Assembly (NCBI GenBank): GCA_029071325.1
Contig: JAIEAP010000043.1
Coordinates: 1-64,000 of the forward strand
DNA: 64,000 bases
Source of the DNA: Lachnospiraceae bacterium
GTDB lineage: Bacteria; Bacillota; Clostridia; Lachnospirales; Lachnospiraceae
Reading direction: 5' to 3'
Under the pieces are notes generated by a model that had not been told where the DNA came from, searched no databases, and saw only the letters and a program-made list of their open reading frames with translations. The translations under genes and the position numbers were made by a program. Shown piece by piece: positions 1 to 64,000 of this stretch; position 1 is the stretch's first letter; every line of letters starts with the position of its first letter.

Positions 1-39
1 AATATCTGAAATGCCGTTTGGCAATCCATTCAAAAAATA

Positions 40-3033
40 TCATTCTAAGACTTGACTTTTAATAGTTAGTCTTTCGTACAGTTCCTTCAATTCCCGGAAC
101 ATTCCCGCATCCTCCCTAAGGGCATCCTCAGAGCCTATCACACAGAGATAATCCTGCGCCAGGACCGCTTCCGTCAAATCCGCAAGCGCACGGATATCCT
201 CCGGCTGCGCCTCAATAACCTGATCTCTCTCCCGCTGCAGATCTTCTTCGGTCACATGGGTGAGATATGCGCTGAGAGAGCGTCCGCCCTTCGCCGCTGG
301 GGTCAGCGGTGTATCCAGATCACTGACTGTTCCGATCACATACTTTGTCATATCACGCTCATCTGCATCAAAGGTTCTCAGATACCCTGGAATGCCTTCG
401 TACACCTCATTTGTCTTACGCAGATTCGGATCCCGGTAAGAGCTGAAATAAGTCTCTCCCGTGCGGGAAAATCCGCTCATACAGCCATAGGCTCCCCCCT
501 TAACACGAACGTTGATCCAAAGATAGTCATAACTTAAAATTACCTTTAATATTTTAAGGGCGCCTGTATAGGCAAAACCTGCTTTGCAGAAATTCCCTGC
601 CCTTGATACATACTGTACCTTGGAAGCATCCTGAAATCCCTCGTTCCTGTGCGCGCTGACCGCACCGGATCCTGTCTTATGCTCCTGAATGTTCTCCTGG
701 CACTCAGACCCGCCGGCAGAATCCTGCTTCTTCGTTCCCAATGTCTTCAGCCACTTCGGAAGTTCCTTCTCAAGCAGCGCATAGCCCTCATCATCAGCCG
801 TAATACCTATCAGAAGCCCCTCCTTCACAAACAGCTGACGCATCAGACGCTGCAGTCTGGCAATCAGCCCGGCCTTGCGTTCGTCAAAATGCTCTTCCAG
901 ATCCGCCACTACATGATATAATCCGATCCCGCCCACATCATCATTGAACTTCGATACCGGGGAGAAATATGACATAGCACGAATGGCCGACACCGCATGC
1001 CCTGCAGAACTTAAGGACATCTGCAGTCTTGATTTTGCCTGTGCTATGATCTCATATAACCTCTTTTCATTCGTCACATTCGAGGTGTTCAATATCTCTC
1101 TGACCAAATCCATCGCAGAATTTAAATTCTGATATAACATTTTGACATGTACTTCAAATTTGCAGTCAAACACATCTTCAGCCTTGGTATCTGCATAAGC
1201 GCTGATCTGTGAACTGATGCCTCCCGTCATAAGATTGATCTCATTGGCAAGGTCTGCATATCCGTAATGCTCCGTATCCACATAGCCCAGCACGGCTTTC
1301 AATATTCCAAGATAAGGCACATCCTCCTCGGATATCTGCTTTGCATCAAACAGCAGCCGCAGGTAGTGTATGCCGCCGGAATAGATATTGGTATGGATCA
1401 CCGGTACTCCGTCACAAATCTTCTCCTCATAAATAAGGGGCGCGGTCTCCCGTTTCATATCCTCACGCTTCAGCATTGGGATTTTTTCCATATCCTCTCT
1501 GGCGGACGGCTCCTCCTGATACTGTTTCAGATGCTTCGTATCTGCCACCAGCCGTTCAATTTCTTCCGGGGTCAGGCTGGCCTTGTACTCTTTCAGCTTC
1601 GCCGCCAGCGTCTCCTCCAGTTTTGCGTTATAGCCATGCTCCGGCTCAATGTACACATAGGACTTATGCGGGTTATCCAGCAGATATTTGGTGATAAGCT
1701 CTTCAAAGTAACCGGACTGTGCCTTCTCACGCAATTTCCCAAACACAGACAGTACCTTCAGATACAGGAAAGGCTGATTCTCATCATAGAGCCAACTGTC
1801 CATACAGGTAAGTCCGTACATCAGTCCCTTGGGATAATTACCGTAATCCGCCTCCCGGAACCGAAATTCCGCGCTGTTAAGCCCTGCAAGCAGGGATTTT
1901 GGATTCAGTCCCTCTGCCGCCACTTTCCGCAGGGTATCTTCAATAACCTGTACAAAACGCTCTCCGTCACTGCCGTTGGCATTCTTAGCCACCACGGAGA
2001 AAACCGGCTGATAAGTCCCGCTGTCAAAGCCTCCCGTCACATCCTTGCCGATCCCGGCGTCCAGCAGCGCCTGCTTCACGGGAGCCCCAGGCGCACCCAG
2101 CAGCGCATAATCCAGAATATCAAACGCCATGCACAGTTCCTGGTCCAGCACCGTACCCACAGTGGCATTGTAGGACAGGAATGTATGATCCTTCAAAGGC
2201 TCTCCCGACGCCAGTGAATAGGGCCGGTGAAGCTCTACCGGACGTGTAAAGGGCTGCTGGGTATCAATGGCGGAATCCAGCACCAATACATCGTATTTAC
2301 TCAGATACTCCTCGTCCAGAAAACGAAGTCTCTCCTCCATATCCATATCTCCATACAGATAAATATAGGAATTGGCAGGATGATAATACCTGCGGTGAAA
2401 ATCCAGATAATTCTCATAAGTCAGATCAGGAATCACCTCCGGATCACCGCCCGACTCATTGCTGTAAGTAGTATCGGGGAACAGGGAGTTCAGCACCATC
2501 CGATTCAACACATCATCCGGAGAAGAAAATACTCCCTTCATCTCATTGTATACTACACCGTTAATGGTAATGGGCGCATCCTTGGATTCCAGTTCATAAT
2601 GCCATCCCTCCTGCCGGAATATTTCTTCTTTTTGATAGATATTGGGATGAAAAACGGCGTCCAGATATACGTCCATCAGGTTGGCAAAATCCCTGTCATT
2701 GCAGCTTGCCACCGGATAGACGGTTTTATCAGGATAGGTCATGGCATTCAAAAATGTGTTGAGAGACCCCTTCACCAGTTCCACGAAGGGATCCTTGACC
2801 GGAAACTTCTCAGAACCGCACAGTACCGAGTGCTCAATAATATGCGGGACGCCGGTACTGTCCGACACAGGCGTCCGAAACGCAACATAAAACACCTTAT
2901 TTTCATCATCGTTTGGAATAATTCCGATGCGCGCACCGCTCTTCTTATGACGCAGCAGATATCCCTTCGCATGAATATCGCCAAGCTCCTCCCCGCTGAT
3001 CAGTTCATATGCATTTAATTCTGCCAGATTCAT
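40..3033 (-). CDS. M16C-family (presequence protease/insulinase-like) zinc metallopeptidase
   Basis: Long ORF; HIIEH (HxxEH) motif in VPHIIEHSVLCGS; start placed at MNLAELNAYEL rather than the upstream ATG. Confidence 0.9.
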   Translation of the reverse strand: MNLAELNAYELISGEELGDIHAKGYLLRHKKSGARIGIIPNDDENKVFYVAFRTPVSDSTGVPHIIEHSVLCGSEKFPVKDPFVELVKGSLNTFLNAMTYPDKTVYPVASCNDRDFANLMDVYLDAVFHPNIYQKEEIFRQEGWHYELESKDAPITINGVVYNEMKGVFSSPDDVLNRMVLNSLFPDTTYSNESGGDPEVIPDLTYENYLDFHRRYYHPANSYIYLYGDMDMEERLRFLDEEYLSKYDVLVLDSAIDTQQPFTRPVELHRPYSLASGEPLKDHTFLSYNATVGTVLDQELCMAFDILDYALLGAPGAPVKQALLDAGIGKDVTGGFDSGTYQPVFSVVAKNANGSDGERFVQVIEDTLRKVAAEGLNPKSLLAGLNSAEFRFREADYGNYPKGLMYGLTCMDSWLYDENQPFLYLKVLSVFGKLREKAQSGYFEELITKYLLDNPHKSYVYIEPEHGYNAKLEETLAAKLKEYKASLTPEEIERLVADTKHLKQYQEEPSAREDMEKIPMLKREDMKRETAPLIYEEKICDGVPVIHTNIYSGGIHYLRLLFDAKQISEEDVPYLGILKAVLGYVDTEHYGYADLANEINLMTGGISSQISAYADTKAEDVFDCKFEVHVKMLYQNLNSAMDLVREILNTSNVTNEKRLYEIIAQAKSRLQMSLSSAGHAVSAIRAMSYFSPVSKFNDDVGGIGLYHVVADLEEHFDERKAGLIARLQRLMRQLFVKEGLLIGITADDEGYALLEKELPKWLKTLGTKKQDSAGGSECQENIQEHKTGSGAVSAHRNEGFQDASKVQYVSRAGNFCKAGFAYTGALKILKVILSYDYLWINVRVKGGAYGCMSGFSRTGETYFSSYRDPNLRKTNEVYEGIPGYLRTFDADERDMTKYVIGTVSDLDTPLTPAAKGGRSLSAYLTHVTEEDLQRERDQVIEAQPEDIRALADLTEAVLAQDYLCVIGSEDALREDAGMFRELKELYERLTIKSQVLE

Positions 3034-3101
3034 ATTCTTCCTCCCAAAAGTAGTCATTTGGGATATTATACCACATTTCCTCTGCAATTACACGAAAAGA
3101 A

Positions 3102-5474
3102 TCACTCCACACTCTTGAGGGCTTCATCCATAGGAATCTTCTTGATCCTTCTGAAATCAAAGCACATCACGATCAGGTAACCAATGAGGACAAATACAAA
3201 CATCTTCACGTATCCCACCGGTTCGAGCGTAAATGTAAACCATCCGCTATAGCTGAACATGATCGCTTTCCACGCCTCCCTCATAACAAGCACTCCTAAT
3301 CCCACGCTGACGGCATCCGCGACCAGCAGCACTATGGTGGTAGACAGAAGATACAAGCCTGCGATTTCCCGGTTCTCATATCCCAGAATCTTTGTCATGG
3401 ATATGGCGTTCTCGTTCTTCTCAATAATAATCTTGGTGAGAAGATAAATCAGCACTGCGGATAGAAGGACGCACAGAATCTGGAAATACTGCATATACGA
3501 ACCCATGGAATGATCCAGCTGATCGCTCATCTTGGTAATCTCCCGCTCTGTGATAACCGTTGCAATGCTATTCTCCTCAATATCTGTAATTTCCGAATCA
3601 GACAGATAGCCGCTAAATTCCTCGCCGTCCAGATCAAAGACAATCCGGTAATTTTGTATCGGCATAAAAACTGCAAGGCTCAGGCACCTGTCATATATTC
3701 CTGCCACCTCAAACTGATACTGCCTATTCTCATACTTTTCATCCAGACAGACAACGTCACCCACCGCCAGGTCATATTTCTCTCCGAAGGATGACGAAAT
3801 GTAGACCTCGTCCTCCCCGAGGGATTCCAGACCGTTTATCTCTACATACCGACTGCCATCCGTAATTCCATACACCGAAATTTCCTCATCCAGAGTTTCG
3901 CTCTTTTTCTGCAGGGATTTCATACTGAATTTTTCCGAATCTTCGTTCCGGGTTTTGATCACATTTCCCGCTTCGTCCTCATACGCTATAAGCACATACT
4001 GATACTTTGCAAACATCATATCCGTTACATTCTTTTTATAATAGTCAAGCGTATCGGGCATGCCCACCGCCATTGCCAGCATGACCATAATGAAGAAAAT
4101 CCCAAAAAACAGAACGAGATAGTTCGCCATATTCTGAAACATGATGCGCACACGGAATCTGGCAAAGAACCTCCATCGGGGAAGACGCATTGCTTTCTTA
4201 CGCTTCGTTTTCTTAAGATCATGCCGCAAAAACTGCAGCGGTGTGTGCCGCATCATCTTCACGATCACTGTCAGATTTACCACAAACATCAGCGCCAGCG
4301 GAATCAGCGTCGTTTTGACAAATGCCTCGGGATTCCATATGGTTTCGTAGATAGGCAGGCTGTAACTGTTATAGTACATGGATACCACCACATATTTAAA
4401 AACCGTATACCCCAATATGTTTCCAATGACGGCCGCCATCAGCGTCACAATTACCGGCATGGACAGATAATGCCTGGTCAGCTCTCCCCTGCTGTATCCA
4501 GAAGCGCGAAGCGTACCGATGGTCTGGGATTCTCTGGCTATGGTATTGCTGATAGTCACAGCAAAAATAAAGGCAATGATCACGATCAGTATATCCAGAA
4601 GAACGCCGCCCATTGCCTCGTCAGAGCCCATATCCTCTGTTGCAAAATTGATTGCCGGATTGGCATACCTCGGAACGTAATCCTCAATTATATAACCACG
4701 CACAACGGTCTGTGTAAAGATATCCTCCAGGAAGTTATCCGAGAGCCGCTTTTCCTCCTGCTCGTCTGCCGGTTCACGATCATACTGCCACGCATATGTA
4801 TAATGGACGGTCTTATGCAGGCGGTCAAAACCGTCTTCTGTCACCATCGCCACATCAAAGGTCAGGGCATCGAACATGAAATCCGTGCTGTTTTCATGAA
4901 GGGTAGCATAATTCACATAAGCAAGCAGACCAACCACCCGATACTGCTGACCGCTGACTTCTATGGTGTCCCCTACTTTGATCCCGACATTGTCTGCATG
5001 CATACGGTCAACGGCAATCTCATCTTCCGTCTCAGGAAAATTTCCCTCCATAAGACATGCCAAATTGACTGCATCATTCTTCACATACACTCGAATCGTT
5101 CCGTCCACCACACCGTTACCGTCATAATCCTCTTCCTCATTCCGGTAAAAATTTTCATATAACGTTACCGGAACCGATTCAAGATCATCCGCCTTCTCCC
5201 CTGATTCGATCGCGGCGATCAACTCCTCGTCTGCTTGGCGACTCAATTCAAAGTGCCCGCTTTCCAGCTGATATTTAGACACGCCTTCTTCTGCTGCCTT
5301 CATCATGCTCTCATTGGCAACGTACATCCCCGATACAAATCCGATGGTAAGGATCAGAAACAGACTTACGACCAGATACTTTCGCCAATCGCCCAGAAGT
5401 TCTCTTAAGATTCTCTTCCCGAGTGGATTTTTCACTCTTTTACCTTGCTTTTTTATTTGGTCCATGTCACTCAC
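3102..5474 (-). CDS. ABC transporter permease, FtsX/MacB-like
   Basis: 790 aa ORF with N-terminal TM, large extracytoplasmic domain and several C-terminal TM segments; directly downstream of the ATPase gene. Confidence 0.88.
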   Translation of the reverse strand: MSDMDQIKKQGKRVKNPLGKRILRELLGDWRKYLVVSLFLILTIGFVSGMYVANESMMKAAEEGVSKYQLESGHFELSRQADEELIAAIESGEKADDLESVPVTLYENFYRNEEEDYDGNGVVDGTIRVYVKNDAVNLACLMEGNFPETEDEIAVDRMHADNVGIKVGDTIEVSGQQYRVVGLLAYVNYATLHENSTDFMFDALTFDVAMVTEDGFDRLHKTVHYTYAWQYDREPADEQEEKRLSDNFLEDIFTQTVVRGYIIEDYVPRYANPAINFATEDMGSDEAMGGVLLDILIVIIAFIFAVTISNTIARESQTIGTLRASGYSRGELTRHYLSMPVIVTLMAAVIGNILGYTVFKYVVVSMYYNSYSLPIYETIWNPEAFVKTTLIPLALMFVVNLTVIVKMMRHTPLQFLRHDLKKTKRKKAMRLPRWRFFARFRVRIMFQNMANYLVLFFGIFFIMVMLAMAVGMPDTLDYYKKNVTDMMFAKYQYVLIAYEDEAGNVIKTRNEDSEKFSMKSLQKKSETLDEEISVYGITDGSRYVEINGLESLGEDEVYISSSFGEKYDLAVGDVVCLDEKYENRQYQFEVAGIYDRCLSLAVFMPIQNYRIVFDLDGEEFSGYLSDSEITDIEENSIATVITEREITKMSDQLDHSMGSYMQYFQILCVLLSAVLIYLLTKIIIEKNENAISMTKILGYENREIAGLYLLSTTIVLLVADAVSVGLGVLVMREAWKAIMFSYSGWFTFTLEPVGYVKMFVFVLIGYLIVMCFDFRRIKKIPMDEALKSVE

Positions 5475-5477
5475 CTC

Positions 5478-6194
5478 TTACCACTCCAGATCCGCAGCCG
5501 ATATTTTATTTGTGTTAATCTCGTTGCGACGGATACTGCCATCCCGGAGCTTGATCACATGATCCGCCATATTTCGGATTGCTTCGTTATGCGTGACCAT
5601 AATAACTGTATTGCCATATTTCACATTGACCTCCTCGATCAGCTTCAGTATTTCCTTTGACGTGTTGTAATCCAACGCGCCCGTAGGTTCGTCGCAAAGT
5701 AATATATCCGGATTTTTGACAATGGCACGTCCAATGGAAACCCTCTGCTGCTGTCCGCCGGAGAGCTGATTGGGCAGCTTATGTCTATGCTCATAAAGTC
5801 CCAGCGTGTGCAAGAGCTCATCAATATCCAGAGGCGTCTCCGACAGATATGCCCCAACCTCAATATTTTCCTTCACATTTAAATTGCCGATCAGATTATA
5901 CATCTGGAACACATATCCCAGATGGCTTCTGCGATACCGTGTCAGTCCCTTTTCCCCCATATCCTTCAGCTTATCCCCATTGATGGATATGTATCCGGAA
6001 TCGGCGCTGTCAATTCCTCCGATAATATTAAGCAGTGTGGACTTACCGGAACCGGAAGGACCAAGCAGCACACAGAATTCTCCTTTTGCCACCGAGAAGT
6101 TCATGCCGCGAAGCACTTCCTGACGGGTATCACCACTGCCAAATCCCTTCTTTAAATCTACAATTTCCAAAAACTTTCTTTCTTCCTCTGACAT
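5478..6194 (-). CDS. ABC transporter ATP-binding protein (LolD/MacB-type)
   Basis: Walker A GPSGSGKST, signature LSGGQQQR, Walker B ILLCDEPTGALD; start placed at MSEEERKFLE. Confidence 0.92.
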   Translation of the reverse strand: MSEEERKFLEIVDLKKGFGSGDTRQEVLRGMNFSVAKGEFCVLLGPSGSGKSTLLNIIGGIDSADSGYISINGDKLKDMGEKGLTRYRRSHLGYVFQMYNLIGNLNVKENIEVGAYLSETPLDIDELLHTLGLYEHRHKLPNQLSGGQQQRVSIGRAIVKNPDILLCDEPTGALDYNTSKEILKLIEEVNVKYGNTVIMVTHNEAIRNMADHVIKLRDGSIRRNEINTNKISAADLEW

Positions 6195-6271
6195 ACTGTC
6201 TCCTCTCTCAGCCCGACTGTCCCTTGGCTCATCTGACTCCTTCCAGACAGTCCATGTCGTCAACCTAACAA

Positions 6272-6291
6272 AAGTTAGTTTCTCCTAACTT
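6272..6291. promoter_or_regulatory. Candidate repressor operator O1 (AAGTTAG-N6-CTAACTT)
   Basis: Perfect 7-bp inverted repeat, 6-bp spacer, in the leader of the ABC exporter operon. Confidence 0.6.
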
Positions 6292-6319
6292 ATAATCAAA
6301 ATGAATGCGGCCATTTTAT

Positions 6320-6335
6320 GTTAGTAGCCGCTAAC
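6320..6335. promoter_or_regulatory. Candidate repressor operator O2 (GTTAG-N6-CTAAC)
   Basis: Same half-sites and spacer as O1; lies just downstream of a predicted -10 box. Confidence 0.6.
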
Positions 6336-6344
6336 TTCGTTTTT

Positions 6345-6374
6345 AATATACCTCTATTATCATGCTTTTGTCAA
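6345..6374 (-). promoter_or_regulatory. Predicted sigma-A promoter of the ABC exporter operon
   Basis: Minus strand TTGACA (6374-6369), 18-bp spacer, TATATT (6350-6345). Confidence 0.55.
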
Positions 6375-6388
6375 TAGTCTGCTGGTGC

Positions 6389-6424
6389 AAAAAAAGAAAA
6401 GCCATCGCAGTGCAACAGCTTTTC
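6389..6424 (-). terminator. Intrinsic terminator downstream of csp
   Basis: Minus strand GAAAAGC...GCTTTTC followed by TTTTTTT. Confidence 0.75.
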
Positions 6425-6469
6425 CATAAAGATCATTCCTTACAATACAAATATATGTAAATGTATGAA

Positions 6470-6670
6470 TTATCCTAAACGAATGACATTAGCAGCCTGA
6501 GGTCCCTTTTCTCCGTCTACCACATCAAACTCTACCGATTCTCCGTCCTTTAATTCCTTAAAGCCGTCCATATTCAATGCAGAAAAATGCACGAATACGT
6601 CATTTCCATCGGTATCAGAAATGAATCCATAGCCCTTTTTGGCGTTAAACCACTTAACAGTTCCTTGCAT
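6470..6670 (-). CDS. csp: Cold-shock protein (CspA family)
   Basis: 66 aa [32 protein letters not shown], with RNP motifs. Confidence 0.96.
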
Positions 6671-6734
6671 GTAAATTTCCTCCTAATACATGAATACTAA
6701 AAATTGCACAAATGCGTGCAACACTCCGAATAAA

Positions 6735-6763
6735 ACACTAACATATTTCCCAAAGTTTGTCAA
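6735..6763 (-). promoter_or_regulatory. Predicted csp promoter
   Basis: Minus strand TTGACA (6763-6758), 17 bp, TAGTGT (6740-6735). Confidence 0.5.
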
Positions 6764-6777
6764 GCAGTCATACACCT

Positions 6778-7147
6778 TCCAGTTTCCGTATTATGCAGAA
6801 AACATACCGCAGAAAGCAGACGTGCATCATTGCTGCAAATAAAATCATCCCTTTCTCTTCGTTATTTGCCCGCAGACATCGGATAGCGGCTCGCCTTATG
6901 CTGAAATTTCAGTTGCCGCCGGTGTATCATTTGTGATGATTTGTGTCTTTTTAACGTTCGAACAATCCCCGGAGCATGTCCGTCTGCATGAGCACATGCA
7001 ATCTGCAGGGAGCGTGCTGCTCTTAATGGGCGTTCTGATGTGACGTGCAGTCTGCGGACAAATCCGAAAAGATACGCATGATTTTATTTGCTACAATGAT
7101 GCGCCCTCTTCTTATGGTATGTTATCTGCAAAATACGAAAACTCAAG
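6778..7147. mobile_element. MITE-like foldback element, copy 1 (internally shortened)
   Basis: Ends read AGTTTCCGTATTATGCAGA... and (reverse complement) AGTTTTCGTATTTTGCAGA...; ~70-85 bp imperfect TIRs; flanked by the 11-bp direct repeat GTCATACACCT (6767-6777 and 7148-7158); interior matches 18085-18360. Confidence 0.75.
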
Positions 7148-7164
7148 GTCATACACCTGAACTG

Positions 7165-8067
7165 TTATTTTATGTGAACGTCCATCTGGGGATAAGGTAT
7201 CCCGATCTCATTTTCGTCCAACACCAGCTTTATTTTCTCTAACAGGGCAAAACGGCTGGTCCAGTAAGCTCCCGTAGGAACCCATACCCGGGCTCCAATA
7301 TCTACCTGGGAGTCCCCCAGCCCTGTCACAACGACCTGAATCTCTTCGTCCTGCAGACGTGCCGGCTCTTCCCGCAGCACCTGCTCGATCACTTCCTTCG
7401 CGCGCTTTAAGTCAGCATCATAAGAAATACCGATGGTCAGGTCAATCCGCCGCCTGTCGGTGCTGGTGACATTAGTAAGGCTGGTATTGGCCAACATGCC
7501 ATTGGGGATCACGATGACCTTGTGGTCTATCGTATTCAGCTTCGTATAAAACAGGGAAATTTCTGCTACCTCTCCCTCATTCCCATGGGCATCCTCCACG
7601 ATATAATCACCTACACGAAACGGCTTTAGCATCAGGATCAACACCCCTCCGGCAAAGTTCGAAAGACTCCCCTGCAGCGCCAGACCGATGGTCAGTCCTG
7701 CAGAGCCCACCAGCGCCATTACGGAGGTCGTGGCAATACCAAAGAAAGACAGAATCAACAGAAACAGCAGGAAATAACCCACCGTTTTCGCCAGGGAATC
7801 CATAAACTGCTTCACCCCCTGGTCTGCTGACCTTTTCTCCAGGCCTTTGCCAATCAGCCTTCGTACCAGTTTGATCACCCGCACACCAACAACATACACC
7901 ACAAGAGCGACCAGTAATTGAAACAGAAAGGCAAGGATATCCGGAACCAGTCCTTCCAGGAATTCCTGCACAACGCCCGGCTTTCGGATCTCTTCAAGCG
8001 CCTGCCCCATGGCTTCCACGGTAATACCCTCTGTACTGTTTTCAATCTCAGTTAATAATAGCCTCAT
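7165..8067 (-). CDS. mscS: Small-conductance mechanosensitive channel (MscS family)
   Basis: TM region plus conserved GLALQGSLSNFAGGVLILMLKPFRVGDYI. Confidence 0.93.
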   Translation of the reverse strand: MRLLLTEIENSTEGITVEAMGQALEEIRKPGVVQEFLEGLVPDILAFLFQLLVALVVYVVGVRVIKLVRRLIGKGLEKRSADQGVKQFMDSLAKTVGYFLLFLLILSFFGIATTSVMALVGSAGLTIGLALQGSLSNFAGGVLILMLKPFRVGDYIVEDAHGNEGEVAEISLFYTKLNTIDHKVIVIPNGMLANTSLTNVTSTDRRRIDLTIGISYDADLKRAKEVIEQVLREEPARLQDEEIQVVVTGLGDSQVDIGARVWVPTGAYWTSRFALLEKIKLVLDENEIGIPYPQMDVHIK

Positions 8068-8100
8068 ATACGCTCCTCAGCTAAGAATAAGGAATCATCC

Positions 8101-9342
8101 CTAACGGGACAATGCATGGATAAATAAACCGCTCCGCAGCTTTGGCTCAAACCAGGTAGACTTTGGAGGCATCAGAAGCCCCGCATCCGCCACAGCAAAC
8201 AGTTCTGCGATATCGGTGGGATACATAGCAAACGCTGCTTTGCAGTCTGTATGTACCCGGCGCTCCAGTTCTTTAAGCCCCCGGATTCCGCCAACAAAAT
8301 CAATGCGCCGGTCCGTCTTAGGATCTTCTATCCCAAGTACCGGAGACAATAATACATTCTGCAGGACAGACACGTCCAGTCCCTCCACCGGATCGGCGCT
8401 CCGGTCACATTTCCGTATCCCGCAGCGATACCAGCGATCCTTAAGATACATACAAAACTCGCCCTTTCTGCCGGGAGACACAGCTTCTGCCTGCGGCTCT
8501 CCCACCTCAAAAAGCGACTGCATCCGCTCTAAAAATGATGCCTCATCCATGCCGTTTAAGTCCTTTACCACCCGGTTATAGTCCATGATCATCAACTGAT
8601 CGTCCGGGAACAGTACCGACAGAAAATAATTAAATTCTTCCGTTCCGTCGTAGCCGGGATGCTCATCCCTGCGCTTTAACCCTACCTTGACTGCAGATGC
8701 CGCACGATGATGTCCATCCGCAATATAAATATCACCAATGCGCTCAAAGGCTTCACGGATGGCTTTGATATCTTCTGGCTCATCAATGATGTAGGCCCGG
8801 TGTCCAATTCCATCTTCCGCCGTAAAGTCGTAGACCGGCGGGAGCGCCTTCACCTTCGTCACTACGCGGTTGATGATCTCATTGGATCGATACGCCAGAA
8901 AGATCGGTCCTGTCTGGGCATCGCAGGCATCCACATGGCAGATGCGATCCAACTCCTTATCGGCTCTGGTATTCTCGTGCTTTTTGATGACCTGGTTCAC
9001 ATAGTCATCAATGGAAGCGCAGGCCACAATACCGGTCTGTGTCCTTCCATTCATGGTCAGTTCATAAATATAGTAACAGGCGGATGCGTCCTGTATATAA
9101 TCGCCCTGCTCTACCATTTCCCACAGGAGATCATGCGCCTTTTCATATACCTGGGGTGCATAGGTATCCACCGAATCGTCAAACTGCGTCTCAGCCCGGT
9201 CAATGCGCAAAAACGTCCTATCGTTCCCGGCAACCGCCGCCTTCGCTTCTTCTCTGTTGTATACATCATACGGCAATGCCGCTATCTGTGCTGCCTCCTC
9301 CGGAACCGGACGGATGCAGCAGAATGGTCTGATATCTGCCAT
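8101..9342 (-). CDS. DUF1015 family protein
   Basis: MADIRPFCCIRPVPEEAAQIAALPYDVYN... IADGHHRAASA, typical of DUF1015. Confidence 0.85.
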   Translation of the reverse strand: MADIRPFCCIRPVPEEAAQIAALPYDVYNREEAKAAVAGNDRTFLRIDRAETQFDDSVDTYAPQVYEKAHDLLWEMVEQGDYIQDASACYYIYELTMNGRTQTGIVACASIDDYVNQVIKKHENTRADKELDRICHVDACDAQTGPIFLAYRSNEIINRVVTKVKALPPVYDFTAEDGIGHRAYIIDEPEDIKAIREAFERIGDIYIADGHHRAASAVKVGLKRRDEHPGYDGTEEFNYFLSVLFPDDQLMIMDYNRVVKDLNGMDEASFLERMQSLFEVGEPQAEAVSPGRKGEFCMYLKDRWYRCGIRKCDRSADPVEGLDVSVLQNVLLSPVLGIEDPKTDRRIDFVGGIRGLKELERRVHTDCKAAFAMYPTDIAELFAVADAGLLMPPKSTWFEPKLRSGLFIHALSR

Positions 9343-9387
9343 GTGCCTCTCCTTCTTATGTGACTATGAATCGTAAATTTTGAACAA

Positions 9388-9417
9388 AAGGCTGTCACGG
9401 ATATTCCGGGCAGCCTT
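9388..9417 (-). terminator. Hairpin, possible terminator of serA
   Basis: AAGGCTG...CAGCCTT stem just downstream of the serA stop; weak T-tract on the minus strand. Confidence 0.45.
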
Positions 9418-9437
9418 GTTTTTTCTTAAATCTTGAC

Positions 9438-10601
9438 TTATTTTATGACACGAACCTTTAAAACGCCCGCCGTCTTCGCCAACGCCTCCACAACAGAATC
9501 TGTCACCGGCGCGTCCAAATCCATCAGCGCACATGCATATTCGCCGCGGCTCTTATTGGTCATATTGGAAATATTGATATTTGCTTCACCCAGCACTGCT
9601 GTATACTGGCTGATCATACCCTTCACGTTCTTGTGAAGCACGAGAAGCCTGCCCTCGGACTGACACTCTCCCATGCTGCAATCCGGGAAGTTCACAGAAT
9701 GTGTGATATTTCCGTTCTCCAGGAAATCACGAATCTCTTCTACTGCCATCACCGCACAGTTGTCCTCCGACTCCTCGGTAGAAGCTCCGATATGAGGGGT
9801 TACGATACAGTTCTTCTTCCCTACCGTAGTTGGATTGGGGAAATCTGTCACATACTTGCGGAGTCTTCCCTCCTCCAGCGCTTTGACTACAGCCTTCTCA
9901 TCCACCAGAAGATCTCTCGCAAAGTTCAGGATCACCGTCTCCGGCTTCATCATGGAAATTGCTTCCTCATTGATCATCTCTTTCGTGGAATCCAACAGCG
10001 GCACATGTACCGTAATGTAATCGCATTCCTTGTAGATCTCCTCCACAGAGTTCACATGCTTCACGCTGCGGGACAGATTCCATGCCGCGCTGACTGAGAT
10101 ATAGGGATCATAACCATACACCTCCATATCCAGATGTGTGGCGGCATTTGCCACCTTCACGCCGATTGCGCCCAGACCGATGACGCCCAGCTTCTTGCCT
10201 GCAATTTCTGTTCCGGCGAAGTTCTTCTTTTCCTTCTCCGCAAGCTTGGCAACATCTGCATTGCCCTCCTGGCTCTTCACCCAGTCGATGCCGCCCACTA
10301 CGTCTCTTGCCGCCAACAGCATTCCTGCAAACACCAGCTCCTTCACGCCGTTGGCGTTAGCTCCCGGCGTGTTAAACACTACGATACCAGCCTCTGCACA
10401 TTTGTCCAGGGGGATATTATTTACGCCCGCTCCTGCTCTCGCAATGGCATACAGTCCCTGGGGTAGCTCAAGATCATGCATTGCGGCGCTGCGGACCAGA
10501 ACCGCCTGAGCATCCTTCATATCCTCCACCTTCTGATAATTGCTGTCCAGAAGTTTTAAACCTACATCTGCAATTGGATTTAAACAAGTATATTGAAACA
10601 T
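9438..10601 (-). CDS. serA: D-3-phosphoglycerate dehydrogenase with C-terminal ACT domain
   Basis: GxGxIG motif LGVIGLGAIGVKVA; catalytic region VTPHIGASTEESEDN; ACT-like C-terminus. Confidence 0.92.
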   Translation of the reverse strand: MFQYTCLNPIADVGLKLLDSNYQKVEDMKDAQAVLVRSAAMHDLELPQGLYAIARAGAGVNNIPLDKCAEAGIVVFNTPGANANGVKELVFAGMLLAARDVVGGIDWVKSQEGNADVAKLAEKEKKNFAGTEIAGKKLGVIGLGAIGVKVANAATHLDMEVYGYDPYISVSAAWNLSRSVKHVNSVEEIYKECDYITVHVPLLDSTKEMINEEAISMMKPETVILNFARDLLVDEKAVVKALEEGRLRKYVTDFPNPTTVGKKNCIVTPHIGASTEESEDNCAVMAVEEIRDFLENGNITHSVNFPDCSMGECQSEGRLLVLHKNVKGMISQYTAVLGEANINISNMTNKSRGEYACALMDLDAPVTDSVVEALAKTAGVLKVRVIK

Positions 10602-11683
10602 TATGCGTTTTCCTCCTCAAATTTCTTCATAAATGCCACCAGCTTTTCTACGCCCTCCTTAGGCATTGCATTGTAAATGCTGGCGCGCATACCGCCTACG
10701 CTTCTGTGTCCCTTCAGATTCACAAATCCCGCGTCAGCAGCCTCTTTCACAAACTTTGCATCCAGTTCGTCATTACCGGTCACAAAGGGTACATTCATCA
10801 GGGAGCGGTCCTTTGCCACAACGGTTCCCTTGAACAGCTTGCTCTCATCCAGGAAATCATAGAGAATCTTAGCCTTCTCCTCGTTGCGCTCCTTCATCAC
10901 AGACAGTCCGCCCATTTTCTTTAACCACTTAAATACCTTGCCGCAGATATAAATGCCGTATGCAGGCGGGGTATTGTACAGAGACTCCGCATCTGCATGT
11001 ATCTTATAGCGCAGCATGGTAGGCGTTCCTTCAAGGACATCCTCCGTGATAAGGTCTTCGCGGATGATGACAACGACCACGCCTGCCGGTCCGACGTTCT
11101 TCTGTACGCCGCCGTAAATGACGCCATACTTTGTCACATCCACCGGTTCGGACAGGAAGCAGGAAGACACATCGGATACCAGCGTATGTCCCTTGGTGTT
11201 GGGCAGTTCCTTAAACTTCGTGCCGTAGATCGTATTATTCTCACAGATGTACACATAATCCGCATCCTCCGGGATATCCAGATCGGAGCAATCCGGTATG
11301 TAGGAAAATGTCTTGTCTGCGGAAGATGCCACTTCCACTGCATCACCGTAAAGCTTTGCCTCCTGGTATGCTTTCTTCGCCCACTGTCCCGTCACAATAT
11401 ATGCAGCCTTCTTATTCTTCATAAGGTTCATGGGAATCATGGCAAACTGCTGGGACGCACCGCCCTGCAGGAATAACACCTTATAATTGTCCGGAATATT
11501 CATCAGGTCTCTTAAGTCTGCCTCAGCCTCTTTAATAATGGTATCATACGCTTTGGAACGGTGGCTCATCTCCATTACGGACATACCTGTTCCCTTGTAA
11601 TCCATCATCTCATCTGCCGCTTCCCGCAGCACTTCCTCAGGTAATACTGCCGGTCCTGCGGAAAAATTGTACACTCTGCTCAT
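10601..11683 (-). CDS. serC: Phosphoserine aminotransferase
   Basis: MSRVYNFSAGPAVLPEEVL; start corrected from the longer ORF. Confidence 0.95.
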   Translation of the reverse strand: MSRVYNFSAGPAVLPEEVLREAADEMMDYKGTGMSVMEMSHRSKAYDTIIKEAEADLRDLMNIPDNYKVLFLQGGASQQFAMIPMNLMKNKKAAYIVTGQWAKKAYQEAKLYGDAVEVASSADKTFSYIPDCSDLDIPEDADYVYICENNTIYGTKFKELPNTKGHTLVSDVSSCFLSEPVDVTKYGVIYGGVQKNVGPAGVVVVIIREDLITEDVLEGTPTMLRYKIHADAESLYNTPPAYGIYICGKVFKWLKKMGGLSVMKERNEEKAKILYDFLDESKLFKGTVVAKDRSLMNVPFVTGNDELDAKFVKEAADAGFVNLKGHRSVGGMRASIYNAMPKEGVEKLVAFMKKFEEENA

Positions 11684-11769
11684 TTTCAGTTCCTCCTTAT
11701 TTTTCACCAAATGTGCCAGATGAAACGTCTGCCGTCCCATCATAATAATATATTGTTTTACAGGAAAAA

Positions 11770-13440
11770 TTATAAATCTTCCTCGGTAAATACCTCTGAG
11801 ATTGCTGCGCCCGGCGCCACCATGGGCCATACCTTATCATCGCTGTCGATCACACAGTCGATAACAGCTGTCTTGCCGCCCGCCAGCGCCTGTTTTAATG
11901 CATCAACAAATTCTTCACGGCTTTTGGCGCGGTATCCCACGGCCCCCATTGCCTCTGCCAGCTTCACGTAATCCATGCCGTCGTCTAAGACCGTCGCGGA
12001 ATAACGCTTCTCGTAAAACAGCGTCTGCCACTGTCGCACCATACCCAGCACATGATTATTGACAACAATTTCTACCAGCGGAAGATCATTGCGCACCGCC
12101 GTGGCAAGCTCGTTCAGGTTCATACGGAAGCATCCGTCTCCCGCAATATTGATGACCTGCGTATGGGGATTGGCAGTCTGCGCTCCGATGGCCGCCCCCA
12201 GACCGTAACCCATAGTGCCGAGTCCACCCGAGGACAGGAACTTCCTGGGCTGTCTGTATTTATAATACTGGGCCGCCCACATCTGATGCTGTCCCACCTC
12301 AGTCACGATAATTGCATCCTCTCTGACCTGACGGTACACCTCCTCAATGACAAAGGGACCGCTCAGCCCTTCTGCGGGATACTGCAGCGGATATTTCTCC
12401 TTATATTCATGAATGTGAGCCATCCACTCGCTGTGATCCTGCTGAGATAACAGTGGATTGATTACCTTTAAGATTTCCCTGATATCTCCGATCACACTGG
12501 TGGTCACCACGATATTCTTATTCACCTCTGCCGGATCTACGTCCAACTGGATGATCTTCGCCTGCTTTGCAAATTTCCTGGCATTTCCCAGCACACGGTC
12601 CGAGAAACGCACGCCTACCGCGATCAGAAGATCGCACTCGCTGACGCCCAGATTGGAGGTCTTCGTGCCGTGCATGCCCAGCATGCCAGTATAACGTTCA
12701 TCTGTTCCGTCAAATGCCCCCTTGCCCATCAGGGTATCGCAGACCGGAGCATCTATTTTCTCTACAAACTCCTTCAGTTCCACAGAAGCGCCGGATATAG
12801 CTGCCCCGCCTCCTACAAAGACATAAGGCCGCTTCGCCTTTGCGATGAGTGTCAGCACCCGGTCAACATCCTCCTGACGGATGGTATCCTTCACCGGCAG
12901 GATTTCCTGCACGGGCTTTCTCCGGTATTCTGCTTTCAATGCCGTCACGTCCTTGGGAATATCCACCAGCACGGGACCAGGACGTCCCTTCCTTGCAATG
13001 GAAAATGCCCGGCGGATGGTATCCGCAAGCTCTGCCACATCTTTCACGATAAAATTATGCTTTGTGATAGGCATGGTGATTCCGGCGATATCAATCTCCT
13101 GGAAGCTGTCCTTGCCCAAAAGCGGCACCGTCACATTGCAGGTGATGGCCACCACGGGAACCGAATCCATATATGCGGTGGCAATTCCAGTCACCAGATT
13201 CGTTGCTCCCGGTCCGCTGGTCGCAAGACACACGCCTACCTTCCCGGTGCTTCTGGCATAGCCGTCCGCCGCATGGGAAGCTCCCTGTTCATGGGAGGTT
13301 AAGACATGTCTGATTTCGTCCTTATGTTTATATAATTCATCATAGACATTTAAAATTGCTCCGCCCGGATAACCAAATACCGTATCCACACCCTGCTCTT
13401 TTAAACACTCTATCACGATTTCTGCGCCTGTTAAGAGCAT
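11770..13440 (-). CDS. ilvB: Acetolactate synthase, large (catalytic) subunit
   Basis: ThDP-enzyme motifs GYPGGAILNVYD, TSGPGATN, GDGCFRMNLNELATA. Confidence 0.93.
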   Translation of the reverse strand: MLLTGAEIVIECLKEQGVDTVFGYPGGAILNVYDELYKHKDEIRHVLTSHEQGASHAADGYARSTGKVGVCLATSGPGATNLVTGIATAYMDSVPVVAITCNVTVPLLGKDSFQEIDIAGITMPITKHNFIVKDVAELADTIRRAFSIARKGRPGPVLVDIPKDVTALKAEYRRKPVQEILPVKDTIRQEDVDRVLTLIAKAKRPYVFVGGGAAISGASVELKEFVEKIDAPVCDTLMGKGAFDGTDERYTGMLGMHGTKTSNLGVSECDLLIAVGVRFSDRVLGNARKFAKQAKIIQLDVDPAEVNKNIVVTTSVIGDIREILKVINPLLSQQDHSEWMAHIHEYKEKYPLQYPAEGLSGPFVIEEVYRQVREDAIIVTEVGQHQMWAAQYYKYRQPRKFLSSGGLGTMGYGLGAAIGAQTANPHTQVINIAGDGCFRMNLNELATAVRNDLPLVEIVVNNHVLGMVRQWQTLFYEKRYSATVLDDGMDYVKLAEAMGAVGYRAKSREEFVDALKQALAGGKTAVIDCVIDSDDKVWPMVAPGAAISEVFTEEDL

Positions 13441-13472
13441 TGCCTGTCTCCTCACTTTCTCATCCCTATATC

Positions 13473-15146
13473 CTACTGTGCGTCCGGAATGCGCAGCGTC
13501 GCTCCGCAGTTGCCAGAAGTCACCATGGACGCATAACGCGCCAGATACCCCGTGGTCACCTTAGGCTCCCTGGGCTTCCATTCTCTTCTGCGCGCTTCCA
13601 GTTCCTCATCGGACACTGCCAGTTCCAGCGTCATTGCCGGGATATTGATCTTTATGATATCGCCCTCTTCGACCAATGCGATCGGACCTCCCACTGCCGC
13701 CTCCGGCGACACATGACCAATGGATGCTCCTCTGCTCGCGCCGGAGAAACGTCCGTCCGTAATCAATGCAACAGAAGAACCAAGTCCCATACCTGCAATT
13801 GCAGAGGTCGGATTTAACATCTCACGCATGCCCGGACCGCCCTTTGGTCCCTCGTAACGGATGACCACGACATCTCCTGCAACAATCTTACCGCCCTTAA
13901 TGGCCGCAATAGCATCTTCCTCACAGTCAAATACCCGGGCAGGTCCCTCGTGTACCATCATTTCCTCTACGACAGCGGAACGCTTCACCACACCACCGTC
14001 CGGAGCCAGATTGCCCTTAAGAACGGCAAGACCTCCCGTCTTGCTGTATGGGTTATCCAGCGGACGGATCACCTCAGGGTTCTTATTGACCGCATCCTTG
14101 ATATTCTCGCCCACTGTCTTGCCCGTTACCGTCATGCAATCAAGATTCAAAAGATCCGCATCGGCAAGCTCCTTCATGACTGCATACACACCGCCTGCCT
14201 CGTTGAGATCTTCCATATAGGTAGGACCTGCCGGCGCCAGATGGCACAGATTCGGTGTCCGCTCGCTGATGGGGTTTGCAAAGGAAATATCAAAGTCAAA
14301 GCCCACCTCATGAGCGATTGCCGGAAGATGCAGCATACTGTTGGTGGAACAGCCCAGAGCCATATCTACAGTCAAGGCGTTCATGATGGCATCCTTGGTC
14401 ATGATATCTCTGGGGCGGATATCCTTGCGCAACATATCCATAACAGCCATACCGGCATGCTTTGCCAGCTTGATACGCTCGGAATATACTGCCGGGATCG
14501 TACCGTTGCCTCGAAGTCCCATGCCCAGCACCTCCGTCAGACAGTTCATGGAATTGGCGGTATACATACCGGAACAGGAGCCGCAGGTGGGACATGCCTT
14601 CTCCTCATATTCTCTTACATCTTCCTCTGTCATGGTACCTGCCGCACAGGCGCCCACTGCTTCAAACATGGAGGACAGACTTGTCTTGTGCCCCTTTACA
14701 TGCCCGGCAAGCATAGGACCGCCGGATACAAATACCGTAGGAACATTGATCCTTGCCGCAGCCATCAGGAGCCCCGGCACATTCTTGTCACAGTTCGGCA
14801 CCATCACCAGTGCGTCAAACTGATGTGCCAGCGCCATACATTCAGTGGAATCTGCAATCAGATCTCTGGTCACCAAAGAATATTTCATACCGATATGTCC
14901 CATGGCAATTCCGTCGCAGACCGCGATTGCCGGAAATACTACCGGCACTCCACCCGCTTCTGCTACACCGAGCTTTACTGCATTGACTATTTTATCCAGA
15001 TTCATATGTCCCGGCACGATCTCATTATAGGAGCTTACGATGCCGACCATAGGTTTCTTCATCTCCTCCTCCGTGAAGCCCAGTGCGTTAAAAAGGCTTC
15101 TGTGAGGTGCCTGCTGCATTCCTGCTTTTACATTATCACTCTTCAT
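13473..15146 (-). CDS. ilvD: Dihydroxy-acid dehydratase
   Basis: [29 protein letters not shown]..., [30 protein letters not shown]. Confidence 0.95.
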
Positions 15147-15163
15147 CCTGTACATCCTTTCTG

Positions 15164-16264
15164 TTATAGATTTGCCACGATCAGATCGCCCATCTCTTTC
15201 GTTCCCACCTGGGTAACCAGAGAGCGTTTGGCATCCTCCTGAGGCATGATATCTATGGTGCGGTATCCGTCCTTCAACACCTTCTTTACTGCCTGTTCCA
15301 CAGCGTCCGCCTCCCGGTCTAAGTCAAAGGAGTAACGGAGCATCATTGCCGCGCTTAAAATGGTGGCTATGGGATTTGCAATGCCCTTACCTGCGATATC
15401 CGGCGCCGAGCCGCCGCTGGGCTCGTACAGTCCGAATTTTGTATCATTTAAGCTGGCGGAGGACAGCATCCCAATGGAACCTGTCACCATGCTCGCTTCA
15501 TCAGAAAGAATATCACCAAACATATTCTCGGTCAGAATCACATCAAACTGCTTCGGATCCTTCACTAACTGCATGGCACAATTGTCCACCAGCATATGTT
15601 CATAAGAGACTTCCGGATATCCTGCCGCCACTTCCTCTACGACCTTGCGCCAGAGTCTGGAAGAATCCAGTACATTCGCCTTGTCCACGCTGGTCACTTT
15701 CCTGCGGCGCTTCATGGCAATATCAAATCCCCGCTTTGCAATACGCCGGATCTCCTCCTCGTTATAAGTCAGAGTGTCGGTGGCAGTCATGACGCCGTCC
15801 ACCTCTCTCGTACTTCTGTCGCCGAAATAAAGCCCTCCGGTCAGTTCCCGCATGATCATCATGTCGAATCCGTCTCCGATGATGTCATCTCTGAGCGGAC
15901 ATGCTTCCTTCAATTCTTCATACAGATAGGCAGGTCTTAAGTTCGCGAACAGGTTCAAGGACTTGCGCAGCTTCAAAAGCCCCGCTTCCGGCCGCAGAGA
16001 CGGCTCAAGTTTATACCAGGGAGATGTGGCCGTATTGCCTCCGATGGAACCCATCAGCACAGCGTCTGCAGCCTTAGCATGATCGATGGCGTCATCTGTC
16101 AGAGGTACGCCCGTCGCATCAATAGAACAGCCTCCCATGAGAATCTCGTCATAGGTAAAACTGTGCCCGAACTTTCCGCCCACAGCATCCAAGACCTTCC
16201 TTGCCTCTGCTACAATCTCCGGTCCGATCCCGTCTCCGGCGATCACTCCAACCTTATAATTCAT
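15164..16264 (-). CDS. leuB: 3-isopropylmalate dehydrogenase
   Basis: [18 protein letters not shown]; start corrected to 16264. Confidence 0.95.
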
Positions 16265-16296
16265 AAATTCCAACCCTCTTTCTATGAAAATCCGTC

Positions 16297-16340
16297 GGGC
16301 TGCCATCAGATGATACACTCCCATCATCTGCCAGCAGCCC
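16297..16340 (-). other. Stem-loop between yajC and leuB
   Basis: GGGCTGC-cat-CAGATGAT-loop-ATCATCTG-cca-GCAGCCC, two stacked perfect stems. Confidence 0.6.
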
Positions 16341-16361
16341 CCACATTTACAGCTTTTTCGC

Positions 16362-16757
16362 TTATTTTTCCTTCTTGTCCTTCTTATCCTTGCCTTCCTT
16401 CTTATCCCTGCTGTCCTTCTTCTCCTCTTTGACCTCCAGGGAATCCTCCGGCTTCTCGACTGCGGACACGGCAGCCTTCTGCATAGGGATACGGCAGTTC
16501 CGGTTATTTCCGAATTCCACGATAATAATATCATCCTCTGCCACATCGATCACGGTTCCATAAAAACCGCTGGTCGTCAGTACGGTGTCCCCCACCGCAA
16601 GTTCTGACATCATCTGATCCTTGCGCTTCTGCTCCTTCTTGGAAGGACGGATCATCAAAAAATACATCATGGCAAACAGTAAAACCATTGGTAACAGGAG
16701 TGTCAGCATGCTGCCTCCTGCTGCTCCTTCTGCCGCCTGCTCTGCTAAAATATACAT
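16362..16757 (-). CDS. yajC: Preprotein translocase subunit YajC
   Basis: MLLPMVLLFAMMYFLMIRPSKKEQKRKDQMMSELAVGDTVLTTSGFYGTV. Confidence 0.93.
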   Translation of the reverse strand: MYILAEQAAEGAAGGSMLTLLLPMVLLFAMMYFLMIRPSKKEQKRKDQMMSELAVGDTVLTTSGFYGTVIDVAEDDIIIVEFGNNRNCRIPMQKAAVSAVEKPEDSLEVKEEKKDSRDKKEGKDKKDKKEK

Positions 16758-16855
16758 ATGATTTCCTCCTAATGTCTCTCTAATACCACTCAGACCATTT
16801 TACACAACTTCAACGGTTTGGGCAAGAGTTTTGTCTATTTTTATAGATTTTTCTT

Positions 16856-18001
16856 TTACCTTTCCTTCTCCCGGCTGATTTGTCCCATTCCGTACAGCTT
16901 CTCTTCCTTATAAGAAGCAAAACGTCCCTCCTCCAGAGCATCCCGAATCTCCTGCATCATGGTATTATAAAAATACAGATTATGAAGCACACACAGTCTC
17001 ATGCCCAGCATTTCTTTTGCCTTTAAGAGATGGCGGATGTAAGCCCGGCTGTAGCGTGTGCATGCGGGACACCGGCAGCCTTCTTCAATCGGGCGCATAT
17101 CTTTTTCATATTTCCGGTTAAAAAGATTGATTTTTCCCTGATTCGTGTACAAATGTCCGTGCCGTCCATTTCGCGTCGGGTATACACAGTCGAAGAAATC
17201 CACACCCCGCTCCACACCTTCCAGAATATTGGCCGGTGTTCCCACTCCCATAAGGTACGTCGGCTTATCCTCCGGCAGGCAGGGAACGGTCTGATCCAGG
17301 ATATCATACATTTCTTCATGAGTCTCTCCCACTGCCAGCCCTCCGATGGCATAGCCGTCCAGTTCCAGTTCCCTGATACGCTTTGCATGATCCATACGGA
17401 TATCCCCGAAAATAGCTCCCTGATTGATACCGAACAAAAGCTGCTTCGGATTGATGGTATCCGGCTCACTGTTTAACTGCCGCATCTTCGCCTTACACCG
17501 CTCCAGCCACCGTGTGGTGCGCGCCACCGATGCCTCTACATAGGAGCGTTCCGCCACGCTACTGGGGCACTCGTCAAACGCCATGGCAATGGTGGAACCC
17601 AGATTCGACTGGATCTGCATACTCTCCTCCGGTCCCATAAATATTTTCGCGCCGTCCACATGAGAATGAAAATATACGCCCTCCTCTTTGATCTTGCGCA
17701 GCCCTGCCAGGGAAAACACCTGAAATCCGCCGGAATCCGTAAGGATAGGTCTGTCCCATACCATAAATCTGTGCAGTCCGCCTAACTCCCGAATCAGCCG
17801 GTCGCCGGGACGCACATGCAGATGATAGGTGTTGGACAGTTCTACCTGGCAGCCGATCTCCTTTAGGTCCTCCGTGGAGACGGCTCCCTTGATTGCCGCC
17901 ACCGTTCCCACATTCATAAATACAGGGGTTTGAATATCTCCATGGACCGTATGCAAAACTGCACGTTTTGCCCGTCCCTCTTTCTGAATTAACTCGTACA
18001 T
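16856..18001 (-). CDS. tgt: Queuine tRNA-ribosyltransferase
   Basis: DSGGFQVFSL, GGLAVGE, C-terminal Cys cluster CRCPAC. Confidence 0.96.
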   Translation of the reverse strand: MYELIQKEGRAKRAVLHTVHGDIQTPVFMNVGTVAAIKGAVSTEDLKEIGCQVELSNTYHLHVRPGDRLIRELGGLHRFMVWDRPILTDSGGFQVFSLAGLRKIKEEGVYFHSHVDGAKIFMGPEESMQIQSNLGSTIAMAFDECPSSVAERSYVEASVARTTRWLERCKAKMRQLNSEPDTINPKQLLFGINQGAIFGDIRMDHAKRIRELELDGYAIGGLAVGETHEEMYDILDQTVPCLPEDKPTYLMGVGTPANILEGVERGVDFFDCVYPTRNGRHGHLYTNQGKINLFNRKYEKDMRPIEEGCRCPACTRYSRAYIRHLLKAKEMLGMRLCVLHNLYFYNTMMQEIRDALEEGRFASYKEEKLYGMGQISREKER

Positions 18002-18072
18002 ATCTACTCCTTATAACGTATCATTCTTACGTCTTATCAGCATACCCTGTTTTGCGCCTTTTTGCAAGAGTA

Positions 18073-18692
18073 CTTGAGTTCTTAAGTTTCCGTATTTTGC
18101 AGACCAGATGCCAGGTAAAACAAACGCATCATTCCTATCATGAGATCTATGCACCGCTCTCCGTGGTTTACAGCCCTACGACAGATTGCTGCTCACCTTG
18201 TGCTGAAATTTCACCTGCCGCATGGTATATCATTTGTGATGATTCGTGTCTTTTTCACGTTCGAACAATTCCTTCCCGCTCTGTCCGTCTGCATGAGGAC
18301 ATGCAATCTGCAGGTTTTGTGCGTCTCTTAATGGGTGTTCTGATGTGACGTGCAGGCTGTGGACATTGTTTGAGCTCACAAACTAACAGTTGCTCTTATC
18401 TTGAAGCGAGTTATGGGAGCAGCCTGCTTATATCGACCACAGAAGAACGCCCATTTAGAGACGCTAAAAACCGAAGCCGCATGTGCGTGACAGACGGACA
18501 GAGCGGGAAGGATTGTCGAAGCATAAAAAAGACACAAAACTTATGATATACCAGCGGCAGCGAAATTTACACGCACCGGCTCAAGGCAATCTGCTGCAGG
18601 TCTGTAAACCACGGAGAAGGAGCATGTTTTTATGACAGGAATGATGAGACTGCTTTCTTATAGCATCCGGTCTGCAAAATACGGAAACTAGA
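18073..18692. mobile_element. MITE-like foldback element, copy 2 (near full-length palindrome)
   Basis: Left arm 18085-18360 is a diverged inverted repeat of right arm ~18415-18692; both ends carry AGTTTCCGTATTTTGCAGACC; flanked by gcaagaGta/gcaagaAta (18064-18072 and 18693-18701). Confidence 0.8.
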
Positions 18693-18803
18693 GCAAGAAT
18701 ATGATTGCCTAATACGATAAAATCTTCTATAATAGTTACCAGCATTTTATATGGATATGAAGATAATATCAGATTACATAACGGAAACGATAAAGGAGAC
18801 ATT

Positions 18804-19892
18804 ATGGCAGGTTCAACCATCGGCAATCAGTTTAAGATCACAACCTGGGGGGAATCCCACGGTGCGGGCGTCGGCGTAGTCATTGACGGCTGCCCCGCTG
18901 GACTTTCCCTGGTCGAAGAAGATATCCAGCGCTACCTGAACCGGAGAAAGCCGGGACAATCCGCTTATTCCACTCCCCGGCAGGAATCAGATACCGTACG
19001 GATACTCTCCGGCGTATTTGAAGGAAAAACTACCGGCACCCCCATCTCTCTTATGGTGGCAAACGAGCAGCAGCGCTCAAAGGATTACAGTGAAATCGCC
19101 TCCTACTACCGCCCCGGTCATGCAGACTACACCTTTGATGCCAAATACGGCTTCCGGGACTATCGGGGGGGCGGGCGTTCCTCCGGCCGGGAGACCATCG
19201 GACGCGTTGCCGCAGGAGCGGTAGCCGCCAAATTACTCTCCGGTCTTGGCATTTCCTTTCTGACCTACTGTGAATCAATCGGTCCCGTATCCGTTGATAT
19301 GGACCGGTTCGATCCGGAAGAAATCAACCGGAATCCTCTGTATATGCCGGACAAAACAGCTGCAGCCGAAGCCGCTGCATATCTGGACGAATGCAAAAGT
19401 AACTGCAATTCCTCCGGTGGCGTTATTGCGTGCCGGATCACCGGGGTTCCTGCCGGAATCGGGGACCCTGTATTTGAAAAGCTGGATGCCAATCTGGCAA
19501 AGGCCATATTCTCCATAGGCGCTGTCAAAGGCTTTGAGCTTGGAGACGGATTTGCCGCGGCACGGGCTACGGGTCTTAGCAATAATGATTCCTTTATTCC
19601 GGACGGACAGGGCGGCATCGCAAAAAAGACCAATCATGCCGGCGGCATCCTGGGCGGTATCAGCGACGGCTCTCCCATCTTCTTCCGGGCCGCCGTCAAA
19701 CCGACACCATCCATTGCCGCAGAACAGGATACCGTAAACAAGAATGGCGAGGCTGTCCGCGTCTCCATCAAAGGACGGCACGACCCCATCATTGCTCCCA
19801 GAGCTGTGGTAGTCGTAGAGGCAATGGCTGCCATCACGGTTCTGGATGCCATGCTTACCAATCTGGGAGCTGTCACAGAGGATTTGAAATAG
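18804..19892 (+). CDS. aroC: Chorismate synthase
   Basis: MAGSTIGNQFKITTWGESHGAGVGVVIDGCPAG; start corrected to 18804. Confidence 0.96.
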   Translation: MAGSTIGNQFKITTWGESHGAGVGVVIDGCPAGLSLVEEDIQRYLNRRKPGQSAYSTPRQESDTVRILSGVFEGKTTGTPISLMVANEQQRSKDYSEIASYYRPGHADYTFDAKYGFRDYRGGGRSSGRETIGRVAAGAVAAKLLSGLGISFLTYCESIGPVSVDMDRFDPEEINRNPLYMPDKTAAAEAAAYLDECKSNCNSSGGVIACRITGVPAGIGDPVFEKLDANLAKAIFSIGAVKGFELGDGFAAARATGLSNNDSFIPDGQGGIAKKTNHAGGILGGISDGSPIFFRAAVKPTPSIAAEQDTVNKNGEAVRVSIKGRHDPIIAPRAVVVVEAMAAITVLDAMLTNLGAVTEDLK

Positions 19893-19909
19893 AGTTCAGG
19901 GACTGCCGG

Positions 19910-21619
19910 TCATTTCGCATCGGACAAGATTTTCCATACCGTTTCCGCTGCCGTTTCCATAGGGGCATTGACGGAGAAACTCTTATCTCTCGAAACGATC
20001 TCAACCATATGTTGCTCTATGTTTCGAGGACTGACCACAACTCTGAAAGGAACGCCGAGCAGGTCTGCATCTGAGAACATCACTCCTGCGCGCACCTTTC
20101 GGTCATCATAGATGACTTCGACACCCTTGCTCTGCAGTTCTTCATACAGCTTGTCGGCATAAGCCTGCACTTCGGCATCATCCGAACGAACGGCACACAG
20201 ATGTACCTGCCACGGTGCCACCGCCAGCGGCCATATGGGACCATACGCATCGTGATGCACCTCACAGATTGAGGCGGCAAGTCTGCCTATACCGATACCG
20301 TAGCAGCCCATGACCGGATACCCCGGTTCTCCATTGGCATCCACATAGGTCATATTCATAGACTTGGTGTACTTCGTTCCCAACTGGAAGATGTTGCCAA
20401 CTTCAATCCCCCGCGAAACAGTAATCGCCGGCTTCCCGCAATGCGGGCAGATACCACCCTCCTGTATCTTGGCAAAATCGTGATATTCCACACCTTCGAC
20501 ATCACGGGCCATATCAAGTCCGGTATAATGATATTCGCTTACATTTGCACCACAGGAAAGATTATTCAGACCTTCCAGGGAACGGTCAAACAGAATGGTA
20601 AAATCCCCCTTCAAATTAACAGGGCCAATATATCCGGCATTCAATCCGCATGCTTCGGTGATCACTGCCGGATGGATCTCATAGCCCAAATAATTTGTGA
20701 GCTTGGTCTCATTTACCTCAAGATCGCCACGGATAAACAATACGATATAATGGTCATCAGAATTGCGCTGATAGACAACCGCCTTACAGGAAGTCTTCTC
20801 ATCGCAATGCAGGAACTTGCAAACATCTTCAATGGTATGAATATCCGGTGTGTGTACGTAAGTCAATTCATCGGATACATCATGCCTCTCGTTATGGATC
20901 ATACACTCTGCCGCTTCCATATTCGCCCGGTAATCGCACTCCGTGCAGATAGCAATCGAATCTTCTCCCACAGAGGTCATCAGCATAAATTCATGAGAAA
21001 TATTACCGCCCATCATACCGGAATCGGATGCAACTGATATCACCTCCGGCAAACCTACTCTTGCATAGATTCGCTCATACGCATTATGACACTTCGCATA
21101 ATATTCTTCCAAGTCTGCCTGGCTCGTATGGAAGGAATAGGCATCCTTCATCGTAAATTCGCGCACGCGGATAAGTCCTGCTCTGGGTCTTGCTTCATCC
21201 CGGAATTTTGTCTGGATCTGATAAACCATAAAAGGATATTTCATATAACTCTGTCCGTAATCCCGGACAAGCTGAACCGCTGCTTCTTCATGTGTCATTC
21301 CAAGGACAAGAGGACTGTCGCTGCGGTCATGGAAGCGGATCATCTCCTTGCCTATACTTTCATATCTGCCGGACTCCTGCCATATCGATGCCGGCATTAC
21401 CACGGGGAATTGTACTTCCTGCCCGTCAATTGCGTCCATCTCCTCACGAATGATCTGCTCAATCTTTCTTGTTACTCTTTTTAACGGCATATAGGACGAA
21501 TAAATACCGTTTGCCACATACTTCAAATAGCCGCCGCGCACCATCAGCGCATGGCTGTCAACGACACAGTCTGACGGTCTCTCCCGGAAACGATCTCCGA
21601 CAAGTTTTTCTAATTTCAT
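19910..21619 (-). CDS. proS: Prolyl-tRNA synthetase
   Basis: Class II aaRS; GMTHEEAA, RDEARPRAGLIRVREFTMKDAYSF. Confidence 0.96.
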   Translation of the reverse strand: MKLEKLVGDRFRERPSDCVVDSHALMVRGGYLKYVANGIYSSYMPLKRVTRKIEQIIREEMDAIDGQEVQFPVVMPASIWQESGRYESIGKEMIRFHDRSDSPLVLGMTHEEAAVQLVRDYGQSYMKYPFMVYQIQTKFRDEARPRAGLIRVREFTMKDAYSFHTSQADLEEYYAKCHNAYERIYARVGLPEVISVASDSGMMGGNISHEFMLMTSVGEDSIAICTECDYRANMEAAECMIHNERHDVSDELTYVHTPDIHTIEDVCKFLHCDEKTSCKAVVYQRNSDDHYIVLFIRGDLEVNETKLTNYLGYEIHPAVITEACGLNAGYIGPVNLKGDFTILFDRSLEGLNNLSCGANVSEYHYTGLDMARDVEGVEYHDFAKIQEGGICPHCGKPAITVSRGIEVGNIFQLGTKYTKSMNMTYVDANGEPGYPVMGCYGIGIGRLAASICEVHHDAYGPIWPLAVAPWQVHLCAVRSDDAEVQAYADKLYEELQSKGVEVIYDDRKVRAGVMFSDADLLGVPFRVVVSPRNIEQHMVEIVSRDKSFSVNAPMETAAETVWKILSDAK

Positions 21620-21667
21620 AAAGGATACCTCCGCATTTTAATGAATGTCAAGATTTCATGCATATGC

Positions 21668-22348
21668 TCAAGCGTTCCTGGTATAGCGGCACCTTGGGAA
21701 GCTGCTGCATCCCCAGAACTCTCCGTATCTCCCTTTTCTCTTCACCAGCACCCCGCCGCACTGCGGGCAGGACTGCTCCGTCTTCACCTGCGGCTGTTCC
21801 TTAAGCAGCTCCCCCAGCCGCTCATAACACTTCTGGTTTATGATACAATCATTCAGCGCACGGTGAGCCCCCTCCGTGCTGATATCAAAATACTCCGCAA
21901 CATCACTCAGCCTGTGGTGCTTCAACTGAGGCAGGCATTGCTTCGCCAAATGCAGTGTATCTATGTAATCATTGTATATACCGGTCTGAAACACCTGCAT
22001 AGCGGCATCATAAACAAAATTCATATCAAAATTATGAATATTGTGTCCAACCAGAATTCCTGTTTCCACAAAGTCCACAAACCCCTCCAGAGCTTCTGCG
22101 ATCCCTGGCGCACCTGATACCATGTCATTGGTGATATGATTCACCTTCGTGGCAGATGCCGGAATTCGTATGGATGGCTTCACCAGAGTGGAATAGGTAT
22201 CCACGATCCGGCTGTCCTGCACCTTCACAGCCGATATTTCTATGATCTCATCCGACTCAAAACGAAATCCTGTAGTTTCCAGATCAAAAACAACATAATC
22301 CTTCACATATCCCCCAAGTTTTCGTCCCTTGTTCCTTATATATTCCAT
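21668..22348 (-). CDS. DnaQ/PolC-type 3'-5' exonuclease with C-terminal zinc ribbon
   Basis: [12 protein letters not shown] (ExoI), [18 protein letters not shown]-terminal CPQCGG...[13 protein letters not shown]. Confidence 0.85.
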
Positions 22349-22500
22349 GTGATATGTTTCTCCGCTTTTTCTCAGTCTTCTTCTGTTATCAACTCTATTT
22401 CCGATTATATATGAGCACCGCAAATTCCTCTATCGTTGCCGCTCTCGCAGCGCTCTTGTTTCCGGTGAATCCCGGTCGAATATACTTAGAATCCGCAAAA

Positions 22501-22579
22501 AGAGACTTGACTCTTTTGCCGATACGCCAAGAACTGCCTGTTCTTACTATATCGTATCTGTGCAAAAAAGCAAGTCTCT
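22501..22579 (-). terminator. Long nested stem-loop/terminator downstream of the pilus operon
   Basis: Arms AGAGACTTG.TCTTTTGCCGATAC / GTATCTGTGCAAAAAAGCAAGTCTCT around inner AAGAAC/GTTCTT; minus strand runs into TTTTT. Confidence 0.6.
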
Positions 22580-22601
22580 CATACTTCATTTAAGAAAAAG
22601 T

Positions 22602-23891
22602 CTATTCTAACTCGTCTCCCTCTTCTTCCTCTTCCTCTTCTTTTACATATTTCTTACGTGAGAATACCACCCATACCATCTGTACCAGAACAAAGAACAG
22701 CATCAGCGGCGTCCATTTATCCAGCAACGCAGTAGGCAGACTGATATCCTCTGTCAAAAGGAATGCGATCACGGAGATAATTGCTACCGGGAAGGAAAGA
22801 AGTCTTAACAATCCCTTCTTCTTTAATTTGAGAGGTTCTTCCTCTTCCTCACATGTCTCATCCTCCTGCACTTTCTGTTTCTTCTGCTCCTCGTTCTCTT
22901 CCTCCTCTTTTTCCTTCTTCGTAGTCACAAAGTATCCGATGAGCAACATCAGAGACAGAAAAACTGCCAGATTCATTAACATGAAGTTTACCAGCGCCCA
23001 GGCTGCTCCGTCATCCGCAAACAACGGTACCTCTGCGCCGCCGATCCTAACGGTCTGGGGTGTCGCCTCAGGCTCATCCTCTTCCACAATTGTGGGCGTA
23101 TCCTGCTGCTTATTTGGTCTCCTTGGCGTATTTGCCGGTGGAGTAGGATCGCTTGCCGGCACAGGAGTTTCCGGCATAATAATGCTCGGTGGAATGATCA
23201 CAATCGGCGGCGTCTGCGGCTCAACGGGAGGCTCCGGATCGTCAGGATCCTCAGGAGGTTCCGGATCGTCAGGATCCTCGGGTGGTTCCGGCTCATCGGG
23301 CTCCTCCGGTATAGGAGGCACAGGCTTCCGCTCTTCCACTTTGGCGCAGACTGTCACATCATACATCCACTCATTTCTTCCGGTCACCTCAATCAGATCA
23401 TAGGGGACGGAAAGCAGTACTGGAGATGCCTCATGACTTTCCGTGCCTTCTGCGATCAGAAGATAAAGCCCCTGTTTCAAGTCTGAAAATGTAACAATTC
23501 CCTTTGTATTGGTTTTTCCAGAAGAGATACTTGCGATGGATTCCTGCTCCACATGCTGAGCAAGCTTCTCCGCAATTGTCCCCCACTCAGTTGACGTATA
23601 GTTCTGTTCCGGTTTTATTTCTTTGACACAGCCGGCAAATACATCTTTCACGGAAAACTCAACTGGTTTTTTCTTCATATCCATATCTGCCACCAGATAC
23701 AGACTGACATTCATATCTGTCAGTGCCTGTTTTTGTGTTCCGTGCACATACTCGGCCTTTACGGAACCGCTTTCCGGCAATGTTCCTGTTGCCTGGCCTG
23801 CATATATCAGTATACTGCAGCAATGAAAACAAATGATCAAAAGCAGCAGTACGATATTTATTTTCTTACTCTTTTTTATGAATCTTCTCAT
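22602..23891 (-). CDS. Pilus-locus membrane protein: SpaA-like domain, Pro/Asp/Glu stalk, multiple C-terminal TMs
   Basis: Signal peptide-like N-terminus, PEPPEDPDD repeats, TM, highly acidic tail; no LPxTG; overlaps the sortase gene. Confidence 0.65.
   Translation of the reverse strand: MRRFIKKSKKINIVLLLLIICFHCCSILIYAGQATGTLPESGSVKAEYVHGTQKQALTDMNVSLYLVADMDMKKKPVEFSVKDVFAGCVKEIKPEQNYTSTEWGTIAEKLAQHVEQESIASISSGKTNTKGIVTFSDLKQGLYLLIAEGTESHEASPVLLSVPYDLIEVTGRNEWMYDVTVCAKVEERKPVPPIPEEPDEPEPPEDPDDPEPPEDPDDPEPPVEPQTPPIVIIPPSIIMPETPVPASDPTPPANTPRRPNKQQDTPTIVEEDEPEATPQTVRIGGAEVPLFADDGAAWALVNFMLMNLAVFLSLMLLIGYFVTTKKEKEEEENEEQKKQKVQEDETCEEEEEPLKLKKKGLLRLLSFPVAIISVIAFLLTEDISLPTALLDKWTPLMLFFVLVQMVWVVFSRKKYVKEEEEEEEGDELE
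23227..23307 (-). repeat. 27-bp coding tandem repeat x3 (PEPPEDPDD)
   Basis: Three successive 27-mers at 23227, 23254 and 23281. Confidence 0.85.
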
Positions 23892-24759
23892 TCTTCCGCC
23901 TCCTGATCCGTTTTCTCCTTATGAGTCTTCTTATGATGTAGACAACAATCATGAACAGTCCTGCAGAACCAAGACCGATCAATACCCAGAACAAATAATT
24001 TGTATTCATTCCCTTTGCCTTATGTCTGCCCTGATCTTCTGCCGCCTGTTCGTCATAGGGAATCCGTTTCCCACGAACCAGCAGCCGATGGGTATTGATG
24101 CCATATGGGGTACAAGTAAGGAGCGTCACCTGATCCTTCCCACGCTCTACACTCAGTGCATCCGTCTCTTCCGGCTTTACCACTTCAATCTGGTCTACCT
24201 CATACGCCAGTATGTCATCCAGTATATACAAATAGAACTGATCCCCTTCCTGCAGCTGATCCAAGTCCGTAAACAGACTGGCGCTTGGCAGTCCTCTGTG
24301 TGCAGCCAGAACGGCATGGGTGCTTTCTCCTCCCACTGGAAGCGAAGATCCCTGCAGATGTCCTGCTCCTTTTTCTAAGATTGCTTCCTCCGTGGAATGA
24401 TAAATGGGTACCTTCACATCGATTTTGGGAATGACAATATATCCCATCAGACCGTTGCCTTCCAGATTAAGGCACGCGGTATAAATCTCATCCTCCGTAT
24501 AAGGCGTAGTCGCCGCCACAAAGGAATCCGGCAATATGATTGGCTGCAGTCCCTCATTATAGCTCCGCGCCTTTGCCCATTCTGCTTCATAGTCTATCGA
24601 ACTTTCTGCCGCGTTCTTTTCCAGATACGCCTGAAATAACCGCTCCTCCCGCATACGATTCCATGCGTTTGAGACAAGAGGGTAGAGCAATATGGACAAT
24701 CCAAATATAAAACCTATGATCATAAAAAACATTACTATTTTTCTTGCCGCCTGTTTCAT
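23866..24759 (-). CDS. Class C (pilus-assembly) sortase
   Basis: Catalytic VTLLTCTPYGINTHRLLVRG, His in LAAHRG; N- and C-terminal TMs. Confidence 0.92.
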   Translation of the reverse strand: MKQAARKIVMFFMIIGFIFGLSILLYPLVSNAWNRMREERLFQAYLEKNAAESSIDYEAEWAKARSYNEGLQPIILPDSFVAATTPYTEDEIYTACLNLEGNGLMGYIVIPKIDVKVPIYHSTEEAILEKGAGHLQGSSLPVGGESTHAVLAAHRGLPSASLFTDLDQLQEGDQFYLYILDDILAYEVDQIEVVKPEETDALSVERGKDQVTLLTCTPYGINTHRLLVRGKRIPYDEQAAEDQGRHKAKGMNTNYLFWVLIGLGSAGLFMIVVYIIRRLIRRKRIRRRKNEKIHKKE

Positions 24760-24795
24760 TTAGCCTCTCCACACTACTCTCTTCCATTATGGTGA

Positions 24796-24815
24796 GGGGA
24801 GAGTTTCCTCTCCCC
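24796..24815 (-). promoter_or_regulatory. GAAA-tetraloop hairpin between major pilin and sortase genes
   Basis: Minus strand GGGGAGAG-GAAA-CTCTCCCC, perfect 8-bp stem. Confidence 0.7.
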
Positions 24816-24852
24816 ACACTTTACATTTAGAAGGTTACTATTGTCTTATCTC

Positions 24853-26364
24853 TTAGTTTTTCTTTTTCTTCATCATGACCAGAACTCCGCCGAATACAGC
24901 CATCATCGCTGTTCCGACAACAGTCAGGATGATCACACCTGTACCACCAGTAGCAGGAAGAGCTCCTACTCTTGCATCCGTCAGCTCGATCAGCACCTTT
25001 GCTGCGGCATCTGCTGCGTTCTGATTCGTCCATGCACTATTTGCCCCTGCCAATGTCGCTGTATAGGTTCCGTCTGCAGGATCTGCTGCTGTGAATGTAA
25101 TGGTCGGTGTCGTCTTCTCCAGAGCATATCCGGAGGGTGCTACAGTCTCTATCAGAGTGTATGTGTAATCTGCATCCAGACCAAGAATCTCTACTACGCC
25201 TTCTTCATTTGTGGTAAATACTGTCGCATCCTCTTCTGAATCTACAAAAGACATATCCGTATCGGTCAGCTTAACATATTTCTGCTCGCCTGCTACCTCT
25301 GCCTGAAGGATGAATTCTGCGCCTTCCAGTTTATCGCCGCTTTCATTCTGCTTCTGCAGCTTGATTGCTGCCGTATAAGAAGTTGCCGTTACATCATCGC
25401 TGGGTGGTTCCTCTTCGTTGTTGGTCTTAATAGAAGAACTTACGGTATTGGTATATGCATTGCCTTCTACATAACCGGTCACCAGTCCCTGATATGTAAT
25501 CGTGAAAGCTTTTCCTGCATATGTTGCTGCATTCTCATTCAGCCAGCTTTCCTGGAAGCTGATGACAAATCCGTTCTCGTTAGCAGTAACTGTATAAGCT
25601 GTTCCAAATGCAACGTCGACACCGTCTACAGTAACGGTGATATCCGCGTCTGTAAAAGCACCGTCTGCTCCTGTGGTCACTGCCACAAGATTATCGCTCA
25701 TAGTATCAGTAATGGTGAATTTCGGCTTATCATATCCCTGGAAATACGGGAAAGTTCCAGATACCGTATAGTCAATCACATCGCCGACAGCAACGTAGGT
25801 CTGACCGGCTGCCACTTCCTTCTTGTCGATGACATTATTGTGTACGCCCTTTGCTGTTGCTCTTCCTACTGTCAGGATATTATTCCCTTCTCCCACTGAA
25901 TTGTAGTTGTTTACCAGCATGTTGGTGTAGGTCCAGCTCTGGCTGGTGCAGATAACCAGATAAGATCCTAACTCCGTGGTTTCCAGTGTAGCTGAGGTTG
26001 CTGATGCTGTAGTCGTCACCGTGGCAGCTACATTGGCAGCGTCTGCTGCATCTGCAAGGATTGTCAGGTATTTTGCGATCACTGCCTTATTGGAATTATC
26101 TTCCGTGCTTAAAGCGGTCAATGCGGCTGCTGCCTGATCGCCCAATGCTGTCTCTGCCCAATCAGTCAGTTCCCATGCACCGGTAGAACCGTTGTACTGC
26201 AGAACCTGATACGCGGTAACCGTTACCGCCTCCGTGTTCGTCAATCCGCTGATCTCGAGATTGCCGTCTACTGCTGCTGCCGCCACTGGCATAACTGCGC
26301 CAATTGTAAGGATCATCCCAAGCAGAAGCGCCAAAAGCTTTTTGGTTTTGTGAAATTTTTTCAT
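24853..26364 (-). CDS. Major pilin backbone protein (isopeptide-forming, LPxTG)
   Basis: Signal peptide MKKFHKTKKLLALLLGMILT; C-terminal LPATGGTG + TM + KKKKN; SpaA/Cna-B-like domain (KLEGAEFIL...EGVVEILGLDADYTYTLIETVAPSGY). Confidence 0.9.
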   Translation of the reverse strand: MKKFHKTKKLLALLLGMILTIGAVMPVAAAAVDGNLEISGLTNTEAVTVTAYQVLQYNGSTGAWELTDWAETALGDQAAAALTALSTEDNSNKAVIAKYLTILADAADAANVAATVTTTASATSATLETTELGSYLVICTSQSWTYTNMLVNNYNSVGEGNNILTVGRATAKGVHNNVIDKKEVAAGQTYVAVGDVIDYTVSGTFPYFQGYDKPKFTITDTMSDNLVAVTTGADGAFTDADITVTVDGVDVAFGTAYTVTANENGFVISFQESWLNENAATYAGKAFTITYQGLVTGYVEGNAYTNTVSSSIKTNNEEEPPSDDVTATSYTAAIKLQKQNESGDKLEGAEFILQAEVAGEQKYVKLTDTDMSFVDSEEDATVFTTNEEGVVEILGLDADYTYTLIETVAPSGYALEKTTPTITFTAADPADGTYTATLAGANSAWTNQNAADAAAKVLIELTDARVGALPATGGTGVIILTVVGTAMMAVFGGVLVMMKKKKN

Positions 26365-26417
26365 GTTTTCTCCTTCCTTTCTTTTCCTTTCTTTACTTTT
26401 CTTTTCTATCGTGAATG

Positions 26418-29312
26418 CTATGAATAGCGTTTCACTCGTTTTAATAACACCAGAACCCCCAATGCCATGCACATACAGAGTGTCCCCGGAATGATGCATG
26501 CGCGATATATTCCCACACTTCCGGTTTCTGGAAGCGTATAGACGGCTTCATTCAAGATTGACATTCTGACATCTGTTCCTGTCCGCCCCACACTCGCGTC
26601 TTTTTCTGCCGTAAACCACAGACTGGAATCATACTCCTGTCCGTCCTGTGTGATCTGTATCTCACCAGCAGGTGAAATGAGCAGATTGATCTCCCCTTCC
26701 ATTAGCTGATATCCGTCCGGTGCTTTTACTTCCCGGATGATATATCTGCTGCCATAGGCAAGCTCCAATTCCTCCCCGTTTTCGTCCACAAATCGGATCT
26801 CCCCTTTTTGCTGCTTCTCATTCGCCTCTGTGCTGACCGCTGTACCCAGGAGAACAAGTCCATCGGAACCACTGGTATACCGGTATAATTCAAACTCCGC
26901 TCCTGCAAGTTCATTTCCTGTCACTGCTGCCGTTCCATACTTAAATCCCCTCAGTGTACAAAACGGTATCTCATCATCATATACCTTTACAGTCAAAACC
27001 TGATTTTCATCCAGCGCCGCTGTCCATGCGCCATAACGTGTGTCATTGTCGTCTGACGACACCTCTTCTCCCACTGCCAGCACTCTTCCTGCAACTGTCA
27101 CACTTCCGTCATCCCAAACAGCGATGGCCACGCCGTCAATCTTATAGTAATTCGCAGGTGCCTTAACCTCTGACAGGATATAGGAATTACCCTGTTCCAG
27201 CAGGAAGTCTGCTCCGTCCTTTGTGACAGACGCTTTTCCGTCTGCTCCTGTCGTTCCGATCCCCTCCGCAGTTCCGTTAATTTCTGCGACCCGAAACTCT
27301 GCGTTTGCAAGAGGCAGCCCACTTCCTTTTCCATATTTCTCGATCTGAACCGTATATTCCTTTGGCTCATCCGGCGGCACAGTAACTTTGCTGTCCTTTG
27401 CCGTGATGCATATCTCGTTTGCCTCGGTCACAATCGTATATTCATAATCCCCGTCTCCACCGGTTATGGTGACGTTCTCTCCCTCAATCACAATTGTCAG
27501 TTCTTTTGCAATGACATCATATCCTTCCGGCGCCGTCACTTCCTTCAGATAATAAGTACCGTCCGTCTTCATCAGCTTGGCAATTCCGGATGAATCCTTG
27601 AAATAAGCAAGCCCTGTGCCGCTCTCCCCTGATGTACAGGTTTCCAGAAGATTGTGGTCGCTGTCATACAGTTCAAATACCGCTCCGTTTAAAGCAGCTC
27701 CGCTCTCCGCATCGCGCTTCATTAATTTGAAGCTATAATAATGCTTTTCGGAAAAACCGGATCCAATTCCTGCATAGATCAGGAAATCCTTCGTCTGATA
27801 CTTCCCCGGACTGCCTTGCACCGCTTCTGTCACGTTCCACTTAATGCCCATCACGTCTGTGAACTGCATCCAGTGACTCGTATTGCTCCACGCTTTATCT
27901 ATGCTCGCATAGCCAGCCGTCACGCCCATATTTCTGGCGCTATTGTAAAAATACTCTTTATAAGGATAAAATGTCTCAGCGTCCACTGCTCCGCCGCTGC
28001 TATTCTCCACCACCGTGTAGCCCGTTCCAAATTTCTCCGGTGCATAAGCAGAGTTCCACGAATTCACATATCCGCTCTCCCAATAAGTAGTGTCCACGTC
28101 GATATAGCCGTTCCCCAGCACGCAAAGCGGTCCTATGATATGTATCCAGTTCTGATAACCCTCCCATGCATTCCGGAAGAAAACCGAACCGTTGATATCC
28201 ACATAACCACTCAGATAAAAGTTTCCGTTATTGTAGATTGCCGCCCCCGTAGATGCGGTATTGCCGGTTATGGTTCCTCCCGAGACCGTCAGATTACCAT
28301 TTTTGTTCATGTCGCCCTGTCCATCTACATAAATCCCGCCGCCGGATCCACTGCTGCAATCCCTTATGATGCCGCCCGACATGTTAAAATATGACTTTTT
28401 ATTACTGAATTCTCCGCCCACATAGACGGCTCCGCCGTATTGCGAGGAACGGCAGTTCTGAATCACACCTCCCGACATATTGAATACGCCGTCCGCATTA
28501 TTGGAGGTATACATATACACTGCACCGCCATGCTGCGGCGTGGTGCTCTGTGTGCTTCCGTCGATAGTCCCGCCCTGTAAATTGAAGGTTCCCCCGTTGG
28601 CATACTGCACCAGATTGGTACTCAGCAATATCGTACCTGTCTGCTCCGGGCTGCTGTCAAGGATTGTCAGTGTTCCGCCCAACATCTGAAAATATGCATT
28701 TCCCCCGGACATGGTCAGCGTGTGACCATTTAAATCAATAATATATTCTTTCCCGCTGGATATCTGTACAGTACTGTTCATGGTGCTGTCCGCAGTCAAT
28801 TGGTTCTCTCCATTCACAGGATTGAATACCGCTCTGCTCGAAGCTGCTTTTGTAGAGATATCAGTCTCATCCTCAGAAGGCGCATCACTTATTATAGAAG
28901 AATCACCCTCACCCTCACCTTCAGAAGGGCTATCATCTATTATAGAAGAACTGCTTTCATCTTCTGAAGAGACATCACCTATTATCGAAGAATCACTCCC
29001 GTCTTCTGAAGGAATATCATCTATTATAGAAGAATTGCTCTCATCTTCTGAGGATACAGCTTCATCCACAGATAAGTCAGCGTCATCTGTCATGGAATCA
29101 ATCTCGTCTCCGGCAGGGTCGGTATCTTCTGCCTGAAAATCAACTTCATACTCAGAGGGAATACTCTCAGTTGCGAAGGGACTGGCCTCAACCACAGGAG
29201 ATCTGAAATCATTCGCAAGCAACGCCGACATCGGCTCTGTAAACAACCCTGCGCATAAAATCACAGCTAATATTTTACAAACATTCCGAATGACGCCTTT
29301 CCATTCTCTCAT
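26418..29312 (-). CDS. Pilus tip/adhesin, multi SpaA-domain, LPxTG
   Basis: Repeated 'YxLxEVxAPxGY' domains, beta-helix-like 'GGTxxxSGGxIxN' region, C-terminal LPETGSVG + TM. Confidence 0.88.
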   Translation of the reverse strand: MREWKGVIRNVCKILAVILCAGLFTEPMSALLANDFRSPVVEASPFATESIPSEYEVDFQAEDTDPAGDEIDSMTDDADLSVDEAVSSEDESNSSIIDDIPSEDGSDSSIIGDVSSEDESSSSIIDDSPSEGEGEGDSSIISDAPSEDETDISTKAASSRAVFNPVNGENQLTADSTMNSTVQISSGKEYIIDLNGHTLTMSGGNAYFQMLGGTLTILDSSPEQTGTILLSTNLVQYANGGTFNLQGGTIDGSTQSTTPQHGGAVYMYTSNNADGVFNMSGGVIQNCRSSQYGGAVYVGGEFSNKKSYFNMSGGIIRDCSSGSGGGIYVDGQGDMNKNGNLTVSGGTITGNTASTGAAIYNNGNFYLSGYVDINGSVFFRNAWEGYQNWIHIIGPLCVLGNGYIDVDTTYWESGYVNSWNSAYAPEKFGTGYTVVENSSGGAVDAETFYPYKEYFYNSARNMGVTAGYASIDKAWSNTSHWMQFTDVMGIKWNVTEAVQGSPGKYQTKDFLIYAGIGSGFSEKHYYSFKLMKRDAESGAALNGAVFELYDSDHNLLETCTSGESGTGLAYFKDSSGIAKLMKTDGTYYLKEVTAPEGYDVIAKELTIVIEGENVTITGGDGDYEYTIVTEANEICITAKDSKVTVPPDEPKEYTVQIEKYGKGSGLPLANAEFRVAEINGTAEGIGTTGADGKASVTKDGADFLLEQGNSYILSEVKAPANYYKIDGVAIAVWDDGSVTVAGRVLAVGEEVSSDDNDTRYGAWTAALDENQVLTVKVYDDEIPFCTLRGFKYGTAAVTGNELAGAEFELYRYTSGSDGLVLLGTAVSTEANEKQQKGEIRFVDENGEELELAYGSRYIIREVKAPDGYQLMEGEINLLISPAGEIQITQDGQEYDSSLWFTAEKDASVGRTGTDVRMSILNEAVYTLPETGSVGIYRACIIPGTLCMCMALGVLVLLKRVKRYS
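28885..29058 (-). repeat. 42-bp coding tandem repeat in the adhesin acidic stalk
   Basis: Units at 28933, 28975 and 29017 (42 bp each) plus one 48-bp variant at 28885; encodes SSEDxSxSSIIDDx. Confidence 0.85.
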
Positions 29313-29410
29313 GCTGCTTCCTCCAATCAAATCAATCCCTTTCCTGCTTTACTCTTTCTCTGTATTTCAATTTTATAACAAAAAAATCCACAAAAGAAGA
29401 TTCTATAACG

Positions 29411-29481
29411 CTGATTTATATTGACATCTTTTACACATGATGTTAAAATCGATTTATAATTTCTGACTTATATTAACATCC
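29411..29481. promoter_or_regulatory. Candidate AraC-type operator cluster
   Basis: Direct repeats CTGATTTATATTGACATCT (29411-29429) and CTGACTTATATTAACATCC (29463-29481), with an inverted related copy GATGTTAAAATCGATTTAT (29439-29457). Confidence 0.55.
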
Positions 29482-29496
29482 CAAGGAGGAAACGGT

Positions 29497-30567
29497 ATGG
29501 ATATGAATACAATACGGCTGCAAGTCCATGAGATGAACCCGGACGAGCTGTTTTATCAGGAGTATTATGAGTTAAAAAAGGAAGAAAAACCTATTGAACC
29601 GCTGATACAAAGATACGGCATGAACGAAATACTCCGACGCCATCTGATCGTCCCTGAAATAAAGGAGACAATCCCTCCGCAATACGAAGACGCTTTCTTT
29701 TTTGAGCTTACGGATGCCAACAGTATCATTGTACAAAAGCATAACCGCTACAGTCCTACCCTGTTCCATAAGCATACTTTTTTTGAAATTCTCTATGTCT
29801 ATGACGGAAACTGTAAACAGAAGCTGGAACAGAAGGATTACAATCTGTCTACCGGAGATCTGTGTATCATCCCTCCGGGTATCCGGCATTCTATTACCGT
29901 CAATGATGAGAGTATTGTAATCAATGTCCTGATACGCAAGGATACTCTGCACAGCATTTTTCATTCTTTCCTTAATGTGCCCAATATCCTGTCTTCCTTC
30001 TTCTTAAATAACATTTACGCTAAGCAGAAGAATGATTACATTATTTTCCATTCCGGGAATGACTATGAGATCCGCAGAGCCTTCCTATATATGCTCTTAG
30101 AATCTATCAACAAAGAGAAATGTTATTATCAGATCATCAGCAATACCCTGATGCTGGTATTCGGTCTTCTGATACGAAGCCATGAGCATACCATCGAAAT
30201 GCCCATGCTCAGCAGCCAGGCTGAACAGCAGTGTTTCCATCTGCTCAGCTTCATTCAGAAAAACAGTTCCACCATTACGCTCAATGATATTGCAAAATAC
30301 TTTCACTATACGCCGGAATATACCTCCAAGCTGATCAAGCAGATCACAGGAATGACCCTTACGGATATCCTGCTGCAGATCCGTATGGAAAAGGCACAGG
30401 ATTATCTGGTCAATACGAATCTGTCGATTGCCACTATTTGTGAAGAGATCGGCTATGAATCACCGGAATACTTTGTCCGACTGTTCAAGAAACACACAGG
30501 AGAGTCGCCATCCGCCTACCGGAAACGACGCGCCTCCCAGATGTCTGCGGAAGACATCCTAAAATAG
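29497..30567 (+). CDS. AraC-family transcriptional regulator (cupin + HTH)
   Basis: N-terminal cupin-like region; C-terminal IGYESPEYFVRLFKKHTGESPSAYRKR. Confidence 0.92.
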   Translation: MDMNTIRLQVHEMNPDELFYQEYYELKKEEKPIEPLIQRYGMNEILRRHLIVPEIKETIPPQYEDAFFFELTDANSIIVQKHNRYSPTLFHKHTFFEILYVYDGNCKQKLEQKDYNLSTGDLCIIPPGIRHSITVNDESIVINVLIRKDTLHSIFHSFLNVPNILSSFFLNNIYAKQKNDYIIFHSGNDYEIRRAFLYMLLESINKEKCYYQIISNTLMLVFGLLIRSHEHTIEMPMLSSQAEQQCFHLLSFIQKNSSTITLNDIAKYFHYTPEYTSKLIKQITGMTLTDILLQIRMEKAQDYLVNTNLSIATICEEIGYESPEYFVRLFKKHTGESPSAYRKRRASQMSAEDILK

Positions 30568-30605
30568 TTTTTCATTAAGTACGCATCTATGATAAGGAGA
30601 ATGCG

Positions 30606-31559
30606 ATGAAACACAATACATTACATAAAGCAGTACTGTTACTTATATTGTTATGCTGCATCCAATGTCTGCTCCTGTGCTCCTGTGATACAGATTCTCT
30701 TCCCGAGAATCCTTTTGACCATACTGATATCAGTACAGAAAAGGGCACCCGGGACAACACTGCCAAGGTGCTGACCCCATCCGCCGACGGTGCGGTCAGC
30801 TACTCCTGCGATGCTGCCATCCTGGACGCTTCCAATGCCGCCCAGGGCTATGTCATGGTCAGTTACACAGAAGAGAATACCGCAGGAAAACTTCAGATTA
30901 CCGGTCCTGACAACGTCACCTACATCTATGATCTGACCGGCGGCTATGAGGTATTTCCGCTCACTGCCGGAAACGGGGCTTACCTCATCGGAGTATATGA
31001 GAATGTCAATGCTGCCGAAGAAACCTACGCACTCATCCTGTCCCAGGAGATAACGGTTACTCTTTCCGACGAACTGGGACCGTACCTGTACCCGAATCAG
31101 TACGTCAACTTCAGTGCGGATTCTCTTCCCGTTGAAAAAGCGGTGGAATTGGCATACCCGGCAAATAATGATCTGGATGTTGTCTCTAATGTGTATAACT
31201 ACATCATCGAACATTTCGAATATGATTACGATAAAGCCGCATCTGTCCAGTCCGGCTATCTTCCCGTTGTGGACGAGATTTTCCAGATCAACCGCGGCAT
31301 CTGCTTTGACTATGCCGCCGTTATGGCGTCCATGCTGCGAAGCCAGGCAATCCCTACCCGACTTGAGGTAGGATATAAAGGCGAGGAATATCATGCATGG
31401 ATCAGCACATATATCCAGGACATAGGATGGATCAACGGCATTATCGAATTTGACGGAAACACCTGGCATCTGCTGGACCCTACTCTTGCTTCCACAAGCC
31501 AGTCACCCAAACGCTTTATTGCGGAAGATAATGAATATATCACAATATTTGTATATTAG
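30606..31559 (+). CDS. Transglutaminase-like lipoprotein
   Basis: Lipobox LLLCSC; GICFDYAAVMASMLRSQAIPTRLEVGY...HAWI...WHLLDPT triad region. Confidence 0.85.
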   Translation: MKHNTLHKAVLLLILLCCIQCLLLCSCDTDSLPENPFDHTDISTEKGTRDNTAKVLTPSADGAVSYSCDAAILDASNAAQGYVMVSYTEENTAGKLQITGPDNVTYIYDLTGGYEVFPLTAGNGAYLIGVYENVNAAEETYALILSQEITVTLSDELGPYLYPNQYVNFSADSLPVEKAVELAYPANNDLDVVSNVYNYIIEHFEYDYDKAASVQSGYLPVVDEIFQINRGICFDYAAVMASMLRSQAIPTRLEVGYKGEEYHAWISTYIQDIGWINGIIEFDGNTWHLLDPTLASTSQSPKRFIAEDNEYITIFVY

Positions 31560-31569
31560 GAGGTTTTTC

Positions 31570-32598
31570 ATGTTGAAGAAAAAAAAGAATATACTGAATA
31601 ATTCTGAAATTGCTGCCTTCTGTCAACAGCTTACCATGGTAATAAGCGCAGGACTCCCTACTTATTATGGAATTTACATATTGAAGGATGACGCTCCTGA
31701 CGACGAGACCAAAGCTCTACTGGAACAGATCTATGCCTCTATGGAATCCGGCAGACCTCTCCATGAAGCTCTGAAGGCAACCGATATGTTTCCCGGATAT
31801 ATGATCCATATGATCATGCTGGGGGAACAAACCGGACGTCTGGAAGAGGTGCTGTCCTCTCTGGTGTCCTACTATGAAAGGGAGTCCTCCATCCGTGCAA
31901 ATGTCCGCAGCGCAGTGGCCTATCCCCTATTCATGACTGCCATGATGTTGATCGTCATCACGGTTCTGGTCACAAAGGTCCTTCCCGTTTTCTCCCAGAT
32001 CTATGAGGAGCTTGGAAGTAGCCTGACCGGAATTGCCGGGATCATGCTGAATATCAGTCAGGTGCTGAACCGCTATATGATCGTGCTCATCATTGCCTTC
32101 CTGATACTGGCCGTTCTGGCATGGCTTCTCTATCATACAGACTGGGGCAGAATGCGGCTTCAGAAAAATAAGCTTTCTCTGTCTATTGCATCCGGCCGCT
32201 TTGCAAACTGCATGTACCTTGCCCTTACCAGCGGCCTTGATACAGACAGCAGCCTGGAACTCACCGAAGAACTGGTCAGCAATCCCTATATCCGGGACAA
32301 GATTCACAAATGCCAGGAATTGATCAAAGGCGGAGAGACATTTTCCGACGCGCTGCTGCTCTCCGGCATATTCTCCCGGATGCATGCCGGTCTGGTTACC
32401 ATCGGTTCAAAAACCGGCGCTATGGATGATGTCATGAAGCACATCACTGCCGCTTATGATGAGGAGGCAGAAAAGCATGTAGACCGTTTTATTTCCATCC
32501 TGGAGCCAACATTAGTCATTATCCTTTGCTTTTTAGTCGGAATGATCCTCATCTCATTCTTACTCCCCCTGTTGGGCATTATGTCCAGCATCGGCTGA
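31570..32598 (+). CDS. pilC: Type IV pilus/type II secretion inner-membrane platform protein (PilC/GspF)
   Basis: Two GspF-like repeats: FCQQLTMVISAGLPTYYGIYIL... and LVTIGSKTGAMDDVM; start corrected. Confidence 0.88.
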   Translation: MLKKKKNILNNSEIAAFCQQLTMVISAGLPTYYGIYILKDDAPDDETKALLEQIYASMESGRPLHEALKATDMFPGYMIHMIMLGEQTGRLEEVLSSLVSYYERESSIRANVRSAVAYPLFMTAMMLIVITVLVTKVLPVFSQIYEELGSSLTGIAGIMLNISQVLNRYMIVLIIAFLILAVLAWLLYHTDWGRMRLQKNKLSLSIASGRFANCMYLALTSGLDTDSSLELTEELVSNPYIRDKIHKCQELIKGGETFSDALLLSGIFSRMHAGLVTIGSKTGAMDDVMKHITAAYDEEAEKHVDRFISILEPTLVIILCFLVGMILISFLLPLLGIMSSIG

Positions 32599-32611
32599 TG
32601 GAGGTACTGCT

Positions 32612-32932
32612 ATGCTTTTCTCGGTAAAAAAAGAAAAAAAACTTAGGACTGTTCTTCTTCCCATCCTCCTTTTAGCGGCCGCCCTGTGTATCCTTATCGC
32701 GGCGTCCGCCTCTCTTGCGTCCACGAACCGGGAGCGCGAAACAGAGATTTTATCCAATGCGCTGGAACGGAGCATCACGCAGTGCTATGCCCTGGAGGGC
32801 TCCTATCCGCCTGATCTGGACTATTTGAAGGAGCATTATGGACTGACCTACAACAGTGACCGCTACTTTATTGATTATCGTTATATCGGAGGGAACTTTC
32901 GTCCGAATACCATTATTATAGAAAGAGATTGA
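32612..32932 (+). CDS. Small pseudopilin-like membrane protein
   Basis: Single N-terminal TM, short extracytoplasmic domain (CYALEGSYPPDLDYL), operon position. Confidence 0.6.
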   Translation: MLFSVKKEKKLRTVLLPILLLAAALCILIAASASLASTNRERETEILSNALERSITQCYALEGSYPPDLDYLKEHYGLTYNSDRYFIDYRYIGGNFRPNTIIIERD

Positions 32933-32936
32933 TGTT

Positions 32937-33437
32937 ATGTTAAAGCTGCATACAACATCCCACAAAATTGATACCGTTTTTGTGGCTGCATTGTTTACTG
33001 TGTTTGCCGCGACTGCCTTTCTAGTTGTTCTGATCGGCGCAAAACAATATCAAAACACTGCGGACAGCATGGATTATAACTATGAGATCCGCGCCGCCTC
33101 CTCCTACCTTGTAGAGAAGGTGCGCCAGAACGATTCAGCCTCCCATATTGCCATATCCGAACTGGACGGTATCCCCGCCCTGGCCCTTACATCAGAGGAA
33201 AACGGCGCATATTACACAACTTATATTTACTGTTATGACGGTGCCCTTCGGGAACTCTTTGTGTCTGAGCATTCGGTTTATGCTCCAAATGCCGGCCAGC
33301 AGATCGTCCCCCTGCAGGATTTTGCTCCGGAGGCACTACATTCCGGTCTTATCCGGATTACCGTTACAGGAACAGACGGAACTCCTGTTCCGCTGTATAT
33401 TTCCGTACATGCAGACAGTGAGGAGGGCGCGTTATGA
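32937..33437 (+). CDS. DUF4860-like membrane-anchored protein
   Basis: N-terminal TM; YNYEIRAASSYLVEKVRQND pattern; overlaps the next ORF by 4 bp. Confidence 0.6.
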   Translation: MLKLHTTSHKIDTVFVAALFTVFAATAFLVVLIGAKQYQNTADSMDYNYEIRAASSYLVEKVRQNDSASHIAISELDGIPALALTSEENGAYYTTYIYCYDGALRELFVSEHSVYAPNAGQQIVPLQDFAPEALHSGLIRITVTGTDGTPVPLYISVHADSEEGAL

Positions 33438-33898
33438 ACAAAACAAACGCACACAGAAACCATCTGTTTCTATTAGAGATCCTTTTAAATATACTGCTCT
33501 TTTCCATATTGCTGTCCGTGTGCCTTCAATTCTTCAGCAAGACGTACCGGCTGACCTCAGAGACCACGGATCTGCATCGTGCAGTTACTACTTGCACCAA
33601 TGCTGCCAGCATTTTTGAAAGCGGGGACGGCACGCTGACTCCCCTGTTATCCCAATATGAACACGCAGACCAGAAGGGAGAATCCGTTTTGATCTATCTG
33701 GATCAGGACTTTCTGGAATGCTCCAAAAAGGATGCCGTTTATTCCGTCACCGTCTGCCTGCTTCCCGAAGACTCCGCCTCTTCCCGTCTATCCAGAGCAC
33801 AGATTACCTGTTACAGGGACTCGGAAGAACTATACGGCATTACTGCCTGCCGATATATGCCCCTGACCCCAAAAGACATGAATGGAGGGATATCATAA
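33434..33898 (+). CDS. Pseudopilin-like protein
   Basis: NHLFLLEILLNILLFSILL hydrophobic N-terminus with Glu at a prepilin-like position. Confidence 0.6.
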   Translation: MNKTNAHRNHLFLLEILLNILLFSILLSVCLQFFSKTYRLTSETTDLHRAVTTCTNAASIFESGDGTLTPLLSQYEHADQKGESVLIYLDQDFLECSKKDAVYSVTVCLLPEDSASSRLSRAQITCYRDSEELYGITACRYMPLTPKDMNGGIS

Positions 33899-34386
33899 TG
33901 AAAAGACATTCTAATTTTGGATTTTCATCCATCCTTCTGGCATTTGTCATGATCTGTATTGCCACATTTTCCGCGCTCTCTCTGCTGACTGCCAATTCAG
34001 ATTACCGGCTGAGCAAACGGGTGGCAGAGCGGAATCAGGCATACTATCAGGCACAGGAAAATGCCTGGGACCGGCTTGCTTCCATCGATCAGGCACTGCT
34101 GTCTGCCTATGAATACAGCAACGATCCGGCAGAATACTACGAAAATGCCCGTTCCTTCATCTCCGATGCGGCGGACGGGACATGGAGCAACAGTGAAGAA
34201 AGCCACTGTTTTTCTTACACAGAATCCGTGGCAAACAATCAGCATCTGGAAGTTATCATAGAGCTACAATATCCTGCCAATTCGACAGACAGCTTTTACC
34301 GCATTATCCAGTGGAAAACTGTCCAGACCAGCAATATACAAAAACAGCAGCCTTTGAACCTTATGGGCTCAGACGAACAGCGGTAA
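33898..34386 (+). CDS. Pseudopilin-like protein
   Basis: MKRHSNFGFSSILLAFVMICIATFSALSLL; ATG overlaps the upstream stop region. Confidence 0.6.
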   Translation: MKRHSNFGFSSILLAFVMICIATFSALSLLTANSDYRLSKRVAERNQAYYQAQENAWDRLASIDQALLSAYEYSNDPAEYYENARSFISDAADGTWSNSEESHCFSYTESVANNQHLEVIIELQYPANSTDSFYRIIQWKTVQTSNIQKQQPLNLMGSDEQR

Positions 34387-34428
34387 TAACATATTACCAT
34401 AACACATCATCAAAGAAAGGAAACCATC

Positions 34429-35490
34429 ATGGACGTAAAAAAAATTCTCGAAGAAGTTACACACAAAGGAGCATCCGACATTTTTATTATAGCGGGACGC
34501 CCTCTTACCTATAAGCTCAAGGGAGTCATCTATAGCCTGGACGACACCGTCCTTCTGCCTCAGGACACTCTCGCATTCGTCACTGCGATCTATGCCCTGG
34601 CAGAACGGGAGATTGGCAATTTTACACACCGCGGAGACGACGATTTTTCTCTGGCGATACCGGGTGTATCCCGCTACCGCGTATGTACCTTCAAACAGCG
34701 CGGCTCTTATTCTGCGGTCATTCGTGTCATCGCCTTCCATCTGCCCGATCCAAAAGATCTCATGATCCCGGATGCCGTTATGGATCTTGCCAATACCAAT
34801 CATGGCATGGTGCTTGTGACTGGTCCTGCCGGCAGTGGCAAATCCACAACGCTGGCATGTATTGTCAACAAGATCAACCACGAGCGCGAGGAGCACATCA
34901 TCACTCTGGAAGATCCGTTGGAATTTCTCCACAAACACAAAAAGAGCATTGTCTCCCAGAGAGAGATCCGCTCAGATACCGAGAGCTATCTCACTGCCCT
35001 TCGGGCTGCGCTCCGGCAGAGTCCTGATGTGATCCTGCTGGGTGAGATGCGGGATTATGAAACGATCAGCACTGCCATGACGGCTGCGGAAACAGGTCAT
35101 ATCATTTTCTCCTCCCTGCACACCATTGGTGCAGCCAACACCATTGACCGCATTATTGATGCCTTTTCTACCTCCCAGCAGCATCAGATTGCCATTCAGC
35201 TGGCTTCTGTATTGCAGGCAGTTGTCAGCCAGAAGCTTCTCCCATCGGTGAACGGCACAATGGTTCCCGCATTTGAGATTATGGTCTTAACGCCCGCCAT
35301 CCGCAATATGATCCGTGAAAGGAAAGTCCACCAGATTGACGGCATTATTTATACCTCCTCTGCCAACAATATGATCTCTATGGACACCAGTATCTTAAGG
35401 CTGTATGAACAGGGCATTATTGACAAGAATACCGCGGTCTCAGAAGCCGTAAATCCGGAAATCATGTCACGGAGACTGAATATGAATTAA
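34429..35490 (+). CDS. pilT: PilT-type ATPase
   Basis: Walker A TGPAGSGKSTT; SLHTIGAANTIDRIIDAF. Confidence 0.92.
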   Translation: MDVKKILEEVTHKGASDIFIIAGRPLTYKLKGVIYSLDDTVLLPQDTLAFVTAIYALAEREIGNFTHRGDDDFSLAIPGVSRYRVCTFKQRGSYSAVIRVIAFHLPDPKDLMIPDAVMDLANTNHGMVLVTGPAGSGKSTTLACIVNKINHEREEHIITLEDPLEFLHKHKKSIVSQREIRSDTESYLTALRAALRQSPDVILLGEMRDYETISTAMTAAETGHIIFSSLHTIGAANTIDRIIDAFSTSQQHQIAIQLASVLQAVVSQKLLPSVNGTMVPAFEIMVLTPAIRNMIRERKVHQIDGIIYTSSANNMISMDTSILRLYEQGIIDKNTAVSEAVNPEIMSRRLNMN

Positions 35491-35510
35491 TTTTAGTACC
35501 ATTCACAGTG

Positions 35511-35575
35511 GAACAACGCGCTGCCATCCGGCTTGTTATGCTTGCATATAAAAGTCCGATGGCAGCGCGTTGTTC
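35511..35575. other. 18-bp perfect inverted repeat with 29-nt loop
   Basis: GAACAACGCGCTGCCATC (35511-35528) / GATGGCAGCGCGTTGTTC (35558-35575). Confidence 0.8.
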
Positions 35576-35594
35576 GTACTGCGAATGCTAATAT

Positions 35595-35637
35595 CAAAAC
35601 AGAGGCTGTCGTACATCATACGACAGCCTCTGTTTTG
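35595..35637. terminator. Bidirectional intrinsic terminator between convergent operons
   Basis: CAAAACAGAGGCTGTCGTA-CATCA-TACGACAGCCTCTGTTTTG, 19-bp perfect stem, A/T tracts on both sides. Confidence 0.85.
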
Positions 35638-35655
35638 CACATTATATTCTTATTG

Positions 35656-35892
35656 TCAGCTCTTCAGCATGTACTCCAGTATCTTCTTGGTATCTTCTGG
35701 CTCGTACGCTACAATCTCTAATTCAGGGATCGTGTTGGAGGATGAGAAGATGTTAACCAGGGATACATACTGGCACAGCTTGGACTTTAGGTTCAGTCTG
35801 TCTCCCTCCTGGGTCAGAAGCTCCACCTTGCCGCTGCAGGTGTCGATCAGTTCCATAAATTCCTGCGGATTGTCAATATTTTTTACCTTCAT
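35656..35892 (-). CDS. Small protein of unknown function (78 aa)
   Basis: Intact ORF with RBS-like upstream sequence, 33 bp from the MCP gene; no recognisable family. Confidence 0.7.
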   Translation of the reverse strand: MKVKNIDNPQEFMELIDTCSGKVELLTQEGDRLNLKSKLCQYVSLVNIFSSSNTIPELEIVAYEPEDTKKILEYMLKS

Positions 35893-35925
35893 GTCTTACT
35901 TTCCTTTCTCCTTTTTTACAATTCT

Positions 35926-36765
35926 CTATTTCTTCAGATTGCGCTCACAGATATCTGCCAGACGCGCTACATTCGCCGTCACCTGCCCCAGAGTCTCAGT
36001 CATGGTCCCTGTGGTATCCACCTGCCGGTGGGCAAGATCCACCAGCTCCTTAAACTGCTCCGTCATCTGGTTCATGGAGGAGAATACCTCGCGAATCTGC
36101 TCCGTGATACGTTTGGTGGATTCATTGTTATGCTTTGCCAGCTCTCCCATCTCATGGGCCACCACGGTAAAGCTGCGCCCTGCCTCGCCTACTCGTGCCG
36201 CCTCTATGGTGGCATTCAGGGCAATGATGTTCGAACGCTTGGAATTCTGCTGAATCTCTCCGATAATTTCCGAGGTCTGATGTACCAATCCTTCCACCGT
36301 GGAAGACAACTGCTGCAGCATATCTAACTGTGTCTTAATCTGCTCCGCGCTGTTCACGATGGCGTCAACTCCCTGCTGGGTATCTACCAGTTCCTCATTG
36401 ACAGTCTGGATCTGCTCGTTCATCTTCGTGTTATTTTCAATCGATACTGCCGTACTCAACACTCCCACTACCTGACCGTTTTCCTTGATGGGCGTCAAAA
36501 TCCCATTGGTAGGCACTCCGTACACAAATGCTGGAAGGTTGCCGGAGCTCCCCTCCCCGGTCTCGATCACCTTAAGCATCATATCATCACCCGGATGATT
36601 AATATCCAGATAGGTTCCTACATCAATATCCATGCGAAAGGAGTCTCCATACCACACGCCTATGGTCTTCTCACGGTCGCACAGACATATCTGTGCATCC
36701 AGATTCAACGCCTTTTTCATAATCGGAATGGTCTCTAATAAAGCTTCCAGAATCTGCATATGCAA
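35926..36765 (-). CDS. Soluble methyl-accepting chemotaxis-like protein
   Basis: MCP hairpin NIIALNATIEAARVGEAGRSFTVVAHEMGELAKHN; no TM segments. Confidence 0.85.
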   Translation of the reverse strand: MHMQILEALLETIPIMKKALNLDAQICLCDREKTIGVWYGDSFRMDIDVGTYLDINHPGDDMMLKVIETGEGSSGNLPAFVYGVPTNGILTPIKENGQVVGVLSTAVSIENNTKMNEQIQTVNEELVDTQQGVDAIVNSAEQIKTQLDMLQQLSSTVEGLVHQTSEIIGEIQQNSKRSNIIALNATIEAARVGEAGRSFTVVAHEMGELAKHNNESTKRITEQIREVFSSMNQMTEQFKELVDLAHRQVDTTGTMTETLGQVTANVARLADICERNLKK

Positions 36766-36771
36766 TACCTC

Positions 36772-38508
36772 CTATATCTTGGAGAAACGATCCACTTCCT
36801 TTTTCAAGGACTGGGATATGTGCTCGTTGCGTTCTGCTTCCTCGCGGATATCTGCGATAGCTTCTACCAGACTTCCGGTACTGCTCGCCGCATTTACCAC
36901 TCCCTTCGCGCTTTCATCCATGGCAACAGAAATATCCTGGATACCGTTAGACATATTTGCAATGGTATCCTCCAGTTTGCGCACGCTGTTGCCAAAGCCG
37001 GTAAAGATCCGGTCAATATCGTCCGCATCCTGATTGTACTGCTTCGCCATCCGGGCAAAGGAATCATAATCCTCCATCACAACCTCGGTAATGAACTTTA
37101 GGATATCATTGGCATTTGCCACCAGATTCTCCACTGACAGGATTACCACATTGCTGATATCCTGAATATGGTTCGCTGTTTCCCGGCTGTTGTCTGCCAG
37201 GATACGGATCTCATCCGCCACCACCGCAAAACCTTTTCCTGCCTCTCCTGCCCTTGCCGCCTCAATAGACGCATTCAGCGCCAGAAGATTGGTCTGGCTG
37301 GAAATATCCAGGATGTCTCCCGTCAGAGCTGTGATCTCCTCCACCTGCTTGCTGTTCTCGATGGCTTCCTTCAGCTGATGCTGTTTCGTAGACATCATGG
37401 TTCCCACATTCTGTTTACTGTCTGTCACCGACACCTCAATTTCCTGGGCACGTTTCTGAATACCCTCTACCAGAACGCCGCCTTCCGAGGTCTCCTCTAT
37501 CATTTCCTTGGCGTGTACCAGCACCTCTCTTACACCGCCGTTCATCTGCTCTAAGGTTGAGGCAACTTCTTCCATGCTTGCCGACAACTGCTCCATAACG
37601 GCGGATACGCTTCCGGCATTCTCGTTGGATTCTACAATTCCGTGAGAAATCAGTACCGCCGCATTCTGCATACTGCCGGATTCTTCCTTCAGCTTACGGA
37701 TAATGCTCTGAAGCTGTCCCAGGAAATTATTGATGCCGCCTACCAGTTGTCCAATCTCATCCTTGGAGTACACCGGGATACGCTCCGTCAGATCACCCTC
37801 CTGGCACTCGATCTTGCGCATAATCTCTGCCAGATCACCGCTGGCGCGCTTGGCCGGGCGGATAATGCTTCTGCGTATCAGCAGATTGATAACAATACAG
37901 GCAATCACGTACGTTATCAGCATTGCAACCGTAATGATCGCACTGTTGGTGATGGCACGGTTATAATTCCCGTTTGCCTCTGCAATTCCGTCTGACACCA
38001 CCTGAGACATCTGCATCTGTGTGGGTTCTCCCACCTCCACGACAAACCCCTGGAAGGTAGTACCCAGTTCAATATATGCAGTAACGTAATCCTGCTCATC
38101 CACCAACGCCTGGATGGCAAAGAGATAATCAAAACACTGAATCGCATATGCCTCATATGCCGTAAACGCCTCCGTCAGAGCCGGATCATTGATATCGCCG
38201 ACAATTTCTGTCATACTGGCAAGGCGTTCCTGGCTTGCAGCGTAATCCGTTGCCAACGCCGCTTCCAGACCCATGGTCAGCCCCGGATCATCCGCATACA
38301 GAGTGATGATATTCACATACTTCTGACTCTCCTCAATGAGACGCACCATCTCCGTATAATTCTCTTCGAAAGATATATAATGCTCACTGATCATCTCTCC
38401 CTCTTTGTTGATCTGCCGCAAAGACAATAATGATGTCACGGCACTGATCAAAAACATGGCAAAGAGCAGCAAGATCATCAATCGTAGCTTAGTTCCTATT
38501 TTTTTCAT
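36772..38508 (-). CDS. Transmembrane methyl-accepting chemotaxis protein
   Basis: Two TMs, HAMP-like region, [35 protein letters not shown]. Confidence 0.92.
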
Positions 38509-38525
38509 AAGTATCACTCCTGTTC

Positions 38526-39155
38526 TTACAGCCGTAAAAGCTCGGCAAATGTCTGAATTGGATAATCTGTCTTCTCATAACCGCTGGCATCCCCAATACC
38601 CACTGCCGTCATATTGCCAGCCTTCGCCGCGTCAATTCCGGCATAGGCATCTTCCACAACCATACAGTCCTCAGGCGCTTCCCCGATGAATTCCGCTGCT
38701 TTTAAGAACACTTCCGGATCCGGTTTGGAACGTGTAATGTTCGTTCCATCGGAAATAGCGTCAAAATAGTCGGTCAGCTCCACCCGCTCCAGAATATATT
38801 TCGCATTCTTGCTGGAAGAACCGATGGCAAGCTTACAGCCATTCTTGCGCAACTTGCGCAGCGTATCCCTTACTTCCTCGGTCACATCCTCCGGAGTCAT
38901 AGTTCCAAGAAGCTTCCGGTAAATGGTGTTCTTCTTCTCGGCAAGAGCCTCCTTCTCCTCCTGGGATAACGTGCCGTCGTAGCGCTCCAGGATAATCTCC
39001 AGGCTGTCCATTCGGCTCACTCCCCGAAGACGGTTGTTGATGACTTCATCAAAATAGACCCCCAGTTCATCCGCCATCTCCTTCCACGCCTGATAATGGA
39101 ATTTGTCGGTAAACACGATCACTCCATCCAGATCAAAAATAATGCCTTTCTTCAT
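38526..39155 (-). CDS. pgmB: Beta-phosphoglucomutase-like HAD hydrolase
   Basis: [28 protein letters not shown]; intact Dx[23 protein letters not shown]. Confidence 0.88.
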
Positions 39156-39156
39156 A

Positions 39157-41925
39157 CTATGCCTCCTTTTCATACATCTGTATCTGCTTCACCTTCTTGA
39201 TGGCAGTTGTAACCAAATTATAATCGAAGCCCATAAACGGCATATACAGCATCTGACGCAGAGTCAGTGCCAGATTCTCCTTATCGCCGCTGGCAATCAT
39301 GCCTACCGCCACCGGTGTATACTTCTCAAGGATCGCCATTGCCTTGGAACTTGTAGATAATTCCTCCAGAGTACTGTCCTCATAAAATGGTCTGGTGTAA
39401 TCGTGTTCCAGAGCCAGCTCCAATTCATGGACACCTGCTTCCAGTTCTTTCGCCTCACCGGAATCATAGGGAATTTCTATCCGTGCAGTACAGTTAAAGG
39501 GTACTTCCACCTTCATCCATACGGTTCCGTCCTTCCGAAGCTTATATTCAATGGCGTACCTGCCGCTGACGGAATTGTAGCTGCACTTCACCCTGGGAAG
39601 ACGATAATAGAACTTCGGTGCAAACTTCACTTTCTTAAATCCAGGTTCCATGGGCTTGATTCCTGCTGCCTCACGGTATAAAAACTCTACAACAGAGCCG
39701 TAGGAATAATGGTTCAAGCTGTTCATATTCGTGCCGCTGATCCTGCCGTCATCCAGCACCGAATTCCACCGTTCCCATATCGTGGTGGCGCCGAGATTCA
39801 CACAGCGCAGCCATCCCGGGAATCCCTCATAGAACAGAATGCGGTAAGCCATATCCTCCATGCCGTTTTCACTTAATACCTGACACATCAGAGGCGCGCC
39901 TACAAAACCGCACTTGATACGGTAACAGTCCTTCTCCAGCCGCTTTTTCAGTCCTTCGATCACCCTGTCCTTGTCTACATAGACTCCAAACCGAAGACAG
40001 ATGATATAGGCTGCCTGCGTATCCACGGCGAGCCGTCCGCTCACTGTAAAATACTCATTTAAGATCGCCTGGTAAATCTGGGAAGCCAGCTTGGAATACG
40101 CCTTACTGTCCCGCGACTTACCCAGGATTTCTGCCGCCTGCGCCACCTTCCTGGCCGATGCATAATAGTAGACGCTGGCCACGAAGAAATCATCGGTTCC
40201 TCCCTTGAAGCTCTGCTCAGTCACTCCGTCCATTGCCAGCCAGTCTCCGAAATGCATGCCGAAATCAAACAGATGATGGTCTCCATTCTCCTTGGAACGG
40301 CTGGTAATATTGTCGACCCAGTCACGCATCATGGGATAATACTCTTCCAGCTTATCCTTATCTCCGTAAATCTCATACAGCGTCATGGGAATAAAGGTTG
40401 CAGCATCTCCCCATACGCTGGCTCCACCCGGATTATTGGTAAAGTTTGGAATATAATTTGGTACGGATCCATTCCACTTCTTCTGCTCCAGCCTAAGATC
40501 CTGCAGGAACTTGTCAAAGAATGCGCGGGTATCCATATTTAAAGATGCCGTAGGCGCAAATACCTGCGCGTCCCCGGTCCATCCCAGCCGCTCGTCACGC
40601 TGAGGGCAATCCGTAGGCATATCGATAAAGTTGGACTTCTGTCCCCACAGTGCATTTAAGAACAGGCGGTTAATTTTCTGATCAGAGGTTACAAGACTGC
40701 CGGTAATATCCAGCTGGGAATATATCACCTTCCCTTTGAACATATCTTTAGACAGCTTACCGATCCATCCGCTGACCTTCACATACCGGAATCCATAGGA
40801 TGTAAAATAGGGACGTACCGTCTCCTTCTCGCCTCTGGACACATATTCATACCGCGCTTTGGCAGTGCGGTAATTCTGGTTATAAAAACAGTCTTCCTGT
40901 AATATCTCTCCGAAATCCAGGGTAATTCTGGTACCGGCTTTAAAATTTGCTTCAAACTCCACAAATCCAGCAAAGTTCTGTCCGAAATCCAACACCAGTT
41001 CTCCCTTGGGGGTATGCAGGATCTCCTGTACCGTAAGTTCCTCCATCACTGTCAGCGGCAGACTGTCTCGCTCCCGCAATACCTCTCTGCTCTGCTCAGA
41101 CAGTTCCACCCCTTTCCATGGATTCTCTGTATCCAGCCACATGAGACGGTTTAAAATCTCGCCGTCATACATATCGCTGGCCTCCACATCAGAGCCGCGG
41201 TATTTCCAGCTCTTATCTGTGGCGATCACCGTTTCTTTTCCGTTGGGATGTATCAGATGAAGCTCTGCGATCACCTGGAACTTATTGCCCCAGACCGCCT
41301 CATGTCCTTCATAACCGATGCGGCCTTTATACCAGCCGTTGCCGCAGATAATGGATATGGTATTCTCCTGCTCCAGCAGTTCTGTCACATCATAGGTCTG
41401 ATACTGGATTTTCTGATGATAGTCACTGGTAAAGGGTGCAAGGAATTCATCTCCCGCTTTATTTCCGTTGATATATGCTTCATACACGCCCAGACCACAC
41501 ACATACAGCCTCGCGCTTACCACCTCCTGCTCTACCGTAAAATCCCTGGCGAATTCCGGATGGAAGGTATCCTCTGCGGCCGTCGTGACAAATTCTGCCT
41601 GCCAGCGCTCTTTCATTTTGCCTGTCTCAAAGTACGCCACTTCACTCTTTGCCCGCTCATGTCCGTCCCCGGTTACTTCCACCTGATAGTAATAACGGGT
41701 TCTTGGGGTAAGTTTTAGATCCAGCAGTTCCCCTGTACTGTTTAAGTCCGCCCCCTCTATGACCAGCAGCGGCTCTGACAAATCTTCCTTGGTGCTGACC
41801 ACAATTTTGGCGTCTGTCTGGCGTTTGCTCTCTGCCTCCGTCACCTTCCAGGAACATTTCACTGTCCCAAAGGAAAATCCCATGGGATTATGCATGCCAT
41901 TAATCTTTGTCTCTGAAATCTTCAT
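39157..41925 (-). CDS. GH78 alpha-L-rhamnosidase (intracellular)
   Basis: LDFGQNFAGFVEF, DMPTDCPQRDERLGWTGDAQVF, GATTIWERWNS; no signal peptide. Confidence 0.93.
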   Translation of the reverse strand: MKISETKINGMHNPMGFSFGTVKCSWKVTEAESKRQTDAKIVVSTKEDLSEPLLVIEGADLNSTGELLDLKLTPRTRYYYQVEVTGDGHERAKSEVAYFETGKMKERWQAEFVTTAAEDTFHPEFARDFTVEQEVVSARLYVCGLGVYEAYINGNKAGDEFLAPFTSDYHQKIQYQTYDVTELLEQENTISIICGNGWYKGRIGYEGHEAVWGNKFQVIAELHLIHPNGKETVIATDKSWKYRGSDVEASDMYDGEILNRLMWLDTENPWKGVELSEQSREVLRERDSLPLTVMEELTVQEILHTPKGELVLDFGQNFAGFVEFEANFKAGTRITLDFGEILQEDCFYNQNYRTAKARYEYVSRGEKETVRPYFTSYGFRYVKVSGWIGKLSKDMFKGKVIYSQLDITGSLVTSDQKINRLFLNALWGQKSNFIDMPTDCPQRDERLGWTGDAQVFAPTASLNMDTRAFFDKFLQDLRLEQKKWNGSVPNYIPNFTNNPGGASVWGDAATFIPMTLYEIYGDKDKLEEYYPMMRDWVDNITSRSKENGDHHLFDFGMHFGDWLAMDGVTEQSFKGGTDDFFVASVYYYASARKVAQAAEILGKSRDSKAYSKLASQIYQAILNEYFTVSGRLAVDTQAAYIICLRFGVYVDKDRVIEGLKKRLEKDCYRIKCGFVGAPLMCQVLSENGMEDMAYRILFYEGFPGWLRCVNLGATTIWERWNSVLDDGRISGTNMNSLNHYSYGSVVEFLYREAAGIKPMEPGFKKVKFAPKFYYRLPRVKCSYNSVSGRYAIEYKLRKDGTVWMKVEVPFNCTARIEIPYDSGEAKELEAGVHELELALEHDYTRPFYEDSTLEELSTSSKAMAILEKYTPVAVGMIASGDKENLALTLRQMLYMPFMGFDYNLVTTAIKKVKQIQMYEKEA

Positions 41926-41941
41926 AATGAAAAACCTCCGT

Positions 41942-43846
41942 TCATTGTATCATCCTTTTTGTCCGTTTATCTTTATACATCCTCTCATCCGCCAGTTCCA
42001 TGATCTCATTGAGATCTTCGATCTGTCTTGCCTGATAAGTAGTGTATCCGATACTTGCCTCCATATGAAATACACATTTTAATGCCTTGTTCCTCGCTGC
42101 TATATCCTCCCGTATTTGAGATATCTGTTGTTCCACAGCTTCGCTTCCGGGACTCCTTCCAAATACCACGAATTCATCACCGCCGTATCGCATCAGAAGC
42201 TGATCTTCCCCCACATGCCTGCGCAGCGCATTGGCAATCTCCCGGATATAGATATCTCCCTGATTGTGACCAAAGGTGTCATTAACATATTTTAGCCGGT
42301 CAATATCCGTAAACATAACAAATACCTCTGCGTCATCTTCCTTCATCTGCTCCAGCATTGGTTCTGCATAATGATAGAAGCCCGCCCGGTTATATAAATG
42401 CGTCAGCATATCATATACCCACATGCTGTTAAGCTCCTTCACCGTCTCCTGCAGCAACACCTGCTTACGGATATTCTCAAGCCCGATTCCAATGTTCATG
42501 ACCCAGGAATAAAACAATTCGCTCCGCAGCGGGAACTCACTGTTACAGGATACACAATAACCATAGCACAGCTTCTGGTAGAACACAGGTGCCACTACAA
42601 ATATATCGCTTTTCATCCCGTTCCTGCATGCGGGCGGGATGATATCCTGTCTATTGATATTGCCGTACTCTTTAAACTCCCCCTCCTCGTATGCCAGCAC
42701 CACCTTCACCTCATCCGTGTATGTCATACTTGGCTCTGCCTGCTTGATCTTGCCGTCCAGATTCTTCTCTTTCCATCGGAAGATCTCATCATAACTGCCC
42801 AGACACAGATAAAAACACTGCATATCCGTCATCTCAACATATTTCTTAAGGGCTTCCGCCAGTTCATCCGGGGTACTCACACTGGCAAAATCACTGCTCA
42901 TATTCTTAATCGCATCCACAGACTGCTGCAGGATATAAGTCTTTGACACATATGTCCTGCGCAGTTCATCCACATCCAGCGGTACCGTTTCCTGACAGCC
43001 GCAGGAATTGCCCACCGCCATGCTGGTGGATACGATTCTTTTCTGATACTGTTCCATAGAATCCGCATGCATCAGAATATCCACAGCCTCAAACCCCAGA
43101 CGGAACTGATTACGGTTCACTGTGGTGATGGGGGGCAGATTACAATATGCCAGTTCATCTCCGTCAAAGCCAGTTACTATAATGTCCTCCGGCACACGAT
43201 ACCCCATAAGCTCAAGCTGGCTGCATACTCCGATCGCCATACTGTCATTGGCACATATGATCGCCTCCGGCACAATGCCCCGTTCCCGGATATAATAGAC
43301 GGCTGCCCTGCGGCCGCTCTCCAGCGCGTAATCACCGCAAAATATATCCTCCTTATCATATGGCAGAGCTGCTTCACGCATGGTATCCTCATAAGCGCGC
43401 AGCCGCTCTGTTCCCTCCTTGTTGTTCACGCGTCCGGTCACATAACAGACTTTACGCTTCTGATGGTCCTTAACCACATGTTCCACTATCATCCGCATGG
43501 ATTGATAATCTGAGATTCCCACATAATGCATGCCTTCCACTTCCTCGTCAATGCACACTGCCGGGACACCGCTCTCCCTGACTTTCTGTATGACATAATC
43601 AGCGATACCGGAATACTGGATGGTATTCTTCACCACGATAATTCCATCATACAATTTATAATCAGGCATTTCCATGATATGAAAAGCACCCTGTTTTTCC
43701 ACATTTACTTCATTGTAATTGATAAAGCATGTAAAAACAAATATCTTAATATCATGCGCTTTTGCCTGCTCCATAATACCTTCCAGGATCTTTCTCTGAT
43801 TATCAAAGCTAATGGCACACATCAGTACCGCAATCTGTTTTTTCAT
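41942..43846 (-). CDS. LacI/PBP1-fold sensor domain + GGDEF diguanylate cyclase
   Basis: N-terminal LacI-type ligand-binding fold without HTH (IICANDSMAIGVCSQLELMGYRVPEDIIVTGFDG); C-terminal RYGGDEFVVFG. Confidence 0.9.
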   Translation of the reverse strand: MKKQIAVLMCAISFDNQRKILEGIMEQAKAHDIKIFVFTCFINYNEVNVEKQGAFHIMEMPDYKLYDGIIVVKNTIQYSGIADYVIQKVRESGVPAVCIDEEVEGMHYVGISDYQSMRMIVEHVVKDHQKRKVCYVTGRVNNKEGTERLRAYEDTMREAALPYDKEDIFCGDYALESGRRAAVYYIRERGIVPEAIICANDSMAIGVCSQLELMGYRVPEDIIVTGFDGDELAYCNLPPITTVNRNQFRLGFEAVDILMHADSMEQYQKRIVSTSMAVGNSCGCQETVPLDVDELRRTYVSKTYILQQSVDAIKNMSSDFASVSTPDELAEALKKYVEMTDMQCFYLCLGSYDEIFRWKEKNLDGKIKQAEPSMTYTDEVKVVLAYEEGEFKEYGNINRQDIIPPACRNGMKSDIFVVAPVFYQKLCYGYCVSCNSEFPLRSELFYSWVMNIGIGLENIRKQVLLQETVKELNSMWVYDMLTHLYNRAGFYHYAEPMLEQMKEDDAEVFVMFTDIDRLKYVNDTFGHNQGDIYIREIANALRRHVGEDQLLMRYGGDEFVVFGRSPGSEAVEQQISQIREDIAARNKALKCVFHMEASIGYTTYQARQIEDLNEIMELADERMYKDKRTKRMIQ

Positions 43847-43858
43847 AAATATCCCTCA

Positions 43859-44521
43859 TTATTTGTAGATATGAGCCGCATGGCGTTTCAACTGTTCCAG
43901 ATCATCCAACACAGTAATCCCCGCCATATCTTCCATGGTATATTCCCCTTCGGGATGCAGCGCCGCAACGTGCATGCCCGTCTTCTTTGCGGCCCGGATT
44001 CCATAGGAGGTTCCCTCCACAATCAGGCATTCCTCTTTCTTTACCTGCAGATATCCGCATATATTGAGAAAAACCTCGGGATTGGGCTTAAGCTTTTTGT
44101 TGCTGTTTCCATCGCTGATCGTATCAAAATAACTATCCAATCCGAGGTTTTTAATTACAATTCCTGCATTCTTGCTGGAAGACGCAATCGCCAGAAGATA
44201 TCCCTCCTGCTTTAACTGCCGCAATTGCATCCGCAGTTTAGGATCTACATCCCGTTCTGTCATCGTGATCAGGCACGATTTGAAAATATCGTTCTTCTGT
44301 TCTGCCAAAACCTCCTTCTCCACACGGGACAGACTCCCTGGATACCCCTTCAGCAATTCATTCAGGCTATCCATCCTGGACATTCCGATGAAGTGTCTGT
44401 TCATCTCCTCTGTAAACGGAATGCCCAGTTCGTCTGCTATTTCTTTCCAAGCAAGATAATGATATTTTTCCGTATGACAGATCACTCCGTCCAGACCAAA
44501 AATAATTACCTTTACTCTCAT
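43859..44521 (-). CDS. HAD (beta-PGM-like) paralogue, predicted catalytically inactive
   Basis: Clear similarity to the 38526-39155 product; motif I is FGLDGV instead of FDLDGV. Confidence 0.85.
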   Translation of the reverse strand: MRVKVIIFGLDGVICHTEKYHYLAWKEIADELGIPFTEEMNRHFIGMSRMDSLNELLKGYPGSLSRVEKEVLAEQKNDIFKSCLITMTERDVDPKLRMQLRQLKQEGYLLAIASSSKNAGIVIKNLGLDSYFDTISDGNSNKKLKPNPEVFLNICGYLQVKKEECLIVEGTSYGIRAAKKTGMHVAALHPEGEYTMEDMAGITVLDDLEQLKRHAAHIYK

Positions 44522-44532
44522 GCTGCACCGCC

Positions 44533-46221
44533 TTAGTATGTAAGATATTCTTTGCCGCAGAACGGATCGATGGGGTTCACTCCCTTAAATGGCGACCGCC
44601 CCATAATTTTCTCTATGGTCTGATCCAGCACATAATCGCTGTTCGAATACCCGTTGATATAGGTCTTGATCATCGGAACATCCACCAGATGATACGGATT
44701 CGCAAGACTGATAAACATGACCGGTTTCTCTTCTACAAACCATGGAACATTGTTGCCGTTGCCCCAGAAGGTGTACCAATTGATACGGTTCGTCGTCTTA
44801 TTGGATGCATTCTCCACATTTCCCAGATAAATGACCAGATCATAGCTTGCGTTGAAGGTTCTGGTATCTGGCTTAAATGTCTCAAAATTCTCCTTCTCGT
44901 ACACCGTCACCGCAAATCCTTCTGCTTCCAGCTTTTCTTTAAAGTATGTAAGCACATGCTCATTGGATGGAAAATCCCCGAGGATTTCCAGAAGCACACG
45001 CTTATGACGCTCCGGTGAGATTGGAAGGAGCTGCTGGGTATCCTTCACCAGCGTGATCGCCTCATCTGCGCACTCCTGTGCCATAGCAATATGCTCCTGG
45101 CACTGCAGGATCTCTAACGCCTCCTGCGGCGGAACAAGGGTTCCAGCCTCGCGCTTCTTATGCAGTCCCAACGCCGCTTTCATGCCCAGGATTCTGTCCA
45201 GGGCCTCCTCCAGCCTCTCATCGGTAATAATCCCCTTCTCATAACCTGCCTTCATGAACTCATAATCTTCATGTAAGTCTTTATTGAACAGGAACATATC
45301 ACAGCCGCTTGCAATCGCCGTGGGCACTGCCAGCTCGCGCTTCATGGCGCAGCAGAATCCCACCATTGGTGTCGCATCCGTACAGATCAATCCATTGAAC
45401 CCTAATTTCTCACGAAGGAGATTCTGCAGAAGTTCTTTGGAGAGGGTTGCCGGAATCAGTCGTTCTTCCTTTTTACCAGAATAGAACTCCTGATAATCCG
45501 GCAATGCAATATGTCCAACCATTATACTTAAAGAACCATCATCTATCATGCCCTGATAGATTTTGCCGTAAGTGGCATCCCACTCTTTCCGGCTCATGGA
45601 ATTGACGCTGGTCAGGATATGCTGATCCACCTCGTCCATTCCGTCTCCCGGGAAATGCTTGACAGCAACTGCCATCTGCTCCTCGTCGGCGCCGCGCTTG
45701 AATTCCTTTGCCATGCGCAGCACTCGCTCCGGGTCATTTCCATATGTCCTGACATTGGTAATAGGATTTCTCCAATTATAATCGATATCAACCACCGGTG
45801 CAAACGCCCAGTTGCAGCCTACTGCTCCGCCTTCCGAACAACTGATCTTACCCAGACGGTACGCCTGCTCATCATTGTCTGTTGCCGCAATCTGCATCTG
45901 CTTGCCGAAATACGTTCCGTTTTCTGCAATTCCGTTGCCCCCCGCTTCCAGATTCGCCGCGATCAGCAGTGGAATCCGACTGTGTTCCTGCAGGTAGCGG
46001 TGGGTCTGCTGCATCTCGGAAGCCTCTCCGCAGCGGTACAGGATACCGCCAATGTGATGTGCCAGAATGAAATGATCCAGATAATCCGGCTCTGAGGAAT
46101 ATCCAATGGGACAGAATAATTGCCCTATTTTCTCGTCCAGTGTCATCTGCTTCTTCGTCTGTTCTACCCACTGAATATCCTCATCCTGCAAATAGAACGG
46201 AGCTGCTTTCAAGTTTACCAT
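44533..46221 (-). CDS. GH3 family glycoside hydrolase (intracellular)
   Basis: MTLDEKIGQLFCPIG, VAVKHFPGDGMDEVDQH, LGFNGLICTDA. Confidence 0.9.
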   Translation of the reverse strand: MVNLKAAPFYLQDEDIQWVEQTKKQMTLDEKIGQLFCPIGYSSEPDYLDHFILAHHIGGILYRCGEASEMQQTHRYLQEHSRIPLLIAANLEAGGNGIAENGTYFGKQMQIAATDNDEQAYRLGKISCSEGGAVGCNWAFAPVVDIDYNWRNPITNVRTYGNDPERVLRMAKEFKRGADEEQMAVAVKHFPGDGMDEVDQHILTSVNSMSRKEWDATYGKIYQGMIDDGSLSIMVGHIALPDYQEFYSGKKEERLIPATLSKELLQNLLREKLGFNGLICTDATPMVGFCCAMKRELAVPTAIASGCDMFLFNKDLHEDYEFMKAGYEKGIITDERLEEALDRILGMKAALGLHKKREAGTLVPPQEALEILQCQEHIAMAQECADEAITLVKDTQQLLPISPERHKRVLLEILGDFPSNEHVLTYFKEKLEAEGFAVTVYEKENFETFKPDTRTFNASYDLVIYLGNVENASNKTTNRINWYTFWGNGNNVPWFVEEKPVMFISLANPYHLVDVPMIKTYINGYSNSDYVLDQTIEKIMGRSPFKGVNPIDPFCGKEYLTY

Positions 46222-46243
46222 GTCAAGACCTCCAACCATCTAT

Positions 46244-47227
46244 CTATTTAACTGCCGGTTTACGTTTGAAGAGACCGACAATTGAATGTTCGTTATTTAA
46301 GTAAATCAGGAATCCAACCAATACAAGCGCGCTTACCAGTGACTGCGCCTCGCTGGATAACCCGAGCCGTACAAATCCAAGCTGGATCGTAGCATATGTA
46401 GCTGCTCCCAGAACCATTCCAAGATACTGGTCACTGAATCTTCCCACAAATCCGCCGATGAACATAGGAAGGAATGCTACAAACATTGCTCCGATGGAGC
46501 CAAAATTCAGGGAAGACTGAATGGTACCTGTCAGGGATGCATTGATATAGCCCACCATACCCATCATAGCACCTGCAATCGCATAGCACGCGATGGCGTT
46601 CATCTTCTCTTTGATACCTGTGTCAACCGCAACCTTCTGCCCATCCTTTAAGGCTGCATAGTTGAATCCGAATTTCGTGTAATTCATTACGATGAACATG
46701 AAGCCAAATGCAATGACTGTCACGATCACCATATTGGGAATGCTTGAGGAAAACTGTGTCAGTGCCTTCTCTGTCGTAAAGCTGACACCGCTTCCTGCGA
46801 TAATAGAAGAAATCGATTCAAAAAGTAATGCTACACCCAGCGAAGTGATCAATGCCGGAAGCTTCAATAATACATATAACAGTCCGGAAACAGCCCCTAA
46901 CACAATTCCTGCTGCCAGGGTGATCACTAACATGGCTGCTGCCGGCAGATTGTACTGCAACGTGATCGTAGAACCTACAACAGATGCCAGCAGGGAAATC
47001 GATCCCAGTGAAAAATCAAATCTTCCGGAATTCAAATTGATCGAAAGAGCAAATGTTGTAAGAGTAACGGTTGCAATGGATCTACAGAAAATCAACACAT
47101 GATTGGATGTCTCAAAAAACGCAATTCCTTTTACTGCACACACGATGTAGAAAATAAGAATGGCGATCACGGGAATGATCAATGTCCCTACGATTCTTTT
47201 TACAAGATTGCTCTTATCTGTCTTCAT
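46244..47227 (-). CDS. Sugar ABC transporter permease (RbsC-like)
   Basis: Hydrophobic; NLNSGRFDFSLGSISLLASVVG. Confidence 0.88.
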   Translation of the reverse strand: MKTDKSNLVKRIVGTLIIPVIAILIFYIVCAVKGIAFFETSNHVLIFCRSIATVTLTTFALSINLNSGRFDFSLGSISLLASVVGSTITLQYNLPAAAMLVITLAAGIVLGAVSGLLYVLLKLPALITSLGVALLFESISSIIAGSGVSFTTEKALTQFSSSIPNMVIVTVIAFGFMFIVMNYTKFGFNYAALKDGQKVAVDTGIKEKMNAIACYAIAGAMMGMVGYINASLTGTIQSSLNFGSIGAMFVAFLPMFIGGFVGRFSDQYLGMVLGAATYATIQLGFVRLGLSSEAQSLVSALVLVGFLIYLNNEHSIVGLFKRKPAVK

Positions 47228-47250
47228 ACCTACTCATCCTTTTCTTATAG

Positions 47251-47275
47251 GGGCGCCCGCCTGATGCGGGCGCCC
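47251..47275 (-). promoter_or_regulatory. Intercistronic GC-rich hairpin 3' of the binding-protein gene
   Basis: GGGCGCCCGC-CTGAT-GCGGGCGCCC perfect 10-bp stem. Confidence 0.8.
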
Positions 47276-47288
47276 ACATGATTGACTG

Positions 47289-48599
47289 TTACTTTAATGC
47301 CTGAATCTCCTCGTAGGAATAAGCACCTACGAAAGCCTCAAATTCGTCGAATGATACTACATTCTCGCTGGTGGAAACGTACTTATCCAGAATATCCTTG
47401 GTGTACGCCGGAGACTCTACGCTTCCTGCCTCAAGGTATGTAGCACACTCATCTGCGCTTGTTGCTACCCAGTAGCCCTGGTTGATGGTAAATGCAGAGC
47501 CGTCAGCAGTTCTGATCGGAGCTCCGTTCAGTGCGTTCAATACAGCTACTACGATCGGTCCGTTGGACGGAGCGAACTTGCCAGCCATATAGTGAAGCTG
47601 ATTGTTGTCCATAGCGGTCTTGTAATCCTCTACAAAGGTGTCTACAGAAGCAATCTCTACTCCCTCCGGAGCCATTGCGCTGAAGAAATCAGAACCGTTA
47701 CCTACTGCAAGAACTGCCTGCACGCCAGGTGTATTCACCTTCTCTGCGATCTCACCGAACCATGCGTCATCCATGTTGTAGCCCTGTACATAAGAGATTG
47801 TGAACATATCGCCGCTCAGCTTGGAAGGATCTACGCCCATGCTGCTGTAGATAGCGCCGATGATGCCGTCCTGATCGGTCACACCGTCATAGGTGGTTGC
47901 TCCGCTCTCATCTGCTGCACACATTGCTGCCAGCATACCTGCTACACGATAGATGTGCATCTCAGTACCGTATGCTGCTGCACCACCAAAGATCAGGAAA
48001 TTGTTATCTCCTTTGCCGATGAAGTGCTCAGCCATAGCATATCCGGTATCGAACTCTTCCTGAAGGCTCGGTCCGATAGAACCAACATAGTACTCATAGC
48101 CTTTGTAGGTTTCGTACTGCTCGTCGGTCAACACACCGGTAGCTACTGCATAGTACAACTGTGCAGCGTCACAGGTCTCAATCTGACCCGGTCTGTCGAA
48201 GGAAGAAAAGCTAATAACTGCGTTGCAGCCCTGGGAGATAAAGTTCTCGATCGCACCGATCTCACCCTCTGCATCTGCCAATTCCTCAGAATAGATGAAC
48301 TCAATGTCGTACTGATTTGCAAGGTAATCCTCGTAATAAGCGCGGAAACCAACTGCCTCTGCCGTTGATGCATCGGATACCAACACGCCGATCTTTGCCG
48401 TCTTGTCAATACCATAGGTGTCCACATCAGCCGGAGCCGGCGTATCCTGTCCGCCACCGTTCTCAGTGTCGACAACATTGTTGCCGCCGTTATTCGGTTC
48501 CTTCTGATCATTGCCGCCACATCCAGTCAATGCTACTGCTGCCATCATGGTTACAGCCATTGCCATGGAAAGTAACTTTTTGAGTCTTTTCTTCATCAT
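47289..48599 (-). CDS. Sugar ABC transporter substrate-binding lipoprotein (DUF3798-like)
   Basis: Lipobox VALTGCGGN; GIDKTAKIGVLVSDASTAEAVGFRAYYEDYL. Confidence 0.85.
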   Translation of the reverse strand: MMKKRLKKLLSMAMAVTMMAAVALTGCGGNDQKEPNNGGNNVVDTENGGGQDTPAPADVDTYGIDKTAKIGVLVSDASTAEAVGFRAYYEDYLANQYDIEFIYSEELADAEGEIGAIENFISQGCNAVISFSSFDRPGQIETCDAAQLYYAVATGVLTDEQYETYKGYEYYVGSIGPSLQEEFDTGYAMAEHFIGKGDNNFLIFGGAAAYGTEMHIYRVAGMLAAMCAADESGATTYDGVTDQDGIIGAIYSSMGVDPSKLSGDMFTISYVQGYNMDDAWFGEIAEKVNTPGVQAVLAVGNGSDFFSAMAPEGVEIASVDTFVEDYKTAMDNNQLHYMAGKFAPSNGPIVVAVLNALNGAPIRTADGSAFTINQGYWVATSADECATYLEAGSVESPAYTKDILDKYVSTSENVVSFDEFEAFVGAYSYEEIQALK

Positions 48600-48630
48600 T
48601 TGAAAAACTCCCTCCTTTAAAAATTTTATA

Positions 48631-48651
48631 TTTAACCCTTCCGGGGTTAAA
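48631..48651 (-). promoter_or_regulatory. Intercistronic hairpin 5' of the permease gene (3' side of the SBP start region)
   Basis: TTTAACCC-TTCCG-GGGTTAAA perfect 8-bp stem between the upstream permease stop and the SBP start. Confidence 0.7.
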
Positions 48652-48679
48652 CCGTGTGAAATATAGTATTACATTCTCC

Positions 48680-49630
48680 CTACCGGGTCAGCATCGCTTT
48701 CCGTCCCTTCATACCTGACAGCGTAACTACTGCAAGGAAGAGGATGGATTTCACCAGCTGGCTGACGCCTGCCGTATAATTCAGAATTGTCATGATCTGG
48801 CTCAACAGTACCATACTGATAGAACCGATCAGAGCTGCACTGATCTTACTTCTCGCTCCTCCGGATGCCGGCATGCCGCCGAATACAATAGCGACGATAA
48901 CATCCAGACCTATACTGGAGGCGGTGCTGTTGGTGATGGTGGGTGCACGGACCACTGTCAGGAACGCTGCCAGCCCCACGCCGACGCCAGTGATAACAAA
49001 TGCAATAATGGACAGTGTCTTCACGGATATTCCGGTCAGCTTGGCGCACACCGGATTGCCGCCTAAGAACTTCTCCCTTCTTCCCAGTGCCGTGTAGTTA
49101 TAGAGGAACACACAGATCGCCACAAATATTACCAATACCACCAGTCGGAATGTAGAGTTATCCAATGCTCTGACTGCATCTCTGGGAATCGTAACCTTAG
49201 CTCCGCCGGTAGATGCGATCAGAATCTTCACCAGCGAACCCAGCACACTCAGCATGGCGATGGTCGTTACGAACACCGGAAGATTTAAGAATGCCGCCAG
49301 ACTGGAATCAATCAATTCGATCAGGACGCCTACGCCCACCATGGTAAGTAGCGTCAGAACAATGTTGCCTGTACGGTTATACACCATCGCTCCCGTGATG
49401 GCACTGACTGCCACTGCGGAACCCAGTGCGATATCGAATGCTCCTGTGGTGTAGATAAATACTGCACCGGTAGCAACCACTGCCGTGATCACAGTCTGGT
49501 TCAGAACCGTCTCAAACATATACAGGCTGAACCGGTCGCCCATCATGATCAGATACGCCGCCAGCAGCAAGAGCATGGCAACAATAGGTACAATCTCAAT
49601 TATTCTAGATTTTATATTCAGCTTCTTCAT
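48680..49630 (-). CDS. Sugar ABC transporter permease
   Basis: Hydrophobic; TGAFDIALGSAVAVSAITGAMVY. Confidence 0.88.
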   Translation of the reverse strand: MKKLNIKSRIIEIVPIVAMLLLLAAYLIMMGDRFSLYMFETVLNQTVITAVVATGAVFIYTTGAFDIALGSAVAVSAITGAMVYNRTGNIVLTLLTMVGVGVLIELIDSSLAAFLNLPVFVTTIAMLSVLGSLVKILIASTGGAKVTIPRDAVRALDNSTFRLVVLVIFVAICVFLYNYTALGRREKFLGGNPVCAKLTGISVKTLSIIAFVITGVGVGLAAFLTVVRAPTITNSTASSIGLDVIVAIVFGGMPASGGARSKISAALIGSISMVLLSQIMTILNYTAGVSQLVKSILFLAVVTLSGMKGRKAMLTR

Positions 49631-49640
49631 CTTCGTCCTC

Positions 49641-51146
49641 CTAAATCATGAATCCAATCACAGATGATTCATTGACCGATTCGCTTCTCTCTATCTCTCC
49701 GCTGATTGCTCCGTCCTTCATGATCAGGAGCCGGTCGCTCATTCCGATCAGCTCGGCAAGTTCCTCTGAGATGATAATGATGGATTTGCCTTCCTTCTTC
49801 ATCCGGTAGATCAACTGGTACATTGCCTGCTTCACACCGATATCCACGCCTCGTGTCGGGCAATCCAGAATCAGTATCTCACTGTCGCAGCCGATCCATT
49901 TGCCGAATACCACCTTCTGCTTGTTGCCCCCGGACAGTTCAGAAACTGCCTGCTTGGGCTCTCTGCATTTAATGGAGAGGGAATCTATCTGCTCTCTCAC
50001 CAGCTTCCGTTCATTTCCGGCAGTGACGACGATACCTTTTTTGATCTTATCCAGTCCTGCCACTGCAATATTCTCCAGAATACTTGCATCCAGATTCAAC
50101 GCCTCACTGTCACGATCCTTGGACACATATCCGATCTTGTGCTGCATGGCAATCTTCTCATTCTTCATCTCCATACCGTCTGCCGTCGTAACCTTACCGG
50201 ACTCAAGGGTGACTGCCCCGAAAAGCGCCTTGCCCAGGGTATGCATACCGCAGCTACTCAATCCTCCTACGCCCAGGATCTCACCTTTATGTAACTCCAA
50301 TGACAAATGCTTTAATTCTTCACCCAGATTCGCGTCTTCCATCTTTAAGACGACTTCTTCACCGTGTGTGCTGTCATAATCACTTCTATAATAATCTCCC
50401 TTCAGCTCACGGCCTACCATCAACTGCTTGATGACCTCTTCATCAAATTCCTCACGATCCAGGCTTCGGATCAGCTTGCCGTCCCGAAGCACAGTCAGTG
50501 TGCTGCACACCTTCATGAGTTCATCCAGGTCATGGGAAATAAACAGTACGCTCTTGCCTTCCTGCTTCCACTGCTCCATGATCTCATAGATCTTATCACG
50601 CCCGGTCTGGGACAGTGCCGTTGTAGTCTCATCCACCACGAAGATATCCGGCTTTTTGGAGATCACCTTTGCAATCTCGATCAGCTTACGATCCTGCAGA
50701 TCCAGCATCTGTGTCGGCATAGCCGGATTCACATGTTCCATTCCTACCAGCTTCAATACTTCTCTCGCAGCCTTATTCAGTTTTCTGCGGCTCACGAAGC
50801 AACCCGCCTTAAACTGTTCCAGATTGCCCAGAAAAATATTCTCCGCAACCGAGATGCCTCCGATCGTTCCTCTCTCCTGAACCACCATCCCGATCCCGTT
50901 ATCCAGGGCATCCAGCATATTTACCGGATTCCAGTCCTTGCCTTTGAACTGCATCTTTCCACTGGTCGCCGGCTGCATACCTGCCGCGATGGAAGAAATC
51001 GTGCTCTTGCCGGAACCATTCTCACCGATCAGTCCACGGATTTCCCCCGGAAACACTTCCAGATCTACATTATCCAGTGCAACCGTCGTTCCGAAATGTT
51101 TGGTCATCCCCGCCATTTTCAATATTGGTTGTTTCATTTCCATCAC
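49641..51146 (-). CDS. Sugar ABC transporter ATP-binding protein (RbsA/MglA-like, two ABC domains)
   Basis: GENGSGKST, second signature ELSGGNKQKVVFGKW, LILDCPTRGVDIG. Confidence 0.92.
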   Translation of the reverse strand: MMEMKQPILKMAGMTKHFGTTVALDNVDLEVFPGEIRGLIGENGSGKSTISSIAAGMQPATSGKMQFKGKDWNPVNMLDALDNGIGMVVQERGTIGGISVAENIFLGNLEQFKAGCFVSRRKLNKAAREVLKLVGMEHVNPAMPTQMLDLQDRKLIEIAKVISKKPDIFVVDETTTALSQTGRDKIYEIMEQWKQEGKSVLFISHDLDELMKVCSTLTVLRDGKLIRSLDREEFDEEVIKQLMVGRELKGDYYRSDYDSTHGEEVVLKMEDANLGEELKHLSLELHKGEILGVGGLSSCGMHTLGKALFGAVTLESGKVTTADGMEMKNEKIAMQHKIGYVSKDRDSEALNLDASILENIAVAGLDKIKKGIVVTAGNERKLVREQIDSLSIKCREPKQAVSELSGGNKQKVVFGKWIGCDSEILILDCPTRGVDIGVKQAMYQLIYRMKKEGKSIIIISEELAELIGMSDRLLIMKDGAISGEIERSESVNESSVIGFMI

Positions 51147-51201
51147 ACCTGCTCCTTTTTGTATGTTGTCCTGACTTTTTCTTCTTGGAAGAACTAACTA
51201 A

Positions 51202-51230
51202 ATTATATTTTTTTTGACATCTTCTCACAA
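51202..51230 (-). promoter_or_regulatory. Predicted promoter of the 12-gene sugar/sensing operon
   Basis: Minus strand TTGTGA (51230-51225), 17 bp, TATAAT (51207-51202). Confidence 0.55.
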
Positions 51231-51378
51231 CTTTTTCATTTATCCAAAACACCCCCGATTCTTCTCTTTTTGGTTTTGCGTCTCATTTTTGAGATAATAG
51301 ACAAAGAACCTTTTATTTTTATCCTTCCTGCTTTTCGTTTTTTGTGCAATTTTACTTATCCACCATCATTCATCCGCG

Positions 51379-51392
51379 TGGTAACGTTACCA
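51379..51392. promoter_or_regulatory. 14-bp perfect palindrome TGGTAACGTTACCA (LacI/CcpA-type operator candidate)
   Basis: Lies in the divergent intergenic region; one mismatch to the cre core TGNAANCGNWNNCA. Confidence 0.55.
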
Positions 51393-51533
51393 TTCTTTCC
51401 CTGGTTTTCTTGGTTTTCACATGCACATGTTATAATTTGTAGGATTTTACTTTTTTTCATTTCTTTTTTATCCTTTTATACTTGTCTTTTTGTCCTTGTT
51501 TCTGCTATCATAATCACGAGGTGAACAAATACT

Positions 51534-54023
51534 ATGGAACAATTACATGAAATCATTGCGTTTGACAATTCGATACCGGTCAAGTGTTTTCTACATAAAC
51601 TGGGCTATTCCGGCAGGCATTATCACGACAGCATTGAACTGTTATTCATCCTGTCCGGCGAAACGGACCTCATCGTGGAGGATGCCGTTTATCATCTGCG
51701 CCAGGAAGACATTGTGGTGATCAACACCAATGAAATACACGAGCTGCGGGGAGAGAACTGTGTACTGATCGCAATGCAGATGAAGCCTTCTCTCTTTGAA
51801 GGTGAACTGGATCAGCACAATACACTGTTCTTCGACTGTAATTCCTGCACGAATCCCAACCAGAAGACCTTTGACCCCCTGCGGCAGCTAATTGCCCGCA
51901 TGGTTAAGAACAATACCACCAAACGTCAGAATTACCAGCTCCTGAACAAAGCCTTCGCTTACCAGCTGATCTTCCTGCTTTTATCCCAGTTCCAGTCAGA
52001 GAGCGTTTCCTCGGGCGCTACCCGCTCCCATAAGAATATAGAACGTGTGGAGCAGATCATACGTATCATAAATACTAACTATGCTTCAGAGCTGACTCTT
52101 GCATCCCTGGCGGAGGAAGTGCACCTGTCGGTGCCCTATCTCTCCCGCTTCTTCGATAAGCAGTTGGGGACTACCTTCCTGAATTATCTGAACTCAGTCC
52201 GGTTGTCCCACGCAGTCAACGAACTGCTGTCTACCGACCTGTCCATCGAACAGATCGCTCTGGATAACGGATTTTCCAGTGCCCACTCATTTGTGCAGAT
52301 CTTCAAAAAGAATTACAACTGCCTGCCCAGTGTGTACCGGCGCAACAACCAGACCTCCGGTGTCCGAAGCTATATCTCCAACGCGCAGCAGTTTACTTCT
52401 TATATAGAAATGGAGCAGCACGATTATATGCAGGAACTCTCCAAATATTTAAATTCGGAGTCTGCATTGGAAGCAACACCAGTTACCTCCTATACTTCAT
52501 ATGAAGTGCAGGTTCCCGCAGAGTGCAGGAAGCTTACCCATACCTGGAAAACCTTTGTGGCCGTAGGCAGCGCCAGACTGCTGCTGTTTGAGCATGTGCG
52601 GCAGACACTGCGGGAAATCCAGAGCAATATTGGTTACCGCTATATTAAGTTCCACGGCATCCTCTCCGATGAAATGCATGTTTATGAGAGCGCCCCAAAC
52701 GGTGTCTGCACCTACTGCTATACCTATGTGGACCAGGTTCTGGACTTCCTGCTCTCCATTGGCTTAAAGCCTTTGATCGAGTTGTCCTTCATGCCTAAGG
52801 CGCTGGCGGCAGACACTTCCAAATCATGTTTTGGCTTCATCACCAGTCCTCCGAAAGACATTTCCGGCTGGGTGGCATTGATCCGTGATTTTACCCTTCA
52901 TCTTATTACACGCTACGGCGAGAAGGAGGTTTGCTCCTGGCCCTTTAGCGTGTGGAACGAACCGGATACCAACTACAATATGTTCGGGTTTGCCACCTAT
53001 GAGGATTTTTATCCCTTCTATGAGGCTACCTATCACGCCGTAAAAGAAGTATGCCCCGCTATCCGGCTGGGTACTCCCTCTAATTATTATCTGACCCAGT
53101 ATCAGGAACACTGGATCCACGGATTTATGGACTGGTGCCAGGAACATGACTGCATGCCTGATTTTTACAATATGCATTTTTACCCCACCACCTTCAGCGC
53201 CCCTCTGCTTGATACCTTTACAGAAACGGACGCAACGGGCTGCATCCATCTGAGCGAGGATGAGAATCTTTTCCACTCCTTTGTGGCGCAGATCAACAAT
53301 TATGCCGCTCAGAGAGATTCTTCCCCTATGCCGATCTATCTGACTGAGTGGAATGCCAGTCCCTCTCATGCGGAGCTGCTGAACGATACCTGCTTCCTCT
53401 CCTGCTATATTGTGAAAAATATTCTGGAAAATTATGACCTGCTGGACAGCTTTGGCTTCTGGACCCTGACGGACTTCCTGGAGGAATTCCCGATTCCTTC
53501 CGCCACCTTCCACGGCGGACTGGGTCTGGTCACACACAACGGCATCCCCAAGGCAGGCTATCATGCGTTCTGCCTGCTGAACCGGCTGGGCAGTGAACTG
53601 GTTGCACAAAAAGACGGAATCTTCCTCACCCGGACCGGTGAGATATACCAGTTGATCTGCTATAACTACAAGCACTTCTCCTCCCTCTATGCGCAGGGAG
53701 AAATGTTTGACATGACCCCCAGCAACCGCTATGCCACCTTCATGCCGGAGGAATCAAAGGAATTCATGATTACCATTCATGACATCCCGCAGGAGGCATA
53801 TACGGTAACGGAAATCAGCCTTAGCCGCCATTCCGGCAGCAGTTTTGATAAATGGATGGAAATGGGTGGAGTAGAACCTTCCACCCCGGAAGAAATTGAA
53901 ACGCTGCGCCGTCTGTCCACTCCAATGCTCCAGAAATATTCTGTGAAAGCGGAAAACGGCTCCCTGAAGCTATCCACTGTATTGGAACAACTGGAGGTAA
54001 AGCTGTTTATTTTTACTCCATAA
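51534..54023 (+). CDS. AraC-type regulator fused to a GH39-like glycoside hydrolase domain
   Basis: HTH LDNGFSSAHSFVQIFKKNYNCLPSVYRR followed by WNEPDTNYNMFGF...IYLTEWNAS. Confidence 0.9.
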   Translation: MEQLHEIIAFDNSIPVKCFLHKLGYSGRHYHDSIELLFILSGETDLIVEDAVYHLRQEDIVVINTNEIHELRGENCVLIAMQMKPSLFEGELDQHNTLFFDCNSCTNPNQKTFDPLRQLIARMVKNNTTKRQNYQLLNKAFAYQLIFLLLSQFQSESVSSGATRSHKNIERVEQIIRIINTNYASELTLASLAEEVHLSVPYLSRFFDKQLGTTFLNYLNSVRLSHAVNELLSTDLSIEQIALDNGFSSAHSFVQIFKKNYNCLPSVYRRNNQTSGVRSYISNAQQFTSYIEMEQHDYMQELSKYLNSESALEATPVTSYTSYEVQVPAECRKLTHTWKTFVAVGSARLLLFEHVRQTLREIQSNIGYRYIKFHGILSDEMHVYESAPNGVCTYCYTYVDQVLDFLLSIGLKPLIELSFMPKALAADTSKSCFGFITSPPKDISGWVALIRDFTLHLITRYGEKEVCSWPFSVWNEPDTNYNMFGFATYEDFYPFYEATYHAVKEVCPAIRLGTPSNYYLTQYQEHWIHGFMDWCQEHDCMPDFYNMHFYPTTFSAPLLDTFTETDATGCIHLSEDENLFHSFVAQINNYAAQRDSSPMPIYLTEWNASPSHAELLNDTCFLSCYIVKNILENYDLLDSFGFWTLTDFLEEFPIPSATFHGGLGLVTHNGIPKAGYHAFCLLNRLGSELVAQKDGIFLTRTGEIYQLICYNYKHFSSLYAQGEMFDMTPSNRYATFMPEESKEFMITIHDIPQEAYTVTEISLSRHSGSSFDKWMEMGGVEPSTPEEIETLRRLSTPMLQKYSVKAENGSLKLSTVLEQLEVKLFIFTP

Positions 54024-54114
54024 ATGGGGAAGGGGGCTTTAGCTCCGAATTCCGGTGCCAAGCCCCAGTATAAAGAAAAAAACAAATGGATTGTGTTCTG
54101 ACATGTTTATGTTT

Positions 54115-54164
54115 GTTCCTGTTTGAGAACTGTCTCTATTATAGAGGCTCCCACAGACAGGAAC
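54115..54164. other. Imperfect hairpin between the convergent AraC-GH39 and fucO genes
   Basis: GTTCCTGT...ACAGGAAC with inner CTCTAttaTAGAG. Confidence 0.45.
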
Positions 54165-54229
54165 AACTTTCATTTTTATCCTGTTAAGTCGACTTTTTTG
54201 TCTTTTTTCTGCAAGACTTTTGCTTCCGC

Positions 54230-55378
54230 TTAAATCAGGCTCTCATAGAGGGCTGTAATATCCTCTACGCTGGTCTCCTTCGGGTTGCCCGGTCTGCACG
54301 CATCGTCATATGCGGACTGCGCCAGGAACGGAATATCCTCCCGCTTTACGATTTCCTTTAAGTCTGCCGGGATTCCCACATCCTGTGACAGCTTCTTCAC
54401 AGCATCAATAGCAGCCCTGCGGTACTCTTCTTTCGTCATACTATCTACACCGGATACCCCCATTGCCCTTGCAATCTCGCGATATTTCTCACCGGTTGCC
54501 TCTGCATTGTATTCCATGACGGTAGGCAGGATAATTGCGTTCGCCACACCATGAGGCGTGTCATACAGCGCCCCCAGCGGATGCGCCATAGAGTGAACGA
54601 TGCCAAGACCAACATTGGAAAATCCCATGCCTGCCACATACTGTCCCAACGCCATATCCGCCCGTCCCTCCGGGGTATTGTCCACTGCGCCCCGTAAAGA
54701 ACGTGCAATGATCTCAATTGCTTTCAGATGGAACATATCGGACAGTTCCCATGCGCCTGCCGTAATGTATCCTTCAATGGCATGGGTCAGGGCATCCATT
54801 CCGGTAGCAGCTGTCAGACCTTTCGGCATGGAAGACATCATATCCGGATCTACAAATGCGATGACCGGAATATCCTTGGGGTCCACACATACCATCTTGC
54901 GGTTTTTCTCTACGTCGGTGATCACATAATTGATAGTAACCTCAGCCGCGGTTCCTGCTGTGGTAGGCACAGCAAAAATAGGAACGCATTTATTCCTGGT
55001 AGGCGCAACGCCCTCCAAGCTTCTCACATCCGCAAACTCCGGATTTGTAATAATAATACCTACCGCTTTTGCCGTATCCATGGAGGAACCGCCGCCGATG
55101 GCAATGATATAGTCTGCGCCGGAAGCCTTGAATGCCTCCACACCGGTCTGTACGTTCTCAATGGTTGGATTGGGCTTAATGTTGGAATACAGTTCATAAG
55201 CAAGCCCCGCCTGCTCCAATACATCCAATACCTTCTTCGTCACCCCGAATTTTACCAGGTCTGGATCCGAGCATACAAATGCCTTCTGATAACCTCTTCC
55301 CTGCGCTTCTCCTGCGATTTCTGCGATCGCTCCTGCCCCATGATAGGACGTCTCGTTTAACACGAATCTGTTTGCCAT
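54230..55378 (-). CDS. fucO: Lactaldehyde reductase (iron-dependent alcohol dehydrogenase)
   Basis: MANRFVLNETSYHGAGAI; GGGSSMDTAKA; GIVHSMAHPLGALYDTPHGVANA. Confidence 0.92.
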   Translation of the reverse strand: MANRFVLNETSYHGAGAIAEIAGEAQGRGYQKAFVCSDPDLVKFGVTKKVLDVLEQAGLAYELYSNIKPNPTIENVQTGVEAFKASGADYIIAIGGGSSMDTAKAVGIIITNPEFADVRSLEGVAPTRNKCVPIFAVPTTAGTAAEVTINYVITDVEKNRKMVCVDPKDIPVIAFVDPDMMSSMPKGLTAATGMDALTHAIEGYITAGAWELSDMFHLKAIEIIARSLRGAVDNTPEGRADMALGQYVAGMGFSNVGLGIVHSMAHPLGALYDTPHGVANAIILPTVMEYNAEATGEKYREIARAMGVSGVDSMTKEEYRRAAIDAVKKLSQDVGIPADLKEIVKREDIPFLAQSAYDDACRPGNPKETSVEDITALYESLI

Positions 55379-55423
55379 AATTACATCCTCCTTTTGCTAT
55401 TTATTATATATTTTTTACCTTTT

Positions 55424-56248
55424 TTATTTTTCATACAGGAATTTCTCCGGAAGTGTTACCTTAAAATCCTTCGCCAACTCCCGGAACTGATCCGGCTGAA
55501 TTGTCTGTGCCTTCGTCTGCTGCATGGACAATACCTTCACCAGAATTTCTGCAGATTTCTCGGCCGTATGCATCAGCCCGAAGGTCAGATCAAAATCTTC
55601 TCCCGCCGCAAACATTCCATGGTGAGCCCATATGGCAAGATCATACTTCTCCATGAGCCTGCTGGTCTCTACCGCTATCTCCCTGCCACCGGGAACCATC
55701 CAGGGAACCACTCCGATCCCTTCCGGAAATACCACCGGACACTCCGTTGCCATCTCCCACAATTCCCTGGTAAAGACCTGATCCTCCAGCGGAAGTACAA
55801 AGGTAAGCGCAATCACATTGGTGGTATGAGCGTGATAGATAACCCGATACCGCCCATCCGTCTTGTTCTTCTTCACTTCATGATTCATCAGATGAGAAGG
55901 TAATTCACTGGTAGGTCTTCCCCCGTCCTTCATTCCCCAGACAATGCGGTAATTTTCACCTTTATCATCCAGTTCAATCATACAGATAGATTCCGCCGGA
56001 CACGTTATCACATTGCGGAAGAATTTTCCACTTCCCGTCACCAGAAAGTATTCTCCTGCCAGTCCCGGAACACTGGTTCCGATAGGCTGCCACTCCCTAG
56101 GTTCCAAATACTTTCTTACCTCATCCACTTCTTCTGATTTCACCCGATAGGACAAATTGCCGCCGTTGCGCTCATGCCAGCCCTGTTCCCATCCATCGTT
56201 TGCCATCCGCATAAATCCTTTTACAAATCCTGCTTCCCAAAATTCCAT
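55424..56248 (-). CDS. rhaD: Rhamnulose-1-phosphate aldolase
   Basis: GWHERNGGNLSYRV; class II aldolase metal-binding His motifs (HAHTTN). Confidence 0.92.
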   Translation of the reverse strand: MEFWEAGFVKGFMRMANDGWEQGWHERNGGNLSYRVKSEEVDEVRKYLEPREWQPIGTSVPGLAGEYFLVTGSGKFFRNVITCPAESICMIELDDKGENYRIVWGMKDGGRPTSELPSHLMNHEVKKNKTDGRYRVIYHAHTTNVIALTFVLPLEDQVFTRELWEMATECPVVFPEGIGVVPWMVPGGREIAVETSRLMEKYDLAIWAHHGMFAAGEDFDLTFGLMHTAEKSAEILVKVLSMQQTKAQTIQPDQFRELAKDFKVTLPEKFLYEK

Positions 56249-56267
56249 GTCCTTCTATCCTCCGTTC

Positions 56268-57527
56268 TTACTGCCTTTTTCCCAGCACTTCCTGCTCATA
56301 CTTCTCTACTTCTGCAAACCAGCCGTCCTCAGACACGCCGCACTGCTCACAGTATTCCCTCCATACATCTGCGAAGGGACACATCTTCACATTCTCCTGC
56401 ATCACCATAAGCTCCGTGAGGCGGTTCTCCTCCTGCAGCTGTTTCATCTGCTCATTTGGCAGACACAGAGCATACAGCAGAGCCTTCTGCCAGCTCCGGA
56501 AGCCTACCGCCCATGCGCTGATGCGGTTAATGCCTGCATCGAAGTAATCCAACGCCATATACACGCGGTCCAATGCATTGCAGCGGACGATTTCCTTCGC
56601 CATCTCCTTCGTCTCATCGTCAAAGAGTACAACATGGTCACTGTCCCAGCGCACCGGTCTTGTGATGTGCAGCGCAATCTCCGGATAGAAGCATAAGAGC
56701 GCCGGAATTTTGTCAGATACTACCTCGGTTGGATGGTAATGCCCGTTGTCCATCAGGGGAAGGCAACCCTCATGGGATGCTGCAAAGCTTAAAGTGAATT
56801 CTGCGCTTCCCGCAGTGTAGGATTCCACACCGATACCAAATACCTTGGATTCTACACAGGGCTTCACCAGTTTCTTATCAAAGGGTTCCGAAAGGATCTG
56901 CTCAATGGAATCCTTGTAACGCATCCTGGGACCCATCCGGTCTGCCGGAATATCCTTATAGCCGTCGCCCGTCCAGATATTCATAACGCAGGGCATACCC
57001 GTCTCTTTGGCAAAATACTCCGCAATACGGATACATGCTTTGCCGTGATTGATCCAGAAGCGTCTCGTCTCCTCATCCGGACTGGATAAGGTAAGCCCAT
57101 CCTTTACCTTATTGTGAGAGAAGAACGTGGGATTAAAGTCGATTCCCATATTTCTCTCCTTGGCAAATTCCACCCACTTTGCAAAATGCTTCGGTTCCAG
57201 CTGATCACGGTCCACACGCTCCGCACCTTCGCCAAACATAGCATAGCTTGCGTGAAGATTCAGCTTTTTGCGGCCAGGCATCAAGCTCAGAGCCTTGTCC
57301 ATATCCTGCATCAGTTCTTCCGGCGTCCTGGCTTTTCCGGGATAATCTCCGGTGGTCTGGATACCGCCGGTCAGCGGTCCTTCATGATCAAAACCTGTCA
57401 CATCATCTCCCTGCCAGCAATGGAGGGACACCGGTATCTCCTTTAGCATTGCGATGGCCTGATCCGTATCCACGCCTAATTCACGATACCTTGCCTTTGC
57501 GTCTTCATACCTCTCTTTGTTCGTCAT
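56268..57527 (-). CDS. rhaA: L-rhamnose isomerase
   Basis: PVSLHCWQGDDVTGFD; DNGHYHPTEVVSDKI. Confidence 0.96.
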   Translation of the reverse strand: MTNKERYEDAKARYRELGVDTDQAIAMLKEIPVSLHCWQGDDVTGFDHEGPLTGGIQTTGDYPGKARTPEELMQDMDKALSLMPGRKKLNLHASYAMFGEGAERVDRDQLEPKHFAKWVEFAKERNMGIDFNPTFFSHNKVKDGLTLSSPDEETRRFWINHGKACIRIAEYFAKETGMPCVMNIWTGDGYKDIPADRMGPRMRYKDSIEQILSEPFDKKLVKPCVESKVFGIGVESYTAGSAEFTLSFAASHEGCLPLMDNGHYHPTEVVSDKIPALLCFYPEIALHITRPVRWDSDHVVLFDDETKEMAKEIVRCNALDRVYMALDYFDAGINRISAWAVGFRSWQKALLYALCLPNEQMKQLQEENRLTELMVMQENVKMCPFADVWREYCEQCGVSEDGWFAEVEKYEQEVLGKRQ

Positions 57528-57612
57528 AGTCTTCTCCTTTTCTTTTCTTTTTATCTATATAAAATGTCCAACCTTTAAACACATCGTTTACTCACGCCGC
57601 ATATTCTCCGCT

Positions 57613-59013
57613 CTACGGCTCAAAAATCTCCATCTGGCAAGAGTGATAAATACACACTCTCGCATCATGCAGGGATTGAAATTCCCTGAAAGCAATCATC
57701 TGTGCTGCAACATTGCCCACCGCCGTAGCTTCCGTGGGTCCCGCACATACGGTCCTTCCGGTTGCCCTGGCAGTGATGCGGTTCAGATAATCTGCTTTCG
57801 CGCCGCCGCCTACAATATAGAGACGGTCATAGGTCTTGCCGGTCATATGCTCAATCTCTTCCACAGTTTTCCGGTAGCATTCCGCCAGGCTGTTATAGAT
57901 GACCGCCGCCACCTGCGCAATCCCTTCCGGCACCTGCTGTCCGCTTTCCCGGCAGGCGTTTTGTACCTCTAACGTCATATTCTCCGGCGCCAGGAAACGG
58001 CTGTCGTTGCAATCCACCAGGGAAACAATATCCTCTCTGGCTGCCATAGCACATATGGTTCCAAAATCCATATCCTGCCCGATCTCCTTTTTCACGCTCT
58101 GTATCATCCACAGTCCCATGATGTTTTTCAGATAACGGAACCGGTAATCATACCCGCCTTCATTGGTCAGGTTCAACTCCCGGCTCTCCGGAGAGCAGTT
58201 TGCAGTCATAATCTCCGTTCCCATCAGAGACCATGTCCCGGAACTGATGTAGAGGGTATCTTCTTTGTTGGAGGGCACTGCCATAACCGCAGATGCGGTA
58301 TCATGGGTGGCAGGAAGCACAACCTTACAGTCATATCCAACCTCTTCCTGTATACTTTCCGTAAGATGTCCCAGTTCACTGCCCGGAAGCAGGATATTCT
58401 GAAATATGCCGGTGGGATAACCCAATGTCCGGATCAGATTCATATCCCAAGTCTTGGTGATTGGGCTCACCAACTGTGTGGTGGTAGCGTTTGTGTACTC
58501 TGTCGCCGCCACACCGGTCAACAGATAATGGAAATAGTCGGGAATCATCAGCAGCTTTGCCGCTTGTTCCAGATATTCCGGATGCTGCTGTTTGACAGCC
58601 ATCAACTGATAGATCGTATTGAAATTCTGCTTCTGGATACCCGTCACACCGTAGAGTTCTTCTTCCCGCATACAGCGGTATACTTCCCTGTCCATATCCG
58701 CCGTCCTGTCGTCACGGTAAGCATATGCCGGTCCCAGCCGCCTGCCGTCCCTGTCCAGTAACACATAATCCACAGCCCAGGTGTCAATCCCCATACTCTC
58801 TGGTATCTTGCCCAGTGTCGCACACTGGCGCATGCCTGCCTTGATCTCCTCAAACAGCCGATCTACGTCCCATACCAGCGAACCATCCTGATTTGTCATA
58901 CCATTGGGGAACCGGTATATTTCCTCCAGAACCATGCGTCCGCCTTCCCGGTGTGCTAAAATGTGCCTGCCGCTGGATGCACCGATATCCACCGCCAAAT
59001 AGTATCTGCTCAT
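57613..59013 (-). CDS. rhaB: Rhamnulokinase
   Basis: YYLAVDIGASSGRHI; GTWSLMGTE; FGGY-kinase fold. Confidence 0.95.
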   Translation of the reverse strand: MSRYYLAVDIGASSGRHILAHREGGRMVLEEIYRFPNGMTNQDGSLVWDVDRLFEEIKAGMRQCATLGKIPESMGIDTWAVDYVLLDRDGRRLGPAYAYRDDRTADMDREVYRCMREEELYGVTGIQKQNFNTIYQLMAVKQQHPEYLEQAAKLLMIPDYFHYLLTGVAATEYTNATTTQLVSPITKTWDMNLIRTLGYPTGIFQNILLPGSELGHLTESIQEEVGYDCKVVLPATHDTASAVMAVPSNKEDTLYISSGTWSLMGTEIMTANCSPESRELNLTNEGGYDYRFRYLKNIMGLWMIQSVKKEIGQDMDFGTICAMAAREDIVSLVDCNDSRFLAPENMTLEVQNACRESGQQVPEGIAQVAAVIYNSLAECYRKTVEEIEHMTGKTYDRLYIVGGGAKADYLNRITARATGRTVCAGPTEATAVGNVAAQMIAFREFQSLHDARVCIYHSCQMEIFEP

Positions 59014-59092
59014 TTTCCTTCTCCTGCCTTTCCTCTATCCGTCATTTACGCGCTTCCTTTAATCTGTCTTCACTATACGCAAAAATGCGCAC

Positions 59093-59127
59093 AAAAAAAA
59101 GAACACTTTTTGTTCAAAAAAGTGTCC
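59093..59127 (-). terminator. Intrinsic terminator downstream of the rhamnose AraC gene
   Basis: Minus strand ACACTTTTTTGAACAAAAAGTGT followed by TTCTTTTTTTT. Confidence 0.75.
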
Positions 59128-59141
59128 TTATTTGCACCTTA

Positions 59142-60107
59142 TCATTTCCCGTGCTCCAGCCGGTATTTCCGAGGCGTCGTACCGTACCTGTCCTGAAAAA
59201 TCCTGTGGAAATAACTGATATTCTCATACCCGCAGGCAAAGGATACATCCATCACGGACAGTCCCGTATTACACAAAAGATACGCCGCCTGATTCAACCG
59301 TTTATTCTGCACCAGCTCCGTATATGTCCTGCCGGTGCATTTTCTGATCTCTTTCGACAGCCAGCTGATATCATAGTGAAGCCTTTCGGCAAGCTCCGAC
59401 AGTTCTCCGTCCCTGTAATGCTCCTCTATGTAGCTTAACACCGTTATGGCAAGCTTCTGCCGTTCACTGTTCTGATTGGTCTCCAGCTTGTCCATATGAT
59501 TCATCAACTGCAAAAACAAGAGACCCATGGTCACCTGATTGATGCTGCGCTTGTTGGGCTGCCGGTTCCATATGGTCCAGATCAGATTCTCCAGAAGATT
59601 CTGCACCGGCAGAACCTCCGACACCTTAAAGTGAAGGTAGCCGGAAGCCTCGTTCTCCCCCTTCAGGCAGTCCACAATAAAATCCCTCAGCTGGTTCTCC
59701 TCTACCTCCATCATCTTGAGTCCGTAATCGAAAAATTCCGGCAATACAATAAAGTTCACTGCAATGTCCTCCCGCCCTGCCGGATAGATTTCCTGTTTGG
59801 CTTTCTGATTTAAGAACAGAAGCTCCCCCTGCCGCAGCGTGATATCCTCTCCGTCAATGACGTGATGCGTACTGCCGGCGCACATATAGATGACTTCGAT
59901 ATAATTATGGGTGTGTCTGGGAAAGTGCACAAATCGGGTATGCGGTCTGACCTGTATCAGCTTGCCCTCCTCCAGAAGCTTCCCGGCATCGATCACATCC
60001 GTTCCCAATTCCATATAAATATCCTTCTGGATGTTTGCATCCCCGTCCAAAATCCGCTGTTCTTCCGGGGTGATCTGCCCAAGCTCCCGCAATATCTCTT
60101 CCGTCAT
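59142..60107 (-). CDS. AraC-family regulator (RhaS/RhaR-like)
   Basis: Cupin + HTH CGYENISYFHRIFQDRYGTTPRKYR; next to rhaBAD. Confidence 0.9.
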   Translation of the reverse strand: MTEEILRELGQITPEEQRILDGDANIQKDIYMELGTDVIDAGKLLEEGKLIQVRPHTRFVHFPRHTHNYIEVIYMCAGSTHHVIDGEDITLRQGELLFLNQKAKQEIYPAGREDIAVNFIVLPEFFDYGLKMMEVEENQLRDFIVDCLKGENEASGYLHFKVSEVLPVQNLLENLIWTIWNRQPNKRSINQVTMGLLFLQLMNHMDKLETNQNSERQKLAITVLSYIEEHYRDGELSELAERLHYDISWLSKEIRKCTGRTYTELVQNKRLNQAAYLLCNTGLSVMDVSFACGYENISYFHRIFQDRYGTTPRKYRLEHGK

Positions 60108-61303
60108 AGTCCCCCTTGCCTCTTAAGTATCCGATCGAAAATGGCTCCCGCCACCGCCTCTTTGCTCATCATAGGAAGTTCTTCGGCCCCCTCCGGGGTA
60201 ATGACCGTAACTACATTGGTATCGGTGCCAAAACCCGCGCCTTCCACCTTCAGGTTATTGGCCACGATCATATCCAGCTTCTTCTTCGTAAGCTTCGCCG
60301 TAGAATTCTCCACAAGATGCTCCGTTTCCATAGAGAAGCCGCAGATGAACTGCCCAGCCTTACACTCCGCCAGTGAAGCGATGATATCCGTGGTGCGCTC
60401 CAGTTCCAATGCAAGGTCTTTGTCCGACTTCTTCATTTTCTCAGATGCCACAGATGCCGGGCGGTAATCAGCCACCGCCGCCGCCATAACCACGATATCC
60501 TGCTCCGGGAACGCCTCTGCCACCGCCCGGTACATTTCCTCCGCAGTGGTGGTTTCTATGACCCTATGGGCGAACCGGGGACGCGAAAGATTCACCGGTC
60601 CCGTCACCAGGGTCACCTGCGCCCCCCGGCGGATCGCATTTTCTGCCAGGGCATAGCCCATTTTTCCGGTAGAATGGTTGGTAATATAGCGCACCGGATC
60701 GATCGGCTCTCGGGTCGGTCCAGCCGTTATCAGAACACGTCTGCCTTCCATATCCTTCTCACAGGCAAGCTCCTGTAAGATATAATCCAACAGTACCTCC
60801 GGCTCCGGCATTTTGCCCCTTCCGGTATCTCCGCAGGCAAGGTATCCCGATGCCGGTTCTATGACCCGGTAGCCCAGTTCCTTCATGCGTTTTAAATTCG
60901 CCTGGGTTGCCGGATGATCGAACATATGGGTATTCATAGCAGGAGCCACAAACATGGGCGCCCTGCAGGCAAGCATGGTAGACGTCAGCATATCATCGGC
61001 AATCCCACAGGCAAGCCTGGCAATGACATTTGCCGATGCCGGCGCGATCATCACAAGATCCGCCTCTGCCGCCATGGCAATATGGGTCACATGATACCCG
61101 CTGTCCCGGTCAAAGGTATCGTCAATGACCTTGTTCCCGGTCAACGCCTCAAAGGTAATGGGCGAAATGAACTGCTCCGCATTCTTCGTCATGATCACAT
61201 GTACATCTGCATCCAGTTTTTTTAACATACTGGCAAGAGCCGCCGCCTTATATGCCGCGATGCTTCCGGTCACTGCCAGCAGGATATTTTTCCCTTTGAT
61301 CAT
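60104..61303 (-). CDS. coaBC: Bifunctional phosphopantothenoylcysteine decarboxylase/phosphopantothenate-cysteine ligase
   Basis: ILLAVTGSIAAYKAA; PAMNTHMFDHPATQ; ITAGPTREPIDPVRYITNHSTGKMGYALA. Confidence 0.96.
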   Translation of the reverse strand: MIKGKNILLAVTGSIAAYKAAALASMLKKLDADVHVIMTKNAEQFISPITFEALTGNKVIDDTFDRDSGYHVTHIAMAAEADLVMIAPASANVIARLACGIADDMLTSTMLACRAPMFVAPAMNTHMFDHPATQANLKRMKELGYRVIEPASGYLACGDTGRGKMPEPEVLLDYILQELACEKDMEGRRVLITAGPTREPIDPVRYITNHSTGKMGYALAENAIRRGAQVTLVTGPVNLSRPRFAHRVIETTTAEEMYRAVAEAFPEQDIVVMAAAVADYRPASVASEKMKKSDKDLALELERTTDIIASLAECKAGQFICGFSMETEHLVENSTAKLTKKKLDMIVANNLKVEGAGFGTDTNVVTVITPEGAEELPMMSKEAVAGAIFDRILKRQGGL

Positions 61304-61316
61304 CCCTTACCTCCTC

Positions 61317-62129
61317 TTACCTTCTACGAATCCTTGCCAACACCGTACCGATGGCTGTCACAAGGATTGCAGCCACCAGCGCCTCTATGATTCCGTTGAA
61401 GGTGATCACGCCCATGATCGTATTCATGACAGCACTGGCGTCAATACTCAGCGCACTAGCGTATGCCTCTTTATAAAAAATATAAATCAGCGGCATGACA
61501 AGCAGCGTGTTGGTCAGTGCTCCTGCCAGTCCTGCATAAATATATCCCAGGAAAGCTCCTTCTTTTTTCTTCATGGCAACATCTGCCAGACCAAGATACA
61601 GCACCGCCACAACAGTCCCGGCAATCCATCCGATCAGTTCCGCAGATCCACCCTCCAGCAGCCGGATCAGGAACGCATGAACCGAGAATATCAGAATCAC
61701 ACTGATGACAAAGTTGCAGACCAGCTTTGCCGCCGCAACGCGCTTGCCGGATACCAGCTTTGTCACACCCTTGTATACAAAATAGGGAACAATACCTACC
61801 AATATCCTGGGTACGAAGCAAATGATCGTACTCTTGATGATGCCTGACGGTCCGTCCAGGCTGTAGGCAAGCACCGGTGAGAACACAAACGCCGACAGGG
61901 ATGTTGGCATCAGAGTATTCTTCACGAAGCTGGTCAGTCCGAACACAAAACCCAAAAACGCACCTTTTTTCGGGCCGCAGAACAACGCCCCCAGGATAAC
62001 CGGAATATGAATGATGGTGGCATTAATGACCACCAGAGGGATGTATCCCAGAGGTGTAAATGCCATAAGCACGATAATTGCTGTAAACAGCGCTGTCAGC
62101 ACCAGTTCATAAGATTTTTCTTTACGCAT
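61317..62129 (-). CDS. ECF transporter S component (pantothenate-type candidate)
   Basis: Hydrophobic ~6 TM protein; location next to coaBC suggests pantothenate. Confidence 0.75.
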   Translation of the reverse strand: MRKEKSYELVLTALFTAIIVLMAFTPLGYIPLVVINATIIHIPVILGALFCGPKKGAFLGFVFGLTSFVKNTLMPTSLSAFVFSPVLAYSLDGPSGIIKSTIICFVPRILVGIVPYFVYKGVTKLVSGKRVAAAKLVCNFVISVILIFSVHAFLIRLLEGGSAELIGWIAGTVVAVLYLGLADVAMKKKEGAFLGYIYAGLAGALTNTLLVMPLIYIFYKEAYASALSIDASAVMNTIMGVITFNGIIEALVAAILVTAIGTVLARIRRR

Positions 62130-62141
62130 TGATTATCTCCT

Positions 62142-63314
62142 TTATTTCGCAGTGATCAGCCGGTCCACAGAATTCAATATCTCCCGCACCTCCGGAATCT
62201 CTTCCTGATACTGCTTCATCAGACTCTCGATCTCTTCCTTCTGCTCTTCCACCACTTCCAGATTATATTCTATCCTGGATCGTATCTTCTGCCGCCTGCC
62301 GATCAGATCATGCTTAATCTCTACCATCTCACGCTTGTCAACCAGCGCCGTGGGCTGATCGATCCACACTTTGGCATCGTAGAGATTGTAATTCTTCAGT
62401 ATGCGGATCAGTTTCGCATAATAATACTCCAGATCCTCGCTGTTGCGCTCGTATTTCTCCTTCTCCCGAAGCGCCTGCTGGTATTGTTCCCACAAGTAAT
62501 TCAGTTCATAAGAGTTATGCACATGGTATTTCTCACAGGCATAATCCACAGCGTTGGTGGCGTGCACATATCTGATCTTTGCACGGTTCAGAAGCTGTAT
62601 CGCCCGGTTGATGGTTCCCTCGGATTTTTGTATCTCACGGATATTATTCTGCTGCCTGACCATGATGAATCCGCCTGCTGCCACCACGGCAAATCCGCCG
62701 ATGGTAAGCAGAAACTGTATATCCAGCCCAAAGCCCATCTTAAGCACCAGGATCACTGCCAGGGCCATAACGGCAAGTCCGAACAGCACATATGACAGCC
62801 GCCGCAAAAACTGCTGCTCATCCAACAGTTCCTGACGGTAATAGCCCCACTCATGCTTCTCCCCCTCCAGATAATTCATGTCACGCTTGACAGCCGCCTG
62901 ATATGCCTCGTTTGCCTGAAGGGACCGGATGGCATCAATGACGGTATCCTCCTCACGCCTCATCTGGGCAAACTGGCTGTCGCTCAGCTTCTTGCTGGTA
63001 TTCAGATAATCCTCTCTGGACTGATTCAGCGTCAGGATATTTGCCGCCGTATCACGAAGCTCAGCCGCCTCTTTGTCCGGCATTTCTTCAATAATCTGTA
63101 TATCCGTCAGATAGGAAGTCACCGTGCGGTACTCCCCTTTCTGTACCTCCAGCTCCTTGGCCGTATCAATGATCTGCTCACAGTGTCCCAGCACATAATG
63201 CTGTACCTTATGCTGATCCTTGCTGTCTTCCTCGGACAACACATCCTCTGCTATCTTGGATAATACATCTTCAATATCTTTTTTTGGTTTCTTTTTCCTG
63301 CGAAATAATCCCAT
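62142..63314 (-). CDS. Hypothetical coiled-coil protein with two central TM segments
   Basis: Intact 390 aa ORF; LSYVLFGLAVMALAVILVL + FLLTIGGFAVVAAGGFIMV between charged helical regions. Confidence 0.75.
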   Translation of the reverse strand: MGLFRRKKKPKKDIEDVLSKIAEDVLSEEDSKDQHKVQHYVLGHCEQIIDTAKELEVQKGEYRTVTSYLTDIQIIEEMPDKEAAELRDTAANILTLNQSREDYLNTSKKLSDSQFAQMRREEDTVIDAIRSLQANEAYQAAVKRDMNYLEGEKHEWGYYRQELLDEQQFLRRLSYVLFGLAVMALAVILVLKMGFGLDIQFLLTIGGFAVVAAGGFIMVRQQNNIREIQKSEGTINRAIQLLNRAKIRYVHATNAVDYACEKYHVHNSYELNYLWEQYQQALREKEKYERNSEDLEYYYAKLIRILKNYNLYDAKVWIDQPTALVDKREMVEIKHDLIGRRQKIRSRIEYNLEVVEEQKEEIESLMKQYQEEIPEVREILNSVDRLITAK

Positions 63315-63328
63315 CTATCTTCTCTCCA

Positions 63329-64000
63329 CTAACTATATCTGCTGTTGTTCTCATAAATATACTTCAGCTTGTCAAGCTGCTGCCGCCACTGCCGCATCGC
63401 AACGTCCCGGTTACCCATGGCCGTCTGCTGCCGTATGCCCAAAAGGACATTTCGAAATTCCAAGGACAGATCCTCCTCATCCACCGGCAGGATTCCCTGC
63501 TCCGCCAGCCGCTGTGCCTCCTGCATCTGCCGCAGGCATTCCGGATCGTTATTATAGCCATACGCCTTCTCGAAACACTCCGCCGCATCCCCATAGAGGA
63601 ACATACCGGCGTGCGCCACTCCGATATTATTCCAGATGCTTCCCAGCATCAGAGCATCTGCACGGCGCATATCCTCAGTGCCAAGCAGACGTATGTATTC
63701 CCGGATCGCCATAACATACCTGTGGTTCTTCAGGCTTCTGTCCGCCCGTATCTTGGCACATTCCAGCTCGCTCTTATTCTCCATCTCCCGCAGAGCGTCC
63801 TTCATCTGCTGCTTCTCGTCCCGCGTGGCAAATCCACAGGAATCTAAGATCATCCCTACCATCTCAGCCGCGGTGGCACGGCGTTTCCTGCGTTCCCTTA
63901 GATTCGCCGCAAGCTCCTTCATCCGAAGTTCCTGCTCCAGCCAGACGCACAGCTCCTCTGAGATATATGTTTCATCCAGATATTCAGTATGATTCAGGAA
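63329..64000 (-). CDS. TPR-like hypothetical protein, partial at window edge
   Basis: NNIGVAHAGMFLYGDAAECFEKAYGYNNDPE; the frame stays open upstream of 63922 to the end of the window (FLNHTEYLDETYISEELCVWLEQELR). Confidence 0.7.
   Translation of the reverse strand, partial: FLNHTEYLDETYISEELCVWLEQELRMKELAANLRERRKRRATAAEMVGMILDSCGFATRDEKQQMKDALREMENKSELECAKIRADRSLKNHRYVMAIREYIRLLGTEDMRRADALMLGSIWNNIGVAHAGMFLYGDAAECFEKAYGYNNDPECLRQMQEAQRLAEQGILPVDEEDLSLEFRNVLLGIRQQTAMGNRDVAMRQWRQQLDKLKYIYENNSRYS

Follow-up and report, generated by a model that had tools for sequence, protein, structure and literature searches.

A near-palindromic element of about 620 bp lies between tgt and aroC in the Lachnospiraceae genome studied here (G000), within a 64,000-nucleotide stretch of contig JAIEAP010000043.1 that was analysed as a whole (the window). 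It belongs to a repeated family whose inner ~220 nt are conserved, covary in an RNA-like manner, and recur in three other genera. We consider it fairly probable that the family consists of foldback MITEs carrying an undescribed, patchily distributed structured RNA, which may be kept for partner binding. MITEs are usually regarded as empty shells for which the ends are sufficient. Here, the interior is conserved with RNA-like covariation, and its loop motifs stay constant over four genera while stems and ends change.

Structure of the element

The preliminary description had reported a ~620-bp non-coding near-palindrome flanked by a diverged 9-bp target-site duplication, and each of these features is present at this location (Table 1). 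The two arms are mutually complementary, with inverted pairs of up to 34 nt between them in the 18073–18692 element and complementarities of 96, 100, and 88% over segments I2 (27 nt), I4 (22 nt), and I1 (32 nt), respectively. Self-alignment of 18085–18689 with its own reverse complement gave 72% identity. When folded as RNA, the region 18060–18710 reached −331.9 kcal/mol, compared with −181.5 ± 7.8 kcal/mol for shuffled sequences (z = −19.4). The ORFs inside the element are short and random-looking and encode no plausible protein, so a protein-coding interior was rejected, and the same check found no transposase gene. A search of the element for promoters and terminators gave no convincing candidate. 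The inner left terminal repeat begins at 18081 as CTTAAGTTTCC, which refines the previously proposed start at 18073, while the right terminal repeat overlaps the duplication by a single shared base.

Table 1. Coordinates of the tgt–aroC element, its parts, and associated features in the window.
Feature	Positions	Strand	Basis
Second, shorter copy (~363 bp), apical part largely deleted	6776–7147	+	Same window
Left target-site duplication, GCAAGAGTA	18064–18072		Sequence; 8/9 identical to 18693–18701
Additional partial terminus outside the inner terminal repeat, CTTGAGTT	18073–18080		Similarity to the ends of the other copies
Left terminal inverted repeat, CTTAAGTTTCCGTATTTTGCAGA	18081–18103	+	One mismatch against family consensus
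Left foldback arm	18085–18360	+	Complementarity, fold, self-alignment
Apical domain, putative structured RNA of ~220 nt common to four genera (covariance model R1)	18278–18499	+	Covariation, wobble bias, cross-genus matches
Lower conserved internal-loop motif, 5′ strand, GGTTTTGTGCGTCTCTTA	18313–18330	+	
Apical internal-loop motif, 5′ strand, UGUUUGA (family UGUYUGA)	18367–18373	+	
Apical internal-loop motif, 3′ strand, GAGUU	18408–18412	+	
Right foldback arm	18415–18689	+	Complementarity, fold, self-alignment
Lower conserved internal-loop motif, 3′ strand, TAGAGACGCTAAAAACCGAAG	18456–18476	+	
Right terminal inverted repeat, − strand reads CTCTAGTTTCCGTATTTTGCAGA	18671–18693	−	Two mismatches against family consensus
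Right target-site duplication, GCAAGAATA	18693–18701		Sequence
Promoter-like site TTGCCT-17-TATAAT, directly outside the element toward aroC	18705–18733	+	Consensus scan only

Copies, termini, and target-site duplications

A blastn search of the 620-bp element against its own genome returned 104 matching pieces, which merged into at least 39 dispersed places and four contig-edge fragments; on this count, the mobility proposed earlier is not refuted. Four contigs (L047, L048, L054, and L055) terminate inside copies, so the genome probably contains more of them than this count. Near-full-length copies are 76–91% identical to the tgt–aroC copy, and copy lengths are about 605, 500, 405, 363, 250, and 217 bp, down to 77 bp. 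The shortest, at L101:7839–7915, is a minimal derivative forming a hairpin of scarcely more than two terminal repeats. The element was not found in phage, plasmid, or viral records; seven viral matches to a 17-mer lacked an R1 match. Likewise, blastn of the element in 60 relatives, including seven congeners, gave no matches.

The consensus terminus CTTGAGTTTCCGYATTTTGCAGA has 30 matches in the genome at three or fewer mismatches, and the reversed pattern has none. A Roseburia MAG (L041) and a Lachnospiraceae MAG (L043) also contain the terminal repeat exactly, but within coding DNA, and these matches were dismissed as chance. Around the shorter copy in the window, the 9-bp duplication is exact (GTCATACAC, 6767–6775 and 7148–7156). 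In the comparison of copies, the duplications are exact for L003 (ttgatatag) and L059 (gtcatacac) and degraded for many others. Across 20 copies, the 9-bp flanks agreed at 5.80 positions on average, compared with 4.53 for swapped flanks (permutation p = 0.0001). Because this test fixed the element ends, it underestimates the similarity for copies like L001, in which the extra CTTGAGTT lies at the left end.

A candidate mobilizer

Other genomes of the order also contain the outer 12 bp of the element termini, CTTGAGTTTCCG. In G206, they enclose a 1572-bp unit with a single 417-aa ORF encoding a DDE_Tnp_1 protein (PF01609 passed). Its nearest relatives are IS4-type models, but its score of 52 bits lies below the cut-off of 115 for NF033592, and we therefore use only the label “IS4-like.” Proteins 76–81% identical to this transposase were found in G057, G035, and the congener G005, in the last case at a contig edge. 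The IS4-like termini at L123, L134, and L136 are identical to those of the element in the outer 12 bp and differ in the inner bases, and the unit in G035 bears an exact 10-bp duplication, tgtattttcc. The same 12 bp also enclose hairpins with other interiors, of 48 to 484 bp, in G206, G421, and G332. These include many ~195-bp MITEs of unrelated interior in G206 (L103–L107, L125, and L127), whose searched loci gave no R1 match, elements of 227 bp and 48 bp in G421, and a 484-bp foldback in G332.

The common termini with transposase-bearing units, together with a homologous transposase gene in a congener, indicate that the element is a MITE, probably moved in trans. In this reading, the tgt–aroC element is one copy of a non-autonomous foldback transposon, on which an IS4-like DDE transposase, known from other genomes with CTTGAGTTTCCG ends, would act, leaving duplications of ~9 bp. 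Searches of G000 revealed no such transposase, so mobilization of this kind may lie in the past. ISLre2 elements also generate 9-bp duplications and encode a UPF0236 transposase. They were rejected as the mobilizer, as PF06782 is absent from G000 and from the relatives bearing the terminal repeat, except for fragments in G421.

A conserved and covarying interior in four genera

When 11 full-length copies were aligned, the interior had a mean pairwise identity of 88.5%, compared with 65% for the outer stem and 57% for the terminal loop. In a second alignment of 25 copies (A2), 96.7% of cells pair in the consensus structure, compared with only 36–45% for slid structures. Two-sided compensatory changes occur at 53 of the 130 stem pairs, a count that ignores kinship among copies, and none of 500 shuffles attained any of the covariation measures. 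Columns 146/286, for example, hold UA in 14 copies, CG in five, GC in four, and AU and GU in one each, while columns 147/285 hold UA in 12, GC in 11, and CG in two. The structure of the interior is conserved, and its compensatory substitutions, the criterion for structured noncoding RNA, exceed those of the controls, with relatedness incompletely controlled.

R1, the covariance model built from the apical domain, was searched against 250 genomes of the family. Beyond G000, exactly three genomes were positive, each representing another genus and each with multiple copies: G204 with seven matches (best E-value 1e-28), G116 with seven (3e-18), and G152 with nine (6e-18). Full-length matches in these genomes have E-values of 1e-10 to 1e-28. 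No others were found in 395 further genomes of the order and 392 of the class, where five candidates were scored per genome and absences are soft.

Stem sequences differ almost throughout between the genera, whereas the internal-loop motifs are retained. Near the apex, UGUYUGA/GAGUU is kept, with UGUKUGA in G152 and a shortened apex in G116. The lower motif, GUUUYGUG…UCUU opposite UAGA…GCUARAAAC, is retained in most sets. In the three other genera, two-sided changes were found at 56 of 70 pairs (0/500 shuffles) and the covariation score was 0.598, compared with 0.179 for shuffled alignments, although fitting this alignment to the R1 structure favours both results.

The element ends in these genera differ from CTTGAGTTTCC, being AATTCTGATTTG in G152, GGCTGCTGCATTTT-like in G204, and of two types in G116. 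A single mobilization mechanism therefore does not cover all genera. As homologous domains sit in differently ended elements, what is conserved appears to be the RNA, with an exchangeable transposon frame around it.

Strand, wobble pairs, and alternative explanations

Pairing that matters in RNA tolerates G-U on the RNA strand but not A-C. Because G-U counting in single-sequence folds was uninformative for strand in three of the four genera, an alignment-based count was used instead. The apical helices 8–9 hold 25 G-U and three A-C combinations, whereas the lower stem holds 32 and 36 (Fisher p = 9e-5, kinship ignored). Of 47 apical-domain sequences representing the four genera, 46 fold better as the + strand. 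For the outer arms, the − strand gives the more stable fold in nine of 11 copies. From the G-U excess and the + strand folding, the apical ~220 nt behave as RNA read in the tgt-to-aroC direction. We propose that the element body would encode a long, rod-shaped RNA read from the + strand of the window, of which the inner ~220 nt, with the two conserved internal-loop motifs, would form the undescribed structured RNA. Its retention through binding of a partner that aids the persistence or spread of the element is the least certain step of this scheme and is offered as a conjecture.

The complementarity could alternatively matter at the level of DNA, with a protein recognising a cruciform or single-strand hairpin and template switching keeping the arms complementary. 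The lower stem agrees with this, as its two-sided changes lack intermediates and show no wobble preference, and the arms there may indeed be kept complementary as DNA, with template switching within the palindrome as one possible process. At L060:1481–1891 (the same place as L025), a copy also lacks segments of the two arms that pair exactly with each other; this base-exact, symmetric deletion retained apex and base and suggests deletion while folded or arm-to-arm copying. As an account of the whole element, this explanation is nonetheless unlikely, given the wobble bias of the apical helices and the conserved internal loops, which arm-to-arm copying would erase.

Ordinary MITEs need only their ends. 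An inert palindromic MITE, with a functionless interior conserved through the recent spread of a few master copies, would fit the multiple copies, the lack of an ORF, and the survival of deletion derivatives down to the smallest size. Neutral decay would be uniform, however, yet the core is far more conserved than the outer stem, and in all four genera the stems covary and the loop motifs are kept although the stems have otherwise been rewritten. This explanation, already disfavoured, appears decidedly improbable. The earlier assignment to a MITE or foldback element stands on the repeated copies, common terminal repeats, ~9-bp duplications, and IS4-like termini, but its treatment as an inert MITE alone is not supported, given an interior that is conserved, covaries, and recurs in three other genera with different ends.

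Copies occupy intergenic gaps. The gene tgt lies at 16856–18001 on the − strand, and the element separates it from the promoter-like site before aroC. A host regulatory role, in which copies between divergent promoters are retained for an insulating or tuning effect of the hairpin or its RNA on the neighbours, would accord with this placement, with upstream genes pointing away from the RNA 5′ end in 24 of 33 copies (p = 0.014), and with the 14 of 33 that sit between divergent ORFs, but it is most improbable, because the neighbouring genes vary among copies, seven congeners lack copies by blastn, gene avoidance alone accounts for intergenic placement, and the neighbour calls are ORF heuristics. 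Elsewhere in the window, a 429-aa ORF at 22602–23891 on the − strand resembles a surface protein: its start is signal-like, and it has hydrophobic segments as well as repeats that are acidic and rich in proline.

Comparison with known RNAs and mobile elements

The apical domain had no match in Rfam at gathering or permissive thresholds, and literature searches on MITEs with structured RNA and on long-hairpin RNAs yielded no comparable description. Judged from its sequence, the domain is RNA-like, not described in Rfam, and common to four genera. If transcribed, it would constitute a new RNA family with an experimental handle in its motifs, strand, and dozens of copies.

In G152, the TwoAYGGAY RNA (RF01731, 99–121 bits) adjoins the domain on the opposite strand in seven of nine copies. 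TwoAYGGAY was listed in 2010 from human gut, gamma-Proteobacteria, and Clostridiales, and no function was assigned to it in that report (PMC2864571). Like the apical domain, it is a hairpin RNA, but it differs in model and sequence. Both RNAs lie in one repeated unit of ~715 bp with AATTCTGATTTG ends (L166, L169–L174, L182–L184, and L186), which gives TwoAYGGAY a genomic context. TwoAYGGAY was not found near the 20 scanned copies of G000 or at the scanned G116 and G204 loci. We tentatively suggest, with slightly less than even confidence, that the domain represents a new class of structured RNA, selfish or partner-binding, which spreads through Lachnospiraceae-type genomes in foldback elements whose transposon ends differ between genera, and that its association in one genus with the orphan TwoAYGGAY points to a larger group of RNAs carried by transposons.

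HEARO, IS605-type guide RNAs, and IStrons are structured noncoding RNAs carried by transposable elements. The principle is the same here, but the domain has no Rfam match to any of them, and its carrier has DDE-type terminal repeats and duplications, with no nuclease or intron seen. The IS4-like elements (PF01609) of G206, G057, and G035 share the outer 12 bp and have duplications of 9–10 bp, but they carry the 417-aa transposase and none has the RNA domain in the R1 search. In form, the element resembles bacterial MITEs and foldback elements, which are likewise short, non-coding, and multicopy, with terminal inverted repeats and duplications and no transposase gene; the element described here differs from them in its interior, a conserved, covarying, RNA-like domain common to four genera.
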